Positions 1 to 64,000 of a DNA stretch of 64,000 bases are shown in pieces. The stretch is from the NCBI RefSeq assembly GCF_007828835.1, contig NZ_VIVL01000004.1:186001-250000 (forward strand). The letters are read 5' to 3'. The first letter of the stretch is position 1, and every line of letters begins with the position of its first letter. The position numbers and the translations under genes are program-made. Source of the stretch: Variovorax beijingensis. GTDB lineage: Bacteria > Pseudomonadota > Gammaproteobacteria > Burkholderiales > Burkholderiaceae_C. The notes below the pieces were generated by a model that was not told where the DNA came from, searched no databases, and saw only the letters and a program-made list of their open reading frames with translations.

Positions 1-79
1 CCGCGGCCAGCGCGAAGCCGATGCCCTTGCTGGAGCCGGTGATGAGGGCGGTGCGCCCGGTCAGGTCGAAGAGTTTCAA
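1..79 (-). CDS. SDR family oxidoreductase, gluconate 5-dehydrogenase-like (5' part only)
   Basis: Only the first 26 codons lie in the window; the gene runs off the left edge. The residues read LKLFDLTGRTALITGSSKGI, with the TGxxxGIG cofactor-binding motif of classical short-chain dehydrogenases. The LFDLTGRTALITGSSKGIG opening is typical of the gluconate 5-dehydrogenase (IdnO-like) group. The start is inferred to be TTG at 79, with a GGAG-type ribosome site a few bases upstream and no in-frame ATG nearby. It is divergent from a 2-hydroxyacid dehydrogenase and an L-idonate dehydrogenase, which supports a role in interconverting gluconate and ketogluconate. Confidence 0.75.
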   Translation of the reverse strand, partial: MKLFDLTGRTALITGSSKGIGFALAA

Positions 80-130
80 GCGGGGCTCCAGGAGGGATGG
101 CGGAATGCGTGGCGGTGGCAATGCAAATAC

Positions 131-142
131 GTTACCGGTATC
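131..142. promoter_or_regulatory. Candidate GntR/IdnR-type operator 1
   Basis: The 12-mer GTTACCGGTATC is a near-palindrome (GTTACC/GGTATC) 52 bp upstream of the SDR start. It closely resembles the E. coli GntR/IdnR operator core, TGTTACCGGTAACA. The same 12-mer recurs at 210. Binding by the LacI-family protein encoded at 2315-3370 is inferred. Confidence 0.6.
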
Positions 143-209
143 TTATTGTGCCGTCAATGGTGGAAACCTTCGTGGGGCTTCCATCAGGCAGGGTGGCAAC
201 GCAGTTAAA

Positions 210-221
210 GTTACCGGTATC
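210..221. promoter_or_regulatory. Candidate GntR/IdnR-type operator 2
   Basis: This is an exact second copy of GTTACCGGTATC, 79 bp from the first and about 40 bp before the 2-hydroxyacid dehydrogenase start. Having one site near each divergent gene suits a repressor that shuts both directions, possibly through a DNA loop. Confidence 0.6.
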
Positions 222-260
222 TATTTTGCGCAGCCGCGCCATCCCCGCAGGAGAATCCGC

Positions 261-1214
261 TTGACCGCTGTCCCCCGACCCCCGCATGTGCTGATGCCCG
301 GCCCCTATCCGGAATGGGATATGGAGCCGATGCAGGCGAGCTACACGCTGCTTCGCTGGTGGGAGGCGCCGGACCGGCAGGCCTTCATCGCCGAGCACGC
401 CGCGGACATCCGCGCCGTGGCCACGCGCGGCGAGCTCGGTGCCAGCGCCGAGCTGATCGCATCGCTGCCGGCGCTGGAGCTGATCGCCTGCTATGGCGTG
501 GGCACCGACGGCATCGACCTTGCGGCCTGCCGTGCGCGCGGCATCCGCGTGACCAACACGCCCGACGTGCTCAACGGCGACGTGGCCGACCTGGCCGTGG
601 GCCTCGCGCTCGCGCTGCAGCGGTCCATTCCAGCCGGCGACCGCTTCGTGCGCAGCGGCGAATGGGCCAAGGGCCCGATGCCGCTGGCCACCCGCTTCTT
701 CGGCCAGCGCGTGGGCATTGCCGGCTTCGGACGCATCGGCAGCACCATCGCGCGGCGGCTCTCGGGCTTCGAGATGGAGCTGGGCTACTTCAGCCGCACG
801 GCGCGCGAGGACAGCCCGCATCGCCACTTCGCCAGCCTCGCGGCCATGGCCGAATGGTGCGACGTGCTGATCGTCATCCTGCCCGGCGGCGAGGCCACGC
901 GCGGCATCGTCGATGCGAAGGTGCTGCAGGCGCTCGGCCCCAAGGGCTGGCTCGTGAACGTGTCGCGCGGCACCACGGTGGACGAGGGCGCACTGCTGCA
1001 GGCGCTCGAGCAGCGCGCCATCGCGGGCGCGGCACTCGACGTGTTCCAGAACGAGCCGCGCATCGACCCGCGCTTTGCGGCGCTCGACAATGTGGTGCTG
1101 CACCCGCACCATGGCAGCGGCACCGAGCAGACGCGCCGCGCCATGGGCGAGCTGGTCCGCCGCAACCTGCAGGCCCACTTCGGCGGCCAGCCCCTCGTCA
1201 CCCCGGTCGCCTGA
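261..1214 (+). CDS. D-isomer-specific 2-hydroxyacid dehydrogenase (2-ketogluconate/glyoxylate reductase type)
   Basis: A 317-residue NAD(P)-dependent reductase of 2-oxo acids. The C-terminal half has the Rossmann motif GFGRIGSTIARR, then NVSRGTTVDEGAL carrying the substrate-binding Arg region, the Glu in FQNEPRID, and the catalytic His in HPHHGSGT. The start chosen is TTG at 261, with AGGAGA at 249-254 giving good spacing; ATG at 294 is an alternative, and the longer upstream frame crosses the two operators. The next gene, L-idonate 5-dehydrogenase, follows after 20 bp. In this context the likely substrate is a ketogluconate, but the sequence alone does not separate this from glyoxylate or hydroxypyruvate. 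Confidence 0.85.
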   Translation: MTAVPRPPHVLMPGPYPEWDMEPMQASYTLLRWWEAPDRQAFIAEHAADIRAVATRGELGASAELIASLPALELIACYGVGTDGIDLAACRARGIRVTNTPDVLNGDVADLAVGLALALQRSIPAGDRFVRSGEWAKGPMPLATRFFGQRVGIAGFGRIGSTIARRLSGFEMELGYFSRTAREDSPHRHFASLAAMAEWCDVLIVILPGGEATRGIVDAKVLQALGPKGWLVNVSRGTTVDEGALLQALEQRAIAGAALDVFQNEPRIDPRFAALDNVVLHPHHGSGTEQTRRAMGELVRRNLQAHFGGQPLVTPVA

Positions 1215-1234
1215 CGGCCTGAAGGAGAAATCCC

Positions 1235-2308
1235 ATGCGTATGCGCTGTATGTGCCTCGTGATCCATGCCCCCGACGACCTGCGCCTGGAGGAACAGGAC
1301 GCCGGAGACATCGGCCCGGGCCAGGTGCTGGTGAAGGTCGGCATGGGCGGCATCTGCGGCTCCGACCTGCATTACTTCCACCACGGCGGCTTCGGCACCG
1401 TGCGCATCAAGGAGCCGATGGTGCTGGGCCACGAGGTGGCCGGCACCGTGGTGGCCACGGCGCCCGGCGTCGACAGCGTGCGCATCGGCGACAAGGTGGC
1501 GGTCAATCCGAGCCGCCCCTGCGGCGCCTGCAAGTTCTGTCTCGAAGGCCTGCCCAACCAGTGCCTGGACATGCGCTTCTACGGCAGCGCCATGCGCACG
1601 CCCCACGTGCAGGGCGCGTTCCGCAACATGCTGCTGTGCGAGGCCACCCAGTGCGTGAAGGTGGCCGACCATGTGCCGCTGCGTCTGGCGGCGCTGGCCG
1701 AGCCGTTCTCGGTGGGGCTGCATGGCGTGTCGCGCGCAGGCCCCCTGCTGGGCAAGCGCGTGCTGGTGTCGGGCTGCGGGCCCATCGGCGTGCTGGCCAT
1801 CGCGGCCGCGCGTGCGCACGGTGCGGCCGAGATCACCGCCACCGACGTGGTCGACGAGCCGCTCGCCATCGCGCGCGCCATGGGGGCCGACCATGCCATC
1901 AACGTTGCGCAGGACAAGGGCTGGGTGTCGCGCTATTCGGCCGACAAGGGCACCTTCGACGTGATGCTCGAATGCTCGGGCAACGAACGTGCCCTGCGCG
2001 ACGGGCTCGAGGTGATGCGCCCGCGCGGCGTGGTGGTGCAGCTGGGCCTGGGCGGCGACGTGAGCATCCCGCAGAACATGGTGGTGGCCAAGGAGCTCAG
2101 CATCTGCGGCTCGTTCCGCTTCCATGCGGAATTCGCACTGGCGGTGCGGCTCATCAACGAAGGGCGGGTCGACCTGTCGCCGGTCGTGTCGCACACCTTC
2201 CCGATGCAGCAGGCGCGCGAGGCTTTCGAGCTGGCGAGCGACCGGAAGCAGGCGATGAAGGTGCTGATCGACTTTGCCGACACCGGCGCCGAAACCGCCG
2301 CGGCCTGA
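1235..2308 (+). CDS. idnD: L-idonate 5-dehydrogenase (zinc-dependent MDR family)
   Basis: A 357-residue medium-chain alcohol dehydrogenase-type enzyme expected to oxidise L-idonate to 5-ketogluconate with NAD(P). Catalytic zinc residues are visible as the Cys in GICGSDLHY and His/Glu in GHEVAG. Four cysteines in CGACKFC...QC make the structural zinc lobe. The cofactor motif GCGPIGVLA follows near residue 190. AAGGAG sits just before ATG 1235. The partnership with an SDR of the IdnO type and a GntR/IdnR-like repressor mirrors the E. coli idn system; a sorbitol/xylitol dehydrogenase is the alternative. Confidence 0.85.
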   Translation: MRMRCMCLVIHAPDDLRLEEQDAGDIGPGQVLVKVGMGGICGSDLHYFHHGGFGTVRIKEPMVLGHEVAGTVVATAPGVDSVRIGDKVAVNPSRPCGACKFCLEGLPNQCLDMRFYGSAMRTPHVQGAFRNMLLCEATQCVKVADHVPLRLAALAEPFSVGLHGVSRAGPLLGKRVLVSGCGPIGVLAIAAARAHGAAEITATDVVDEPLAIARAMGADHAINVAQDKGWVSRYSADKGTFDVMLECSGNERALRDGLEVMRPRGVVVQLGLGGDVSIPQNMVVAKELSICGSFRFHAEFALAVRLINEGRVDLSPVVSHTFPMQQAREAFELASDRKQAMKVLIDFADTGAETAAA

Positions 2309-2314
2309 ACGCCC

Positions 2315-3370
2315 TCAGGAGCTTTCCCGCTGCTCGACGCGGAACGGGATCAGCACCGTTTCCGCGGGCGGGCGGCGGCCGTCGCGGGAGCCGTCGATCA
2401 CGCGCAGCAGCAATTCGCCCGCGGCCCTGCCCATGCCCACGCAGTCCAGCGCCACGGTCGTGATGCGCGGGTGCGAGGCGCGGGCCACCTCGAAGTCGCC
2501 GAAGCCCGCGATCGCGATGCGCCCTGGCACCTCCCAGCCGCGGCGCTGGCACTCCATCAGCGCGCCGAAGGCCGAGAGGTCGGACACGCACATCACCGCA
2601 TCCACATCGGGCCATTGCCGGATCAGCTGCACCACGGCCTCTGCGCCTTGCGCCATGGAGATCGGCGGCTGGCCGAAGCCGATGACGCGCCCGTCGGGCA
2701 GGCCCAGTTCGCGGATCGCCTCGGCATAGCCGCGCTGCCGGTCGGCCCCGCGCGTGTCGCGGTTCGAGGTGCCGCCGATGAAGGCGATGCGCCGGTAGCC
2801 CTGGCCGTGCAGGTGCCGCACCATCGCGGCGGCGGCTTCCGCGTTGGAGAAGCCGACCGTGTGCTCGATGGGCGTGGCGGGCAGGTCCCAGGTCTCGACC
2901 ACCGGCACGCCGGCTGCCTGGAGCATGGCGCGCGCGGCGGGCGTGTGGGCGCCGCCGGTGAGGATCACGCCCTCGGGCCGGCGCGCGAGCATGGCACGCA
3001 GCAGGCGCTCCTCCGTCTCCACGCGGTAGTCGGTGTAGCCCAGCAGCAGTTGCAGTCCGCGCGCTTCCAGGGCGGCGGCGATGCCTTGCGCGGTTTCGGA
3101 AAAGTTGGAGTTGTTCAGCGACGGGATCAGCACCGCGACGAAGCCCGAGCGCTTGCTGGAGAAGGTGCGCGCGGTCTGGTCAATCACGTAGCCCATCTCC
3201 TCGCAGGCCTGGAGGATGCGCTGGCGCAGCGCCTCCGAGGTCGCGCGGTCGCTGCCGGTGCGGCGGTTCAGCGCGCGCGACACCGTCATCTTCGAGACGC
3301 CGACGCGCGCGGCGACGTCGGCCATCGTCGCCGGGCGAGGCGGGGGGGAGGCTGCTTTGGACGAAGGCAA
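2315..3370 (-). CDS. LacI-family transcriptional repressor, GntR/IdnR-like
   Basis: This regulator carries an N-terminal LacI helix-turn-helix (MADVAARVGVSKMTVSRALN) and a periplasmic-binding-protein-like sensor domain. The segment RSGFVAVLIPSLNNSNFSET and the following HTPAARAML region resemble E. coli GntR and IdnR. It ends 6 bp from idnD, convergently. The start is uncertain: TTG at 3370 has a weak AGAGAG site, while ATG at 3325 begins exactly at the HTH but has no ribosome site. Its likely targets are the two GTTACCGGTATC sites at 131 and 210, with gluconate or idonate as plausible inducers (inferred). Confidence 0.85.
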   Translation of the reverse strand: MPSSKAASPPPRPATMADVAARVGVSKMTVSRALNRRTGSDRATSEALRQRILQACEEMGYVIDQTARTFSSKRSGFVAVLIPSLNNSNFSETAQGIAAALEARGLQLLLGYTDYRVETEERLLRAMLARRPEGVILTGGAHTPAARAMLQAAGVPVVETWDLPATPIEHTVGFSNAEAAAAMVRHLHGQGYRRIAFIGGTSNRDTRGADRQRGYAEAIRELGLPDGRVIGFGQPPISMAQGAEAVVQLIRQWPDVDAVMCVSDLSAFGALMECQRRGWEVPGRIAIAGFGDFEVARASHPRITTVALDCVGMGRAAGELLLRVIDGSRDGRRPPAETVLIPFRVEQRESS

Positions 3371-3605
3371 GGGACAGGTCTCTCTGGAATGCTGGAACGC
3401 GGGTCCGAGGATAGGCGACAGCCGGGCTGAAATGGCAATCCGCATGCGGCAACGCGCCCAAAGGAGGAGCGCAGCGCGCGGCCGGGCACTTTCCCTTCCC
3501 ACGAGGCGATGCGTCTTTTTCCTACGCGAGCGAGCCCTTGCCGCACGAGCATCGGCCCCGGGCACGCCCGATCGCCATCCACCGGCATCCAAAGGAAAAA
3601 ACACG

Positions 3606-4091
3606 ATGGAAGATCAAAACCACGCCCCGCAGCATGAAGGCGGGCACCCCTACGCGATGTTTGCCGTGAACATGCTGCTCAGCCTTGTGGTCATGTACCT
3701 TGTCATGTTTTCCATGATCGACGGCTGGGGCGATTTCCGGAACAACCTCAACATGTTCTACATGGCACTCACCATGGTCGCCCCCATGGGGATCATCATG
3801 CTCGCAACCATGCGAGGCATGTACCGCAGCAAGACGCTCAACGCGGCGCTCCATGCGGGGCTCGCGATCCTGTTTGTCGCTGCCCTTGCCGGAACACGGC
3901 AGCAGGGCCTGATCGGCGACAGGCAGTTCATTGCCTCGATGGTGCCGCACCACTCGGGCGCCATTCTCATGTGCCGCGAGGCCGGGCTCAAGGATCCCGA
4001 GCTGGTCAGGCTGTGCGGGCAGATCTCGAGCTCGCAGCGCAAGGAGATCGATGAGATGAACGCAATCCAAAAGCGGCTGAGCGCGATGTAG
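3606..4091 (+). CDS. DUF305 domain membrane protein
   Basis: A 161-residue protein with three predicted membrane segments (about residues 15-36, 47-65 and 78-92). A short DUF305-type region follows, with the family's conserved histidines in MVPHHSGAI, a Cys in LMCREAG, and the closing QRKEIDEM motif. The function of DUF305 is not settled; many members lie in copper or heavy-metal loci, but no metal gene is adjacent here. The start ATG 3606 has AAAGGAAAA upstream. The 235-bp stretch before it, back to the LacI gene, shows no recognisable site. Confidence 0.8.
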   Translation: MEDQNHAPQHEGGHPYAMFAVNMLLSLVVMYLVMFSMIDGWGDFRNNLNMFYMALTMVAPMGIIMLATMRGMYRSKTLNAALHAGLAILFVAALAGTRQQGLIGDRQFIASMVPHHSGAILMCREAGLKDPELVRLCGQISSSQRKEIDEMNAIQKRLSAM

Positions 4092-4133
4092 CCCGAGCCG
4101 CGGTCTCGGCAGCCCGGCCCACGCGCCAGCGCA

Positions 4134-5207
4134 TCAGCGGACCGCCAGGCGCGGCCCGCTGCCTTGCGGGCTGGCAGCACCGATCACCGCGGCATCGTCG
4201 AAGCCATGCCGGCGGAAGATGGCCAGCACTTCATCGAGCGCTGCGGGTGCGCACGAAACCAGCAGTCCGCCGCTGGTCTGCGGATCGGTGAGCAGGGCGC
4301 GCTCGTGGTCGGCGAAGTTCTGCGGCAGCGCCACGTCGGACCCGTAGCCGTCCCAGTTGCGGCCGGATGCGCCGGTGACATGCCCCGACCGAACCAGGTC
4401 GCGCACGCCTTCCAGCACGGGCACCTGCTGCCAGTCGATCTCCAGCGACAGGCCTGCGCCGCGTGCCAGTTCCAGCGCATGGCCGGCCAGGCCGAAGCCC
4501 GTCACGTCGGTCAGCGCATGCACGCCGTCGAGCGCCGCGAGCTCGGGGCCGGGCGTGTTCAGCCGCGTCGTGGTGGCGATCATGCGTTCGTAGCCGGCCG
4601 CGTCGAGTGCTTCCTTCTTGAGCGCCGCCGACAGGATGCCCACGCCCAGCGGCTTGCCCAGCACGAGCAGGTCGCCGGCCTTGGCGCCGGCATTGCGCTT
4701 GACGCGCTTCGGATGGACCAGCCCGAGCGCGACCAGCCCGTAGATGGCCTCGACCGAATCGATGGTGTGGCCGCCCGCGATCGGAATGCCCGCCGCCCGG
4801 CACACCGATTCGCCGCCTTCGAGGATGCGCCCGATGGTCGCCGTGCTGAGCACATTGATCGGCATCCCGACCAGCGCGAGCGCCAGGATCGGCTTGCCGC
4901 CCATCGCATACACGTCGGAGATCGCGTTGGTGGCCGCGATGCGGCCGAAGTCGAACGGATCGTCGACGATCGGCATGAAGAAGTCGGTGGTGGCGATCAG
5001 CGCCTGTTCATCGTTGAGCTGGTAGACGGCCGCGTCGTCGGCCGTCTCGATGCCGACCAGGAGCTCGGGTGGCATCGGCATGCGCGCCGTGCCCTTGAGG
5101 ATTTCGGACAGCACGCCGGGCGCGATCTTGCAGCCGCAGCCGCCGCCGTGCGACAGCGAGGTGAGGCGGGGCTCGGCGGCGGGGGCTTGCGGGAGGGCAG
5201 CGTTCAT
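4134..5207 (-). CDS. senC: Selenide, water dikinase (SelD; SenC of selenoneine synthesis)
   Basis: A 357-residue enzyme that makes selenophosphate from selenide and ATP. The N-terminal GGGCGCKIAPGVL carries the catalytic Cys and Lys; the key residue is Cys, not selenocysteine. DDAAVY and the glycine-rich TTDFFMPIVDDPFDFGRIAA region bind ATP and metal. Its ATG overlaps the senB stop as ATGA, so the two are translationally coupled. In the described sen system this SelD homologue supplies selenophosphate to SenB. It may also serve tRNA or selenoprotein synthesis, but no selA, selB or selU lies here. Confidence 0.93.
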   Translation of the reverse strand: MNAALPQAPAAEPRLTSLSHGGGCGCKIAPGVLSEILKGTARMPMPPELLVGIETADDAAVYQLNDEQALIATTDFFMPIVDDPFDFGRIAATNAISDVYAMGGKPILALALVGMPINVLSTATIGRILEGGESVCRAAGIPIAGGHTIDSVEAIYGLVALGLVHPKRVKRNAGAKAGDLLVLGKPLGVGILSAALKKEALDAAGYERMIATTTRLNTPGPELAALDGVHALTDVTGFGLAGHALELARGAGLSLEIDWQQVPVLEGVRDLVRSGHVTGASGRNWDGYGSDVALPQNFADHERALLTDPQTSGGLLVSCAPAALDEVLAIFRRHGFDDAAVIGAASPQGSGPRLAVR

Positions 5208-6196
5208 GGTGGTGGCTGGAGTTCGTTCAGGAGTTGCAACAGTGCGGCCTGCTCGGCCCTCGGGTCGAACAGCGGCGCGCGCAACGCGCATTGTGTGCGC
5301 AGACCGTCCAGCAGACCGGCCGCGCGGTCTTTGGAGCCCTGGCCGGCGCGGCAGGCCTCGAGCAGCGCCGCCAGTGCGGCGGCATCCCCGTGCGGAAAGT
5401 AGCCCGCGTAGTCGTCGCCGAGCATGCCGACATTGCCGGGCACGCGCGAGGCCAGCACCGGCGTGCCGCTGCGCACCGCCTCCATGATCACGTGGGCTCC
5501 GCCTTCCAGCGCGCTGGTGTGCACCAGGACGTGGGCGCGCTGGATGCGCTGGCGGGTCTGCGCATGGGGCAGGGCGCCGAGCCAGCGGTAGCCCGGGCAT
5601 TCGCTGGCGAGTGCGCGCGCGAGTTCGCCCAGCCCGGCGTCGCCCGCGTCCCCGATGTGGTCGATGCGGATGTCCTCGCGCCCGCACAGCAGGCGCGCCG
5701 CGTCGAACAGTGTCTGCGGCGACTTGACCTGCCGCAGGTGGCCGACCATCACCGCGCGCAGCTGGCGTGCGGACTTGGGAAGCTCGGCGCGCGCGGATGT
5801 CGACTGGTACACCACGCGCGCCTTGTCCCGGAATTCCAGCGGCAGGGCCTCGGCGCCCAGCGCCTGCAGCACGACCAGGCGCTGCGCCAGCTGCAGCGAG
5901 CGCTGCGCCTGCGGGTCGCTGCCGATGTCCTGGTACAGGTCGGTGCCGGTCAGCACCACGGCCAGGCCGCGGCCGGGATGGGCGTTGGCCCAGTGCGCGA
6001 TCGATTCCGCCGAGCGCCGCGCGTGCAGCGCCAGCATCACGGTGTCGGCCGAAGCGCCTGCATCGGGCCATTGCTGCACCACGCGTGCGCTGCAGACAGG
6101 CGACAGCAGTGTTTTCCATCGATGGGCGGTGCGCCAGTTGCCATTGTTGGCGCCAGGCAACGCCGGGCTTACGATCACAACCGATGGATTCGACAT
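5204..6196 (-). CDS. senB: Selenosugar synthase SenB (GT4-like glycosyltransferase fold)
   Basis: A 330-residue glycosyltransferase-like protein opening with the Rossmann strand VVIVSPALPG and the NGNWRTAHRW motif. It also has a GTDLYQDI segment and the EGGAHVIMEAVRSGTPVLAS donor-binding region typical of GT-B enzymes. This matches the family known as SenB, which joins selenophosphate to a UDP-sugar to give a selenosugar. Its placement between selD and an EgtB-like gene is the main support for the specific function. The start ATG 6196 lies 13 bp inside the divergent senA frame, so its promoter must sit within senA. Confidence 0.88.
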   Translation of the reverse strand: MSNPSVVIVSPALPGANNGNWRTAHRWKTLLSPVCSARVVQQWPDAGASADTVMLALHARRSAESIAHWANAHPGRGLAVVLTGTDLYQDIGSDPQAQRSLQLAQRLVVLQALGAEALPLEFRDKARVVYQSTSARAELPKSARQLRAVMVGHLRQVKSPQTLFDAARLLCGREDIRIDHIGDAGDAGLGELARALASECPGYRWLGALPHAQTRQRIQRAHVLVHTSALEGGAHVIMEAVRSGTPVLASRVPGNVGMLGDDYAGYFPHGDAAALAALLEACRAGQGSKDRAAGLLDGLRTQCALRAPLFDPRAEQAALLQLLNELQPPP

Positions 6197-7434
6197 TGCC
6201 TGTTTATAGCGTGGCCGCCGCGCCCGAGGCGCTGGCGTTGCGCGCGGGACCGCCGGCATCGGTGCGCGCGGCGCTGCTGGCCGCACGGCGGCGCACGCTC
6301 GATCTTGCGGACGATTTTCGGGCCGCGCTGGGAGACGCCTATCCCGGCATCGGCTACGCGCCCGAGTTCAATCCGCCGCTCTGGGAGCTGGGCCACGTGG
6401 CCTGGTTCCAGGAATGGTGGATCGGCCGCAACCCGCAGCGCGCGCGGGGCGCGGCCTGCGAGCCGGACCCTGCGCGCGAGCCGTCGCTGCTGCCGCAGGC
6501 CGACGCCTGGTACGACTCCAGCCGCGTGGCGCACCGCACCCGCTGGACGCTCCCGCTGCCCGATGCCGAGGCCACGCGCGGCTACCTCGAACGCACGCTC
6601 GCGCAAACGCTGGCTCTGCTGGACGAGCTTCCGCCCGATGCGCACGACGATGCGCTCTACTTCTTCCGCCTGGTCGCCCTGCACGAGGCCATGCACGCCG
6701 AAGCGGCAGCCTACATGGCCGAGGGCCTGGGCATCGCGCTGCGCGAGAGCGGGGCCGCGCCGCAGCTTGCGGCGGACGCCGAACTGGACCTGCCGGCGCA
6801 GCGCTTCCGCATCGGTTCCGAAGCCGGCGCCGGCTTTGCGTTCGACAACGAGCTGCAGCCCCACGACGTCGCCATCGAGCCGCTGCGCATCGACGCGCAG
6901 GCCGTGAGCTGGGCGCGCTTCCTGCCGTTCGTGGAAGGCGGCGGCTACGAGAATCCGGCGTGGTGGTCCGACGCGGGCCGCGACTGGCTCGCGCACCAGC
7001 CGCTGCGCCACCCCGCCCATCTGCGTGCGGCGGGCACCGGCTGGCAGCAGCGGCGCGGCGGCCGCTGGCTGCCGCTGGACCCGCTCGATGCAGCGGTTCA
7101 CCTGAACGCGCATGAAGCCGAAGCCTGGTGCCGCTGGGCCGGGCGGCGGCTGCCGACCGAAGCCGAATGGGAGTGTGCGGCGCTCACCCTGCCGGGCTTC
7201 GCCTGGAGCCGGGTCTGGGAATGGACCTCGAGCCCGTTCGAGCCCTACCCAGGCTTCACGCCCCATCCCTACCGCGACTATTCGGCGCCGTGGTTCGGCA
7301 CCCGGCGGGTGCTGCGCGGCGCATGCCACGCCACGTCGGCGGCGCTCGCGCATGCGCGCTACCGCAACTTCTTCGAGCCGCACCGCCGCGACATCTTCGC
7401 CGGCTTCCGCAGCTGCCGGGCCGCCGGCGGGTGA
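6184..7434 (+). CDS. senA: Selenoneine synthase SenA (EgtB-like non-haem iron enzyme)
   Basis: A 416-residue EgtB homologue that joins a selenosugar to hercynine in selenoneine synthesis. An N-terminal DinB-like part has the iron-binding HX3HXE motif (HEAMHAE, near residue 164). The C-terminal formylglycine-generating-enzyme-like domain has AVSWARFLPFVEGGGY, RRLPTEAEWECAA and the closing RYRNFFEPHRRDIFAGFR. Neighbouring senB and senC distinguish it from a plain ergothioneine EgtB. The ATG at 6184 overlaps the divergent senB start; a later GTG at 6211 is possible. Confidence 0.88.
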   Translation: MDSTLPVYSVAAAPEALALRAGPPASVRAALLAARRRTLDLADDFRAALGDAYPGIGYAPEFNPPLWELGHVAWFQEWWIGRNPQRARGAACEPDPAREPSLLPQADAWYDSSRVAHRTRWTLPLPDAEATRGYLERTLAQTLALLDELPPDAHDDALYFFRLVALHEAMHAEAAAYMAEGLGIALRESGAAPQLAADAELDLPAQRFRIGSEAGAGFAFDNELQPHDVAIEPLRIDAQAVSWARFLPFVEGGGYENPAWWSDAGRDWLAHQPLRHPAHLRAAGTGWQQRRGGRWLPLDPLDAAVHLNAHEAEAWCRWAGRRLPTEAEWECAALTLPGFAWSRVWEWTSSPFEPYPGFTPHPYRDYSAPWFGTRRVLRGACHATSAALAHARYRNFFEPHRRDIFAGFRSCRAAGG

Positions 7435-7486
7435 GAGGGCTCTTGCGGTCTAATCCCCGCCTTGTTCTTCGCTTTTCGGGAGTCTC

Positions 7487-8344
7487 ATGAAATTCGCTGT
7501 CTTGCCGCGCTTCGTGCTGGCGCTGGCCATGCTGGCTTGTGCCGTGGCCGCGCAGGCCCAACAAACCTTCCGCATCACCGCGATCCCCGACGAGTCGCCG
7601 ACCGAGCTGGCGCGCAAGTCGGCGCCGCTGGCCGCCTACCTGGAGCGCAAGCTGGGCGTCAAGGTCGAGTTCACGCCGGTCACCGACTATGCGGCCGCCG
7701 TCGAGGCGCTGGCCAACAAGCAGGTCGACCTGGCCTGGCTCGGCGGCTTCACCTTCGTGCAGGCCAGCCATCGTTCGGGCGGCAAGGTGGTGCCGCTGGT
7801 GCAGCGCGAGGAAGACGAGAAATTCCGCTCGGTCTTCATCACGACGAATCCGGACGTCCGTTCGCTCGCCGATCTCAAGGGCCGCAATCTGAGCTTCGGC
7901 TCGCAGTCCAGCACCTCGGGCCATTTGATGCCGCGCAGCTTCCTGCTGGCGGCCGGCATCGATCCCGACCGCGACCTCAAGCGCGTGGCCTATTCAGGCG
8001 CGCATGACGCCACGGTGGCCGCCGTCGCATCGGGCAAGGTGGACGCCGGGGCCCTCAACATCTCGGTGTGGGAGAAGCTCGTGGCCGACAAGAAGGTCGA
8101 TCCCGCGAAGGTGCGGGTGTTCTACACCACGCCTGCCTACTACGACTACAACTGGACCGTGCATGCCGACATGCCGGCCGCCAGGCGCGAGCAGCTGGTG
8201 CGCGCATTCGTCGAGCTGAGCCCGGCCACCCCTGAGGGCAAGGACATCCTCGCGCTGCAGCGCGCCACGCGCTTCGTGCCGACGCGCGCCGAGAACTACA
8301 AGGGCATCGAAGCCGCGGCGCGCAATGCCGGGCTGCTGAACTGA
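7487..8344 (+). CDS. PhnD-like ABC substrate-binding protein, putative selenate/selenium-oxyanion type
   Basis: A 285-residue periplasmic receptor with a signal peptide ending near AQA-QQTF (residues 1-24). The mature part has the PhnD-like features AAYLERKLGVKVEF, DLAWLGGFTFVQA and GSQSSTSGHLMPR. Phosphonate, phosphite and a putative selenate group share this fold; the last is defined by being near selenium genes. It is the first gene of a four-gene transporter that begins 52 bp after senA. GGGAG precedes ATG 7487. Selenium as the substrate is inferred from context. Confidence 0.8.
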   Translation: MKFAVLPRFVLALAMLACAVAAQAQQTFRITAIPDESPTELARKSAPLAAYLERKLGVKVEFTPVTDYAAAVEALANKQVDLAWLGGFTFVQASHRSGGKVVPLVQREEDEKFRSVFITTNPDVRSLADLKGRNLSFGSQSSTSGHLMPRSFLLAAGIDPDRDLKRVAYSGAHDATVAAVASGKVDAGALNISVWEKLVADKKVDPAKVRVFYTTPAYYDYNWTVHADMPAARREQLVRAFVELSPATPEGKDILALQRATRFVPTRAENYKGIEAAARNAGLLN

Positions 8345-8369
8345 CCGGCGCGATGCAGGAGCGAAGCCG

Positions 8370-9188
8370 GTGAACATCGAGCTGCGGTCGGCGTCCGGCC
8401 GGCACCCGGCGGCCCCCGCCGCGGCGCCGCCCGCGCTGCGGGCGCTGGACCTGCGCGTGGCGGCGGGCGAGCAGGCCGCGGTGATCGGCCCTTCGGGCGC
8501 CGGCAAGACTACGCTGCTGCACCTGATGGCCTGCGCGCTCGCGCCCGCGGCCGGCAGCATCGAACTCGACGGCCGCGATCCGTGGCGGCTGCCCCGGCGC
8601 GAACTGCAGCGCCTGCGCGGCCGGCTGTTCCTGGCGCCCCAGGTGCCGCCGCTGCCGCCGCGCCAGCGCGTGGTGACCGCGGTGCTGGCCGGCCGGCTGC
8701 CACGCATCGGGCTGTGGCAGGCGCTGCGCAGCCTGTTCTATCCGACCGGCATCGCGCAGGCCGACGCCGCGCTTGCGCGCTTCGACATGGCGGACAAGCT
8801 CTTCGCGCGCGTGGACCGCCTCTCCGGCGGCGAGCGGCAGCGCGTGGGACTGGCGCGCGGCCTGCTGTCCGAGGCGCAATTGGTGCTCGTCGACGAGCCC
8901 TTGTCGGCGCTGGACCCGGCCCGCGCCGGACAGGCGCTGGACACCCTCACGCAGTGGGCGCGCGACAGCGGAGCGACGCTCGTGGCCACCCTGCACGACG
9001 TGCCGCTCGCGCTGCAGCACTTTCCGCGCATCATCGGCCTGCGCGACGGGTTGCTGGCCTTCGATCTGCCCACCGCGCAGGTGACACCAGCCTTGCTGCG
9101 CGAGCTTTATGCGCAGGAGCCGGCGCAGGCCGGTGTCCTTGACGAGGGCCCGGCCGAAGCGGCGCCTGTCGTGATGCACTGCCGCTGA
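8370..9188 (+). CDS. ABC transporter ATP-binding protein (PhnC-like)
   Basis: A 272-residue ATPase of the importer. It has Walker A GPSGAGKTT (near residue 42), signature LSGGERQRVGLARG, Walker B LVLVDEPLSALDP and the switch His in ATLHDV. The start is GTG 8370, 25 bp after the receptor gene, with GGAG in CAGGAGCGAAG upstream. The gene lies 2 bp before the first permease. The fold is that of phosphonate/phosphate-type ATPases; selenate is suggested only by the location beside the sen genes. Confidence 0.87.
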   Translation: MNIELRSASGRHPAAPAAAPPALRALDLRVAAGEQAAVIGPSGAGKTTLLHLMACALAPAAGSIELDGRDPWRLPRRELQRLRGRLFLAPQVPPLPPRQRVVTAVLAGRLPRIGLWQALRSLFYPTGIAQADAALARFDMADKLFARVDRLSGGERQRVGLARGLLSEAQLVLVDEPLSALDPARAGQALDTLTQWARDSGATLVATLHDVPLALQHFPRIIGLRDGLLAFDLPTAQVTPALLRELYAQEPAQAGVLDEGPAEAAPVVMHCR

Positions 9189-9190
9189 GC

Positions 9191-10030
9191 ATGGCCGCCG
9201 TTCCATCACGCACGACACCGGCGCAGCGCGACCCCGCCTGGGCGCACCGCGTGTTCTGGCTGCTGGCCGCGGCCGTGGTGCTGTGGCCGATGCTCGTGCT
9301 GACCGAATTCAAGCCCTGGCTGCTGCTGGCGCCCGGCAGCCTGGAGCCGGCGCTGCAGTTTCTGGCCGGCTTCGTGCCGCCGCGCATGGACGCGGAGTTC
9401 CTGGCGCTGGTGGCGCGGGAAACCTGGCGCACCGTGGCCATCGCGACGGCCGGGCTCACGCTGGCGATGGTGCTGGCCGTTCCGCTCACGCTGCTGTCCG
9501 TGCGCTCGCTCTCGATCTCCGGGCTGGCCGGCCGCATGGCGGCGTTGCCGGCGGTGCTGCGCTTTTCGGTGCGCGGCCTGCTGATCGTGCTGCGCAGCGT
9601 GCCGGAACTCATCTGGGCGCTGGTGTTCGTGCGCGTGGTCGGCCTGGGCGTCACGGCCGGCGTGCTGGCCATCGCGCTGACCTATGCCGGCATGCTGGGC
9701 AAGGTCTACGGAGAGATCCTGGAGAGTGGCGATGCCCATCCGACCGAGACGCTGCTGCGCAACGGCGCCGGCCGCATCCAGGCCTTTTTCTACGGACTGC
9801 TGCCGCAGAACGCGGCTGAGCTCATCAGCTACACCGTCTACCGCTGGGAGTGCGCCATCCGCTCGTCCGCCGTCCTCGGCTTCGTGGGCGCGGGCGGGCT
9901 CGGCCAGCAGATGGATGCGTCGATGAAGATGTTCAATGGCGCCGAGGTCAGCACCATGCTGCTGGTGTTCGTGCTGCTGGTCGCCGCCACCGACCGATTG
10001 AGCGCCTGGCTGCGGCGCGCCCTGGCCTGA
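9191..10030 (+). CDS. ABC transporter permease (PhnE-like), first subunit
   Basis: A 279-residue inner-membrane protein with an N-terminal anchor (residues 17-36) and several further hydrophobic segments. The coupling-helix region has YTVYRWECAIRSSAVLGFVGAGGLG, split here as YTVYRWECAI and the GAGGLGQQMD loop, characteristic of the PhnE family. It is spaced 2 bp from the ATPase gene and 10 bp from a second permease, so the pore is probably a heterodimer. Confidence 0.85.
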   Translation: MAAVPSRTTPAQRDPAWAHRVFWLLAAAVVLWPMLVLTEFKPWLLLAPGSLEPALQFLAGFVPPRMDAEFLALVARETWRTVAIATAGLTLAMVLAVPLTLLSVRSLSISGLAGRMAALPAVLRFSVRGLLIVLRSVPELIWALVFVRVVGLGVTAGVLAIALTYAGMLGKVYGEILESGDAHPTETLLRNGAGRIQAFFYGLLPQNAAELISYTVYRWECAIRSSAVLGFVGAGGLGQQMDASMKMFNGAEVSTMLLVFVLLVAATDRLSAWLRRALA

Positions 10031-10040
10031 GAGCCTCGCC

Positions 10041-10880
10041 ATGCCGGAGATCGAATCGAAACCACGCGCCGCCAACGAGGTCTACCGGCTGCCGCCGCCG
10101 CTGTTCGACGCGCGCTGCCGCGCCTGCTGGATGGTCGTTGCCATGGTGGCACTGGTTGTCGCGAGCTTCTGGTCGCTCGACCTGCAGTGGGCGCGTTTCT
10201 TCTCGATCGATTCGCTGGCCCGCATGGGCCGCTTCGCCGGCGAACTCGCGAAGCCGGCCCTTGGCGCGGCCTTCCTGCAGAAGCTGCTGCCGGCCGCGCT
10301 CGAGACGCTGGCGATGTCGGTCGTCGGCACCTTGCTGGCCGTGGCGGCCGGCCTGCTGCTCGCACTGCCCGCGAGCAAGCTGCACGCCGGCGATCCGGCG
10401 CGCTGGCGCGGCCCGACGCGGCTGCTGCTCAATGCCTTGCGCAGCGTGCCGGAACTGATGTGGGCCGCGCTGCTGCTGATTGCCGCCGGCCTCGGGCCCT
10501 TCGCGGGCACGCTGGCGCTGGCGGTGCACACCTCCGGCGTGCTGGGCCGCCTGTTCCCCGAGAGCATCGAGAACGCGGCGCAGGGCCCCGCCTTTGCGCT
10601 GCGCGTGCGCGGCGTGCCGGAAGGGCGGGTGTTCCTTTATGCGACGCTGCCGCAGGTGCTGCCGCAGCTGATGAGCTATGCGCTCTACCGGTGGGAGAAC
10701 AACATCCGCGCCGCGGCCGTGCTGGGCGTGGTCGGCGCCGGCGGGCTGGGCCAGATGCTGGCCTTCCACCTGGGGCTGTTCCAGATGCGCCAGACCAGCG
10801 CGGTGCTGCTGGCGATGATCGTGCTGGTCGCCCTGGTGGATGCCGCGAGCTACGTCGCGCGGCGCCTGATGGGTCGGTGA
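10041..10880 (+). CDS. ABC transporter permease (PhnE-like), second subunit
   Basis: A 279-residue membrane protein homologous to the preceding permease, with matching LRSVPELMWAALLL, YALYRWENNIRAA and GAGGLGQML stretches. The two likely arose by duplication. An N-terminal membrane segment lies at about residues 30-48 and more span the centre. It closes the transporter cluster; dusA begins 51 bp later and is probably a separate unit. Confidence 0.85.
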   Translation: MPEIESKPRAANEVYRLPPPLFDARCRACWMVVAMVALVVASFWSLDLQWARFFSIDSLARMGRFAGELAKPALGAAFLQKLLPAALETLAMSVVGTLLAVAAGLLLALPASKLHAGDPARWRGPTRLLLNALRSVPELMWAALLLIAAGLGPFAGTLALAVHTSGVLGRLFPESIENAAQGPAFALRVRGVPEGRVFLYATLPQVLPQLMSYALYRWENNIRAAAVLGVVGAGGLGQMLAFHLGLFQMRQTSAVLLAMIVLVALVDAASYVARRLMGR

Positions 10881-10931
10881 GCCGCGCCCGGGCGGCCGCT
10901 GCATGAGAAACTACAGCGGAAGGCCCTCTGT

Positions 10932-11933
10932 ATGAACGAAAGCGCCAAGCTGTTGAACTTGAAAGAAAAAGTCGTTTCGGTTGCACCGATGATGGACTGG
11001 ACGGATCGCCATTGCCGTTACTTCCATCGCCTGATGTCGCGCCACGCGCTGCTCTACACCGAGATGGTGACCACCGGCGCGCTGGTGCATGGCGACGTTC
11101 CCCGGCACCTGCGCTTCAACGAGGAAGAGCACCCCGTGGCCTTGCAGCTGGGCGGCAGCGAGCCGGCCGACCTCGCGCATTGCGCCAGGCTCGGCGAGGA
11201 GTGGGGCTACGACGAGATCAACCTCAACTGCGGCTGTCCCAGCGAGCGCGTGCAGCGCGGCGCCTTCGGTGCCTGCCTGATGGCCGAGCCGGTGCTGGTG
11301 GCCGACTGCGTGAAGGCCATGGTCGACGCCACCCGCCTGCCCGTCACGGTCAAGCACCGCATCGGCATCGACAAGATCGAGAGCTACGAATTCGTGCGCG
11401 ACTTTGTCGGCGCGGTGAGCGAGGCCGGCTGCAAGAGCTTCATCGTGCATGCGCGCAATGCCTGGCTGCAGGGCCTGAGCCCGAAGCAGAACCGCGAGAT
11501 TCCGCCGCTGCGCTACGAGCTCGTGCACCGCCTGAAGCACGAGTTTCCGGAGCTGGACTTCTCGATCAATGGCGGCATCTCGGCCAACGCGCAGGTGCAT
11601 GAGCACCTGCGGCTGCTCGACGGCGTGATGGTAGGCCGCGAGGCCTACCACAACCCCTGGTGGCTGGCCGAATGGGACGCGGAGTTCTACGGCGCCGCAC
11701 CGCAGCCGCTCACGCGCGAGGACGTGGAATCGCTCATGTGCGACTACATGGTCCGCGAGGCGGCCGAACACGGCACGCAGTGGTCGTCGATCGCGCGGCA
11801 CATGCTGGGCCTGCGCAACGGCCTGCCCGGCGCGCGCCGCTGGCGCCAGGTCTGGAGCGACCATCGGCTCAAGACGCGCTCGCCGCACGAGGTGATGGCG
11901 CTCGCGCACGAACCCGCGGCGCAGGAGGCCTGA
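10932..11933 (+). CDS. dusA: tRNA-dihydrouridine synthase A
   Basis: A 333-residue flavoenzyme that reduces uridines 20 and 20a in the tRNA D-loop with NADPH. The TIM-barrel start VAPMMDWTDRHCRY binds FMN. NLNCGCPSERV carries the catalytic Cys, KHRIGID and the INGGI and VMVGREAY motifs bind flavin phosphate, and the long R(N)AWLQGLSPKQNR insert is typical of the DusA subgroup. GGAAGG precedes ATG 10932. It is convergent with the dioxygenase gene, 12 bp apart. Confidence 0.95.
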   Translation: MNESAKLLNLKEKVVSVAPMMDWTDRHCRYFHRLMSRHALLYTEMVTTGALVHGDVPRHLRFNEEEHPVALQLGGSEPADLAHCARLGEEWGYDEINLNCGCPSERVQRGAFGACLMAEPVLVADCVKAMVDATRLPVTVKHRIGIDKIESYEFVRDFVGAVSEAGCKSFIVHARNAWLQGLSPKQNREIPPLRYELVHRLKHEFPELDFSINGGISANAQVHEHLRLLDGVMVGREAYHNPWWLAEWDAEFYGAAPQPLTREDVESLMCDYMVREAAEHGTQWSSIARHMLGLRNGLPGARRWRQVWSDHRLKTRSPHEVMALAHEPAAQEA

Positions 11934-11945
11934 AGCCGGGCGGCG

Positions 11946-12824
11946 TCAAGCCGCCATCAGCGTGGCATCCGGCACGTCCTCGATGGTGGTGCGGCGCAGC
12001 TCGCGGCGCTCGCCGATGTCGTAGCGCCGGCCGCGATGCAGGGTGCTGCGGTTGTCCCACATCACGAGGTCGCCCACCTGCCATTCGTGCGTGTAGACGA
12101 ACTCGCGGCGGGTCGCATGCTCGAGCAGGTCCGAAAGGAACATGCGCCCCTCGGCCACCGGCCAGCCGATGATCTCGCGCGCATGCACGCCCACGAACAG
12201 CAGCTTGCGCCCCGAGCCCGGATGTGTCTGCGCGAGTGGCCACACGGCGGGTGGAATGGCTTTCTTCTGGTCGTCGGTGTAGGCCTCGTCGCCCAGCAGG
12301 ATGCGGGTATGCAGCGCATAGTGCTCGGCGCACAGGCCTTCGATCTCCGACCGGGTGCGCTCGGACAGCGCGTCGTAGGCGGCGCGAAGATCCGCGAACT
12401 CGGTGTTGCCGCCCCAGCTCGGCAGCACCAGCGCATGCAGCATCGAATAGGCGGCGCGCGGGTTCTGGAAGGAGCTGTCGCTGTGCCAGAGCTGGTTGGC
12501 GAAGTTCGACAGGTTCTTGGGCGAATCGCGGCGAGCCACCTTGCCTTCTGCATCGACGTTCGAGATGTCGATCAGCCGTTCGTCCTCCAGCCGCTCGGGG
12601 CGTTTGAAGACCTTCTTCAGGCCCAGGTCGAGCGGGCCGAACGACTTGGCGAAATCGATCTGCTGCCGGCCTGTGAGCGGCTGTCCGCGCCACACCAGCA
12701 CGGCATATCGGTTCATGGCCGCGTTGATCTGCTTTACCTCGGAGGGCGACAGCGGCTGCGTGATGTCGATGCCGCGCGCCTCGGCGGCGAAGAGCGGGTG
12801 CAAGGGGGTGAGTTCAAGGGACAT
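11946..12824 (-). CDS. TauD/TfdA family Fe(II)/2-oxoglutarate dioxygenase
   Basis: A 292-residue oxygenase. The metal triad is seen as WHSDSSF (His and Asp) and the distal His in STLHRGRRYD, with a following Arg for 2-oxoglutarate. The region GLKKVFKRPERL and TLHRGRRYDIGERRELRR look closest to TfdA-like 2,4-D or chlorophenoxyacetate oxygenases, but substrate cannot be read from this. The start is ATG 12824; TTG 12839 is possible and neither has a strong ribosome site. It lies downstream of a Bug receptor gene, 37 bp away, probably one unit. Confidence 0.85.
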   Translation of the reverse strand: MSLELTPLHPLFAAEARGIDITQPLSPSEVKQINAAMNRYAVLVWRGQPLTGRQQIDFAKSFGPLDLGLKKVFKRPERLEDERLIDISNVDAEGKVARRDSPKNLSNFANQLWHSDSSFQNPRAAYSMLHALVLPSWGGNTEFADLRAAYDALSERTRSEIEGLCAEHYALHTRILLGDEAYTDDQKKAIPPAVWPLAQTHPGSGRKLLFVGVHAREIIGWPVAEGRMFLSDLLEHATRREFVYTHEWQVGDLVMWDNRSTLHRGRRYDIGERRELRRTTIEDVPDATLMAA

Positions 12825-12861
12825 GAGCGGTCTTGCCAATGACGATGGGAAATGGCGAGGC

Positions 12862-13866
12862 CTATTCGGCCTGGATGCCGGCTTCGGCGATCACGCGCGA
12901 CCAGCGCTTCATCTCGCTCTGGACGAACGCGTCGAACTGCGCGGGCGTGGAAGCCACCACTTCCATGCCCTGTTCCTCGACACGGTGGCGCATCTCGGGG
13001 TCGCGCAGCACTTTTGCGGTGTCGGCCTGGATCTTCGCGACCACCGCCGGCGGCGTGGCGCGCGGCGCGACGAAGCCGAGCAGCGCGCTCACATGGAATC
13101 CCGGCAGGGTTTCGGCCACGGTCGGATAGCCGTAGCCCGGAAGCCGCTTCTCGCCGAGCGTGGCGATCATCTTCATCCGGCCCGCCTTGACGTACGGCAG
13201 CACCGAGAGAAAGGGGTCGAACACGAGGTCGAGGCGCCCGCCCAGCAGTTCGGTGTGCGCCGGCGCGCTGCCCTTGAAGGGCGCGTGCAGCATGTCGAAA
13301 CCCGCTTCGCGCTTGAGCAGTTCAGCACCCAGGTGCGTGGTGCTGCCGGCGCCGGGCGTGCCGTAGCTGAGCTTGCCCGGGTTCTTCTTTGCGTAGGCGA
13401 CGAGTTCGGCCAGCGTGCTGAAGGGCGCGTCGGGCCGCGCGACGATCGCGAGCTGCAGGTTGGCGATCTGCGTGATGCCCGCCAGGTCTTTCACCGTGTC
13501 GTAGGGCAAGCTCTTGCGCAGCGAGGGATTGACCGCGAAGGACGAGTTCACCATGCCGAAGGTCAGCCCGTCGGCCGGGGCCTTGGCGACGAAGTCGACG
13601 CCGATGGCCGTGCCGGCCCCCGGCTTGTAGTCGACGAGCACCGGCTGGCCCCACATCTCCTGCAGCTTGAGCGAGATCAGGCGCGCGACCGTGTCGGTGG
13701 GCCCGCCGGGCGCAAAGGGGACGATGAGCTTGACGGGGGCCTTGGGATAGTCGCCCGCGCCACCCGCGCTTGCAGATGGGGCGGCGGCCGAAAACCCCGA
13801 CAGCGCCAGGCCGCTTCCCGCCAGCAGCAGCAGGCGGCGGTCCTGCGATGGGAGAGGGGGCTTCAT
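12862..13866 (-). CDS. Bug-family tripartite tricarboxylate transporter receptor (TctC-like)
   Basis: A 334-residue periplasmic solute-binding protein with a twin-arginine-like or Sec signal region (QDRRLLLLAGSGLALSGFSAAAPSASA). The mature protein begins with the Bug hallmark YPKAPVKLIVPFAPGGPTD, and later SYGTPGAGSTTHLGAELL. Such receptors are greatly expanded in betaproteobacteria and often lack cognate TctAB membrane genes, as here. Its location between a dioxygenase gene and a divergent IclR regulator suggests uptake of an aromatic or organic acid used by the dioxygenase. Confidence 0.88.
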   Translation of the reverse strand: MKPPLPSQDRRLLLLAGSGLALSGFSAAAPSASAGGAGDYPKAPVKLIVPFAPGGPTDTVARLISLKLQEMWGQPVLVDYKPGAGTAIGVDFVAKAPADGLTFGMVNSSFAVNPSLRKSLPYDTVKDLAGITQIANLQLAIVARPDAPFSTLAELVAYAKKNPGKLSYGTPGAGSTTHLGAELLKREAGFDMLHAPFKGSAPAHTELLGGRLDLVFDPFLSVLPYVKAGRMKMIATLGEKRLPGYGYPTVAETLPGFHVSALLGFVAPRATPPAVVAKIQADTAKVLRDPEMRHRVEEQGMEVVASTPAQFDAFVQSEMKRWSRVIAEAGIQAE

Positions 13867-13905
13867 CCTGGATGCTTCGTGCCTTGTTCTTCTGTATAAA
13901 TGAAA

Positions 13906-13923
13906 CATTGTTCCGAAATAATG
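13906..13923. promoter_or_regulatory. Candidate IclR operator
   Basis: The 18-bp imperfect palindrome CATTGTTCCGAAATAATG (14 of 18 positions symmetric) lies 40 bp upstream of the Bug receptor start and 75 bp upstream of the iclR start. IclR-type regulators usually bind such sites in the divergent promoter they control. Confidence 0.45.
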
Positions 13924-13998
13924 ATTCCCGAGCACCGGCACGTCAACCGTTTTTTGCTGAAGAATGAACGAACATCAAAAAAATAAGGGTTTGGATAC

Positions 13999-14784
13999 AT
14001 GAATGACGCGATTGGCGGCAAAGAAGAGGTCAGCGCGCTTGCCAGGGGGCTGGCCTTGCTCAAGGTCATCGGAATGGCAGCCGCACCCATCAGCAATCGC
14101 GACCTCGCCGAGACCACCGGCATCCCCAAGGCCACCGTGTCCCGCCTCACGGCCACGCTCGTCGGCGCGGGCTACCTGAAGCAGTCGCAGGACAGCGACC
14201 GCTTCAGCCTCGGGCCGGCGCTGCTCGACATGAGCAGCCGCTACCTTCGCCATTTCGATTTGCGGACGGTGGCCCGGCCACATCTTGCGGAACTGTCCGA
14301 ATTTGCCGGGGCCAGCGTCCACATGGGCGTTCGCGACGAACTCGACATGCTCGTCATCGATTCGCTGCGCCCCCGCTCCGCGCTGATCAGTTCGCGCATC
14401 GAAGTGGGCTCGCGCATGACCATCGCCACCTCGGCCGCAGGCCGCGCCTACCTCGGCGCGCTACCCGCTGCCGAGCAGGCCGAGGTGCTCGACCAGATCC
14501 GCCTGGAGAGCGGGGAGAACTGGCCCTCGATCGAACCGCGCCTGACGGCCGGGCTCGACGAATACGCGCGCCTGGGCTATTGCAGCTCGTTCGGCGAGTG
14601 GCATCCGCACATCCACGCCCTGGGCTTCGCGCTCAAGGGCCCGCGCGGCGAGCGCTACGGCGTGAGTTGCGGCGGCCCCGCCTACCTGCTGCCCAAGGAC
14701 GTCATGCTCGGCCGCGTGGCTCCCAGGCTGCTGGAAATCGCCCAGCGAATCTCCCGGGAAACCGGAACCGTCAGCACCGACTGA
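13999..14784 (+). CDS. IclR-family transcriptional regulator
   Basis: A 261-residue regulator with a winged helix at the N-terminus (ISNRDLAETTGIPKATVSRLTATL) and the C-terminal IclR effector domain (RPHLAELSEFAGASVHMGV, TSAAGRAYLGALP). It is transcribed away from the Bug receptor and dioxygenase genes, the classic layout for a pathway regulator. The ligand cannot be inferred from sequence. Upstream of ATG 13999 the DNA is AT-rich for this genome. Confidence 0.9.
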   Translation: MNDAIGGKEEVSALARGLALLKVIGMAAAPISNRDLAETTGIPKATVSRLTATLVGAGYLKQSQDSDRFSLGPALLDMSSRYLRHFDLRTVARPHLAELSEFAGASVHMGVRDELDMLVIDSLRPRSALISSRIEVGSRMTIATSAAGRAYLGALPAAEQAEVLDQIRLESGENWPSIEPRLTAGLDEYARLGYCSSFGEWHPHIHALGFALKGPRGERYGVSCGGPAYLLPKDVMLGRVAPRLLEIAQRISRETGTVSTD

Positions 14785-14820
14785 CGCCGCAGCGCCCCGA
14801 ATCCCCGGATTTGTTCGTGA

Positions 14821-14857
14821 AACACCGGGGATCCGGCTCCGCCGGTCCCCTGGTGTT
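14821..14857. terminator. Long stem-loop between convergent iclR and gntR genes
   Basis: Two 17-base arms (14821-14837 and 14841-14857) pair at 15 positions including one G-T, around a 3-base loop. There is no long T-run, so this is either a factor-assisted bidirectional terminator or a dispersed palindromic repeat. A second, smaller hairpin follows at about 14882-14899. The rest of the 132-bp gap shows nothing else. Confidence 0.5.
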
Positions 14858-14916
14858 GCCTCCGGAAGGGTGGGAAGGCGCGCGCGACACGAAGTGCGCG
14901 AAGACTGGGGGAGAGC

Positions 14917-15564
14917 CTAATTAGCGGCTTCAAGGCCGTTCTTGAAGTGCTCGCGCATCCGCGCCATCGCTGCCGCGGCATCCCGCGCCTCGATGGCCGC
15001 CATCACCGACCGGTGTTCCGCGAGCGATTCCGCGATGCGCCCCGCCTTCAGCAGCGAGTTGTGCCGGTTGAGCTTCATCACCTTGCGCAGGTCGGCCACC
15101 ATCTGGTCGCGCCATTTGTTGTTCGCAATGGCCAGGAGGCGCATGTGGAAGCGCTCGTTGACCGCAAAGAAATGCTCGCGGTCTTCCTTGCCGGGGGCGC
15201 CTGCCGCTTCGAGTTCGGCATGCAGCGCCTTGAGTTCCGCGCGCTGGGCCTCGCTCGCGCGCTCGGCCACCACGCCGGCCGCATCGCTTTCCAGCAGCGA
15301 AAGCAGGTGGTAGACGTCCGCCAGGTCCTGCTCGGACACCTCGGTGACGTAGGCGCCGCGCCGCACCTTCATCGTGACCAGGCCTTCGGCCGCCAGCACC
15401 TTCAGGGCTTCGCGCAGCGGCGTGCGGCTGATGCCGTATTCCTCGGCCAGCTTGAGTTCGTCGATCCAGCTGCCCGGCTCGAGCTCGCGGCGGAAGATCC
15501 GCTGGCGCAGCAGTTCGGCCACTTCTTCATAGAGGGCGCGCGGGGTGAGGGTGAGGGCGGACAT
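14917..15564 (-). CDS. GntR-family (FadR/FCD subfamily) transcriptional regulator
   Basis: A 215-residue regulator. Residues 1-70 form the winged helix with GISRTPLREALKVLAAEGLV; the C-terminal helical FCD domain holds likely metal or ligand residues, including the His pairs in NERFHMRLL and AEHRSVMAAI. It is transcribed divergently from methylmalonyl-CoA mutase, so it is probably the repressor of the propionyl-CoA operon. An 18-bp motif in the shared upstream region recurs before prpE. A short acyl-CoA or organic acid ligand is inferred. Confidence 0.88.
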   Translation of the reverse strand: MSALTLTPRALYEEVAELLRQRIFRRELEPGSWIDELKLAEEYGISRTPLREALKVLAAEGLVTMKVRRGAYVTEVSEQDLADVYHLLSLLESDAAGVVAERASEAQRAELKALHAELEAAGAPGKEDREHFFAVNERFHMRLLAIANNKWRDQMVADLRKVMKLNRHNSLLKAGRIAESLAEHRSVMAAIEARDAAAAMARMREHFKNGLEAAN

Positions 15565-15592
15565 GGGGCGGACTGTACCGCAAAAACGGGTT

Positions 15593-15610
15593 TGAATTAA
15601 TAATTATGGA
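15593..15610. promoter_or_regulatory. Putative propionate-regulon operator, copy 1
   Basis: On the minus strand this reads TCCATAATTATTAATTCA. A sequence identical at 17 of 18 bases occurs before prpE at 61723. It lies 29 bp from the gntR start and 82 bp before the mutase start, in a short AT-rich island. Its core ATAATTAT is a perfect palindrome. It overlaps a TTGAAT hexamer that could act as a -35 element. Confidence 0.6.
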
Positions 15611-15691
15611 TCGGTTAGACTCGCGGCCGGCTTGCAAATCCCTTGCAGGCGAATTTGCGACTACCCTGCAAGACACTGCGAAAAGCCCCTC

Positions 15692-17854
<2,163 letters not shown>

Positions 17855-17864
17855 GAAGCAGAGC

Positions 17865-18341
17865 GTGGGCGATCTCTTGTCTCGGCTGTCGCTGCAGCCG
17901 GTGGAATCCAGCGATTTCGAGGCCATGCTGGCCCTGCGCGTCGATGCGATGCGTCCCAGCCTGGAGCGCGTGGGGCGCTTCGATCCCGCGCGCTCGCGCG
18001 AACGGCTGCAGGCCGGTTTCGTCGTGCCCTTCATGCATCACATCGTGCTCGACGGCGACCGGCGCGTTGGCTTCGTCACGCTCAAGCCCGAGGGCACCGA
18101 CGCCCTTCGGCTCGACCACCTTTACCTGCGCACGGGCTTCCAGGGCCTGGGCATCGGCGAATGGGTGCTCGAGTGGGCCAAGGCGCAGGCGCGCCAGCAG
18201 CAACTGGACATCAAGCTCACCGCGCTCGTACAGAGCGACGCCAACCGCTTCTACCTGCGCCATGGCTTCGTGCTCGAAGGCGAGGAGGGCGTCGACCTGC
18301 ACTACCGCTGGCGTGTGTCGTCCCCGGAGGGCGCGTGCTGA
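17865..18341 (+). CDS. GNAT-family N-acetyltransferase
   Basis: A 158-residue acetyltransferase. The acetyl-CoA loop is [15 protein letters not shown], preceded by the strand [12 protein letters not shown] and followed by [13 protein letters not shown]. The start is GTG 17865, 10 bp after the mutase, and the end overlaps meaB by 7 bp, so it is embedded in the operon. Its substrate is unknown. Its place between mutase and MeaB raises the possibility that it acts on an operon product or a small metabolite, but nothing in the sequence decides this. Confidence 0.88.
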
Positions 18342-19387
18342 ACAAGCCGGCCGCCGCACTGGAGCGCGCAATTGCCGAATCGGACGGCATGGTGCAGCGC
18401 CGCGCCATCGCCAAGGCGATCACGCTGCTCGAATCGACCCGTGCCGATCACCGCGCGCAGGCCGACGAACTGCTCACCGCGCTTCTGCCGCGCACCGGCA
18501 AATCGTTCCGCCTCGGCATCTCGGGCGTGCCGGGCGTCGGCAAGTCGACCTTTATCGAGACGCTGGGCCTGCTGCTGATCGGCAAGGGGCATCGCGTGGC
18601 GGTGCTCACCATCGACCCCTCGTCCACCGTCTCGGGTGGCTCCATCCTCGGCGACAAGACGCGCATGGAGCACCTCTCGGTGCACGAGCGCGCCTACATC
18701 CGGCCCAGCCCGTCGAGCGGCACGCTCGGTGGCGTGGCCGAGAAGACGCGCGAGGCGATGCTGGTGTGCGAGGCCGCGGGCTACGACATCGTGATCGTCG
18801 AGACCGTGGGCGTGGGCCAGAGCGAAACGGCCGTGGCCGGCATGACCGACATGTTCGTGCTGATGCAGCTGCCCAACGCGGGCGACGACCTGCAGGCCAT
18901 CAAGAAGGGCGTGATGGAGCTGGCCGACCTCGTCGTCATCAACAAGGCCGACATCGACAAGGACGCCGCGACGCGCGCGCAGGCCCAGATCACTTCGGCG
19001 CTTCGCCTCTTCGGCCACCAGGGCAACCCGGAGCACGCGCATGCGGTGCACGACGCGCACAGCGGCACGGAGGTGCGCTTCTGGCTGCCCAAGGTGCTGC
19101 AGCTCAGCGCGTTGGCAGGCACGGGCGTCGATGCGTTCTGGGACGCCGTCACCCAATTCAGGCGACTGCAGACGGCCAATGGCAAGCTCGCCAGGCGCCG
19201 CGAGAAGCAGGCCACCGCGTGGATGTGGGAGCGCATCGACGCCGGGCTCAAGCACGCCTTCAGGCATCACCCGCAGGTGCGCGAGCTGCTACCCGAGCTC
19301 ACGCAGCAGGTGGCCGAGGGCGCGCTGCCTGCATCGACGGCGGCGCGCCAGCTGCTTGCGGCGGCCGCCATCACCGCCAGGCCATGA
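18335..19387 (+). CDS. meaB: Methylmalonyl-CoA mutase-associated GTPase MeaB (ArgK family)
   Basis: A 350-residue G3E-type GTPase that gates cofactor loading and protects the B12 mutase. It has Walker [10 protein letters not shown], the Mg-binding [20 protein letters not shown] region, ETVGVGQSE as switch II and NKAD for guanine. The start is GTG 18335, with GGAGG five bases upstream, overlapping the GNAT stop. Co-transcription with the mutase is typical of the family. Confidence 0.95.
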
Positions 19388-19433
19388 CCAAGACCACAAA
19401 CGAAATTCAGGACCACAGCTTCGGAAGCACACC

Positions 19434-20978
<1,545 letters not shown>

Positions 20979-20983
20979 GCCGT

Positions 20984-21670
20984 ATGCGCAGCCACTACCC
21001 CCAGTTCCGCGAGGGTGCGGAACCTGGATTGGTGCCCAAGCTGGGCGGTCTGCCCTGGGGACTGCCCCGTCGTTTGTGGCCGGTCTGCCGCGAATGCAAT
21101 CGCGCCATGAGCCACCTCGCGCAGCTGCCGGCGGATGGCGACGCGCTGCCGCTCGCAGATGGCGAGGTGCTGTTCCTGTTCAAGTGCGAGTGGGACAGCA
21201 TCTGCAGTTTCTGGGAGCCCGACGGAGGCGCGAACGCCGCATTCGTCGTGCAGCGCGCCGAGCTGGGGACCGGGCCCACTGCGCCGCCTTCGGATCCTGC
21301 CGAAGGACCGCCCGCCTTGCTGCGCGAAATCTCCATCACGGGATGGCGTGCCGACGACGATGGCGCGCCTTCGGAACTCGAAGAGGCCTTCTACGACTAC
21401 CAGGCCCATTCCGAACTGCCGGAGGAGGTCGCGCACCCCCACGACTGGGCGAGCGCGTGGCGTACCAAGAGCGGCGGCGTGCCGTACTGGACGGCCAACG
21501 GCGCGCAGCAGATGCCCGCCGGGCGCCTGTTCCTGCAGATCGACAACTGGGTCGATCTTGCCGACGGCAGCACCGCCGAAGTGGCGAACTTCTGCTCCGA
21601 CGGTACGGCCTACGTGTTCGTCGACCGCGCGCAAGCGCCGCCGGTGTATTCGATGTTTATCAACCGCTGA
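20984..21670 (+). CDS. DUF1963/YwqG-like protein of unknown function
   Basis: A 228-residue acidic protein with no signal or membrane segment. The pattern KLGGLPWG...WPVCRECNRAMSHLAQLP resembles the opening of YwqG/DUF1963 proteins, where a CxxC pair stands before a conserved LAQ. Later it has a tryptophan-rich region and FLQIDNWVDL. Function is unknown. It is wedged between pccB and pccA with gaps of 5 and 19 bp, so it is co-transcribed with the carboxylase. The family assignment is tentative. Confidence 0.75.
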   Translation: MRSHYPQFREGAEPGLVPKLGGLPWGLPRRLWPVCRECNRAMSHLAQLPADGDALPLADGEVLFLFKCEWDSICSFWEPDGGANAAFVVQRAELGTGPTAPPSDPAEGPPALLREISITGWRADDDGAPSELEEAFYDYQAHSELPEEVAHPHDWASAWRTKSGGVPYWTANGAQQMPAGRLFLQIDNWVDLADGSTAEVANFCSDGTAYVFVDRAQAPPVYSMFINR

Positions 21671-21689
21671 GACCCCGCGGAGACCCTAG

Positions 21690-23738
21690 ATGTTCAAGAA
21701 AATACTCATTGCCAACCGCGGGGAAATCGCCTGCCGCGTGATCCAGACCGCGAAGAAGATGGGCATCCTCACCGTCGCCGTCTACTCCGACGCCGACAAG
21801 GAAGCCCGCCACGTCGAGCTGGCCGACGAGGCCGTGCACATCGGCGCCGCGCCCAGCCGCGAGAGCTACCTGCAGGCCGACCGCATCATCGCGGCCTGCA
21901 AGAAGACCGGCGCCGAGGCCGTGCATCCGGGCTACGGCTTCCTCTCGGAGAACGAAGCTTTCGCGCGCAAGGTCGAGGAGGAGGGCATCGCCTTCATCGG
22001 GCCGAAGCACTATTCGATCGCCGCCATGGGCGACAAGATCGCCTCCAAGAAGCTCGCGAACGAGGCCAAGGTCAACACCATCCCGGGCTGGAACGATGCC
22101 ATCGAGACGGCCGAGCGCGCGGTCGAGATCGCGAAGGACATCGGCTATCCGGTGATGATCAAGGCCTCGGCCGGCGGAGGCGGCAAGGGCCTGCGCGTGG
22201 CCTATAACGACAAGGAAGCTTTCGAGGGTTTCACCTCGTGCCGCAACGAGGCGCTCGCCAGCTTCGGCGACGATCGCGTGTTCATCGAGAAGTTCGTCGA
22301 GGAGCCGCGCCACATCGAGATCCAGGTGCTGGGCGACTCGCACGGCAACGTGATCTACCTGAACGAGCGCGAATGCTCGATCCAGCGCCGCCATCAGAAG
22401 GTGATCGAGGAGGCGCCGTCGCCCTTCATCAGCGATGCCACCCGCAAGGCGATGGGCGAGCAGGCTGTGCAGCTGGCCAAGGCCGTGAAATACCAGAGCG
22501 CGGGCACGGTGGAGTTCGTGGTCGGCAAGGACCAGAGCTTCTACTTTCTGGAGATGAACACGCGGCTGCAGGTGGAGCACCCGGTGACCGAATGCATCAC
22601 GGGGCTCGACCTGGTCGAACTGATGATCCGCGTGGCGGCCGGTGAAGAGTTGCCGCTTACGCAGGAGCAGGTCAAGCGCAACGGCTGGGCCATCGAGTGC
22701 CGCATCAATGCCGAAGATCCGTTCCGCAGCTTCCTGCCTTCGACCGGCCGCCTGGTGAAGTTCCAGCCGCCGGCCGAGACCATGTTCGCAAGCGACACCG
22801 AGCACCTGAACGGCGTGCGCGTGGACACCGGCGTGTACGACGGCGGCGAGATCCCGATGTACTACGACTCGATGATCGCCAAGCTCATCGTGCACGGCAA
22901 GGACCGTCAGCATGCGATTGCCCGCATGCGCGAGGCGCTCAACGGCTTCGTGATTCGCGGCATCAGCAGCAACATCCCGTTCCAGGCCGCGCTGCTCGCG
23001 CATCCGAAATTCGTGGCGGGCGACTTCAACACAGGCTTCATCGCCGAGCACTACGGCAAGGGCTTCCACGCCGAGGACGTGCCGCATGCCGATCCTTCGT
23101 TCCTGATTGCGCTCGCGGCCTATGTGCATCGCCGCTACCGCGCGCGCGCTTCGGGCATCAGCGGGCAGCTCGAAGGCCACGGCGTGAAGGTGGGCGAGCA
23201 GTTCGTGGTGGTGGAGCTGGGGCCGGAGGGCAAGCATGTGCACCATCCGGTGTCGGTCACCGATTTCCATGGCAAGACAGGCGCCAGCGCCGTGGCCGTG
23301 GGCGGCAAGAGCTACAAGATCGATAGCGGCTTTGCGCTCGGCGCCATCCGCGTGCAGGGCATGGTCAACGACCGGCCCTTCACCGCGCAGGTGGAGCGCG
23401 GGGCCGGCAAGAACCCGCTGGCGCTGCGCGTGTCGCACGACGGCACGCAGATCGAGGCGATGGTGCTGTCGCCCCTGGGGGCGCGCCTGCTCGAACTGAT
23501 GCCCTACAAGGCGCCGCCGGACCTGAGCAAGTTCCTGATGTCGCCGATGCCGGGCCTGCTGGTCGAGGTGTCGGTGCAGCCGGGGCAGCAGGTGCGCGCC
23601 GGCGAGAAGCTGGCCGTGATCGAGGCCATGAAGATGGAAAACGTGCTGTTCGCTTCGCAGGACGGCGTGGTGGGCAAGATTTCGGCGGAAAAGGGCGAAT
23701 CGCTCGCCGTCGATCAAATCATTCTGGAGTTCAACTGA
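21690..23738 (+). CDS. pccA: Propionyl-CoA carboxylase alpha chain (biotin carboxylase plus biotin carrier)
   Basis: A 682-residue biotin enzyme. Residues 1-450 form biotin carboxylase, with [17 protein letters not shown], the ATP-grasp loop [12 protein letters not shown] and [17 protein letters not shown] linker region follows, and the C-terminal carrier has EAMKMENVL, whose Lys is biotinylated. It carboxylates biotin with ATP and bicarbonate and hands CO2 to PccB. The stop overlaps the bioB ATG by one base (TGATG), linking it to local biotin synthesis. Confidence 0.95.
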
Positions 23739-24766
23739 TGGGTGCCAACGACCTGCAACAAACGATCACGCTGCACCGGCCTGCGAAGGCCGAGGCGCCG
23801 CAAGGGCCATGGACGGTCGAAGCGATACAGGCGCTGCTCGACAAGCCGCTGATGGACCTGCTGTTCGAGGCGCAGACCGTGCACCGCCAGCACTTCCCGG
23901 AAGGCGACATCGAACTGGCGACGCTGCTCTCGGTCAAGACCGGTGGCTGTCCCGAGAACTGCGGCTACTGCCCGCAGTCGGCCGAGTTCGACACCGGCGT
24001 GAAGGCGCAGAAGCTCATGGAAGTCGACGAGGTGGTGCGCGCCGCGCAGGCCGCCAAGGACGCCGGCGCCACGCGCTTCTGCATGGGCGCCGCATGGCGC
24101 GCGCCGAAGGACCGCGACGTCGAGAAGGTGGCGGTGCTGGTCGAGGCCGTGAAGGGGCTGGGCCTGCAGACCTGCGCCACGCTCGGCATGCTGGAGCCGC
24201 ACCACGCGCACCAGCTCAAGGCCGCGGGCCTGGACTACTACAACCACAACCTCGACACCGCGCCCGAGTACTACACCGACGTGGTCGACACGCGCACCTA
24301 CCAGGACCGGCTCGACACCCTGGCCCATGTGCGCAGCGCCGGCATCAGCGTGTGCTGCGGCGGCATCGTCGGCATGGGCGAGGCGCCGGTGCACCGCGCG
24401 GGGCTGATCGCGCAGCTGGCCAACCTGGATCCGTACCCGGAGTCGGTGCCGATCAACAGCCTGGTACGCGTGCCGGGCACACCACTGGCCGACTCGGAGC
24501 CGGTCGATCCCTTCGACTTCGTGCGCATGATCGCGGTCGCGCGCATCACGATGCCGACGGCTCGCGTGCGGCTCTCGGCCGGGCGCCAGCAGATGGGCGA
24601 TGCGGTGCAGGCGCTGTGCTTCATGGCCGGCGCGAATTCGATCTTCTACGGCGACAAGCTGCTGGTCACCGGCAACCCCGACGTCGAGGCCGACACGGTG
24701 CTGCTACGCAAGCTCGGGCTCAATGCGCGGCAGGTGCAGGAACAGCCCGAAGGTTGCGCCGCATGA
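23738..24766 (+). CDS. bioB: Biotin synthase
   Basis: A 342-residue radical SAM enzyme that inserts sulfur into dethiobiotin. The SAM cluster motif [11 protein letters not shown] (CxxxCxxC) is near residue 72. The conserved YYNHNLDT follows, and the auxiliary [2Fe-2S] cluster residues lie in [17 protein letters not shown] and the Arg in ARVRLSAGR. It is coupled to pccA by a one-base overlap and to the next gene by ATGA. The rest of the bio pathway is not here; its position suggests biotin supply matched to carboxylase synthesis. Confidence 0.95.
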
Positions 24767-25254
24767 CCACCGCCGCCGCACGCCCCTTCAAGGTCCTGGG
24801 CATCCAGCAGATCGCCATCGGCGGACCCGACAAGCTGCGCCTGCAGAAGCTCTGGGTCGACATGCTGGGGCTCGAAGTCACAGGCACCTTCAAGAGCGAG
24901 CGCGAGAACGTCGACGAGGACATCTGTTCGATGGGCAGCGGGCCCTTCAAGGTCGAGGTCGACCTGATGCAGCCGCTGGACGCCGAGAAGAAGCCGGCCG
25001 TTCACGCCACGCCGCTCAACCATGTGGGCCTGTGGATCGACGACCTGCCCAGGGCCGTCGAGTGGCTCACTGCGCAGGGCGTGCGCTTTGCGCCCGGCGG
25101 CATCCGCAAGGGCGCGGCGGGTTTCGACATCTGCTTCCTGCACCCGAAGGCGAACGACGAGTTTCCGATCGCGGGCGAGGGCGTGCTGATCGAGATGGTG
25201 CAGGCGCCGCCCGAGGTGGTGGCGGCCTTCAGCGCGCTGGCCGCTACGCGTTAA
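24763..25254 (+). CDS. VOC-family protein, candidate methylmalonyl-CoA epimerase
   Basis: A 163-residue glyoxalase-fold protein with two beta-alpha modules. The second module has [17 protein letters not shown] and LIEMVQAP, all like methylmalonyl-CoA epimerase. In the first module the metal-ligand His position of the family reads Gln (GIQQIAIGG), an unusual feature that leaves activity open. The pathway from PccAB to mutase needs an epimerase, and this is the only candidate in the operon. The ATG overlaps the bioB stop; the 3' end overlaps the convergent Lrp gene by 11 bp. Confidence 0.75.
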
Positions 25255-25741
25255 GTACTTTCTTGATCGGCGGCCTGACGTCCGAACGCTGAGGCGGCAG
25301 CATCGGCTGATGCTCGCGCGCCGGGTTCAGGATGATCGAGGTCGCCGTCTCGGTGAGGATGCAGAACTTGGTGACCACCGCATCGAGGTGGCTCACGTCG
25401 ATCACCGCGATCTCGAGGATCCAGCTGTCGTCGCCGGTCACGTTGTAGGCATTGACGCATTCGGGCGTCTGCTGCACCAGTTCCACCACGCGCGCGTAGT
25501 CGGCGCGGCCCACGCGGATGATCGCGCGGATGCCATAGCCGAGCTTGCCGAGGTTCACGGTGGCGCGGTAGCCGCTGATCACGCCCGCGGCCTCCAGCTT
25601 CTTCACGCGTTCGGTCACGGCCGGCTGGCTCAGGTGCACGCGGCGGCCGAGTTCGGCCATGGTGAGCCGCGCATCGGCCTGCAGTTCGGCCAGGATGCGG
25701 GTGTCGTGGGCATCCAGCGCGGGGTTCAAGGTGAAGTCCAT
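25244..25741 (-). CDS. Lrp/AsnC-family transcriptional regulator
   Basis: A 165-residue regulator with the AsnC-type helix-turn-helix ([33 protein letters not shown]) at the N-terminus and a RAM effector domain ([24 protein letters not shown]) at the C-terminus. It is divergent from an EamA exporter gene, as is common for Lrp-like regulators of amino-acid efflux. Its 3' end overlaps the VOC gene on the other strand. Confidence 0.9.
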
Positions 25742-25759
25742 GCAACTCCTTCAAATTGA

Positions 25760-25840
25760 CGGTATGGAGCGAAAAGAACCATGAGATATGCATGGTTGTG
25801 AAAGGATCGCTTTCATACCATGGACGGCGTTTCCATACCG
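25760..25840. promoter_or_regulatory. Array of Lrp-type boxes in the lrp/eamA divergent promoter
   Basis: CGGTATGGA (25760-25768) and its exact reverse complement TCCATACCG (25832-25840) flank the region. Between them is a perfect inverted repeat, ACCATG-N7-CATGGT (25778-25796), and a further CATACCATGG (25814-25823). Repeated half-sites at roughly helical spacing fit multimeric Lrp binding. That the neighbouring Lrp protein binds here is inferred. Confidence 0.5.
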
Positions 25841-25856
25841 ACAAGACAACATCCCC

Positions 25857-26783
25857 ATGCCCACTCTCGCGTCCCCCGCCCAAGCTGCATCCGGTTCCGC
25901 GCGCACCGCGCTGCCGCCGCTGCTGTGGCTCTGCCTGGCCGCCACCTGGCTGGTCTGGGGCTCGACCTATCTGGCGATCAAGTACGCGCTGATCAGCTTT
26001 GCGCCCTTTCTCCAGATGGGCTCGCGTTTCCTGTTCGCGGGCGTGCTGCTCGCCGCCTGGATGCGCTGGCGCGGCGCGGCCTGGCCCTCGCGCCTGCAGT
26101 GGCGCAATGCGCTCGTGGTCGGCACGTTGATGCTGGGCGGCGGCATGGGCGGCACGGCCCATGCCGAGCTGTCGATCGGTTCCGGTCTGGTGGTGGCCTT
26201 CATCGCGGTGGTGCCGCTGCTGATCGCGCTGCTCAACCTGATCTGGGGCGTGAAGCCGACGCGGCTGGAGGCGGCGGGCATCGCGCTCGGGCTCATCGGC
26301 GTGCTGATGCTGACGCAGGGCAGCGGCTTCCAGTCGTCGCCCGCGGGCCTGGTGGCGATTTCCATTGCCTGCATCTGCTGGTCGATGGGCAGCGTGCTGA
26401 GCCAGCGCAGCCTGCCGCTCGCGCCCGGCGCGATGGGCTTCGCAAGCGAAATGATCTGCGGCGGCGTGGTGCTGCTGATGCTCTCGGCGCTCTCGGGCGA
26501 ACAGCTGGTGTGGCCGCCGCAGCCCGAGGCCGCTGCGGCCTGGCTGTACCTCGTGGTGTTCGGCTCGCTGATCGCGTTCAATGCCTACATGGTGCTGCTG
26601 GCGAAAGCACCCGCCGCCTTGGCCGCGAGCTACACCTTCGTCAATCCGGTGATCGCGATGCTGCTGGGCGTGTGGATTGCCAACGAGACCGTCACGCGTT
26701 TCGAGTGGTATGCGGTGGCCGTGGTGCTGGCCGGTGTCTTGCTGCTGCTCTTCAAGCGCCCGCAGAAGGCGCAAGAAAACTGA
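25857..26783 (+). CDS. EamA/DMT-family transporter (RhaT/YedA-like)
   Basis: A 308-residue membrane protein with about ten hydrophobic helices in two EamA repeats; the first begins LAATWLVWGSTYLAIKYAL and the second at ISIACICWSMGSVLSQ. Members export amino acids or other metabolites, but the substrate is not shown. Divergent transcription from an Lrp-type regulator favours an amino-acid-like solute. ATG 25857 gives the standard length; longer upstream reading runs through the putative operator array. Confidence 0.87.
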   Translation: MPTLASPAQAASGSARTALPPLLWLCLAATWLVWGSTYLAIKYALISFAPFLQMGSRFLFAGVLLAAWMRWRGAAWPSRLQWRNALVVGTLMLGGGMGGTAHAELSIGSGLVVAFIAVVPLLIALLNLIWGVKPTRLEAAGIALGLIGVLMLTQGSGFQSSPAGLVAISIACICWSMGSVLSQRSLPLAPGAMGFASEMICGGVVLLMLSALSGEQLVWPPQPEAAAAWLYLVVFGSLIAFNAYMVLLAKAPAALAASYTFVNPVIAMLLGVWIANETVTRFEWYAVAVVLAGVLLLLFKRPQKAQEN

Positions 26784-26795
26784 ACCCCGCGCCGT

Positions 26796-27434
26796 TCAGG
26801 TGCCCGGACGGCGCCAGAAGGCCAGCGTGGCCGCCAACAGCCACATGCCGGCCGCGCAGCTGCGGTTCAGCGCCCTGAGGCCGCGGCGCGAAAGCCAGCG
26901 CACGGCCTGTGTTCCGGCGGCCGCATAGGCCAGCATCACGCAGGTGTCGAGCGCCACGAAGATCGAGCCGAGCAGCAGGTACTGCGCGCCCTGCGGCCGG
27001 GTGATGTCGATGAACTGCGGCAGGAAGGCCGCGAAGAACAGCACGGTCTTGGGGTTCGACAGCGCCACGAGCAGGCTGCGCATGAGCGCGACGCGGCCGT
27101 GCGGGCGGACCTCGATGGCCGACTTGGCCAGCGCCGCGCCGAGGTCGGCCGCTTCGCTGCGCCACAGCTTGACGCCGAGCCAGATCAGGTAGGCGACACC
27201 CGCCGCACGGATCGCATTGAAGAGCAATTCCGATGCGGCGAGCAGCGAACCGAGTCCGAGCGCTACCACCGCGATCAGCGTGACACTCCCGAGCGACGCG
27301 CCGGCAATGCCCCAACTCGCGCGGCGCATGCCGCCGTCGATGCCGTTGGACAGCGCCAGCAGCATCGTCGGGCCGGGGATCACGGCCAGGGCGAGCGAGG
27401 CGACGACGTAGATGAGCAGGGTGTCGAGGGTCAT
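26796..27434 (-). CDS. LysE/RhtB-family transporter
   Basis: A 212-residue protein with about six membrane helices and the RhtB/LysE opening VIPGPTMLLALSNGI (conserved PGP), then the middle motif LVALSNPKTVLFFAAFLPQF. The family exports amino acids, especially lysine, homoserine and threonine. The ATG overlaps the stop of the rnfB-like gene (ATGA), so it is translated as part of a phaZ-rnfB-lysE unit. Confidence 0.88.
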   Translation of the reverse strand: MTLDTLLIYVVASLALAVIPGPTMLLALSNGIDGGMRRASWGIAGASLGSVTLIAVVALGLGSLLAASELLFNAIRAAGVAYLIWLGVKLWRSEAADLGAALAKSAIEVRPHGRVALMRSLLVALSNPKTVLFFAAFLPQFIDITRPQGAQYLLLGSIFVALDTCVMLAYAAAGTQAVRWLSRRGLRALNRSCAAGMWLLAATLAFWRRPGT

Positions 27435-28069
27435 GGCTTGGCGGCGGGTGGACGTTGCTGTTGAGAGGCGGCGCGGGCGCGTGCCAGCGCGGCTTCGACG
27501 ATGGAGCGCTTGCGCGTATCGGCGGCCTGCGGCTGCGCGACGGCGGGCGCTTCTTGCTCGCCCTTGCACTTGTCCGCGCGGCGGTGCTCGCCATGCAGCT
27601 TGTAGCGCCGCAGCGCGGCCTCGGCCTGGGCCTGCGACCAGGCCTGCCAGCCGCTGCGGCCCGGCGTCTCGACTTCGAGCGAGATGCAATCGACAGGGCA
27701 GGCCGGAATGCAGAGCTCGCAGCCCGTGCAGTGTGCTTCGATCACGGTGTGCATGCGCTTGTGGATGCCCACGATGGCGTCGGTCGGGCAGGCATCGAGG
27801 CAGAGCGTGCAGCCGATGCACCAGGCTTCGTCGATGACCGCCATGGCGCGCGGGCCTTCGGTGCCGAACTGCGGGTCGAGCGGAAGCGCCTCGCGGCCGG
27901 TGAGCCGCGCCAGCCTGGCCACGCCTTCGGCGCCGCCGGGCGGGCACTGGTTGATGCCCGCGTTGCCGTCGGCCACGGCTTGCGCATAGCCGGCGCAGTC
28001 GGGGTAGCCGCAACGTGTGCACTGCGTCTGCGGCAGTGCATCGTGGATGCGTGCGGCCAGTCCGTTCAC
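27431..28069 (-). CDS. RnfB-like ferredoxin protein without membrane anchor
   Basis: A 212-residue iron-sulfur protein. The first cluster motif is CTRCGYPDCAGY...CPPGG as in RnfB, followed by two 4Fe-4S ferredoxin motifs, CIGCTLCLDACP and CTGCELCIPACP. RnfB of Rnf complexes starts with a membrane helix, which is missing here, and no rnfA, C, D, G or E lies nearby. It may be a soluble electron carrier. The GTG start overlaps the phaZ stop (GTGA). The C-terminal 70 residues are charged and Ala-rich, probably disordered. Confidence 0.85.
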   Translation of the reverse strand: MNGLAARIHDALPQTQCTRCGYPDCAGYAQAVADGNAGINQCPPGGAEGVARLARLTGREALPLDPQFGTEGPRAMAVIDEAWCIGCTLCLDACPTDAIVGIHKRMHTVIEAHCTGCELCIPACPVDCISLEVETPGRSGWQAWSQAQAEAALRRYKLHGEHRRADKCKGEQEAPAVAQPQAADTRKRSIVEAALARARAASQQQRPPAAKP

Positions 28070-29481
28070 TTCCTGCGTGCCGCGGGCTTCTTGGCGGGGG
28101 CAGCCGCCACCGCTTTCCTGGCCGAGGTGCTCTTCGTGGCTGCAACGGCCGCCGTGTTCCGGCCCGGCTTGATCCGGTCTTCGGCCGGCAGGCTTTCGCG
28201 TACGCCGGCGCGGCGCTGGGGCTGGTCGTGGGCCGCGATGAATTTCTGCACCTTGGGGTAGACCAGTTCGCGCCAGCGGCGGCCGCTGAAGATGCCGTAG
28301 TGGCCCGCGCCCTTGACTTCATAGTGCTCGCGCTGCGAATCGGCAATGCCGGTGCACAGGCTGTGCGCGGCCTCGGTCTGGCCCGAGCCCGAAATGTCGT
28401 CGAGCTCGCCCTCGACCGTGAGCAGGGCGGTCGAATGGATGTCCTGCGGACGCACGCGCTCGATCTGGCCCTTCGGGTTCCTGACGTCCCAGGTGCCGTT
28501 CACGAGCTCGAACTCCTGGAACACGGTGCGGATGGTGTCCAGGTAGTAGTCGGCGTCCATGTCGAGCACGGCGTTGTACTCGTCGTAGAACTTGCGGTGG
28601 GCCTCGGCGCTGGCGTCGTCGCCCTTGATGAGGTCCTTGAAGTAGTCGTAGTGGCTGGAGGCGTGGCGGTCGGGGTTCATGGCCACGAAGCCCGTGTGCT
28701 GCAGGAAGCCTGGGTACACGCGGCGGCCTTCGCCCGGGAAGCCCTGCGGCACGCGGTAGATCACGTTGTTCTCGAACCACTCGAAGCTCTTGTTCATCGC
28801 AAGGTTGTTCACCGCGGTGGGCGACTTGCGCGCATCGATCGGGCCGCCCATCATCGTCATGGTGAGGGGCAGCGGCTCGCCGCGGCTCGCCATCAGCGAC
28901 ACGGCGGCCAGCACCGGCACGGTCGGCTGGCACACGCTCACGACGTGGCAGTTTCCGTATTCGGCCTGCAGGCGGCGGATGAATTCCTGCACGTAGTTGA
29001 TGTAGTCGTCCAGGTGGAACTCGCCTTCCGACAGCGGCACGAGGCGCGCATTCTTCCAGTCGGTGATGTAGACCTTGTGGTCCTGCAGCATGGTGCGCAC
29101 CGTGTCGCGCAGCAGCGTGGCGTAGTGGCCCGACAGCGGCGCCACGACCAGCACGACGGGCTGGCTCTTGAGCGTCTTGAGGATGTGCGGCTCGTCGGTG
29201 AAGCGCTTGAAGCGGCGCAGCTCGCAGAAGGGCTTGTCGAGTTCGACGGCCTCCTGGATGACCACGTCTTCGCCCTCGACCTTCACGGACTTGATGTTGA
29301 ACTCGGGCTTCTCGTAGTCCTTGCCCAGGCGATAGAGCAGGTCGTAGCCCGCAGCCATGCGCTGGGCCATGGGCAGCTGGCCCCACACCGCGCCCTGGCC
29401 ATAAAGCTTGGAAGCCGCTTGCGCGAAGTCCGAGAACGGCTCCATGAGGGAACGCTGGGCTTCGTAGAGTTGATAGAGCAT
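28066..29481 (-). CDS. phaZ: Intracellular polyhydroxybutyrate depolymerase
   Basis: A 471-residue enzyme of the PhaZ family that mobilises stored PHB granules. It has the N-terminal MLYQLYEAQRSLMEPF, the nucleophile region VSVCQPTVPVLAA with Cys in the lipase-box position, TMMGGPIDAR, and the catalytic His in VKGAGHYGIFSG. The C-terminal tail of about 40 residues is rich in Ala, Lys and Pro and may bind the granule or DNA. Two downstream genes are coupled to it. A TGCA palindrome lies 22 bp upstream of the ATG. Confidence 0.92.
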   Translation of the reverse strand: MLYQLYEAQRSLMEPFSDFAQAASKLYGQGAVWGQLPMAQRMAAGYDLLYRLGKDYEKPEFNIKSVKVEGEDVVIQEAVELDKPFCELRRFKRFTDEPHILKTLKSQPVVLVVAPLSGHYATLLRDTVRTMLQDHKVYITDWKNARLVPLSEGEFHLDDYINYVQEFIRRLQAEYGNCHVVSVCQPTVPVLAAVSLMASRGEPLPLTMTMMGGPIDARKSPTAVNNLAMNKSFEWFENNVIYRVPQGFPGEGRRVYPGFLQHTGFVAMNPDRHASSHYDYFKDLIKGDDASAEAHRKFYDEYNAVLDMDADYYLDTIRTVFQEFELVNGTWDVRNPKGQIERVRPQDIHSTALLTVEGELDDISGSGQTEAAHSLCTGIADSQREHYEVKGAGHYGIFSGRRWRELVYPKVQKFIAAHDQPQRRAGVRESLPAEDRIKPGRNTAAVAATKSTSARKAVAAAPAKKPAARRK

Positions 29482-29502
29482 CGCTGGTCTTGGAGTGGAA
29501 TG

Positions 29503-29513
29503 TTGCAATGCAA
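29503..29513. promoter_or_regulatory. TTGCAATGCAA palindrome, candidate PhaR-type site
   Basis: A near-perfect palindrome (TTGCA-A-TGCAA) 22-32 bp before phaZ. PHB regulators of the PhaR type bind TGCA-containing palindromes at phasin and pha promoters, so it could couple phaZ expression to granule state. The assignment rests on resemblance only. Confidence 0.4.
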
Positions 29514-29558
29514 TATATCAGCGCATTCGCTGACTTGCAGGGGGCCTAACCCCTACAT

Positions 29559-29582
29559 CGGCCCTGCCAGAAGGGCCGTTTT
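29559..29582 (+). terminator. GC hairpin followed by four T, phaZ upstream region
   Basis: CGGCCC-N8-GGGCCG followed by TTTT, read on the plus strand. It lies between the convergent-free 3' end of the aminotransferase gene (minus) and the phaZ promoter. No plus-strand gene ends here, so on the minus strand it would act as a stem-loop after the aminotransferase stop without a T-run. The rest of the 156-bp gap shows no other gene. Confidence 0.35.
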
Positions 29583-29637
29583 AAGCCGGCAATGTGAAGG
29601 AATCGTAAACGCGGATTCCCTCACATCTTGCTGACGC

Positions 29638-30834
29638 CTAGATGACCTTGGCGATCGACGCGCAGACGTAGTCGATGTTCTTGCTGTTGAGCGCGGCCAC
29701 GCACATGCGGCCGGTGTCGGTGCCGTACACGCCGAACTCGTTGCGCAGGCGCACCATCTGGTCCTTGCTGAGGCCCGAGTAGCTGAACATGCCGATCTGC
29801 GTGGTGATGAAGCTCATGTCTTCCTTCACGCCGGCGGCCTTGAGGCCGTCGACCAGCTTCTGGCGCATGGCCTTGATGCGCACGCGCATCTCGCCGAGTT
29901 CCTTTTCCCACAGGGCGCGCAGTTCGGGGTTGCCGAGCACCGCGGCCACCACGGCGCCGCCGTGGATCGGCGGGTTGCTGTAGTTGGTGCGGATCGCGAT
30001 CTTGAGTTGCGACAGCACGCGGCCGGCTTCTTCCTTGTTCTCGCACAGCACCGAGAGGGCGCCCACGCGTTCGCCATAGAGGCTGAAGCTCTTCGAGAAC
30101 GAGGTCGAGACGAAGAAGGTCAGGCCCGCATCGACGAACTTGGCCACGGCGGCGCCGTCTTCCTTCAGGCCGTAGCCGAAGCCCTGGTAGGCCATGTCGA
30201 GGAAGGGCACGAGGCCCTTGGCCTTGACCGCGGCGACGACCTGGTCCCACTGGGCGGCGGTGATGTCATAGCCGGTCGGGTTGTGGCAGCAGGCGTGCAG
30301 CACGACGACGGTGCCGGCGGGCGCTGCGTTGAGCGCGGCCAGCATGCCGTCGAAGTTGATGCCGCGCCTGGCGGCGTCGTAGTAGGGATAGCTTTCGACC
30401 TCGAAGCCGGCGTTGGTGAACAGGGCGCGGTGGTTTTCCCAGCTCGGGTCGCTGATCAGCACCTTGGCCTTGGGGTTGAGCTTCTTCAGGAAGTCGGCGC
30501 CGACCTTGAGGCCGCCGGTGCCGCCGATGGCCTGGATGGTGGCCACGCGGCCCGATTGCACCGGCTCGCTGTCGGCGCCGAAGACCAAGCCCTTGACTGC
30601 GTTGTCATACGCCACGATGCCGTCGATCGGCAGGTAGCCGCGCGCCGAAGGCGTTTTCATCATGTTCTGTTCGGCGGCCTGCACGCACTGCAAAAGCGGC
30701 AGCTTGCCGTTGTCGTCGTAGTAGACGCCGACGCCGAGGTTGACCTTGTTGGGGTTGGTATCGGCTGCAAACTGCTCGTTGAGGCCGAGGATCGGGTCGC
30801 GCGGTGCCATTTCGACCGCGGTGAACATAGACAT
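29638..30834 (-). CDS. Aromatic/aspartate aminotransferase (class I, TyrB/AspC-like)
   Basis: A 398-residue PLP enzyme. It opens [20 protein letters not shown], as in AspC and TyrB, with the pyrophosphate loop [20 protein letters not shown], and the PLP lysine in [16 protein letters not shown]. It moves amino groups between aromatic amino acids or aspartate and 2-oxoglutarate; the exact preference cannot be fixed. AAAGGA precedes ATG 30834. It is divergent from uvrB with a 105-bp gap. Confidence 0.92.
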
Positions 30835-30939
30835 GGAAAGGTCCTTTGGGATGAAAGCTTCGCTGCAACCGGAGGAGGCTTTATCCTTTCCGGTTGCCTT
30901 GAATTTTACCGGCGCGAGCGCCACCTGTCGGGAACAGCC

Positions 30940-33057
30940 ATGCCAGAGAACAACGAAGCCATAGCAGACCTGAAGAAACTGGACCCGATCGGTCCGGCAA
31001 AGCAGGGCGAGTTCATCAAATACCCCGGTTCGCCTTTCGAACTTTTCCAGCCCTATCCGCCGGCCGGAGACCAGCCGAAGGCCATCGACGGGCTGGTCGA
31101 GGGCGTGCTCGACGGCGAGGTGTTCCAGACGCTGCTGGGCGTGACGGGCTCGGGCAAGACCTTCACCATGGCCAACGTGATCGCGCGGCTGGGCCGGCCG
31201 GCCATCGTGTTCGCGCCCAACAAGACGCTGGCGGCGCAGCTCTACAGCGAATTCCGCGAGTTCTTCCCGAAGAACGCCGTCGAGTACTTCGTGAGCTACT
31301 ACGACTACTACCAGCCCGAGGCCTACGTGCCGCAGCGCGACCTGTTCATCGAGAAGGACTCCTCGATCAACGAGCACATCGAGCAGATGCGCCTGTCGGC
31401 CACCAAGAGCGTGCTGGAGCGGCGCGACACGGTCATCGTGGCCACGGTGAGTGCCATCTACGGCATCGGCACCCCGGAGGACTACACGCAGATGCGCTTC
31501 ATCATGCGGGTGGGCGACAAGATCGGCCAGCGCGACGTGATCGGGCGGCTGATCCGCATGCAGTACACCCGCAATGAGCAGGATTTCTCGCGCGGCACCT
31601 TCCGCGTGCGCGGCGACACCATCGACGTGTTTCCGGCCGAGCACAGCGAGCTGGCCATCCGCATCGAGCTGTTCGACGACGAGATCGAGACCCTGCAGCT
31701 GTTCGACCCGCTCACGGGCCGCATCCGCCAGAAGATCCCGCGCTTCACCGTGTACCCGTCGAGCCACTACGTGACGCCGCGCGACAAGGTGCTGAGCGCG
31801 GTCGAAACCATCAAGATCGAGTTGGCCGAGCGGCTCAAGGAGTTCGTGAGCCAGGGCAAGCTGGTGGAGGCGCAGCGGCTGGAGCAGCGCACCCGCTTCG
31901 ACCTCGAGATGCTGGCCGAGATCGGCCACTGCAAGGGCATCGAGAACTACACGCGCCACCTCTCGGGCGCTGCGCCCGGCGAGCCGCCGGCCACGCTGAC
32001 CGACTACCTGCCGAAGGACGCGCTGATGTTCCTCGACGAGAGCCACCAGATGGTCGGCCAGCTCGGCGGCATGTACAACGGCGACCGGGCGCGCAAGACC
32101 ACGCTGGTCGAATACGGCTTCCGGCTGCCGAGCGCGCTGGACAACCGGCCGCTCAAGCTGGAGGAGTTCGAGACGCGCATGCGCCAGTGCATCTTCGTCT
32201 CCGCCACGCCGGCGCAGTACGAGAAGGACCATGCCGGCAACGTGGTCGAGCAGCTGGTCCGCCCGACCGGCCTGATCGACCCCGAGGTCGAGGTGCGTCC
32301 CGCAACCCACCAGGTGGACGACGTGCTGGGCGAGATCCGCATCCGCGTCGAGAAGAACGAGCGCGTGCTGATCACCACGCTGACCAAGCGCATGGCCGAG
32401 CAGCTGACCGACTACCTGGGCGACAACGGCGTGAAGGTGCGCTACCTGCACAGCGACGTCGACACGGTCGAACGGGTCGAGATCCTGCGCGACCTGCGCC
32501 TGGGGAGCTTCGACGTGCTGGTGGGTATCAACCTGCTGCGCGAGGGCCTGGACATTCCCGAGGTGTCGCTGGTGGCCATCCTCGACGCCGACAAGGAAGG
32601 CTTCCTGCGCGCCGAACGCTCGCTGATCCAGACCATCGGCCGCGCGGCGCGCAACCTGAACGGCAAGGCCATCCTCTATGCCGACCGGATGACCGACTCG
32701 ATGAAGAAGGCCATCGGCGAAACCGAGCGCCGCCGCGCCCGGCAGATCGCCTACAACGAGGCCAACGGCATCACCCCGCGCAGCATCGTCAAGCAGGTGC
32801 GCGACCTGATCGACGGCGTCTACAGCGAAAAGACGGGCAAGGAAATGGCCAAGCTCGACCTGGAACGCGCCAAGGTCGAGGACATGAGCGAAAAGGACAT
32901 CGCCCGAGAGATCAAGCGGCTCGAAAAGCTCATGATGGAGCACGCCCGGAACCTCGAATTCGAGAAGGCGGCCCGGGTGCGCGACCAGCTGGCGCTGCTG
33001 CGGGAGCAGGCTTTTGGCGCCTCCGGCGGGGACAATATCGCCGTGCTGCCGTCCTAG
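30940..33057 (+). CDS. uvrB: Excinuclease ABC subunit B
   Basis: A 705-residue helicase-like damage recogniser of nucleotide excision repair. Walker A is [12 protein letters not shown], the DNA-inserting beta-hairpin is [15 protein letters not shown], helicase motifs include FLDESHQM and [10 protein letters not shown], and GRAARN is motif VI. The C-terminal UVR domain ([20 protein letters not shown]) docks UvrC. No consensus LexA box is visible before it: a CTGT-N5-ACAG at 30925 has the wrong spacing. Confidence 0.97.
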
Positions 33058-33126
33058 GACGGGGTTCCGGTTCCTTCAAGCGGTTTCCGCTGGGGTTTAC
33101 CCGAGCAGGCTCCAAGGTCTTCTGCT

Positions 33127-33151
33127 ATACTTGAGCGAAATACTCAACAAC
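33127..33151 (+). promoter_or_regulatory. IscR type-1 binding site
   Basis: The 25 bases from ATACTTGAG (33127) to CTCAACAAC match the published E. coli IscR type-1 consensus at 20 of 25 positions by hand alignment, with inverted arms TTGAG and CTCAA. The site overlaps a TATACT hexamer (33126-33131) that could be the -10 element. This fits repression of the operon by [2Fe-2S]-IscR when clusters are plentiful. Confidence 0.7.
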
Positions 33152-33289
33152 AAAAAAAGAACTTCGCGATGAAGAACCGATCCCACCGGCTGGTTCACCA
33201 GCGCCAGGGGTCGGGCAGGGCGGAGACGAAGTCACCGCGGTCTCGGGCCAAGGTGTCATTTCAACGGTAAGCACTTGAAGGAGCTTGCG

Positions 33290-33826
33290 ATGCGTCTCAC
33301 TACCAAAGGCCGTTTTGCGGTCACAGCAATGATCGATCTGGCGCTGCGTCAGAACACCGGTCCGGTCACGCTGGCTGCGATCAGCCAGCGGCAGCAGATT
33401 TCGTTGTCGTATCTCGAACAGCTGTTCGGCAAACTGCGCCGCCACGAGCTGGTCGAGTCGACCCGCGGCCCCGGCGGCGGCTACAGCCTCGGCCGCAAGG
33501 CTGCAGATATCACCGTCGCAGACATCATTGTTTCCGTCGATGAGCCCATCGATGCCACGCAGTGCGGCGGCAAGGAAAACTGCCTGGGCGAAGCCGGCCG
33601 CTGCATGACGCATGAGCTCTGGGCCTCGCTGAACCAGCGCATGGTCGAGTTCCTCGATTCCGTCACGCTGCAGAAGCTGGTCGACGACCAGATCGCCAAG
33701 GGCGTGCAGATCGAGAACAAGCCGGTCGTCAAGCGCGCCATTTCCGCGCAGCCGGTGGTCAAGCCGATTCGCGTGAACGCGCCGAATTCGGTGTTTGCCC
33801 TCGGCAACGCCTTCGCGAAGTCCTGA
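33290..33826 (+). CDS. iscR: Fe-S cluster assembly transcriptional regulator IscR
   Basis: A 178-residue Rrf2-family regulator. The winged helix is RLTTKGRFAVTAMIDLAL to about residue 70, and the cluster ligands are the three cysteines and His in CGGKENCLGEAGRCMTH. It senses Fe-S status and represses its own operon. An ATG at 33290 with AAGGAG upstream was chosen; TTG 33275 is possible. The region beyond residue 140 is longer than in E. coli IscR and is not conserved. Confidence 0.96.
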   Translation: MRLTTKGRFAVTAMIDLALRQNTGPVTLAAISQRQQISLSYLEQLFGKLRRHELVESTRGPGGGYSLGRKAADITVADIIVSVDEPIDATQCGGKENCLGEAGRCMTHELWASLNQRMVEFLDSVTLQKLVDDQIAKGVQIENKPVVKRAISAQPVVKPIRVNAPNSVFALGNAFAKS

Positions 33827-33904
33827 GAAGCCGTGGAGCGCCTCCGGGCGCTGCCACCAGAAGCCCAGATCAAAGAAACAACCCCACGCCAGCCCGAGCC
33901 AGCC

Positions 33905-35125
33905 ATGGACGTCACTCCTCATTTCCCGATCTATCTCGATTACGGCGCCACCACGCCGGTCGACCCGCGTGTGGTCGACGCCATGATCCCCTGGTTGCGT
34001 GAGCACTTCGGCAACCCGGCGTCGCGCAGCCACGCCTGGGGCTGGGAGGCTGAAGAGGCGGTCGAGAAGGCGCGCGGCCATGTGGCCGAGCTGATCGGAG
34101 CCGACCCGCGCGAGATCGTCTGGACCTCCGGCGCGACCGAGTCGAACAACCTCGCGCTCAAGGGCGCGGCCCATTTCTACAAGGGCAAGGGCAAGCACCT
34201 CATCACGGTGAAGACCGAGCACAAGGCCGTGCTCGACACCATGCGCGAGCTCGAACGCCAGGGCTTCGAAGTCACCTACATGGACGTCGAGGAAAACGGC
34301 CTGCTCGACCTCGACAAGTTCAAGGTGGCGATCCGCCCCGACACCATCCTTGCGAGCGTGATGTACGTCAACAACGAGATCGGCGTCATCCAGGACGTGG
34401 TCGCGCTCGGCAACGCCTGCCGCGAAAAGGGCGTGATCTTCCATGTCGACGCGGCCCAGGCCACCGGCAAGGTCGAGATCGACATCGCCAGGCTGCCCAT
34501 CGACCTGATGAGCCTGGCTTCGCACAAGACCTACGGCCCCAAGGGCATCGGCGCGCTGTACGTGCGCCGCAAGCCGCGTGTGCGGCTCGAGGCACAGATG
34601 CACGGCGGCGGCCACGAGCGCGGCATGCGTTCGGGCACCTTGCCCACGCACCAGATCGTGGGCATGGGCGAGGCCTTCCGCATCGCCAAGCTCGAAATGA
34701 AGGAAGACATCGCCAAGGCGGCGCGCCTGCAGAAGCGCCTGCTCGACGGCCTGAAGGATGTCGAGCAGGTGTTCATCAACGGCGACCTCGCGCAGCGTGT
34801 GCCGCACAACCTGAACATGAGCTTCAACTACGTCGAAGGCGAGTCGCTGATCATGGGCATCAAGGGCCTGGCGGTGTCGTCGGGTTCGGCCTGCACCTCG
34901 GCCAGCCTGGAGCCCAGCTATGTGCTGCGCGCCCTGGGCCGCAGCGACGAGCTGGCCCACAGCAGCCTGCGCATGACCATCGGCCGTTTCACGACCGAGG
35001 AAGAAATCGACTACGCCATCTCGACCATCAAGCACAACGTCGCCAAGCTGCGCGAGCTGAGCCCCCTGTGGGAGATGTTCCAGGACGGCGTCGACATCAG
35101 CACGATCCAGTGGTCGGCCCACTGA
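33905..35125 (+). CDS. iscS: Cysteine desulfurase
   Basis: A 406-residue PLP enzyme that frees sulfur from cysteine for Fe-S clusters and tRNA thiolation. It has [14 protein letters not shown], the PLP-binding TSGATESNN, the Lys in [16 protein letters not shown], and the mobile catalytic loop [14 protein letters not shown] with the active Cys. Length and motifs match IscS rather than SufS. It follows iscR by 78 bp. Confidence 0.97.
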
Positions 35126-35154
35126 CGCATTGAACAAAGTTTGAGAGGTACACC

Positions 35155-35574
35155 ATGGCATATTCATCCAAGGTCATCGACCACTACGAAAATCCCCGCA
35201 ACGTCGGTTCCTTCGAAAAGGGCGACGACTCGGTCGGCACCGGCATGGTCGGCGCGCCGGCCTGCGGCGACGTCATGAAGCTGCAGATCAAGGTCAACCC
35301 CGAAACCGGCGTGATCGAAGACGCGCGCTTCAAGACCTACGGCTGCGGCTCGGCCATTGCGTCGTCCTCGCTCGTCACCGAATGGGTCAAGGGCAAGACG
35401 CTCGACGAAGCCGCGGCGCTCAAGAATGCCCAGATCGCCGAGGAGCTGGCGCTGCCGCCCGTCAAGATCCACTGCTCGATCCTGGCCGAAGACGCCATCA
35501 AGGCCGCCGTGAGCGACTACAAGGCCAAGCACGGCGCCAAGACGGCAGAAGCCGAGCCATCGGCAGTCCACTGA
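35155..35574 (+). CDS. iscU: Fe-S cluster scaffold protein
   Basis: A 139-residue scaffold on which clusters are built. The three ligand cysteines are in [23 protein letters not shown] and [12 protein letters not shown]. The HscA-binding LPPVK motif is present. The C-terminal tail past residue 126 is a short charged extension. Spacing to iscA is only 1 bp. Confidence 0.97.
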
Positions 35575-35575
35575 C

Positions 35576-35899
35576 ATGGCCGTTACGCTGACCGAAGCCG
35601 CCGCGCGCCACGTCACCCGCTACCTCGGCAAACGCGGCAAGGGCGTGGGCGTGCGGCTGGGCGTGAAGACCACCGGCTGCTCGGGCCTGGCCTACAAGCT
35701 CGAGTACGTGGACGAACTCGCGCCTGAAGACGTGGTGTTCGAAGACCATGGCGTGAAGGTGCTGGTCGACCCCAAGAGCCTGGCCTACATCGACGGCACG
35801 CAGCTCGACTTCGTGCGCGAAGGCCTGAACGAAGGCTTCAAGTTCATCAACCCGAACGAGCGGGATCGCTGCGGTTGCGGAGAGAGTTTCCGCATCTGA
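35576..35899 (+). CDS. iscA: Iron-sulfur cluster assembly A-type carrier
   Basis: A 107-residue A-type carrier that passes clusters to target proteins. The conserved cysteines are in TTGCSGLAY and the C-terminal [11 protein letters not shown]. It starts one base after iscU, showing tight coupling. A hairpin with a T-run follows, which may lower expression of hscBA relative to iscRSUA. Confidence 0.96.
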
Positions 35900-35925
35900 T
35901 GCGCCGTCGCTGATAGCGACCACAG

Positions 35926-35956
35926 CCGCCACCATGTCATGTGCTGGCGGTTTTTT
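35926..35956 (+). terminator. Attenuator-like terminator between iscA and hscB
   Basis: CCGCCA (35926-35931) pairs with TGGCGG (35945-35950), followed by six T. It sits inside the isc operon, 27 bp after the iscA stop, so it probably acts as a partial terminator. Confidence 0.6.
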
Positions 35957-35989
35957 CTTGATCCGCCCTCCGAGGGCGCAGGCCGCCTG

Positions 35990-36508
35990 ATGAACCTCAA
36001 CGACACCGACTTTCAACTGTTCGACGTCCCCGCGACCTTCGCGCAGGACCGTGCCGTGCTCGACGCCCGGTGGAAGGAGCTGCAGCGCGAGGCGCATCCG
36101 GACCGCTTTGCCGCGCAGGGCGCCGCGGCGCAGCGCGTGGCGATGCAATGGTCGGTGCGCATCAACGAGGCCTACCAGCGGCTCAAGGACCCGATCCGCC
36201 GGGCCAGCTACATCTGCGAACTCCACGGTGCACCGCTGAACGCCGAGAACAACACGGCCATGCCGCCTGATTTCCTGATGCAGCAGATGGAGTGGCGCGA
36301 GGCGCTCGACGATGCCGGCGACATCGCCGCGGTCGAGCAGCTGCAGGCCGAAGTCGAGGCCGGGCGCGCCCGCGCGCTGTCATCGCTCGACTGGCTGATC
36401 GACGAGAAGGGCGACTACCCCGCCGCTGCGCAGCAGGTGAGAGCCCTCATGTTCATTGAGCGCTTCGGACAGGACGTCGAAGCCAAGTTCGATCAGTTGG
36501 GACAATAG
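35990..36508 (+). CDS. hscB: Fe-S co-chaperone HscB
   Basis: A 172-residue J-domain co-chaperone that brings IscU to HscA and stimulates its ATPase. The J-domain contains the HPD tripeptide (REAHPDRFA) near residue 37 and [18 protein letters not shown]. The C-terminal helical domain binds IscU. The ATG directly follows a small palindrome (35964-35978) similar to the one before hscA. Confidence 0.94.
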
Positions 36509-36565
36509 CCAGATATGAACCCCCACGCTCATCACTTCGTGTATTCGCTGCCCCCCGAGGGGGCG

Positions 36566-36600
36566 CAGGCCTCCCTTGGGGCGGCCCGGCGGGAGGCCTG
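36566..36600 (+). promoter_or_regulatory. Hairpin holding the hscA ribosome binding site
   Basis: CAGGCCTCCC (36566-36575) is the exact reverse complement of GGGAGGCCTG (36591-36600), with a 15-base loop. The second arm contains the GGGAGG ribosome site and abuts the ATG at 36601. Another GC palindrome, GCCCCC-cga-GGGGGC, lies just before it (36550-36564). It may restrict hscA translation, or be a copy of a dispersed repeat. Confidence 0.55.
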
Positions 36601-38457
36601 ATGGCTCTTCTTCAAATTTCCGAACCCGGCCAGGCGCCCGACCCGCATCAGCGCCGCATCGCCGTGGGCATCGACCTGGGCACCACGCATTCGCTGGTGG
36701 CCGCGGTGCGCAATGGCGTGGCCGAATGCCTGCCTGACGACCAGGGCCGCGTGATCCTGCCTTCTGCCGTGCGCTATCTCGACCGCGAGCGGCGCCAGAT
36801 CGGCTTCGATGCGCTCGCCGCGCGTGCGCAGGATGCCGCAAACACCATCACCTCGGTCAAGCGGCTCATGGGCCGCGGACTGGCCGACATCGCCAACCGC
36901 GAGTCGATGTCGTACCGCCTGGTGGATGAAGGCGGCATGGTCAAGGTGGAGACGGCCGCGGGCATCAAGTCGCCGGTGGAGATCAGCGCCGAGATTCTGG
37001 CCACCTTGCGCTATCGCGCCGAAGACACCTTCGACGGCGAGCTCTACGGCGCCGTCATCACCGTGCCGGCCTACTTCGACGAAGGCCAGCGGCAGGCCAC
37101 CAAGGACGCCGCGCAGCTCGCCGGCCTCAACGTGCTGCGCCTGATCAGCGAGCCCACGGCCGCAGCCATCGCCTACGGCCTGGACAATGCGAGCGAGGGC
37201 GTCTACGCGGTCTACGACCTGGGCGGCGGCACCTTCGACATCTCGATCCTGCGGCTCACGCAGGGCGTGTTCGAAGTCATTGCCACCGGCGGCGATTCCG
37301 CCCTGGGCGGCGACGACTACGACCACGCGCTCGCCGATTTCGTGCTCGCGCAAACCGGCCTGCAAGTGGGCAGCGACGCCGACAAGGCCGCCATGCTGGT
37401 GGCCGCCCGTGCGGCCAAGGAGGCGCTGACCGGTGCCGATTCCGTGGCGTTCCACGCCGAGCTTGCCGGCGGCGCCGCCCGATTCGACCTGGCGCGCGCG
37501 CAATTCGATGCCGCCACCAAAGCGCTCACCGACCGCACGATCGCAGCGGTTCGCAAGGCGCTGCGCGATGCGAAGCTCAAGCCCGACGACCTGCAGGGCA
37601 TCGTGCTGGTCGGCGGCTCCACCCGCATGCCGCAGATCCGCCGTGCCGTCGCCGAATTCTTCGGCCGCGAGCCGCTCATCAACCTGAACCCCGACGAAGT
37701 CGTGGCCCTTGGCGCGGCCATCCAGGCCAACCAGCTGGCCGGCAACAACGGCGCGGGCGATCTGCTGCTTCTCGACGTGATCCCGCTGTCGCTGGGCATC
37801 GAGACCATGGGCGGCCTGGTCGAGCGCATCGTGCCGCGCAACCAGACCATTCCGACGGCCATGGCGCAGGACTTCACCACCTACCAGGACGGCCAGACGG
37901 CGCTTGCGCTGCACGTGGTGCAGGGCGAGCGCGACCTTGTCGCCGACTGCCGCAGCCTCGCGCGCTTCACGCTGCGCGGCATCCCGCCCATGGCGGCGGG
38001 CGCGGCGCGCATCCGCGTGACCTTCACCGTCGATGCCGATGGGCTGCTGAGCGTCAGCGCCAGGGAGCAGGGCAGCGGCGTGGAGGCCAGCGTGGCGGTC
38101 AAGCCATCGTACGGACTCTCGGACGACCAGATCGCGCGCATGCTGCAGGAGAGCTTTTCCACCGCGCAGCAGGACATGCAGGCGCGCGCGCTGGTGGAGG
38201 CGCGCGTCGATGCCGAGCGCATGCTGCTTGCGACGCAGAGCGCGCTCGACGCCGACGGCGATCTGCTGGGCGAAGAAGAGCGCGCAGTCATCGATGCGTC
38301 GATGGCGCAGTTGCGCGAAGCTGCCAAGGGCAATGACGCCGCGGCCATCGAAGGTGCCACCAAGGCGCTGGCCAATGACACCGAGGCCTTTGCCGCCCAG
38401 CGCATGAACGCGGGCATTGCGCGCGCTCTGTCGGGCCGCAAGCTCGAATCCCTCTGA
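36601..38457 (+). CDS. hscA: Fe-S chaperone HscA (Hsp70 family)
   Basis: A 618-residue specialised Hsp70 that helps release clusters from IscU. The ATPase domain has [28 protein letters not shown] and [10 protein letters not shown]. The substrate-binding domain from about residue 395 begins [14 protein letters not shown]. HscB and IscU are encoded upstream and the ferredoxin downstream, 7 bp away. Confidence 0.96.
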
Positions 38458-38464
38458 GAACCAC

Positions 38465-38803
38465 ATGCCCACCATCAAGATATTTCCGCATCCCGAGTAC
38501 TGCCCGCAGGGTGCAGAAATCACGGCGCCGGCCGGCACCTCGATCTGCGAGGCGCTGCTGGACAACCACATCAACATCGAGCATGCCTGCGAGATGAGCT
38601 GCGCCTGCACCACCTGCCACGTGGTCGTGCGCCAGGGCTTCAATTCGCTGAACGAGGCCGAGGAGGGCGAGGAAGACCTGCTCGACCGCGCCTGGGGCCT
38701 GGAGCCACAATCGCGCCTGAGCTGCCAGGCGATCCTGGCGCAGGAAGACGTGACGATCGAGATTCCCAAGTACTCGATCAACCACGCCAAAGAGAACCAT
38801 TGA
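38465..38803 (+). CDS. fdx: ISC-type [2Fe-2S] ferredoxin
   Basis: A 112-residue adrenodoxin-like ferredoxin supplying electrons for cluster assembly. The ligand cysteines are in HACEMSCACTTCHVV and the distal LSCQAI. The acidic NEAEEGEEDLLD stretch suits docking with its reductase. It ends the isc genes; no iscX follows, and dnaQ begins 12 bp later. Confidence 0.95.
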   Translation: MPTIKIFPHPEYCPQGAEITAPAGTSICEALLDNHINIEHACEMSCACTTCHVVVRQGFNSLNEAEEGEEDLLDRAWGLEPQSRLSCQAILAQEDVTIEIPKYSINHAKENH

Positions 38804-38815
38804 AAGAGCCACCGC

Positions 38816-39523
38816 ATGTCGCGCCAGATCGTCCTCGACACTGAAACCACCGGCCTGTCCGCCGAGAACGGCGACCGCATCATCGAGCTTGGCTGCGTGG
38901 AGCTGTTTGCCCGCAAGCTCACCGGCAACGACCTGCACATCTATTTCAACCCTGAGCGCGAGAGCCATGAGGACGCGCTCAAGGTGCACGGCCTGACAAC
39001 CGACTTCCTGCGCGACAAGCCGAAGTTCGCCACGCTGGCCAACGACATCGTCGAGTACCTGCGCGGCGCCGAGCTGATCATCCACAACGCGGCCTTCGAC
39101 GTCGGCTTCCTCAACAAGGAGCTCGAGCTGGCCGGCCTGCCGCCGCTGCGCAGCTTCGTGGGCGAGGTGACCGACACGCTGGCCATGGCCAAGCAGGTCT
39201 ACCCGGGCAAGCGCAATTCGCTCGACGCGCTGTGCGACCGCTTCGGCGTCGACCGCTCCAACCGTACCTTCCACGGCGCCAAGCTCGACGCGCAGCTGCT
39301 GGCCGACGTCTACATCAATCTCACGCGCGGCCAGGACGCCCTGCTGATCGACGTGGCCTCGAACGAGCCGGCGCAGGGCACCACGGTGGTGGCCATCGAC
39401 CTGAGCCAGTTCGACCTGCCGGTGATCATGGCCGCAGAGCAGGAGCTCGCAGCGCACGAGGCCGTGTTGTCGCAGCTCGACAAATCCAGCAACGGGCGCA
39501 CGCTGTTTCGGCAAAACAGCTGA
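38816..39523 (+). CDS. dnaQ: DNA polymerase III epsilon subunit (proofreading exonuclease)
   Basis: A 235-residue DEDDh exonuclease. Exo I is VLDTETTGL, Exo II is HNAAFDVGFLN, and Exo III has the active His and Asp in FHGAKLDAQLLADVY. The C-terminal tail, from about residue 185, would bind the alpha subunit and clamp. It is 12 bp after fdx, so it may be partly read from the isc promoter. Confidence 0.95.
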   Translation: MSRQIVLDTETTGLSAENGDRIIELGCVELFARKLTGNDLHIYFNPERESHEDALKVHGLTTDFLRDKPKFATLANDIVEYLRGAELIIHNAAFDVGFLNKELELAGLPPLRSFVGEVTDTLAMAKQVYPGKRNSLDALCDRFGVDRSNRTFHGAKLDAQLLADVYINLTRGQDALLIDVASNEPAQGTTVVAIDLSQFDLPVIMAAEQELAAHEAVLSQLDKSSNGRTLFRQNS

Positions 39524-39592
39524 AATCCTGTGGCATAATCGAAGGCTTCGCGCAACGCGATTAATTCCACGGCACTGCACTCGCGGTGCCAC

Positions 39593-39667
39593 GGGCGGTT
39601 AGCTCAGGGGTAGAGCACAGCATTCACACTGCTGGGGTCGGAGGTTCGAAGCCTCCACCGCCCACCA
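39593..39667 (+). tRNA. tRNA-Val (anticodon CAC)
   Basis: A 75-nt cloverleaf. The acceptor stem pairs GGGCGGT with ACCGCCC, the D stem GCTC with GAGC, the anticodon stem CAGCA with TGCTG around loop TTCACAC, and the T stem GGAGG with CCTCC around TTCGAAG. The CCA end is encoded. The anticodon at loop positions 3-5 is CAC, so it reads GUG. A CATAAT hexamer at 39534 may be its -10 element. Confidence 0.97.
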
Positions 39668-39677
39668 ATTCCAAATT

Positions 39678-39709
39678 AAAAGCGACCTGGCTGTCCAGGT
39701 CGCTTTTTT
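39678..39709 (+). terminator. Rho-independent terminator after tRNA-Val
   Basis: A 13-bp stem, AAAAGCGACCTGG paired with CCAGGTCGCTTTT, around loop CTGT and continued by a T-run. It is a strong intrinsic terminator 10 bp after the tRNA. Confidence 0.9.
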
Positions 39710-39815
39710 GTTTGCGCGGACGCACTGTCGGCTCGTGCTGACGCCAACTGCCGCCGCGCGCCGGCTGCATTCCTGAAGCAACCGCATAGAACCAGGACAA
39801 AGGAGAGCATCCGCC

Positions 39816-39938
39816 ATGGCCACCCATCCCGATCTTCCGCCTCCGATCACGCCGGATCTGCCCGTGGAGCCCGATGAAGGGCCGAGCACGCCGCCGGACG
39901 AGCCGACCGATCCCGAGCCGCCCCCCACCACGTCCTGA
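39816..39938 (+). CDS. Small proline-rich acidic protein (unknown)
   Basis: A 40-codon frame with AAAGGAGAG nine bases before its ATG. The product is about one-third proline and strongly acidic (repeats such as PDLPPPITPDLPVEPDEG), with no cysteine, membrane segment or known motif. It is preceded by the tRNA terminator and followed 36 bp later by an FAD oxidoreductase gene. The ribosome site supports translation, but the function is unknown and it may be a spurious frame. Confidence 0.5.
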   Translation: MATHPDLPPPITPDLPVEPDEGPSTPPDEPTDPEPPPTTS

Positions 39939-39973
39939 TGAAATCCGCCCGCGAGCCGCGATAAGCTCGCACG

Positions 39974-41077
39974 ATGGATGAACTCGATTGCGCCGTCATC
40001 GGCGGCGGTGTGGTGGGACTGGCGGTGGCGCGCGCCTTGGCGCTCGCGGGCCGGGAGGTGGTGGTGCTGGAAGCCGAAGGTGCCATTGGCACCGGCACCA
40101 GTTCGCGCAACAGCGAGGTGATTCATGCGGGCATCTACTACCCGCAGGGCTCGCTCAAAGCCAGGCTTTGCGTCGAGGGCAAGGAGGCGCTGTATGCCTA
40201 TGCGGCAGAGCGCGGCGTGCCCTACCGGCGCTGCGGCAAGCTGATCGTCGCGACTTCGGCCGAGCAGGTGGCGCAGCTCGAAGTGATCCGTGCCAAGGCG
40301 GCCGCCAACGGCGTCGGCGACCTCGTGTTGCTGACCGCGCAGCAGGCCATGGAAATGGAGCCGCAGCTCCATTGCGTGGCGGCATTGCATTCGCCGAGTA
40401 CCGGCATCGTCGACAGCCATGCCTTGATGCTGAGCCTGCTCGGCGATGTGGAGAACGCGGGCGGCATGCTGGCGCTGAAATCGCCCATCGCACGCGCGGA
40501 ATGCGGTCAGGACGCTATCGTCCTGGTAGCGGAAGACGGAACGGCGCTGCGCTGCAACACCGTGGTCAATGCGGCCGGGCTGCTTGCGCCCGAACTGGCC
40601 CGCCGCTTCGAAGGCTTGCCGTCCGCGGCCGTGCCCACCGCCTACTTTGCCAAGGGCAGCTATTTCACGCTGTCGGGCCGCGCGCCTTTCAGCCGCCTCG
40701 TCTATCCGGTGCCCGAACCCGGCGGACTGGGTGTGCACCTGACGATCGACCTGGGCGGGCAAGCCAAGTTCGGCCCCGACGTGCAATGGGTGCAATCGGC
40801 CGACGATCTGGTGGTGGACCCGGCGCGCGGCGATGGCTTCTACGCCGAGGTGCGCAAGTACTGGCCCGCCCTGCCCGACGGGGCGCTGATTCCCGGCTAC
40901 GCGGGCATGCGGCCCAAGATCTCGGGCCCCGACGAGCCGGCGCGCGACTTCATGATCGACGGACCCGAATCGCACGGCGTGCGGGGCCTGGTCAATCTCT
41001 TTGGCATCGAGTCGCCCGGGCTCACAAGCAGCCTGGCCATCGGGCGCTACGTGGAGCGACTGCTCGCGGCGGGCTGA
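39974..41077 (+). CDS. FAD-dependent oxidoreductase (LhgO/DAO family)
   Basis: A 367-residue flavoenzyme. The FAD motif is [18 protein letters not shown] at the N-terminus, followed by [19 protein letters not shown], a pattern typical of L-2-hydroxyglutarate dehydrogenase/oxidase-like members. The C-terminal [19 protein letters not shown] closes the flavin site. The natural substrate is uncertain; L-2-hydroxyglutarate is the best guess. Confidence 0.85.
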
Positions 41078-41226
41078 CGGCGAAGGCACATCAGGGCCCA
41101 TCGCGTGCAGAAGTCTGCACAACAGCTGTGCCCGAGAGGCTTTTGTGCCTGTAACATGACACCACGCCATTTGCTGGCGTGAAGCCGCCGGCGCGGTGCC
41201 GGTGCCATCACGGAGGAAAGATTCCA

Positions 41227-41523
41227 ATGAGTGCATCCAACAATATCGAAGCGGCAGCCGAAGACATCGCAAGCGACGTGCGCGGCGTGCTGGCCAGCAA
41301 GGACCTGGATTCGGTTCCCCACATCAAGGCGCTGCGCCAGCGCATCGACACCAAGCTCGCCATTGCGCGCGAGCTTGCCGCGGAAAAGAGCAAGCTGGCT
41401 GCCAAGAAGGCCCGCGAAGCGGCCAACTCTGCCAACGCCTACGCCCACGACGAACCGTGGCAGATCGCCGGCGCTGCGCTGGCCGTCGGCGTGCTGGTGG
41501 GCCTGCTGCTTGGCCGCCGCTGA
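41227..41523 (+). CDS. DUF883 family protein (YqjD/ElaB-like, ribosome-associated membrane anchor)
   Basis: A 98-residue protein. An amphipathic helical part (IEAAAEDIASDVRGVLASKD) is followed by a C-terminal membrane helix with the family ending VGVLVGLLLGRR. In E. coli, YqjD, ElaB and YgaM anchor hibernating ribosomes to the inner membrane in stationary phase. The YqjE/K-like gene that follows supports the assignment. GGAGG precedes ATG 41227. Confidence 0.88.
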   Translation: MSASNNIEAAAEDIASDVRGVLASKDLDSVPHIKALRQRIDTKLAIARELAAEKSKLAAKKAREAANSANAYAHDEPWQIAGAALAVGVLVGLLLGRR

Positions 41524-41574
41524 CCTGAACGCAAGCCGTTGCCGCGCCGTCCCTCGCCGAGCCGGAGTCGGCGC

Positions 41575-42297
41575 ATGAGATTGCTGTCCCTGTTCGGGCT
41601 CGATGCCCGTTTGCGGCGGCTGCGGATCGCTGCGGCCGAAGGCGCGCTGGCGGCCGAAGACCGCGTGCAGCTCCTGCGCATGGCGTGGGAGGACGAGAAG
41701 CAGCGTCTCAAGCTGATGCTCGTGCTGGTGGTGGCCGTGCTCGGGCTCACCACGGTGGCGGTGGCGTTGCTCTCGATGGCGGTGGTGGTGCATTTCTGGG
41801 AAACACCGCACCGCATCGCGGCTGCGTGGTCGGTGGCCGGCGTGTGGGTCCTGCTCTGGCTGGGCGCGGCGCTGGGGCTGTTCCTGACCCTTCGCAATGC
41901 CTCGAACAGCTTCATTCCGGCGCGCCGCGAATTCGAACGCGACTGGGCCTGGGTGCAGGACAGCTTCGGCCTCGGCAAGGATCCCGACCAGGACGAAGAA
42001 GCGCCGCGTCCCCGGCGGCCCGCCACGCGCGAGGAACTGCTCGCCCGCATGGAGCGCCAGCGCGAACGCATTGCCACGATGCAGGGGGCAGGACCGGCAC
42101 GGCCCGCCGCTGCAACGGGTGCTTCTTCCGAGGCACCGCCGGTCGACGAATCGGCGGCAGCTGCGGCCTTGCGCATTGCGCGGGAGCACCCCGTGGCCAC
42201 CGGCGTTGCCGCCGCGGTGGCCGTGGCGGTGATCCGGCCCAAGCGGCTGCTGCGCTGGGCCGCGTTCATTGCGCCAGTGCTCTGGCGCATGCGCTGA
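41575..42297 (+). CDS. YqjE-like phage-holin-superfamily protein with YqjK-like C-terminal part
   Basis: A 240-residue protein. Residues 1-125 hold two membrane helices (VVAVLGLTTVAVALLSMAVV and AGVWVLLWLGAALGLFLTL) like YqjE. From about residue 155 a charged helix (RMERQRERIATMQ), a Pro/Ala linker and HPVATGVAAAVAVAVIRPKRLLRW resemble E. coli YqjK, so two genes appear fused. GGAG lies eight bases before ATG 41575. Despite the holin-family name, no phage genes are nearby. Confidence 0.78.
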   Translation: MRLLSLFGLDARLRRLRIAAAEGALAAEDRVQLLRMAWEDEKQRLKLMLVLVVAVLGLTTVAVALLSMAVVVHFWETPHRIAAAWSVAGVWVLLWLGAALGLFLTLRNASNSFIPARREFERDWAWVQDSFGLGKDPDQDEEAPRPRRPATREELLARMERQRERIATMQGAGPARPAAATGASSEAPPVDESAAAAALRIAREHPVATGVAAAVAVAVIRPKRLLRWAAFIAPVLWRMR

Positions 42298-42321
42298 GAA
42301 GAAAAGAGAAAGAGCGAAGGC

Positions 42322-43395
42322 TCAGGCGGCGCTGCGGCTTTGCAGCAAGGCCTGCGCCGCCTCGCGGACCAGCGCCGGGCCGCGGTAGATGAGGCCTGTG
42401 TAGATCTGCACCACGTCCGCGCCCGCGGCAATCTTGGCCCTGGCATCGGCCGCGCTCAGGATGCCCCCCACCCCGATGATCGGAAAACCCGGCCCCAGCG
42501 CCGCGCGCAGCTGCAAGACCACACGGTTGCTCGCCTCGCGCACGGGAGCGCCCGAGAGCCCGCCCGCTTCGTCGGCATGCGGCAGGCCGGCGACCGCGTC
42601 TCGCGCCAGCGTGGTGTTGGTGGCGATCACGCCGTCCATGCCGTGGCGCTGCAGCGTGGCGGCGATCACGGCGACCTGGCTCTCGTCCAGATCGGGAGCG
42701 ATCTTCACGAACAGCGGCACGCGCCGACGGCTGCGCTCGGCCAGGGCATGGCGGCGTTCCGCGATGGCGCCCAGCAGGGCGTCGAGCGCCTCGTCGCTCT
42801 GCAGCGTCCGCAGGTTGGCGGTGTTGGGACTCGAGATGTTGATGGTCACGTAGTCGGCATGCGGGTACACGCCGTCCAGGCAGGCCAGGTAGTCGTCCAC
42901 GGCCTTTTCGATGGGCGTGGCGGCGTTCTTGCCGATGTTGAGCCCGAGCAGCATCGGCTTCTTGCCGCCGCCGCTCCTGCGGAAGCGCGCCTTCTGCACG
43001 TTGGCAAGAAAGGCGTCGAGCCCTTCGTTGTTGAACCCGAGCCGATTGATGAGCGCGTCGCGCTGGGGCAGGCGGAACATGCGCGGCTTGGGGTTGCCCG
43101 GCTGCGCCTTGGGCGTGACCGTGCCGACTTCGACGAAGCCGAAGCCCATGGCGGCAAAGGCGTCGATGCAGCGGGCGTTCTTGTCGAGACCGGCGGCCAG
43201 GCCCACGCGGTTGGGAAATTCCAGCCCCGCCAGCGTGACCGGATCATCGACGCGCGGCGCGGCGTAGGCGCAGGCCAGCGGCGTGTTCTGCGTGCGGGCC
43301 AGCCCGTCGAGCGTGAGTTCGTGGGCATGCTCCGGGTCGAAGCCGAACAGAAAGGGCCGGGCCAGGCCGTAGAGCGAAGAGGGGAGCAGGGGCAT
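42322..43395 (-). CDS. pyrD: Dihydroorotate dehydrogenase (quinone), class 2
   Basis: A 357-residue membrane-associated FMN enzyme of pyrimidine synthesis. The N-terminal helix ([22 protein letters not shown]) binds the membrane and quinone. [14 protein letters not shown] and [10 protein letters not shown] bind FMN, NISSPNT carries the catalytic Ser, and GVGGI the phosphate. It diverges from rpiA with only 40 bp between starts, so the two promoters must overlap. Confidence 0.95.
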
Positions 43396-43435
43396 CGGAT
43401 AATTCTCGACTTCAATGAGCCAAGGATTCTCCGCG

Positions 43436-44167
43436 ATGACTGCACCCGTTTCCCCTTCTTCCGCCTCCGGCGCCGCGAACGGCGCGGGCGCCATCTCCCA
43501 GGACGAACTCAAGGCCCAGGTCGGCCGCGCCGCGCTGGCCTACGTGGCCAAGGGTGAAATCGTCGGCGTGGGCACGGGTTCCACCGTGAACAAGTTCATC
43601 GACGCGCTGGCCACCATCAAGGACCAGATCAAGGGGGCGGTGTCCAGCTCTGTGGCCTCGACCGAGCGCCTGCGTGCCCTGGGCATTCCGGTGTTCGACA
43701 GCAACGAGGTCGACGAACTCGGCGTCTACATCGACGGTGCCGACGAGATCGACCACCACGGCTTCATGGTGAAGGGCGGCGGTGCGGCGCTCACGCGCGA
43801 AAAGATCGTGGCGGCGCAGTCGCGGCGCTTCGTCTGCATTGCCGATGCTTCCAAGCTGGTAGACACGCTCGGCGCCTTTCCGCTGCCGGTGGAGGTGATT
43901 CCGATGGCAGCGCGCCGGGTGATGCGGCAGTTCGAGGCCATGGGCGGCATCGCACAGGTGCGCGAGAAGGACGGATTGCCGCTCGTGACCGACAACGGCC
44001 AGCACATCGTCGACGTGACGGGACTGCGGATCAGCGATCCGCTCGCCTTCGAATCCGAAGTGAGCCAGTGGCCCGGCGTGGTCACGGTCGGCGTGTTTGC
44101 GCATCAGAAGGCCGACGTGTGCCTGCTGGGTACGCCCTCGGGCGTGCAGACGATGCAGTTCGACTGA
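43436..44167 (+). CDS. rpiA: Ribose-5-phosphate isomerase A
   Basis: A 243-residue isomerase of the pentose phosphate pathway. It has [22 protein letters not shown] with the catalytic acids, and [14 protein letters not shown] with the catalytic Lys. ATG 43436 was chosen because AAGGA lies nine bases before it; ATG 43415 in frame has no ribosome site. The N-terminal 25 residues are an Ala/Ser-rich extension. Confidence 0.95.
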
Positions 44168-44209
44168 AGAAGGAAGACCGCGTGCTCTTCTGGCCGGCGG
44201 CCGGCCGGT

Positions 44210-44857
44210 TCAGAACTTGATGCCTGCCGGATTGCTCGGGCTCGGACCGCTCGGGGCGGGCGTGGGCGGTTGTGGCGCTGGCTGCGCAACGGGCGCGGGC
44301 TCGGATGCGCCGGGCGCCGGCTGCAGCGCGACCAGCGGCCGCGCCGGCGGATTGCGGTAGCCCGCGGGCAGGCTGTTGCTCTTCGGATAGCCCGCGGCGT
44401 CGAGGTAACGCGACCATTCGGCGTCCGAGTAGCCCTTGAGTTGCTGCGAGCCGATCGTCAGCAGCGGCAGCGAGGCCTGGTTGCTCAAGCGCTGCAATGC
44501 CTCCACATCCTGGCTGCTCTTGACGGTGCGCTCCTCGAACGGAATGCCGCGCGTGACGAGCAGCGAACGGGCGGTGCCACAGGGCGCGCATTCCTCGCTG
44601 CTGTAGAGCGTCACGGGATAGCGCTGCGCCACTTGCCGCAATTCGTAGGGCAGCCCGGCATTGGCGGGAGGCGTGATGCCGGCCTGCGGGGCCGCGGCCG
44701 GTTCCGTGCTTGCGGTGGGCGCGCGGTCCGAGAAGGTGACCTTGCCGTTCTTGTCGACGTTGCGGTAGATCGGCTGGGCCATTGCCCCTGCGGCGATCAG
44801 CAGCAGGGCGAAGCCGGACAGGCGATGCAAGGAGGATTTCTGGTGGATCGAATGCAT
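44210..44857 (-). CDS. Secreted glutaredoxin-like protein with DUF4124 domain
   Basis: A 215-residue exported protein. The signal peptide ends near AGAMA-QPIY, then a DUF4124 part (YRNVDKNGKVTFSDRAPT), a glutaredoxin-like domain with the redox motif CAPC (YSSEECAPCGTAR), a cis-Pro region SLPLLTIG, and a C-terminal Pro/Ala-rich tail. A periplasmic thiol redox role is likely; the partner is unknown. It is convergent with rpiA. Confidence 0.8.
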   Translation of the reverse strand: MHSIHQKSSLHRLSGFALLLIAAGAMAQPIYRNVDKNGKVTFSDRAPTASTEPAAAPQAGITPPANAGLPYELRQVAQRYPVTLYSSEECAPCGTARSLLVTRGIPFEERTVKSSQDVEALQRLSNQASLPLLTIGSQQLKGYSDAEWSRYLDAAGYPKSNSLPAGYRNPPARPLVALQPAPGASEPAPVAQPAPQPPTPAPSGPSPSNPAGIKF

Positions 44858-44887
44858 CGCCCGAGTATCGCAAGCTTCAGGCGCGCA

Positions 44888-46945
44888 TCAAGCGGGCCGG
44901 GTCTGTGCCATGCCCTGGTGTCGCAGCAGCGCATCAAGCTGTGGCTCGCGGCCGCGGAAGGCCTTGAACGAATCCATGGCGCTGCGGCTGCCGCCGGCTT
45001 CGAGGATGGCCTGGCGGTACCTGCGGCCGGTTTCGATGTTCGGCTGGCCGTCGGTGCCCACGGTTTCCTCGAAGGCGGCATAGGCATCGGCGCTCAGCAC
45101 CTCGGCCCACTTGTAGCTGTAGTAGCCGGCCGCGTAGCCGCCCGAGAAGATATGGCTGAAGGTGTTCGGCGTGCGGCTGAAAGGAGGCGAGGGCATCACG
45201 GCCACCTCGGTGCGCACCTTGCCCAGCAGCGCGAGCACGCCGCCCGGCTGCGCGGCGGCGGCCTGGTATTCGGTATGCAGCAGCATGTCGAACAGCGAGA
45301 ACTCGATCTGGCGCAGCGTCTGCAGGCCGCTCTGGAAGTTCTTGGCGGCGGTCATCTTGTCGAACAGCGCGCGCGGCAACGGCTCGCCGGTGTCGACGTG
45401 GGCCGTCATGTGCCTGAGCACGTCCCATTCCCAGCAGAAGTTTTCCATGAACTGGCTCGGCAGCTCGACCGCGTCCCACTCGACGCCGCTGATGCCCGAC
45501 ACGTCGCGCTCGTTCACCTGCGTGAGCATGTGGTGCAGGCCATGGCCGAATTCGTGGAACAGGGTGGTCACGTCGTCGTGCGTGAGCAGCGGCGGCTTGC
45601 CGTCGACGCCGCTCGCGAAGTTGCACACGAGCTGGGCGACGGGCGTTTGCAGCATGCCGTCGTCAGGGCGCAGCCAGCGCGCGCGCACGTCGTCCATCCA
45701 CGCACCGCCGCGCTTGGCGGCGCGGGCGGAAGGGTCGAGGTAGAACTGGCCGACCTTCTGCCCGGCGCGCTCGATGCGGTAGACCTCGACGCTGGGGTGC
45801 CAGGTGGGCGCGCTGTCGCGGCGAATCGAAACCTCGAACAGCGTCTCGACGATCTTGAACAGGCCGGCCATCACCTTGGGCGCCGGGAAGTACTGCTTGA
45901 CCTCCAGCTCGCTGAAGGCATAGCGCGCCTCCTTGAGTTTTTCGCCGATGTAGCTCCAGTCCCACGCCTGCGGATCGGTGATGCCCAATTGGTCCGCAGC
46001 GAAGGCGCGCAGGTCGGCCAGGTCGCGTTCGCCGTACGGCTTGGCCTTGGCCGCGAGATCGCGCAGGAACTTGACCACCTGCTCGGGCGACTCGGCCATC
46101 TTGGGCACGACCGAGAGTTCGCCAAAATTCCTGTAGCCGAGCAGTTTGGCTTCTTCCTCCCGCAGCGCGAGGATCTCGTTGATCAGCGCCGTGTTGTCGA
46201 AGGCCGGATCGCCAAGCTCGCTGGCGCGGGTGACGTAGGCCCGGTAGAGCGTTTCGCGCAGCGCGCTGCTCCTGGCGAACTGCATCACGGGCAGGTAGCA
46301 GGGCATCTTGAGCGTGAGCTTGTAGCCCTGCTTGCCCTCGGCTTCGGCTGCTGCGCGGGCCGCGCTCACCACGTCTTCGGGCACGCCCTCGAGCTCGCCC
46401 AGCGCCGCGTAGTACGAGAAGGCGTCGGTGGCATCGAGCGCGTTCTCGCTGAATTTCTGGCTCAGTTCGGCCTGGCGTTCCTGGATGTCGGCAAAGCGCT
46501 TCTTCGCCTCGCCCTGCAGTTCCGCGCCGCCCAGCACGAAGTTGCGCACGGCATTCTTGTGCGCCTGGCGCTGCTCGGGGTTGAGGGTGGCCACGTCGAT
46601 GGCCTTGTACTTGGCATAGAGGCGCTCGTCGGAACCCAGGCGGGTCCAGAAGGCGGTCACGCGCGGCATGGCCTCGTTGTAGGCGGCGCGCAGTTCCGGC
46701 GTGTCGGCCACGGCGTTGAGATGCCCCACGGCGCCCCAGGCGCGGCTGAAGCGTTCGGACGCCACGTCGAGCACCTTGGAGATCGCATTCCAGTCGGCGG
46801 GAAAGTCGGCGGCCGTCACGGTCTGCAGCGCTGCCTCGGCTTCGGCCAGCAGGATGTCGACCGCGGGCGCAACGTGTTCGGGCTCGATGCGGTCGAACAG
46901 CGGAAGATCGGTGAAGTCGAGGAGGGGGTTGTTCTTTGTGGCCAT
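44888..46945 (-). CDS. prlC: Oligopeptidase A-like M3 family metallopeptidase
   Basis: A 685-residue cytosolic zinc peptidase that degrades short peptides and cleaved signal peptides. The zinc motif HEFGHGLHH (HExxH) lies near residue 470, with the third ligand Glu in the VEWDAVELPSQFMENF region. PNTFSHIFSGGYAAGYYSY is a conserved substrate loop. It is 5 bp downstream of folD, so co-transcribed. Confidence 0.93.
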   Translation of the reverse strand: MATKNNPLLDFTDLPLFDRIEPEHVAPAVDILLAEAEAALQTVTAADFPADWNAISKVLDVASERFSRAWGAVGHLNAVADTPELRAAYNEAMPRVTAFWTRLGSDERLYAKYKAIDVATLNPEQRQAHKNAVRNFVLGGAELQGEAKKRFADIQERQAELSQKFSENALDATDAFSYYAALGELEGVPEDVVSAARAAAEAEGKQGYKLTLKMPCYLPVMQFARSSALRETLYRAYVTRASELGDPAFDNTALINEILALREEEAKLLGYRNFGELSVVPKMAESPEQVVKFLRDLAAKAKPYGERDLADLRAFAADQLGITDPQAWDWSYIGEKLKEARYAFSELEVKQYFPAPKVMAGLFKIVETLFEVSIRRDSAPTWHPSVEVYRIERAGQKVGQFYLDPSARAAKRGGAWMDDVRARWLRPDDGMLQTPVAQLVCNFASGVDGKPPLLTHDDVTTLFHEFGHGLHHMLTQVNERDVSGISGVEWDAVELPSQFMENFCWEWDVLRHMTAHVDTGEPLPRALFDKMTAAKNFQSGLQTLRQIEFSLFDMLLHTEYQAAAAQPGGVLALLGKVRTEVAVMPSPPFSRTPNTFSHIFSGGYAAGYYSYKWAEVLSADAYAAFEETVGTDGQPNIETGRRYRQAILEAGGSRSAMDSFKAFRGREPQLDALLRHQGMAQTRPA

Positions 46946-46950
46946 GGAAA

Positions 46951-47802
46951 TCACTTGGCGGCGCGTTCCGCGGCTTCAAGGGTGTTGACGAGCAGCATGG
47001 CGCGCGTCATGGGGCCGACGCCGCCCGGCACGGGGGTGATCCAGCCGGCCACTTCCTTGACGCCGTCGAAGTCGACGTCGCCGGCGAGCTTGCCGTCTTC
47101 CTTGCGGTTCATGCCCACGTCGATCACGACCGCGCCGGGCTTCACCATGCCGGCCGTCAGGATGTTGCGCTTGCCCACCGCGGCCACGATCACGTCGGCC
47201 TGGCGCGTGAGGGCGCCCAGGTCTTGCGTCGCGCTGTGGCAGATGGTCACGGTGGCGTTCCTGGCCAGCAGCATCATGGCCATCGGCTTGCCGACGATGT
47301 TGCTGCGGCCGATGACCACCGCATGCTTGCCGCGCAGGTCGTAGCCGATGGATTCGAGCATCTTCATGCAGCCGTAGGGCGTGCAGGGCCAGAAGCCCGG
47401 CGCGCCGGTCATGAGCGCGCCGGCGCTGGCCACGTGGAAGCCGTCCACGTCCTTGGCGGGCGAGATCGCCTCGATGACCTTCTGGCTGTCCATGTGCTTT
47501 GGCAGCGGCAGCTGAACCAGGATGCCGTGCACCTTGGGGTCGTCGTTGAGGGCGCGGATGCGGTCCAGCAGCGCGGCCTCGCTCATGTCGGCAGGATAGG
47601 TTTCGAGGGTGGCCGCGAGGCCGGTTTCGGTGCTGTCGTTGACCTTGTGCTTCGTGTAGACCTGGCTGGCCGGGTCGCTGCCCACGAGGATGATGGAAAG
47701 GGCCGGGTCCACGCCCTTGGCCTTCAGTGCGGCGGTGCGGCCGGCAACCTCGGCGCGAATGGTTTTGGCGAGGGCGTTGCCATCGATCAGTTGGGCGGTC
47801 AT
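46951..47802 (-). CDS. folD: Bifunctional methylenetetrahydrofolate dehydrogenase/cyclohydrolase
   Basis: A 283-residue one-carbon enzyme. The catalytic Lys is in [10 protein letters not shown], with QLPLPKH, KDVDGFH and the NADP site [14 protein letters not shown]. The closing [11 protein letters not shown] is diagnostic of FolD. The gene is followed by prlC and preceded by a terminator hairpin, so it has its own promoter in the roughly 75-bp gap. Confidence 0.97.
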
Positions 47803-47821
47803 CGGTTTCGATTTTCCAAGT

Positions 47822-47845
47822 AAAAACGCCCGCTTGCGCAGGCGT
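47822..47845 (-). terminator. Rho-independent terminator after the response regulator gene
   Basis: On the minus strand ACGCC...GGCGT frames an internal GCGC/AGCG stem and ends in five T. It lies 34 bp after the response regulator stop and separates it from folD. Confidence 0.65.
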
Positions 47846-47878
47846 GAGAGTCATTCATTGCTATCGGGGGGATAGCTT

Positions 47879-48511
47879 CTAGGCTTTGGCGGCCGGCGCC
47901 GCCTGCCCGAGCGCGATCTTGAGCAGATCGGCCACGGTGTTGGCGTTGAGCTTTTCCATGATGTTGGCGCGGTGCGCCTCGACCGTCTTGATGCTGATGC
48001 CCAGGTCGTCGGCAATCTGCTTGTTCAGGCGGCCGGCGACGATGCGCTCGAGCACCTGGGCCTCGCGGCCGGTGAGCTTGGACAGCAGCGCGTCGCGGCT
48101 GGCCGACTGCTGGTGCTGGGTGAAGGCGCCGCGCGCGTGCTCGAGCATGCGCTCGACCAGCGTGACGAGCTCTTCGTCGTTGAAGGGCTTCTGGATGAAA
48201 TCCATGGCGCCCTTCTTCATGCTGTCGACTGCCATCGGCACGTCGCCGTGGCCGGTGATCACCACGATGGGCAGCGGGGAACGCCGTTCGATCAGCCGGT
48301 CCTGCAGTTCGAGGCCGGTCATGCCGGCCATGCGGATGTCGACGATCAGACAGGCGACTTCGCGCGGGTCGTATCGGGAGAGGAAGGACTCGGCCGAGTC
48401 GAAGCAGCGAACCCTGTAGTCCTTGCCTTCGAGCAGCCATTGCAGCGAATCTCGCACGGCTTCGTCGTCGTCGACGACATAGACAGTGCCCTTCTTCGGA
48501 ATCAAACTCAT
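47879..48511 (-). CDS. FixJ-like response regulator (receiver plus LuxR-type HTH)
   Basis: A 210-residue regulator. The receiver has VYVVDDDEAVRDSL, phospho-acceptor Asp in CLIVDIRMAGMTG, Thr in VVITGHGDVP and Lys in FIQKPF. The C-terminal LuxR-type HTH is LTGREAQVLERIVAG...KTVEAHRANIMEKL. This is the FixJ/TodT/StyR architecture. The ATG overlaps the kinase stop (ATGA). Its targets are unknown; the divergent pyruvate dehydrogenase operon is a possible one. Confidence 0.93.
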   Translation of the reverse strand: MSLIPKKGTVYVVDDDEAVRDSLQWLLEGKDYRVRCFDSAESFLSRYDPREVACLIVDIRMAGMTGLELQDRLIERRSPLPIVVITGHGDVPMAVDSMKKGAMDFIQKPFNDEELVTLVERMLEHARGAFTQHQQSASRDALLSKLTGREAQVLERIVAGRLNKQIADDLGISIKTVEAHRANIMEKLNANTVADLLKIALGQAAPAAKA

Positions 48512-51048
48512 GCAGGTACCTTTGCCTCGTCGCTTGCTACGGAACTGGGAGCGTCCAACACCGGAATCCAGAAGGAAAAACGGCATCCGATCACATCCGG
48601 ACCATTGTAGATGTTCTCCGCCTGCATCCTGCCCCGATGGGACTCGACGATGGTGCGGCACAGATTCAGCCCGATGCCCATGCCTTCCGGCTTGGTGGAG
48701 AAGAAGGCTTCGTACAGGCGGTCCATCACCTCGGGCGCCAGGCCCTTGCCGGTGTCCTGCACCGAGAACTCGATGGCGTTGTGGCCCTCGATCACCTTGG
48801 GCAGCACGCGCAGCTCGACGCTGCGGCGCGCGAGCGGACGCTCGGCAATGTCGATGGACTCGGCCGCGTTCTTCAGCAGGTTGACCATCACCTGCTCGAT
48901 CAGGATCGGGTCTACCTGCACCACCGGCAGCCGCGCGGCCACGTAGTGGTTGAGCCGCACGTTGCGCCGCCGCAGCTCGATGCCCGCGAGCTCGACCGCT
49001 TCGCTGACCATGGTGGACACGTCGGCGGCCGTGCGGTTGGGCTCGCTGCGCTTCACGAACGAGCGGATGCGCTGGATGATCTGCCCCGCGCGCTGCGCCT
49101 GCTTGGAGGTTTTCTCCAGCGCCGCGAGCAGCGCCTCGGTGTCGATGGCCTGCCCCTTGAGGCGCGACATCATTCCGTTGCAGTAGTTGGTGATGGCCGT
49201 GAGCGGCTGGTTGAGTTCGTGCGCCACGCTGGACGCCATCTCGCCCATCGTGATCAGGCGGCTCGCGGCCTGCGCGCGGTCGGCCTGCGCCGCGGCCTGC
49301 TCTTCGGCGTCGCGCCGCGGCGTGATGTCGGTGGCGATCACCAGCTGGGCCAGCCGGCCGTCGACCCACGTCAGGTAGCGCGAACGCACCTCGAGCCACT
49401 TGCCCAGGTGCGGCACGAAGATCTCGTTGTTGGCCGTCTGGGCGGCGGTCAGGGTGTCGATCGGCAGGCCGGCGTAGGGGTCGACGTCGTCCAGGCCCTC
49501 GTCATGCGCATTGGAGGCGGGCACGCCGGCCTGCGCCACCATGCCCAGGTGGCCCACGGTGTCGGAGCCGAACCAGAGGCGGTACAGCTTGTTGGCGAAC
49601 AGCAGCTCCTCGCTGCCGATGGGCGCAACCGACACGGCAGCGTCGAGCGCCTCCAGCACCGTGGTGAAGCGCTCATAAGAGGCCGACAGCTGCTCGCGGA
49701 TGCGCGTGGGCTCGGTGATGTCGGTCATCGAGGTCATCCAGCCGGTCTGGTGGCCGCGCGCGTCGATCAGCGGCGATACATAGAGCCGGGCGTTGAAAAC
49801 GCTGCCGTTCTTGCGCTTCACGCGCACCTGGAAGCCGCCGGGCAGGGCGCGACCGTGCAGCTCTTCCTCGAGCCGCTCGTTCATCACTTCGCGGTCCGAC
49901 TCCAGCCAGTAGGGGAAGGGCGGCGACTGGCCCACCAGTTCGGCCTCGCTCCAGCCCGTCATCGCGCAGAAGGCGGCATTCACGTAGGTGATGCGGCCCT
50001 GCAGGTCGAGCACGCGCATGCCGGTGAGCATGGAGTTTTCCATCGCACGGCGGAAGTTGGTTTCGGCGACCAGCCGCTGCTGGGCCTGCTGGCGCCGCCG
50101 GGTGTGGCGCCAGGTGCCGATCAGCATCCAGCTGGTCAGCACGCTGAGTGCGCAGACCAGCCAGAACAGGCCGTTGCCGACCACGCCCTGTGAAGTGCGG
50201 TAGGCCTGGGCGCGCAGCACCAGCGCATTGCCGACGGGCGAAACCGGCACCTCGTACTCGTTGGTTCTTTCGGGCCAGGGGAGGAGCCGCCTGCCGCTTT
50301 CCCTCAGGTTGACCGTATTGCCCGCAAGCACGTCGCCCTTGGCGTCGAGCAGCGAGACCGCGTAGCGCGCCTGCACTTCCGACGGCATGCCGTAGCGCAG
50401 CAGGCCATCGACCGAAAATTCGCCGAGCACCACGCCCGCGAACAGGCCCTGGTCGAAGAGAGGAATATGCAACTGCAGCATCGCCGCGGGATCGCCGCCC
50501 GCCACCGGCTGGGAGAAAACCGGCTGGCGCAGCTCGCGGGCCAGGGCGTAGTTGCTTTCCACGTCCCCCGGGCGCAGCACGTCGCCGATCAGGTGCTGTT
50601 GCGCGGGATGCACGCTCGGCGCCGAATAGCCGGCCTTGAAGCGGCGCCGGTCGTCGATCCAGGTGACGGTCTGCAGCTCGGGGAACTGGCTCACCAGCGA
50701 TTCTGCGCGGCTCGCGAATTCGATCGGGTCGATCTCGCGATTGGAGGCGTCGCGCGCGATGCGCATCAGCTGTTCCTGGCGCTCGAGCAGGCGCAGGCGC
50801 ATGCGCTGCTGCGCGTATTCGACGTCCCGCCGCACGGATTCCTGCTCGCGCTCGACTTCCTCGGTGCGCAAATACCAGAACGCCGAAACGATGGCCGCCA
50901 GGAACAGCAGCACCGCCGCGATCGGCGCCAGCATGGCGACCGCGTCTTGCAGCACCGGCGTTTGCTGGCGCCACCAGCGGCGCCACCACGAGAGCGGAGA
51001 CGCATTCACGGCGCTGCGGGCAACCGCCAGCGGAGAGGAAAAAGGCAT
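48508..51048 (-). CDS. Membrane sensor histidine kinase with PAS domains (FixL/DctB-like)
   Basis: An 846-residue kinase. Two membrane helices (about residues 38-60 and 285-305) flank a periplasmic sensing region. Two PAS domains follow, the first with RITYVNAAFCAMTGWSEAELV and a PAC motif, then a phosphoacceptor region SSVAHELNQPLTAITNY, and an ATPase domain with NLLKNAAESI, DTGKGLAPEV and GMGIGLNLCR. There is no haem-binding His evident by eye, so oxygen sensing is not implied. It is paired with the downstream FixJ-like regulator. Confidence 0.92.
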   Translation of the reverse strand: MPFSSPLAVARSAVNASPLSWWRRWWRQQTPVLQDAVAMLAPIAAVLLFLAAIVSAFWYLRTEEVEREQESVRRDVEYAQQRMRLRLLERQEQLMRIARDASNREIDPIEFASRAESLVSQFPELQTVTWIDDRRRFKAGYSAPSVHPAQQHLIGDVLRPGDVESNYALARELRQPVFSQPVAGGDPAAMLQLHIPLFDQGLFAGVVLGEFSVDGLLRYGMPSEVQARYAVSLLDAKGDVLAGNTVNLRESGRRLLPWPERTNEYEVPVSPVGNALVLRAQAYRTSQGVVGNGLFWLVCALSVLTSWMLIGTWRHTRRRQQAQQRLVAETNFRRAMENSMLTGMRVLDLQGRITYVNAAFCAMTGWSEAELVGQSPPFPYWLESDREVMNERLEEELHGRALPGGFQVRVKRKNGSVFNARLYVSPLIDARGHQTGWMTSMTDITEPTRIREQLSASYERFTTVLEALDAAVSVAPIGSEELLFANKLYRLWFGSDTVGHLGMVAQAGVPASNAHDEGLDDVDPYAGLPIDTLTAAQTANNEIFVPHLGKWLEVRSRYLTWVDGRLAQLVIATDITPRRDAEEQAAAQADRAQAASRLITMGEMASSVAHELNQPLTAITNYCNGMMSRLKGQAIDTEALLAALEKTSKQAQRAGQIIQRIRSFVKRSEPNRTAADVSTMVSEAVELAGIELRRRNVRLNHYVAARLPVVQVDPILIEQVMVNLLKNAAESIDIAERPLARRSVELRVLPKVIEGHNAIEFSVQDTGKGLAPEVMDRLYEAFFSTKPEGMGIGLNLCRTIVESHRGRMQAENIYNGPDVIGCRFSFWIPVLDAPSSVASDEAKVPA

Positions 51049-51165
51049 GCTGCGAGTTTAGGTGATGACCCTTGTGCCAAGGAGAGAGGGCCGCAGTGCC
51101 ATTGATTCCGGCGCGGGCGACTTTGTTTCCAAAATATCACAATAAGAAATTCGCATGCACGATTT

Positions 51166-51181
51166 GAAATAGAAGTATTTC
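51166..51181. promoter_or_regulatory. AT-rich inverted repeat in the aceE upstream region
   Basis: GAAATA-GAAG-TATTTC is a perfect 6-bp inverted repeat in a markedly AT-rich stretch (51128-51190) of the 204-bp gap between the kinase and aceE genes. It is probably part of the aceE promoter or a regulator site. No clear sigma-70 pair could be fixed. Confidence 0.4.
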
Positions 51182-51252
51182 TATGAGAAACTCCCGCGCG
51201 GTGATCGAAGAGCGCACTAAATTACAGCCACAGCCCTAAAGGAGAGACAAGC

Positions 51253-53967
51253 ATGTCGGCAAATCCCGAGAACCTGTTCGGCTCGGCCGCGAACGACGCG
51301 GACGCCCAGGAAACCCGTGAATGGATGGATGCACTGTCCTCCGTGATTCAAAGCGAGGGACCTGAACGGGCCCACTTCCTTCTCGAGCAACTGCTCGAAC
51401 ATGCACGGCAGCACAGCATCGACAAGCCGTTCTCCGCCAATACGGCCTACGTCAACACCATCGAGCCCGACCAGGAAGAGCGCTGCCCCGGCAACCTCGA
51501 GATCGAGGAGCGCCTGCGCGCCTACATGCGCTGGAACGCCATGGCGATGGTGGTCAAGGCCAACCGCCACCATCCGGCCGAAGGCGGCGACCTGGGCGGC
51601 CACATCGGCTCCTTCGCCTCGCTGGCCAACATGTTCGGTGCCGGCTTCAACCACTTCTGGCACGCCGAGAGCGAAAACCACGGCGGCGACTGCCTCTACA
51701 TCCAGGGCCACGTCTCGCCCGGCATCTATGCCCGCGCCTACCTCGAAGGCCGCCTGAGCGAAGAGCAGCTGCTCAACTTCCGCCAGGAAGTCGACGGCAA
51801 GGGCCTCTCCAGCTACCCGCATCCGAAGCTGATGCCCGAGTTCTGGCAGTTCCCGACCGTCTCGATGGGCCTCGGCCCGCTGATGGCCATCTACCAGGCG
51901 CGCTTCCTCAAGTACCTGCATGCCCGCGGCATCGCCAACACCGAGAACCGCAAGGTCTGGGTGTTCTGCGGCGACGGCGAGATGGACGAAGTCGAATCGC
52001 TGGGTGCCATCGGCCTGGCCGCGCGCGAAGGCCTCGACAACCTGATCTTCGTCATCAACTGCAACCTGCAGCGCCTGGACGGTCCGGTGCGCGGCAACGG
52101 CAAGATCATCCAGGAGCTCGAAGGCGAGTTCCGCGGTTCGGGCTGGAACGTCATCAAGCTGATCTGGGGCAGCAACTGGGACCCGCTGATCGCGCGCGAC
52201 AAGGAAGGCGCGCTGCGCAAGATCATGATGGAGACCAACGACGGCGACTACCAGGCCTTCAAGGCCAACGATGGCGCCTACGTCCGCAAGCATTTCTTCG
52301 GCCGCGATCCGCGCACGCTCGAGATGGTGTCCAAGATGAGCGACGACGACATCTGGCAGCTGCGCCGCGGCGGCCACGACTCGCAGAAGGTCTACGCGGC
52401 CTTCGACGCGGCCGTGAAGCACAAGGGCCAGCCCACGGTGCTCCTGATCAAGACGGTCAAGGGCTTCGGCATGGGCAAGATCGGCGAGGGCAAGAACAAC
52501 GTCCACCAGACCAAGAAGCTCAGCGACGAGGACATCATGGCCTTCCGCGACCGCTTCAACATCCCGATCCCGGACAGCAAGATCGCCGACCTGCCGTTCT
52601 ACAAGCCGGCCGACGACACGCCGGAAATGAAGTACCTGCACGAGCGCCGCAAGGCGCTGGGCGGCTACCTGCCGCACCGCCGCACCAAGGCCGACGAGAG
52701 CTTCACGGTGCCCTCGCTGGACACCTTCAAGTCGGTGATGGAGCCCACGGCCGAGGGCCGCGAGATCTCGACCACGCAGGCCTACGTGCGCTTCCTGACC
52801 CAACTCCTGCGCGACAAGGCGCTGGGCCCGCGCGTGGTGCCCATCCTGGTGGACGAGGCGCGCACCTTCGGCATGGAAGGCCTGTTCCGCCAGATCGGCA
52901 TCTACAACCCCGCTGGCCAGCAGTACACCCCGGTCGACAAGGACCAGGTCATGTACTACAAGGAAGACAAGGCCGGCCAGATCCTGCAGGAAGGCATCAA
53001 CGAGGCCGGCGGCATGTCGAGCTGGATCGCGGCGGCCACCTCGTACAGCACGAACAACCGCATCATGGTGCCGTTCTACGTGTACTACTCGATGTTCGGC
53101 TTCCAGCGCATCGGCGACCTGGCATGGGCGGCCGGCGACATGCAGGCGCGCGGCTTCCTGCTGGGCGGCACCTCGGGGCGCACCACGCTCAACGGCGAAG
53201 GCCTGCAGCATGAAGACGGCCACAGCCATATCCTGGCCAACACCATTCCGAACTGCGTGAGCTACGACCCGACCTTCGCGCACGAGGTGGGCGTGATCCT
53301 GCACCATGGCCTCAAGCGCATGGTCGAGAAGCAGGACAACGTCTACTACTACCTCACGCTGCTCAACGAGAACTACGCGATGCCCGGCCTGCAGCCAGGC
53401 ACCGAGGAGCAGATCATCAAGGGCATGTACCTGTCCAGGCAGGGCCCGGCGCTCAAGGCCAAGTCGCCCACCGTGCAGCTGCTGGGCAGCGGCACGATCC
53501 TGCGCGAAAGCTTCGCCGCGCAGGAGCTGCTCGAAAAGGACTGGGGCGTTTCGGCCTCGGTGTGGAGTTGCCCGAGCTTCAACGAGCTGACACGCGACGG
53601 CCAGGACGCCGACCGCTGGAATCTTCTGCACCCGGACCAGGCGCCGCGCGTGCCCTTCGTGGCCGAGCAGCTCGCGCCCACGGCCGGCCCGGTGGTGGCA
53701 TCGACCGACTACATGAAGGCCTACGCGGAACAGATCCGCCCCTTCATCCCGAAGGGCCGCAACTACAAGGTGCTGGGCACCGACGGCTTTGGCCGCAGCG
53801 ATTTCCGCAACAAGCTGCGCGAGCACTTCGAAATCAACCGCCACTACATCGTGGTGGCTGCGCTCAAGGCATTGAGCGAAGATGGCACGGTGCCAGTGGC
53901 CAAGGTGGTCGAGGCGATCAAGAAGTACGGCATCAATGTCGACAAGGTCAACCCGCTTTACGCCTGA
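51253..53967 (+). CDS. aceE: Pyruvate dehydrogenase E1 component, homodimeric
   Basis: A 904-residue thiamine-diphosphate enzyme that decarboxylates pyruvate and reductively acetylates lipoyl-E2. It has the TPP motif GDGEMDEVESLGA ending in NCN, GGDLGGHIGSFAS near the active site, and EDGHSHILANTIPNC with the mobile-loop His residues. Length and motifs match the homodimeric proteobacterial E1. It is first in a four-gene PDH operon, with AAAGGAGAG before ATG 51253. Confidence 0.97.
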   Translation: MSANPENLFGSAANDADAQETREWMDALSSVIQSEGPERAHFLLEQLLEHARQHSIDKPFSANTAYVNTIEPDQEERCPGNLEIEERLRAYMRWNAMAMVVKANRHHPAEGGDLGGHIGSFASLANMFGAGFNHFWHAESENHGGDCLYIQGHVSPGIYARAYLEGRLSEEQLLNFRQEVDGKGLSSYPHPKLMPEFWQFPTVSMGLGPLMAIYQARFLKYLHARGIANTENRKVWVFCGDGEMDEVESLGAIGLAAREGLDNLIFVINCNLQRLDGPVRGNGKIIQELEGEFRGSGWNVIKLIWGSNWDPLIARDKEGALRKIMMETNDGDYQAFKANDGAYVRKHFFGRDPRTLEMVSKMSDDDIWQLRRGGHDSQKVYAAFDAAVKHKGQPTVLLIKTVKGFGMGKIGEGKNNVHQTKKLSDEDIMAFRDRFNIPIPDSKIADLPFYKPADDTPEMKYLHERRKALGGYLPHRRTKADESFTVPSLDTFKSVMEPTAEGREISTTQAYVRFLTQLLRDKALGPRVVPILVDEARTFGMEGLFRQIGIYNPAGQQYTPVDKDQVMYYKEDKAGQILQEGINEAGGMSSWIAAATSYSTNNRIMVPFYVYYSMFGFQRIGDLAWAAGDMQARGFLLGGTSGRTTLNGEGLQHEDGHSHILANTIPNCVSYDPTFAHEVGVILHHGLKRMVEKQDNVYYYLTLLNENYAMPGLQPGTEEQIIKGMYLSRQGPALKAKSPTVQLLGSGTILRESFAAQELLEKDWGVSASVWSCPSFNELTRDGQDADRWNLLHPDQAPRVPFVAEQLAPTAGPVVASTDYMKAYAEQIRPFIPKGRNYKVLGTDGFGRSDFRNKLREHFEINRHYIVVAALKALSEDGTVPVAKVVEAIKKYGINVDKVNPLYA

Positions 53968-54024
53968 ACATCAACAAGCAACAACCAACGAACGAACGGC
54001 GCCTCACGGCGGGAGACGAACAAT

Positions 54025-55692
54025 ATGGCAGCAGTGGAAGTCAAGGTGCCGGACATCGGCGATTTCGATGAAGTCGCGGTGATCGAGGTGCTCGTGAAGG
54101 TGGGCGACACGGTCAAGGCCGAGCAATCGCTCATCACCGTGGAATCGGACAAGGCGTCGATGGAGATCCCGTCGTCGACTGCCGGTGTGGTCAAGGAGCT
54201 GAAGGTCGAGGTCGGCAGCAAGGTGAAGGAGGGCTCGGTGGTGCTCGTGCTCGAGGCCGAGGGAGCGGGCGCCGCGCCGGCTCCCGCGCCTGCGCCTGCT
54301 GCCCCGGCGGCGGCCGCTCCGGCAGCCGCGGCGCCTGCACCGGCTGCCGCGCCGGCAGCATCGGGTCCGGTCGAAGTCAAGGTGCCCGACATCGGCGACT
54401 TCAAGGACGTCGCAGTCATCGAGCTGCTGGTGAAGCCCGGCGACACCATCGCGGCCGACCAGTCGCTGATCACGGTGGAATCGGACAAGGCCTCGATGGA
54501 GATTCCGTCGTCGTCGGCCGGCGTGCTCAAGGAGCTCAAGGTCAAGGTGGGCGACACGGTCAACGTCGGCGACCTGATCGCGATATTGGAAGGCTCGGCA
54601 GGTGCCGCGGCACCCGCGCCTGCCCAGGCTGCCGCTGCCACGCCTGCCGCAGCAACCGCCAGCGCACCCGCGCCGGCCGCTGCATCGCCGGCACCCGCTG
54701 CAAGCCCGGCTGCCGCAGCCGCGCCGCATGAGCCGACGGTCGCGCCCAGCGGCAACCTGCCGCATGCCTCCCCCTCGGTGCGCAAGTTCGCACGCGAACT
54801 CGGCGTGCCGCTCGAGGAGGTCAAGGGCTCCGGCCCCAAGGGCCGCATCACGCAGGAAGACGTCCAGAGCTTCACCAAGGCCGTGATGAGCGGCCAGGCC
54901 AGCACCAAGGCCTCGGCGGCCAAGGCGCCGGCCGGTGGCGGCGGCGCGGATGGCGCCGCGCTGGGCCTCATTCCCTGGCCCAAGGTCGACTTCACGAAGT
55001 TCGGCGCGGTCGAGCGCAAGGACCTCTCGCGCATCAAGAAGCTCAGCGGCGCCAACCTGCATCGCAACTGGGTGATGATCCCGCACGTCACCAACAACGA
55101 CGAAGCCGACATCACGGAGCTCGAGGCCTTCCGCGTCTCCACCAACAAGGAGAACGAGAAGTCGGGCATCAAGGTCACGATGCTGGCCTTCGTGATCAAG
55201 GCCGTGGTGGCGGCGCTGAAGAAATTCCCCGACTTCAACGCCAGCCTCGACGGCGACCAGCTGGTCTACAAGCAGTACTTCCACATCGGCTTTGCGGCCG
55301 ACACGCCCAACGGGCTGGTGGTGCCGGTGCTCAAGGATGCCGACAAGAAGGGCATCCTGCAGATCAGCCAGGAAATGGGCGAACTCGCCAAGAAGGCGCG
55401 CGACGGCAAGCTCGGCTCGGCCGACATGCAGGGCGGCTGCTTCTCGATCAGCTCGCTCGGCGGCATCGGCGGCACGCACTTCACGCCCATCATCAATGCC
55501 CCCGAAGTGGCCATCCTCGGCCTCTCCAAGGGGCAGATGAAGCCGGTGTGGGACGGCAAGCAGTTCGTGCCGCGCCTGACGCTGCCGCTGTCGCTGTCGT
55601 ACGACCACCGCGTGATCGATGGTGCCCTGGCTGCGCGCTTCAACGCCTACCTGGGCCAGGTGCTCGCGGACTATCGCCGAATCCTGCTATGA
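54025..55692 (+). CDS. aceF: Pyruvate dehydrogenase E2, dihydrolipoyl acetyltransferase
   Basis: A 555-residue E2 with two N-terminal lipoyl domains (residues 1-78 and 115-192), each with the lipoylated Lys in [10 protein letters not shown]. Long Ala/Pro linkers join them. The E3/E1-binding domain is around residue 245 ([16 protein letters not shown]), and the catalytic domain ends with [15 protein letters not shown]. It transfers acetyl to CoA in the complex core. The last four bases overlap the next gene (ATGA). Confidence 0.97.
54034..54186 (+). repeat. Lipoyl-domain coding repeat (first of three)
   Basis: The DNA coding for the first lipoyl domain of E2 recurs as a second domain from 54370 and a third at the start of lpdA from 56288. 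All three share the stretch encoding [18 protein letters not shown]. The first E2 copy and the lpdA copy are closer to each other than either is to the second E2 copy. Confidence 0.75.
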
Positions 55693-56282
55693 CCACCGTA
55701 GTGGCCGTCCGCAAGGGCGGCCAGGTCACGATGGCGGCGGATTCACTGGTGACCTTCGGCGACACGCGGCTTTCGCACCGCGCCGAGGCAAACCAGAAGA
55801 TCTTCACCGTCGAGGATGCGGCGGGGCAGAGCCTGTTCGCCGTGGCCGGCGCCGCTGCGCACTTCCTGGTGCTGCAGCATGCGCTGGCCGCGCAGCCGCG
55901 CGAGGCGCTGCTGTTCGGCAGCAAGCACGAGATCTTCCGCACCTTCACGCTGCTGCATCCGGTGCTGAAGGACTCGTTCTTCATGCAGACCAAGGAAGAC
56001 GAGCACGAGCCCTACGAGTCGAGCCAGTTCACGATGCTGATGGCCAACCAGAGCGGCATCTACGGCATCTACAGCTACCGCGAGGTGTTCGAGTTCAAGC
56101 AGTTCTGGAGCATCGGCTCGGGACGCAGCTTTGCGCTCGGCGCCATGCACGCGGCCTATGACATCAAGTCGCGCACATCGCGCGACGTGGCGGAGGCGGG
56201 CATCGCCGCCGCCTGCGAATTCGATCGCAATTCGGCCCCACCGGTCGACGTTCTCACACTCAAACTGAAAGTGTCCAAATGA
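55689..56282 (+). CDS. Betaproteobacterial proteasome homologue (BPH), HslV-like Ntn hydrolase
   Basis: A 197-residue proteasome-type peptidase. After removal of Met it would begin [18 protein letters not shown], with catalytic Thr1, Asp17 (AADS) and a Lys near 36 (ANQKIF), like HslV. This matches the BPH group described as a tetradecameric double ring in betaproteobacteria. No ATPase partner such as HslU is adjacent. Its ATG overlaps the aceF stop and its stop overlaps the lpdA ATG, so it is locked in the pyruvate dehydrogenase operon. The physiological substrate is unknown. Confidence 0.82.
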
Positions 56283-58105
56283 GCGAACAACAAATCAAGG
56301 TGCCCGACATCGGCGACTTCGACGAAGTCGCGGTGATCGAGGTGCTGGTCAACGTCGGCGACACGGTCAAGGCCGAGCAGTCGCTGATCACGGTCGAATC
56401 GGACAAGGCCTCGATGGAAATTCCGTCGTCGGCGGCCGGCGTGGTGAAGGCGCTGGCCGTCAAGGTGGGCGACAAGGTCAGCGAAGGCTCGGTCGTGCTG
56501 ACGCTGGAAGTCGACGGTGCTGCCGCGTCCGCGCCCGCAGCGGCCGTACCGGCGCCCGTAGCCGCGGCTCCTGCACCCAAGGCGGCACCCGCGCCGGCTC
56601 CCGCTTCGGCGGCCGTGGCGGTGTCGAGCTATGGCGGCAAGGTCGATGTCGAATGCGACGTGATCGTGCTCGGCGCCGGCCCCGGCGGTTACTCGGCTGC
56701 GTTCCGCGCGGCCGACCTGGGCCTCAAGGTGGTGCTGATCGAACGCTACGCCACGCTCGGCGGCGTGTGCCTGAACGTCGGCTGCATTCCTTCGAAGGCG
56801 CTGCTGCACGTGGCCTCGGTCATGGACGAAGTGAAGCACTTCGCCGACCTCGGCGTGAGCTTTGCCGCGCCCACGGTCGATCGCGCCAAGCTGCTCGGCC
56901 ACAAGAACAAGGTGGTGGGCAAGCTCACCGGCGGCCTCACGGCCATGGCCAAGATGCGCAAGGTGACGGTGCTGCGCGGCGTCGGCAACTTCATCGACCC
57001 GTATCACCTCGAGGTGGAAGAAACCTCGGGCACCAGTTGGGACACTACCGGCAAGAAGCAGACCGTCAAGTTCCGCAACGCGATCATCGCGGCCGGTTCG
57101 CAGGCCGTGAGCCTGCCCTTCATGCCGAAGGACCCGCGCGTGGTCGATTCCACCGGCGCGCTCGAGATGGGCACCGACCCCAAGCGTATGCTGATCCTGG
57201 GCGGCGGCATCATCGGCCTCGAAATGGGCACGGTGTATTCCACGCTGGGCGCGCGGCTGGACGTGGTCGAGATGCTCGACGGCCTGATGCAGGGCGCAGA
57301 CCGCGACCTCGTGAAGGTCTGGCAGAAGATGAATGCGCCGCGCTTCGACAACATCATGCTCAAGACCAAGACGGTGGGCGCCGAGGCCACGAAGGAGGGC
57401 ATCAAGGTGAGCTTCGAGGGCGAGCAGGCACCCAAGGAGCCGCAGGTCTATGACCTGGTGCTGCAGGCGGTGGGCCGCAGCCCGAACGGCAAGAAGATCG
57501 GCGCGGAGAAGGCCGGCGTCGCGGTGAGCGACCGCGGCTTCATTCCGGTCGACATCCAGATGCGCACCAACGTGCCGCACATCTTCGCCATCGGCGACAT
57601 CGTCGGCCAGCCGATGCTGGCGCACAAGGCGGTGCACGAGGCGCATGTGGCGGCCGAGGTGATAGCGGGCGAGCAGAAGGGCGACAAGGAGCTGTCGAGC
57701 GCCGCGTTCAACGCCCGCGTGATCCCGAGCGTGGCCTATACCGACCCCGAGGTGGCGTGGGTCGGGCTCACCGAGGACCAGGCCAAGGCCGAAGGCATCA
57801 AGATCAAGAAGGGCCATTTCCCGTGGACCGCTTCGGGCCGCGCCATCGCCAACGGCCGCGACGAGGGCTTCACCAAGCTGCTGTTCGACGCCCAGACGCA
57901 TCGCATCCTGGGCGGCGGCATCGTCGGCACGCATGCCGGCGACATGATCGGGGAGATTGCGCTGGCCATCGAGATGGGCGCCGACGAGATCGACATCGGC
58001 AAGACCATCCATCCGCATCCGACGCTGGGCGAGAGCATCGGCATGGCGGCCGAGGTGGCGCACGGGACCTGTACCGATCTGCCGCCGGCCAAGAAGGCGG
58101 CCTGA
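56279..58105 (+). CDS. lpdA: Dihydrolipoyl dehydrogenase with N-terminal lipoyl domain
   Basis: A 608-residue E3. Residues 1-80 form a lipoyl domain (Lys in [10 protein letters not shown]), then an Ala/Pro linker to about residue 120. The FAD motif is [15 protein letters not shown], the redox pair is in [13 protein letters not shown], the NAD motif is [13 protein letters not shown], and the C-terminal catalytic His is in HPHPTLGES. It reoxidises dihydrolipoyl groups with NAD. Such lipoyl-E3 fusions are known in betaproteobacteria and Neisseria. Confidence 0.96.
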
Positions 58106-58125
58106 CCGGGGTTTCGGCCGGCCAC

Positions 58126-58154
58126 AAAAAATCCCGCCGCGGCGGGATTTTTTT
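58126..58154. terminator. Bidirectional rho-independent terminator after lpdA
   Basis: ATCCCGCCGCGGCGGGAT is a perfect palindrome flanked by five A to the left and a run of T to the right, so it works for lpdA (plus) and for the convergent NlpC/P60 gene (minus). Confidence 0.9.
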
Positions 58155-58190
58155 CGTCCTGATGGAGGACGCGAAGATCCGGGGAAAGGC

Positions 58191-58775
58191 TCAGTTGCCG
58201 GTGTGGGTTGCCGCAGTTGCCGCGGCCTTGATCTCGTCGTTCTGGGCGCCGCCGAGCACGCGGCGCGCGCCGTCGAAGCGGCGGCTCCAGTAGCTGCCGT
58301 TCATGTCTTCCACACGCACCTGGGCGCCCGTGCGCGGCGAGTGGATGAACTTGCCTTCGCCGACATAGATGCCGACATGGCTGAAGGCACGGCGCATGGT
58401 GTTGAAGAAGACCAGGTCGCCCGGCTTGAGCTGGCTGGGATCGATCTTCTCGGTGGCGGCTGCCTGCTCCTCGGCGCGGCGCGGCAGCACATGGCCGAGC
58501 GTCTGGTTGTACATCGCGCGAACGAAGCCGCTGCAATCAAAGCCGGATTCGGCCGAGTTGCCGCCGCGGCGATAGGGCACGCCGAGGAAGCCGATGGCGG
58601 TAACCACCAGATCGGAGGTTCGTTCAGCGACGGTTTGGCGGACCTGCCTGAGTTGTCCGATGATGCCCTTGTCGGCCAGCAACCGGGCCAGCTCGTCGTC
58701 GGTTCGGTCCTGTTGGGGGGCGGCCTGGACGGCGACGGCAAACAGGAGAGACGCGGGTAGGACGAAAAAACGCAT
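58191..58775 (-). CDS. NlpC/P60 family cell-wall peptidase
   Basis: A 194-residue secreted hydrolase. The signal peptide ends near AVQA-APQQ. The NlpC/P60 domain has catalytic Cys in GFDCSGFV, His in FSHVGIYVG and a third residue in FIHSPRTG. It probably cleaves peptide bonds in peptidoglycan. A near-consensus promoter ends only about 7 bp before the ATG, and there is no ribosome site, so the mRNA may be leaderless. Confidence 0.92.
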   Translation of the reverse strand: MRFFVLPASLLFAVAVQAAPQQDRTDDELARLLADKGIIGQLRQVRQTVAERTSDLVVTAIGFLGVPYRRGGNSAESGFDCSGFVRAMYNQTLGHVLPRRAEEQAAATEKIDPSQLKPGDLVFFNTMRRAFSHVGIYVGEGKFIHSPRTGAQVRVEDMNGSYWSRRFDGARRVLGGAQNDEIKAAATAATHTGN

Positions 58776-58782
58776 GGCGCGT

Positions 58783-58811
58783 AGGATATTGATGACGCGC
58801 AGTTATGTCAA
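58783..58811 (-). promoter_or_regulatory. Sigma-70-type promoter for the NlpC/P60 gene
   Basis: On the minus strand TTGACA (58811-58806) and TATCCT (58788-58783) stand 17 bp apart. Transcription would begin at about 58776, at or one base before the ATG. Confidence 0.7.
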
Positions 58812-58857
58812 CCTCATCCGAATTGGTGAATGTATCTTCAAGTCTTTGATTTGTTTG

Positions 58858-58885
58858 ATTTTTTTTGATCCGATCAAAGAAAAAA
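58858..58885. promoter_or_regulatory. AT-rich palindrome TTTGATC-c-GATCAAA
   Basis: A 7-bp perfect inverted repeat extended by T and A runs on its flanks, in the otherwise gene-free 242 bp between the NlpC/P60 and sugar dehydrogenase genes. It may be a regulator site or an intrinsic terminator-like element. The flanking region is AT-rich. Confidence 0.4.
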
Positions 58886-59017
58886 TGTAACGGCCGATCT
58901 TTATGAACCATAAGCGATTGGCTGAAGGCGAACTTTTGTACTCGCATTGGAGGGGGCGAACAGCCTGGATTCGCACTCCATTTCACGTCAAGATCGCACC
59001 AACTACCCGGAAAAGAC

Positions 59018-60151
59018 ATGAACCTGCGAATTCAGGAAGTTGGGCGCCTCCTGGGAAGGGCGGCCCTGGCGGCGGTTCTGGCCGTCGGGGGTGCCGCCAC
59101 GGCGCAGATACGCCCGGAAACCATTTCAACCGGCCTCGAGAATCCGTGGGGCGTGGCCTTCTTGCCGGGCGGCCGTTTCGTGGTCACGGAGCGGGCCGGC
59201 CGGTTGCGGCTGATCGCTGCGGACGGCAAGATCGGCGCGCCCATTGCCGGCCTGCCGGCCATCGCGGCCGGCGGGCAGGGCGGCTTGCTCGACGTGGTGG
59301 CCGATTCGGGCTTCGACAAGAACCGCACGCTGTATTTCTGCTTCTCGGAACCTGCAGCCGGCGGCGGTGCGGGCAACGGCACGGCGCTGGCCAGCACCCA
59401 GCTTTCGGCCGACGGCACGCGGCTCGAGAACCTGAAAATCATCTTCAGCCAGCAGCCCAAGGTGGCCAGCCGCCACCATTTCGGCTGCCGCATCGTCGAG
59501 GCGCGCGACGGCACGCTGTTTCTCACGCTGGGCGAGCGGTTCAGCCGCAAGGAAGATGCGCAGAAGCTCGACAACCACCTTGGCAAGGTGGTGCGCATCG
59601 CCAAGGACGGATCGGCGCCCGGGGACAACCCCTTCGTCGGCCGGGCGGGCGCGCTGCCCGAGATCTGGAGCTATGGCCACCGCAACGGACAGGGCGCAGC
59701 GCTCGCGCCCGATGGCCGCTTCTGGATGACCGAGCACGGTCCGCAGGGCGGCGACGAGATCAACATCCCGCAGGCCGGCCGCAACTACGGCTGGCCGGTG
59801 ATCACCTACGGCGAGAACTATGGCGGCGGAAAGATCGGCGAGGGCATCACGGCGAGGGATGGCATGGAACAGCCGTTGCACTACTGGGTGCCGTCGATCG
59901 CGCCCTCGGGCATGGCTTTTCTTACCAGCGACCGCTACGGTGCGGCATGGAAGGGCAACCTGTTCGTGGGTTCGCTCAAGTTCGGCTATCTCGACCGCAT
60001 CGAGCTGAAGGACGGCAAGGTGGTGGCCGAGCACAAACTGCTGGCCGACGACCGGGCCCGCATTCGCGATGTGAAGCAGGGGCCGGACGGCCTGCTCTAC
60101 GTGCTGACTGACGAATCCGACGGCAAGCTGCTGCGCCTGCGGCCGAACTGA
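59018..60151 (+). CDS. PQQ-dependent sugar dehydrogenase-like protein (YliI/Asd family)
   Basis: A 377-residue exported beta-propeller. The signal peptide ends near ATA-QIRPE. Family motifs are GLENPWGVAFLPGGRFVVTER, GGQGGLLDVV, RHHFGCRIV, WSYGHRNGQG and WMTEHGPQGGDEIN. It would oxidise aldose sugars with PQQ in the periplasm. No pqq genes lie here, so the cofactor must come from elsewhere in the genome or the medium. Confidence 0.9.
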   Translation: MNLRIQEVGRLLGRAALAAVLAVGGAATAQIRPETISTGLENPWGVAFLPGGRFVVTERAGRLRLIAADGKIGAPIAGLPAIAAGGQGGLLDVVADSGFDKNRTLYFCFSEPAAGGGAGNGTALASTQLSADGTRLENLKIIFSQQPKVASRHHFGCRIVEARDGTLFLTLGERFSRKEDAQKLDNHLGKVVRIAKDGSAPGDNPFVGRAGALPEIWSYGHRNGQGAALAPDGRFWMTEHGPQGGDEINIPQAGRNYGWPVITYGENYGGGKIGEGITARDGMEQPLHYWVPSIAPSGMAFLTSDRYGAAWKGNLFVGSLKFGYLDRIELKDGKVVAEHKLLADDRARIRDVKQGPDGLLYVLTDESDGKLLRLRPN

Positions 60152-60167
60152 GGCCCGCCTCCAGCCC

Positions 60168-60965
60168 TCAGCCGGGGCAGCCCGGCAGCGGCAAAGTCGG
60201 CAGCATGCGGCGCCAGAGCCGCGTCCACTCGGGCCAGTCGTGGCCGCCTTCGGTCGTGAAGACGCGGCCCGCGGGCAGCGCGGCCGCCAGCAGCCGATGG
60301 CTGAAGGCAAAGCGGTCGTCGGTGCCATAGCCCAGGTAGAGCGGCGGCCGCGGCCCGAAGGTGGCGGTGGCGCCGACGTAGCCGCGCAGCCACTGCCACA
60401 GCTGGGTCTCGTTCGGCGTTCGCGGGTCGCTGCCCGGCGGATCGCCCAGCGGCCCGGTCCAGCGGGCAAGGCCGCCGGCATTGGCAATGTCGGTGCCCAG
60501 CGTGCGTTCTCCGAGATAGGGCGCAATGGCGACGATGCCCGCGAGTTCGCCGGGATGGGTCTGCGCGTAGAGCAGCCCGCCGAAGCCGCCGACCGAAATG
60601 CCGACGATCCAGATGGCCTTGTAGCCCTGGCTGCGCGCCGGCGCGATCACGTCCCGCTGCAGGCGGTCGAGGATGGTCTTGCCGTTGTAGTAGCCAAGGT
60701 GCGCGTCGACCCGCACCACGTCCACCGCGAGCCTGTTGTCGTTCAGGGCCTCGATGAAGCCTTCGCGCTCGAATTCGTCCGGGTGCGAGTACGCGCCGGG
60801 CAGCATCACGATCAGCGTGTCGGCGTTCGGCGTGCAGCGGCTCTTCTCGAGCGTGCGCTCCAGCGGCGCCTTGGCGGTGCGCAGGCCGCCGCATCCGGTC
60901 GCCACGAGCGCCGCGCCAAGGGCCAGAATCGGCAAATGGCGCCGGGCCGAAAAGAAGATCCGCAT
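60168..60965 (-). CDS. Alpha/beta-hydrolase lipoprotein (unknown substrate)
   Basis: A 265-residue protein. The N-terminus ends in a lipobox-like ATGC at about residue 25, suggesting a lipoprotein. The rest has an alpha/beta-hydrolase pattern: LIVMLPGAYS as an oxyanion region, the nucleophile GISVGGFGG, an acid near YGTDDRF and His in TEGGHDWPEW. The substrate is unknown. ATG 60965 was chosen over the longer frame, since the signal sequence starts there. Confidence 0.78.
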   Translation of the reverse strand: MRIFFSARRHLPILALGAALVATGCGGLRTAKAPLERTLEKSRCTPNADTLIVMLPGAYSHPDEFEREGFIEALNDNRLAVDVVRVDAHLGYYNGKTILDRLQRDVIAPARSQGYKAIWIVGISVGGFGGLLYAQTHPGELAGIVAIAPYLGERTLGTDIANAGGLARWTGPLGDPPGSDPRTPNETQLWQWLRGYVGATATFGPRPPLYLGYGTDDRFAFSHRLLAAALPAGRVFTTEGGHDWPEWTRLWRRMLPTLPLPGCPG

Positions 60966-61048
60966 CCGACCGGAGTCTAGAGAGATACGTGCCCTTTCGG
61001 TGGTACGGTCTGGCCCCATCAATTCCATCTGAATGAAAGAACCGGTTC

Positions 61049-61651
61049 ATGCTGCTCGACGCCTCGCTTTCCCAACTCGTCCTGGTCGACTTCCAGGCGC
61101 GGCTGATGCCGTCGATCTTCGAGGGCGAAGCGGTCGCGCAGAACGCGGTGCGGCTCGGCAGGATGGCCCAGCTGTTCCAGGTGCCGGTGTGGGGCACCGA
61201 GCACAACCCCTCCAAGCTCGGCGAAAACGTGCCCGACATCCGCGCGCTGTGCCAGCGCACCCTGTCGAAGATGCATTTCAGCGGCGTGGAGGAGGGCCTT
61301 GGCGAATGGCTGCGCGTGCCGGCGAAGGCGCCGCAGGGCAATGCCCGCAGCCTGCCCAAGCACCTGCAGAAGCCTGCTGCGGCCGCCGAAGAGCGCAATT
61401 CCATCGTGATTGCCGGCTGCGAAGCCCATGTCTGCCTGCTGCAGACTGCGCTCGACCTGCTGGAGGATGAATTCGAAGTCTGGGTCGTCACCGATGCCTG
61501 CAGTTCGCGCACCGAGCGCAACCGCGACGCCGCCTTCGACCGGCTGGCCGGTGCGGGGGCTGAACTCGTGACGACCGAGATGGTCGGCTTCGAATGGCTG
61601 CGCACGGCGGAGCACCCCGCGTTTTCCGAACTGCTCGCCCTGATCCGATAG
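61049..61651 (+). CDS. Isochorismatase-like cysteine hydrolase
   Basis: A 200-residue hydrolase. It has the conserved Asp in LVLVDFQ, a likely Lys in TEHNPSKLG, and the nucleophile Cys in IAGCEAHVCLLQTA. The family includes isochorismatase, nicotinamidase and others, and the substrate cannot be told. A GC hairpin (61681-61700) follows the gene. Confidence 0.88.
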   Translation: MLLDASLSQLVLVDFQARLMPSIFEGEAVAQNAVRLGRMAQLFQVPVWGTEHNPSKLGENVPDIRALCQRTLSKMHFSGVEEGLGEWLRVPAKAPQGNARSLPKHLQKPAAAAEERNSIVIAGCEAHVCLLQTALDLLEDEFEVWVVTDACSSRTERNRDAAFDRLAGAGAELVTTEMVGFEWLRTAEHPAFSELLALIR

Positions 61652-61680
61652 CCGCGGCCGGCGGCGCACCACAAGGGCTC

Positions 61681-61700
61681 GGCCGGATTGTTCCGGCCGT
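61681..61700. terminator. Perfect 8-bp stem-loop after the isochorismatase gene
   Basis: CGGCCGGA-TTGT-TCCGGCCG, followed by a T-poor stretch. It lies about 30 bp after the stop and separates it from the prpE promoter. Confidence 0.5.
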
Positions 61701-61722
61701 CAGCTTGCTGCAAGATCGGTCT

Positions 61723-61740
61723 CCATAATTATGAATTCAG
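61723..61740. promoter_or_regulatory. Putative propionate-regulon operator, copy 2
   Basis: TCCATAATTATGAATTCA differs at one base from the minus-strand sequence at 15593-15610 between gntR and the mutase gene. It lies 49 bp before the prpE start and contains the perfect palindrome CATAATTATG. Confidence 0.6.
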
Positions 61741-61788
61741 TTTTGGCGATGCCGCCAGGGCCGGATGAATAACAGGAGACATATCCAG

Positions 61789-63702
61789 ATGAGCCGCTAC
61801 GAAGAGTTCTATCGCCAGTCCGTCGATGCGCCCGAGGCCTTCTGGGCCGAGCAGGCGAAGCTGATCGACTGGCAGACCCCCGCAGAGCAGATCCTCGACG
61901 CGAGCCAGCCGCCCTTTGCGCGCTGGTTCGTGGGCGGCACCACCAACCTGTGCCACAACGCGGTCGACCGGCACCTGGCCACGCGCGGCGACCAGCCTGC
62001 GCTGATCTTCGTTTCCACCGAAACCGGGGTGGAGAAGAGTTACAGCTTCAAGGAACTGCACGCCGAAGTGCAGCGCACCGCCGCCAGCCTGATCGAACTG
62101 GGCGTGGGGAAGGGCGACCGCGTGCTCATCTACATGCCGATGATTCCCGAGGCCGCCTTCGCGATGCTGGCCTGCGCGCGCATCGGCGCCATCCACTGCG
62201 TGGTGTTCGGCGGATTCGCGAGCGGCTCGCTGGCCACGCGCATCGAGGACGCCGAGCCCAAGGTGGTGGTGAGCGCGGACGCCGGCTCGCGCGGCGGCAA
62301 GGTCATTGCGTACAAGCCGCTGCTCGACGAGGCGATCCGGCTGTCGAAGTACAAGCCGGCCGCGCTGCTGCTCACCGACCGCGGCCTGGCCCCCATGGAC
62401 CTGACGGCCGGCCGCGACCACCTGGCCGGCGAACTCCGGCAAAAGCACCTCGACGCCGAGGTGCCATGCACCTGGCTGGCCGCCACCGACATCAGCTACA
62501 CCATCTACACCAGCGGCACCACCGGCAAGCCCAAGGGCGTGCAGCGCGACGTCGGCGGCTATGCCGTGGCGCTGGCCGCGAGCATGAAGCACATCTTCGA
62601 CGGCCGGCCTGGCGAAACCTACTTCTCGACCAGCGACATCGGCTGGGTGGTGGGCCACAGCTACATCGTCTACGGTCCGCTGATCGCCGGCATGGCCACC
62701 CTCATGTACGAGGGCCTGCCCACGCAGGGCATCGACCGGCAGCCCGACGGCGGCATCTGGTGGCGCCTGGTCGAGAAATACAAGGTGACGGTGATGTTCA
62801 GCGCACCCACCGCGGTGCGCGTGCTCAAGAAGCAGGATCCGGCGCTGCTGAAGAAATACGACCTGTCGAGCCTGCGCGCTCTGTTTCTTGCCGGCGAGCC
62901 GCTCGACGAGCCCACCGCGCGCTGGATCAGCGAAGGCCTGGGCGTGCCCATCATCGACAACTACTGGCAGACCGAGTCGGGCTGGCCGATGATCACCATT
63001 GCCAACGGCGTCGAGGCCAAGCCCAGCAAGTTCGGCAGCCCCGGTGTCCCGATGTATGGCTACCGCATCAAGATCCTGCACGAATCGACCGGCGAGGAAT
63101 TGACCGCCCCCAATGAAAAGGGCGTGGTCGTGGTCGAAGGCCCGACCCCGCCCGGCTTCATGCAGACGGTGTGGAAGGACGATGCGCGCTTCGTCGACAC
63201 CTACTGGAAGAGCGTGCCGGGCAGGATGGTCTATTCGACCTTCGACTGGGGCATTCGCGACGAGGACGGCTACTTCTACATCCTCGGGCGCACCGACGAC
63301 GTGATCAACGTGGCCGGCCACCGCCTGGGCACCCGCGAGATCGAGGAGAGCATCTCGGGCCACGCCAACGTGGCCGAAGTGGCGGTGGTGGGTGTGGCCG
63401 ATGCGCTCAAGGGCCAGGTGGCAATGGCTTTCGTGGTGCCGAAGGACGGCATCGCCGTGACCGACACCGATGCGGCGCTGAAGCTCGAAGGCGAGCTCAT
63501 GAAGGTGGTGGCCGACCAGCTCGGTGCGCTGGCGCGGCCCGCGCGGGTGCGCTTCGTCTCGGGCCTGCCCAAGACCCGCAGCGGCAAGCTGCTGCGGCGC
63601 GCCATCCAGGCCGTGTGCGAACAGCGCGATCCGGGCGACCTGACCACCATCGACGACCCTGCCACCCTGCAGCAGATCAGGCAGCTGGTTTCTTCCGCCT
63701 GA
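61789..63702 (+). CDS. prpE: Propionate--CoA ligase
   Basis: A 637-residue acyl-CoA synthetase (AMP-forming). It has the ATP loop YTSGTTGKPKGVQRD, the PrpE-type VGGYAVALAASMKHIF, A4/A5 motifs YWQTESGWP and YFYILGRTDDVINV, and the C-terminal PKTRSGKLLRR with the acetylation-prone Lys. It activates propionate (and probably acetate) for the methylmalonyl-CoA pathway encoded 36 kb upstream. ATG 61789 has AGGAG ten bases upstream; ATG 61765 is an alternative. Confidence 0.93.
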   Translation: MSRYEEFYRQSVDAPEAFWAEQAKLIDWQTPAEQILDASQPPFARWFVGGTTNLCHNAVDRHLATRGDQPALIFVSTETGVEKSYSFKELHAEVQRTAASLIELGVGKGDRVLIYMPMIPEAAFAMLACARIGAIHCVVFGGFASGSLATRIEDAEPKVVVSADAGSRGGKVIAYKPLLDEAIRLSKYKPAALLLTDRGLAPMDLTAGRDHLAGELRQKHLDAEVPCTWLAATDISYTIYTSGTTGKPKGVQRDVGGYAVALAASMKHIFDGRPGETYFSTSDIGWVVGHSYIVYGPLIAGMATLMYEGLPTQGIDRQPDGGIWWRLVEKYKVTVMFSAPTAVRVLKKQDPALLKKYDLSSLRALFLAGEPLDEPTARWISEGLGVPIIDNYWQTESGWPMITIANGVEAKPSKFGSPGVPMYGYRIKILHESTGEELTAPNEKGVVVVEGPTPPGFMQTVWKDDARFVDTYWKSVPGRMVYSTFDWGIRDEDGYFYILGRTDDVINVAGHRLGTREIEESISGHANVAEVAVVGVADALKGQVAMAFVVPKDGIAVTDTDAALKLEGELMKVVADQLGALARPARVRFVSGLPKTRSGKLLRRAIQAVCEQRDPGDLTTIDDPATLQQIRQLVSSA

Positions 63703-63848
63703 GTGAGCAAAGCGGGCCTTGCGAAGCCGCGTCGAGCCGTCATATGTTTGACGTGGCACAATGCGAAGGTACTCAGGCCCTTCCCCAGCCACAGTCGCAT
63801 CCGCCAACCGGTTCAGCCGTGTCGCGGAAGGTTTCTTAACCAGCTAGT

Positions 63849-63865
63849 GCTTCCTTCAGGGAAGC
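63849..63865 (+). promoter_or_regulatory. Small hairpin upstream of sucA
   Basis: GCTTCC-TTCAG-GGAAGC (6-bp stem) begins 32 bp before the sucA ATG in the 178-bp gap after prpE. It may be part of the sucA leader. No other signal could be assigned in this gap. Confidence 0.3.
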
Positions 63866-63880
63866 GAAGGTCAGCGGATC

Positions 63881-64000
63881 ATGAGCGATTCCTCAAAGCC
63901 CACGGCGTATGCCGCGTATCAGGGCAACACGTACCTCTTCGGCGGCAATGCGCCCTATGTCGAGGAGATGTACGAAAACTACCTTTCCAATCCCGGCAGC
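63881..64000 (+). CDS. sucA: 2-oxoglutarate dehydrogenase E1 component (5' part only)
   Basis: The first 40 residues, MSDSSKPTAYAAYQGNTYLF, then GGNAPYVEEMYENYLSNPGS, match the N-terminus of betaproteobacterial SucA/OdhA, a thiamine enzyme of the TCA cycle. The remainder lies beyond the window. It begins 178 bp after prpE. Confidence 0.85.
   Translation, partial: MSDSSKPTAYAAYQGNTYLFGGNAPYVEEMYENYLSNPGS

Follow-up and report, generated by a model that had tools for sequence, protein, structure and literature searches.

Why would two promoters 46 kb apart carry almost the same 18 bases? The question is raised by a 64,000-nt stretch of DNA from the soil bacterium Variovorax beijingensis (GC content 67%), referred to here as a whole as the window. 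One copy, operator-like site 1 (TCCATAATTATTAATTCA, 15593..15610, minus strand), lies in the intergenic region between gntR and mcm and is conserved 5' of GntR orthologues; its 15-base core (15593-15607, minus strand) is separated by 28 bases from the gntR start codon. The other, operator-like site 2 (TCCATAATTATGAATTCA, 61722..61739, plus strand), is separated by 49 bases from the prpE start codon. A preliminary description had reported a near-identical 18-mer with one change at both promoters, and direct reading of both strands bore this out: the two 18-mers differ by a single mismatch, the prpE-side copy lying at 61722-61739 and not, one base off, at 61723-61740. Scanning the full 64,000 nt for TCCATAATTATKAATTCA with up to three mismatches returned exactly two sites, and 100 shuffles of the window returned none. 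At the same tolerance the whole source genome (6,940,936 bases, 37 contigs) yielded these two sites and nothing more, as it did when the 15-base core RTAATTATKRATKCA was sought with at most one mismatch. The genome scan that had been suggested as a check thus gave two matches, both at the expected genes, and the judgement that such identity is very unlikely to be due to chance holds (no match in the 100 shuffles, two in the whole 6.94 Mb).

The genes beside the sites had also been named correctly as those for an FCD/GntR regulator, methylmalonyl-CoA mutase and the propionate--CoA ligase PrpE. The proposed binder is the 215-aa FCD-type GntR regulator encoded at 14917..15564 (minus strand), in which Pfam models PF00392 (GntR) and PF07729 (FCD) score above cut-off; an N-terminal GntR winged helix joined to a C-terminal FCD domain places it in the FadR (FCD) subfamily of the GntR family. 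None of the NCBIfam models reached its cut-off with this protein, the best being TIGR03338 at 114.5 of 271.5 bits. Divergent from gntR is mcm, encoding methylmalonyl-CoA mutase (15692..17854, plus strand), and 3' of it on the same strand follow meaB, for the mutase-associated GTPase (18161..19387; the true start is uncertain, as the family model aligns only from residue 70 on), a pccB-like carboxyltransferase gene (19434..20978; Pfam Carboxyl_trans, start taken from the translation), an unassigned stretch, a pccA-like gene for a biotin carboxylase with a biotin carrier domain (21690..23738; the name pccA is inferred from context), a bioB-like biotin synthase gene (23738..24766; Pfam Radical_SAM and BATS) and a gene for a methylmalonyl-CoA epimerase-like protein (24802..25254; TIGR03081 below cut-off, 42.4 of 114.95 bits). 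Judged by their order and spacing, the genes after mcm may form one operon. The bioB-like gene lies within this putative propionyl-CoA carboxylase operon and adjoins a biotin-dependent enzyme. Site 2 precedes prpE, for propionate--CoA ligase (61789..63702, plus strand; NF007815 and TIGR02316 above cut-off). In many orthologues a -10-like box, TACAGT/TACAAT, is found immediately 5' of the gntR start codon (15564-15580 in the window), a position from which the gntR messenger may be leaderless.

We consider it probable, on the comparisons set out below, that both sites are operators of the adjacent FCD-type GntR protein acting as a repressor, which would govern a small regulon consisting of the mcm operon and prpE and would be relieved by propionyl-CoA or methylmalonyl-CoA; we infer the binder, its repression and its ligand alike. 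A GntR dimer would bind the near-palindrome, whose ideal form is TTCATAATTATGAA. At mcm the site occupies the predicted promoter spacer and extends over a -35-like box, so that GntR bound there would obstruct RNA polymerase; as it also stands before gntR, autoregulation is possible. At prpE it covers CATAAT, a candidate -10 box. Once propionyl-CoA or its product accumulates, a small ligand held in the FCD domain would release GntR, and prpE (propionate activation) and the methylmalonyl-CoA route would be switched on together. Propionate itself as the signal is not supported by any result obtained here.

Conservation was assessed in a family sample of 120 genomes, one per genus. The exact core RTAATTATKRATKCA gave 83 matches in 60 of these genomes, a count that is not independent of design since the core was derived from variants within the same family, the locations being found afterwards; the reversed control pattern had no exact match in the 120 genomes. 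By coordinates, 56 matches lie within 400 bases upstream of a GntR orthologue, a further 24 precede prpE and the last 3 are elsewhere, so that 80 of the 83 are at GntR/mcm or prpE and kept in relatives, as a small regulon predicts. In a looser first scan at least 226 of 299 family genomes had matched the 18-mer within three mismatches, and the reversed control had matched many too. Two outcomes that the preliminary description had named as fatal to its proposal, many hits at unrelated genes and no conservation in relatives, did not occur, with only those 3 matches elsewhere across the 120 genomes and an exact core 5' of 56 of 92 GntR orthologues. In the genus set, 48 of 51 genomes match the core within one mismatch, with two exact matches in 35, one in 12 and none in the single genome that has a 1-mismatch match only. 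Among the 35 genomes with two matches, 27 have both on one contig, and in 27/27 these are on opposite strands, 45-165 kb apart.

That the sites are a coincidence, or a core-promoter element common to both genes that has no regulator of its own, is scarcely credible. The overlap of the mcm site with promoter-like boxes would suit such a reading, but chance was rejected by the shuffles and by the whole-genome and family scans (none in 100 shuffles, two in the genome, 80 of 83 family matches at two genes), and a shared core-promoter box was rejected on orientation: relative to transcription of its target gene, the site at mcm points the opposite way to the site at prpE.

Genes at the three matches elsewhere were named from reading of translations, not by family search. 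At L116 no propionate-related gene was recognised among the translations, and the match is probably due to chance. At L117 (about 2056) the exact core lies between genes read as bioY and birA, and is flanked by TTGTCAAC and GTTGACA, which look like a possible biotin operator. At L118 (about 1972), in a genome (G117) that has the GntR and prpE sites too, it lies upstream of a gene read as thiolase, possibly a real third target.

The two arms of the proposed regulon differ in their reach. With GntR orthologues called at E ≤ 1e-60, both GntR and mcm were found in 90 of the 120 genomes, GntR only in 2, mcm only in 8 and neither in 20; one of the 8 mcm-only genomes, G031, in fact has GntR beside mcm. 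In 87 of 92 family genomes the two genes face each other, GntR lying within 1.5 kb of mcm. Regions without an exact core were scored with a weight matrix built from 34 distinct sites (named loci and genus prpE promoters). Upstream of GntR, 34 of 36 such regions scored above all 180 shuffles; upstream of prpE, this was so against all 300 shuffles for 11 of 60 regions from genomes with GntR, and for none of 14 from genomes without GntR against their 70 shuffles. Upstream of mcm in genomes without GntR, 2 of 5 regions scored above shuffles, namely G031 and G086; in G086 a search for GntR gave no match, and the score overlies the apparent mcm start, where it is probably due to chance in a coding start. 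The first search left 18 genomes with prpE and no GntR, comprising 2 with an exact site, the 14 scored by matrix, and G090 and G101, which were excluded with prpE at a contig end.

Altogether, a prpE site is present in 33 of the 84 genomes with both genes (22 exact, 11 by matrix) and no site was detected in 51. Its presence follows the identity of GntR to the window protein, at 23 of 30 genomes with at least 74% identity and 10 of 54 below (Fisher p about 3e-7, relatedness ignored, with the 74% line set after the data were seen). Nearly all GntR orthologues have the gntR/mcm site, and the prpE site is largely clade-bound; since the prpE arm occurs mostly where GntR closely resembles the window protein, the greater part of the family carries the site locally, at gntR/mcm. 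Judged by these identity classes, not by a tree, the site at gntR/mcm appears to be ancestral and prpE to be a later, mainly clade-bound member. The earlier proposal of one GntR operator defining a propionate regulon is thus upheld as a prediction by rarity and conservation, with its prpE arm cut back largely to genomes that have a close GntR.

Beyond the family, an order-level scan found the exact core in 23 of 200 genomes, with reversed-pattern matches too in some of the 200. Thirty loci were examined (31 matches are listed), with GntR at 7 and prpE at 3 others; none of the genes searched for was found at the remaining 20, most of which we take to be chance matches in AT-richer genomes. Of the seven with GntR, four are GntR/mcm loci (L340, L341, L347 and L348); they come from 4 of 195 order-level genomes outside the family, belonging to four other families, and their GntR proteins are 53-65% identical.

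These distributions bear on whether the sites are bound by another transcription factor, gntR being merely the neighbour of one of them, which we regard as quite improbable. The source genome contains 35 regions similar to the window GntR at E ≤ 0.001 (the window GntR included), among which there are other candidate binders; the boxes usual for the FadR subfamily according to section 10 of PMC4494728 are missing from the site; and two genomes, G048 (86% complete) and G063 (97% complete), have an exact prpE site and no GntR orthologue detected at E ≤ 1e-60. Against another factor, the site lies upstream of GntR in nearly all 92 family genomes and reaches the four other families at GntR/mcm even where GntR is only 53-65% identical, the prevalence of the prpE site tracks GntR similarity, and a palindrome containing TAATTA also stands before the gene of the nearest paralogue. 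In G063 (L120, about 2066) the exact prpE site is kept, no mcm or GntR orthologue was found and the best GntR match is a 44% relative; the site may be a relic, the mark of an assembly gap or the target of another binder.

If GntR is the binder, the anatomy of the sites is informative as to how it would act. The ideal core is a perfect palindrome, and consists of ATAATTAT with TGAATT arms; over the equivalent 14 bases, the two window sites agree with their reverse complements at 10/14 and 12/14 positions. In the mcm direction a promoter-like TTGAAT-N18-TAGACT (15592..15621, plus strand), predicted from conservation only, holds the core of site 1 in its spacer, with the edge of the site over the first box. 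Of 80 named loci, 72 fit TTGVAT-N16-18-TAVAMT with the core within the spacer, which measures 18 bases in 64, 17 in 5 and 16 in 3. A standard promoter scan returned nothing at the mcm site or at the prpE site, and the mcm boxes are visible only through comparison of orthologues. Repressors typically bind between promoter boxes, and the location of the core between those of mcm suggests repression. That the same GntR instead binds both sites as an activator, or represses one promoter and activates the other, is unlikely: it would accommodate the opposite orientation of the sites, by which geometry differs between the two promoters, and the failure of the standard scan to find prpE promoter boxes, but not so readily a core placed at mcm where a repressor would be expected.

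Among 22 distinct prpE promoters of the genus, chosen for an exact core, site 2 is the best conserved block (mean identity 0.97, vs 0.71 upstream and 0.61 downstream). A second conserved block, GTCAGCTT...GCAAG (AAG conserved), lies 5' of the prpE site at 61700-61720 of the window, and may represent a -35 region or else an additional binding site.

Of the 36 regions upstream of GntR that have no exact core, 11 contain a re-spaced palindrome, ATAATTCAATTTTGAATTAT, within two mismatches. It is a perfect inverted repeat of two 9-base arms with a TT centre, and compared with the ideal core each of its TGAATT half-sites is shifted inwards by one base; both arms are thus changed symmetrically, as expected of a dimer-bound site. 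The altered palindrome was found, within four mismatches, at none of 60 prpE regions tested. Residue co-variation was examined by setting 10 GntR proteins picked as altered against 15 others. Nine of the ten have the altered palindrome upstream within two mismatches, and the tenth (G052, L272) has no altered palindrome and carries the usual R26, E29 and K38. The nine have H26 (9/9), A29 (9/9) and Q37 (8/9) and never K38 (0/9), and the 15 others mostly have R26 (14/15), E29 (11/15), L37 (10/15, with Q37 in 4/15) and K38 (11/15). The recognition helix is unchanged between the two groups; as it is constant, and as shared ancestry could explain the pattern, the co-variation is given little weight.

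Odd-chain fatty acids, branched amino acids and isoprene all give rise to propionyl-CoA, whose accumulation is harmful. Isoprene as a source is described in PMC9804861. In Variovorax sp. WS11 the genes run mcm-meaB-pccB-pccA, and both sites are present, one at GntR/mcm and the other at prpE; accessions NDZ11975, NDZ11976 and NDZ11978 fit this gene order, a fit by order and not by sequence match. A second WS11 carboxylase cluster, which includes a propionate-CoA ligase of its own, is also induced, so the site-bearing prpE may or may not respond. With a repressor of the mcm operon and prpE, the methylmalonyl-CoA route of a large betaproteobacterial group would have a predicted regulator and operator open to testing; one putative operator would serve both a local target that appears ancestral and, 46 kb away, a clade-bound target that came later.

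The closest other GntR of the source genome (L004; 45% identity with the window protein) is encoded ahead of a malonyl-CoA decarboxylase gene, and this paralogue is presumably MatR/MdcY-like. The two are alike in being FCD GntR proteins with the same recognition helix, and the paralogue too has a TAATTA-containing palindrome upstream of its gene (GTAATTACGCGTAATTAC-like at L004, upstream of 1507, with AATTAYGCGTAATTA in 20 of 22 genus loci, L304-L325); it differs in its malonyl-CoA decarboxylase target and in a longer, GC-centred palindrome. The paralogue palindrome supports linking TAATTA-like elements to this regulator branch, and by analogy a CoA thioester or its acid would be the most plausible kind of ligand. 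More tentatively, and with some doubt, the window GntR and the malonyl-CoA decarboxylase regulator may be sister sensors derived by duplication, the operator of the former having been re-spaced within one family from ATTCATAATTATGAAT to ATAATTCAATTTTGAATTAT and prpE recruited mainly in one clade, with methylmalonyl-CoA or propionyl-CoA as what the window protein senses. Were this so, the family would offer a natural series in which to watch an operator and a regulon evolve together.

RegPrecise includes a GntR-type PrpQ, and a name of this kind may already exist there for the window regulator. Among the literature matches listed, no title or abstract concerned this operator or regulon; Suvorova, Ravcheev and Gelfand 2012, the likeliest place, lay outside that coverage. 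The main text of PMC5343134 contains none of the terms propion, methylmalonyl and prpE. PMC4494728 names FadR, LldR, PdhR and MdcY among FadR-subfamily (FCD) regulators, gives TKGT/ACMA boxes as their common operator consensus, and in its section 10 groups a PrpR of the subfamily with sites whose GT and AC boxes are separated by 2 nt, in an entry that points to Suvorova, Ravcheev and Gelfand 2012. By its name that PrpR resembles the window protein as a GntR-type propionate regulator; it differs in the 2-nt GT/AC spacing, which is absent from the window sites. TKGT/ACMA boxes, a common and non-universal feature of the subfamily according to PMC4494728, were not found in the window sites either, and without them the window operator resembles exceptions named there, such as BioR (TTATMKATAA). 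Membership of the FadR subfamily rests on the domains of the regulator, not on operator boxes. With FadR, LldR, PdhR and MdcY, as treated in PMC4494728, the window protein shares the domain pair and an AT-rich near-palindrome before its own gene and a divergent target. Comparative genomics thus lends good support to a predicted regulator of an ordinary local metabolic type, with a small regulon and an operator that departs from the consensus of its subfamily.
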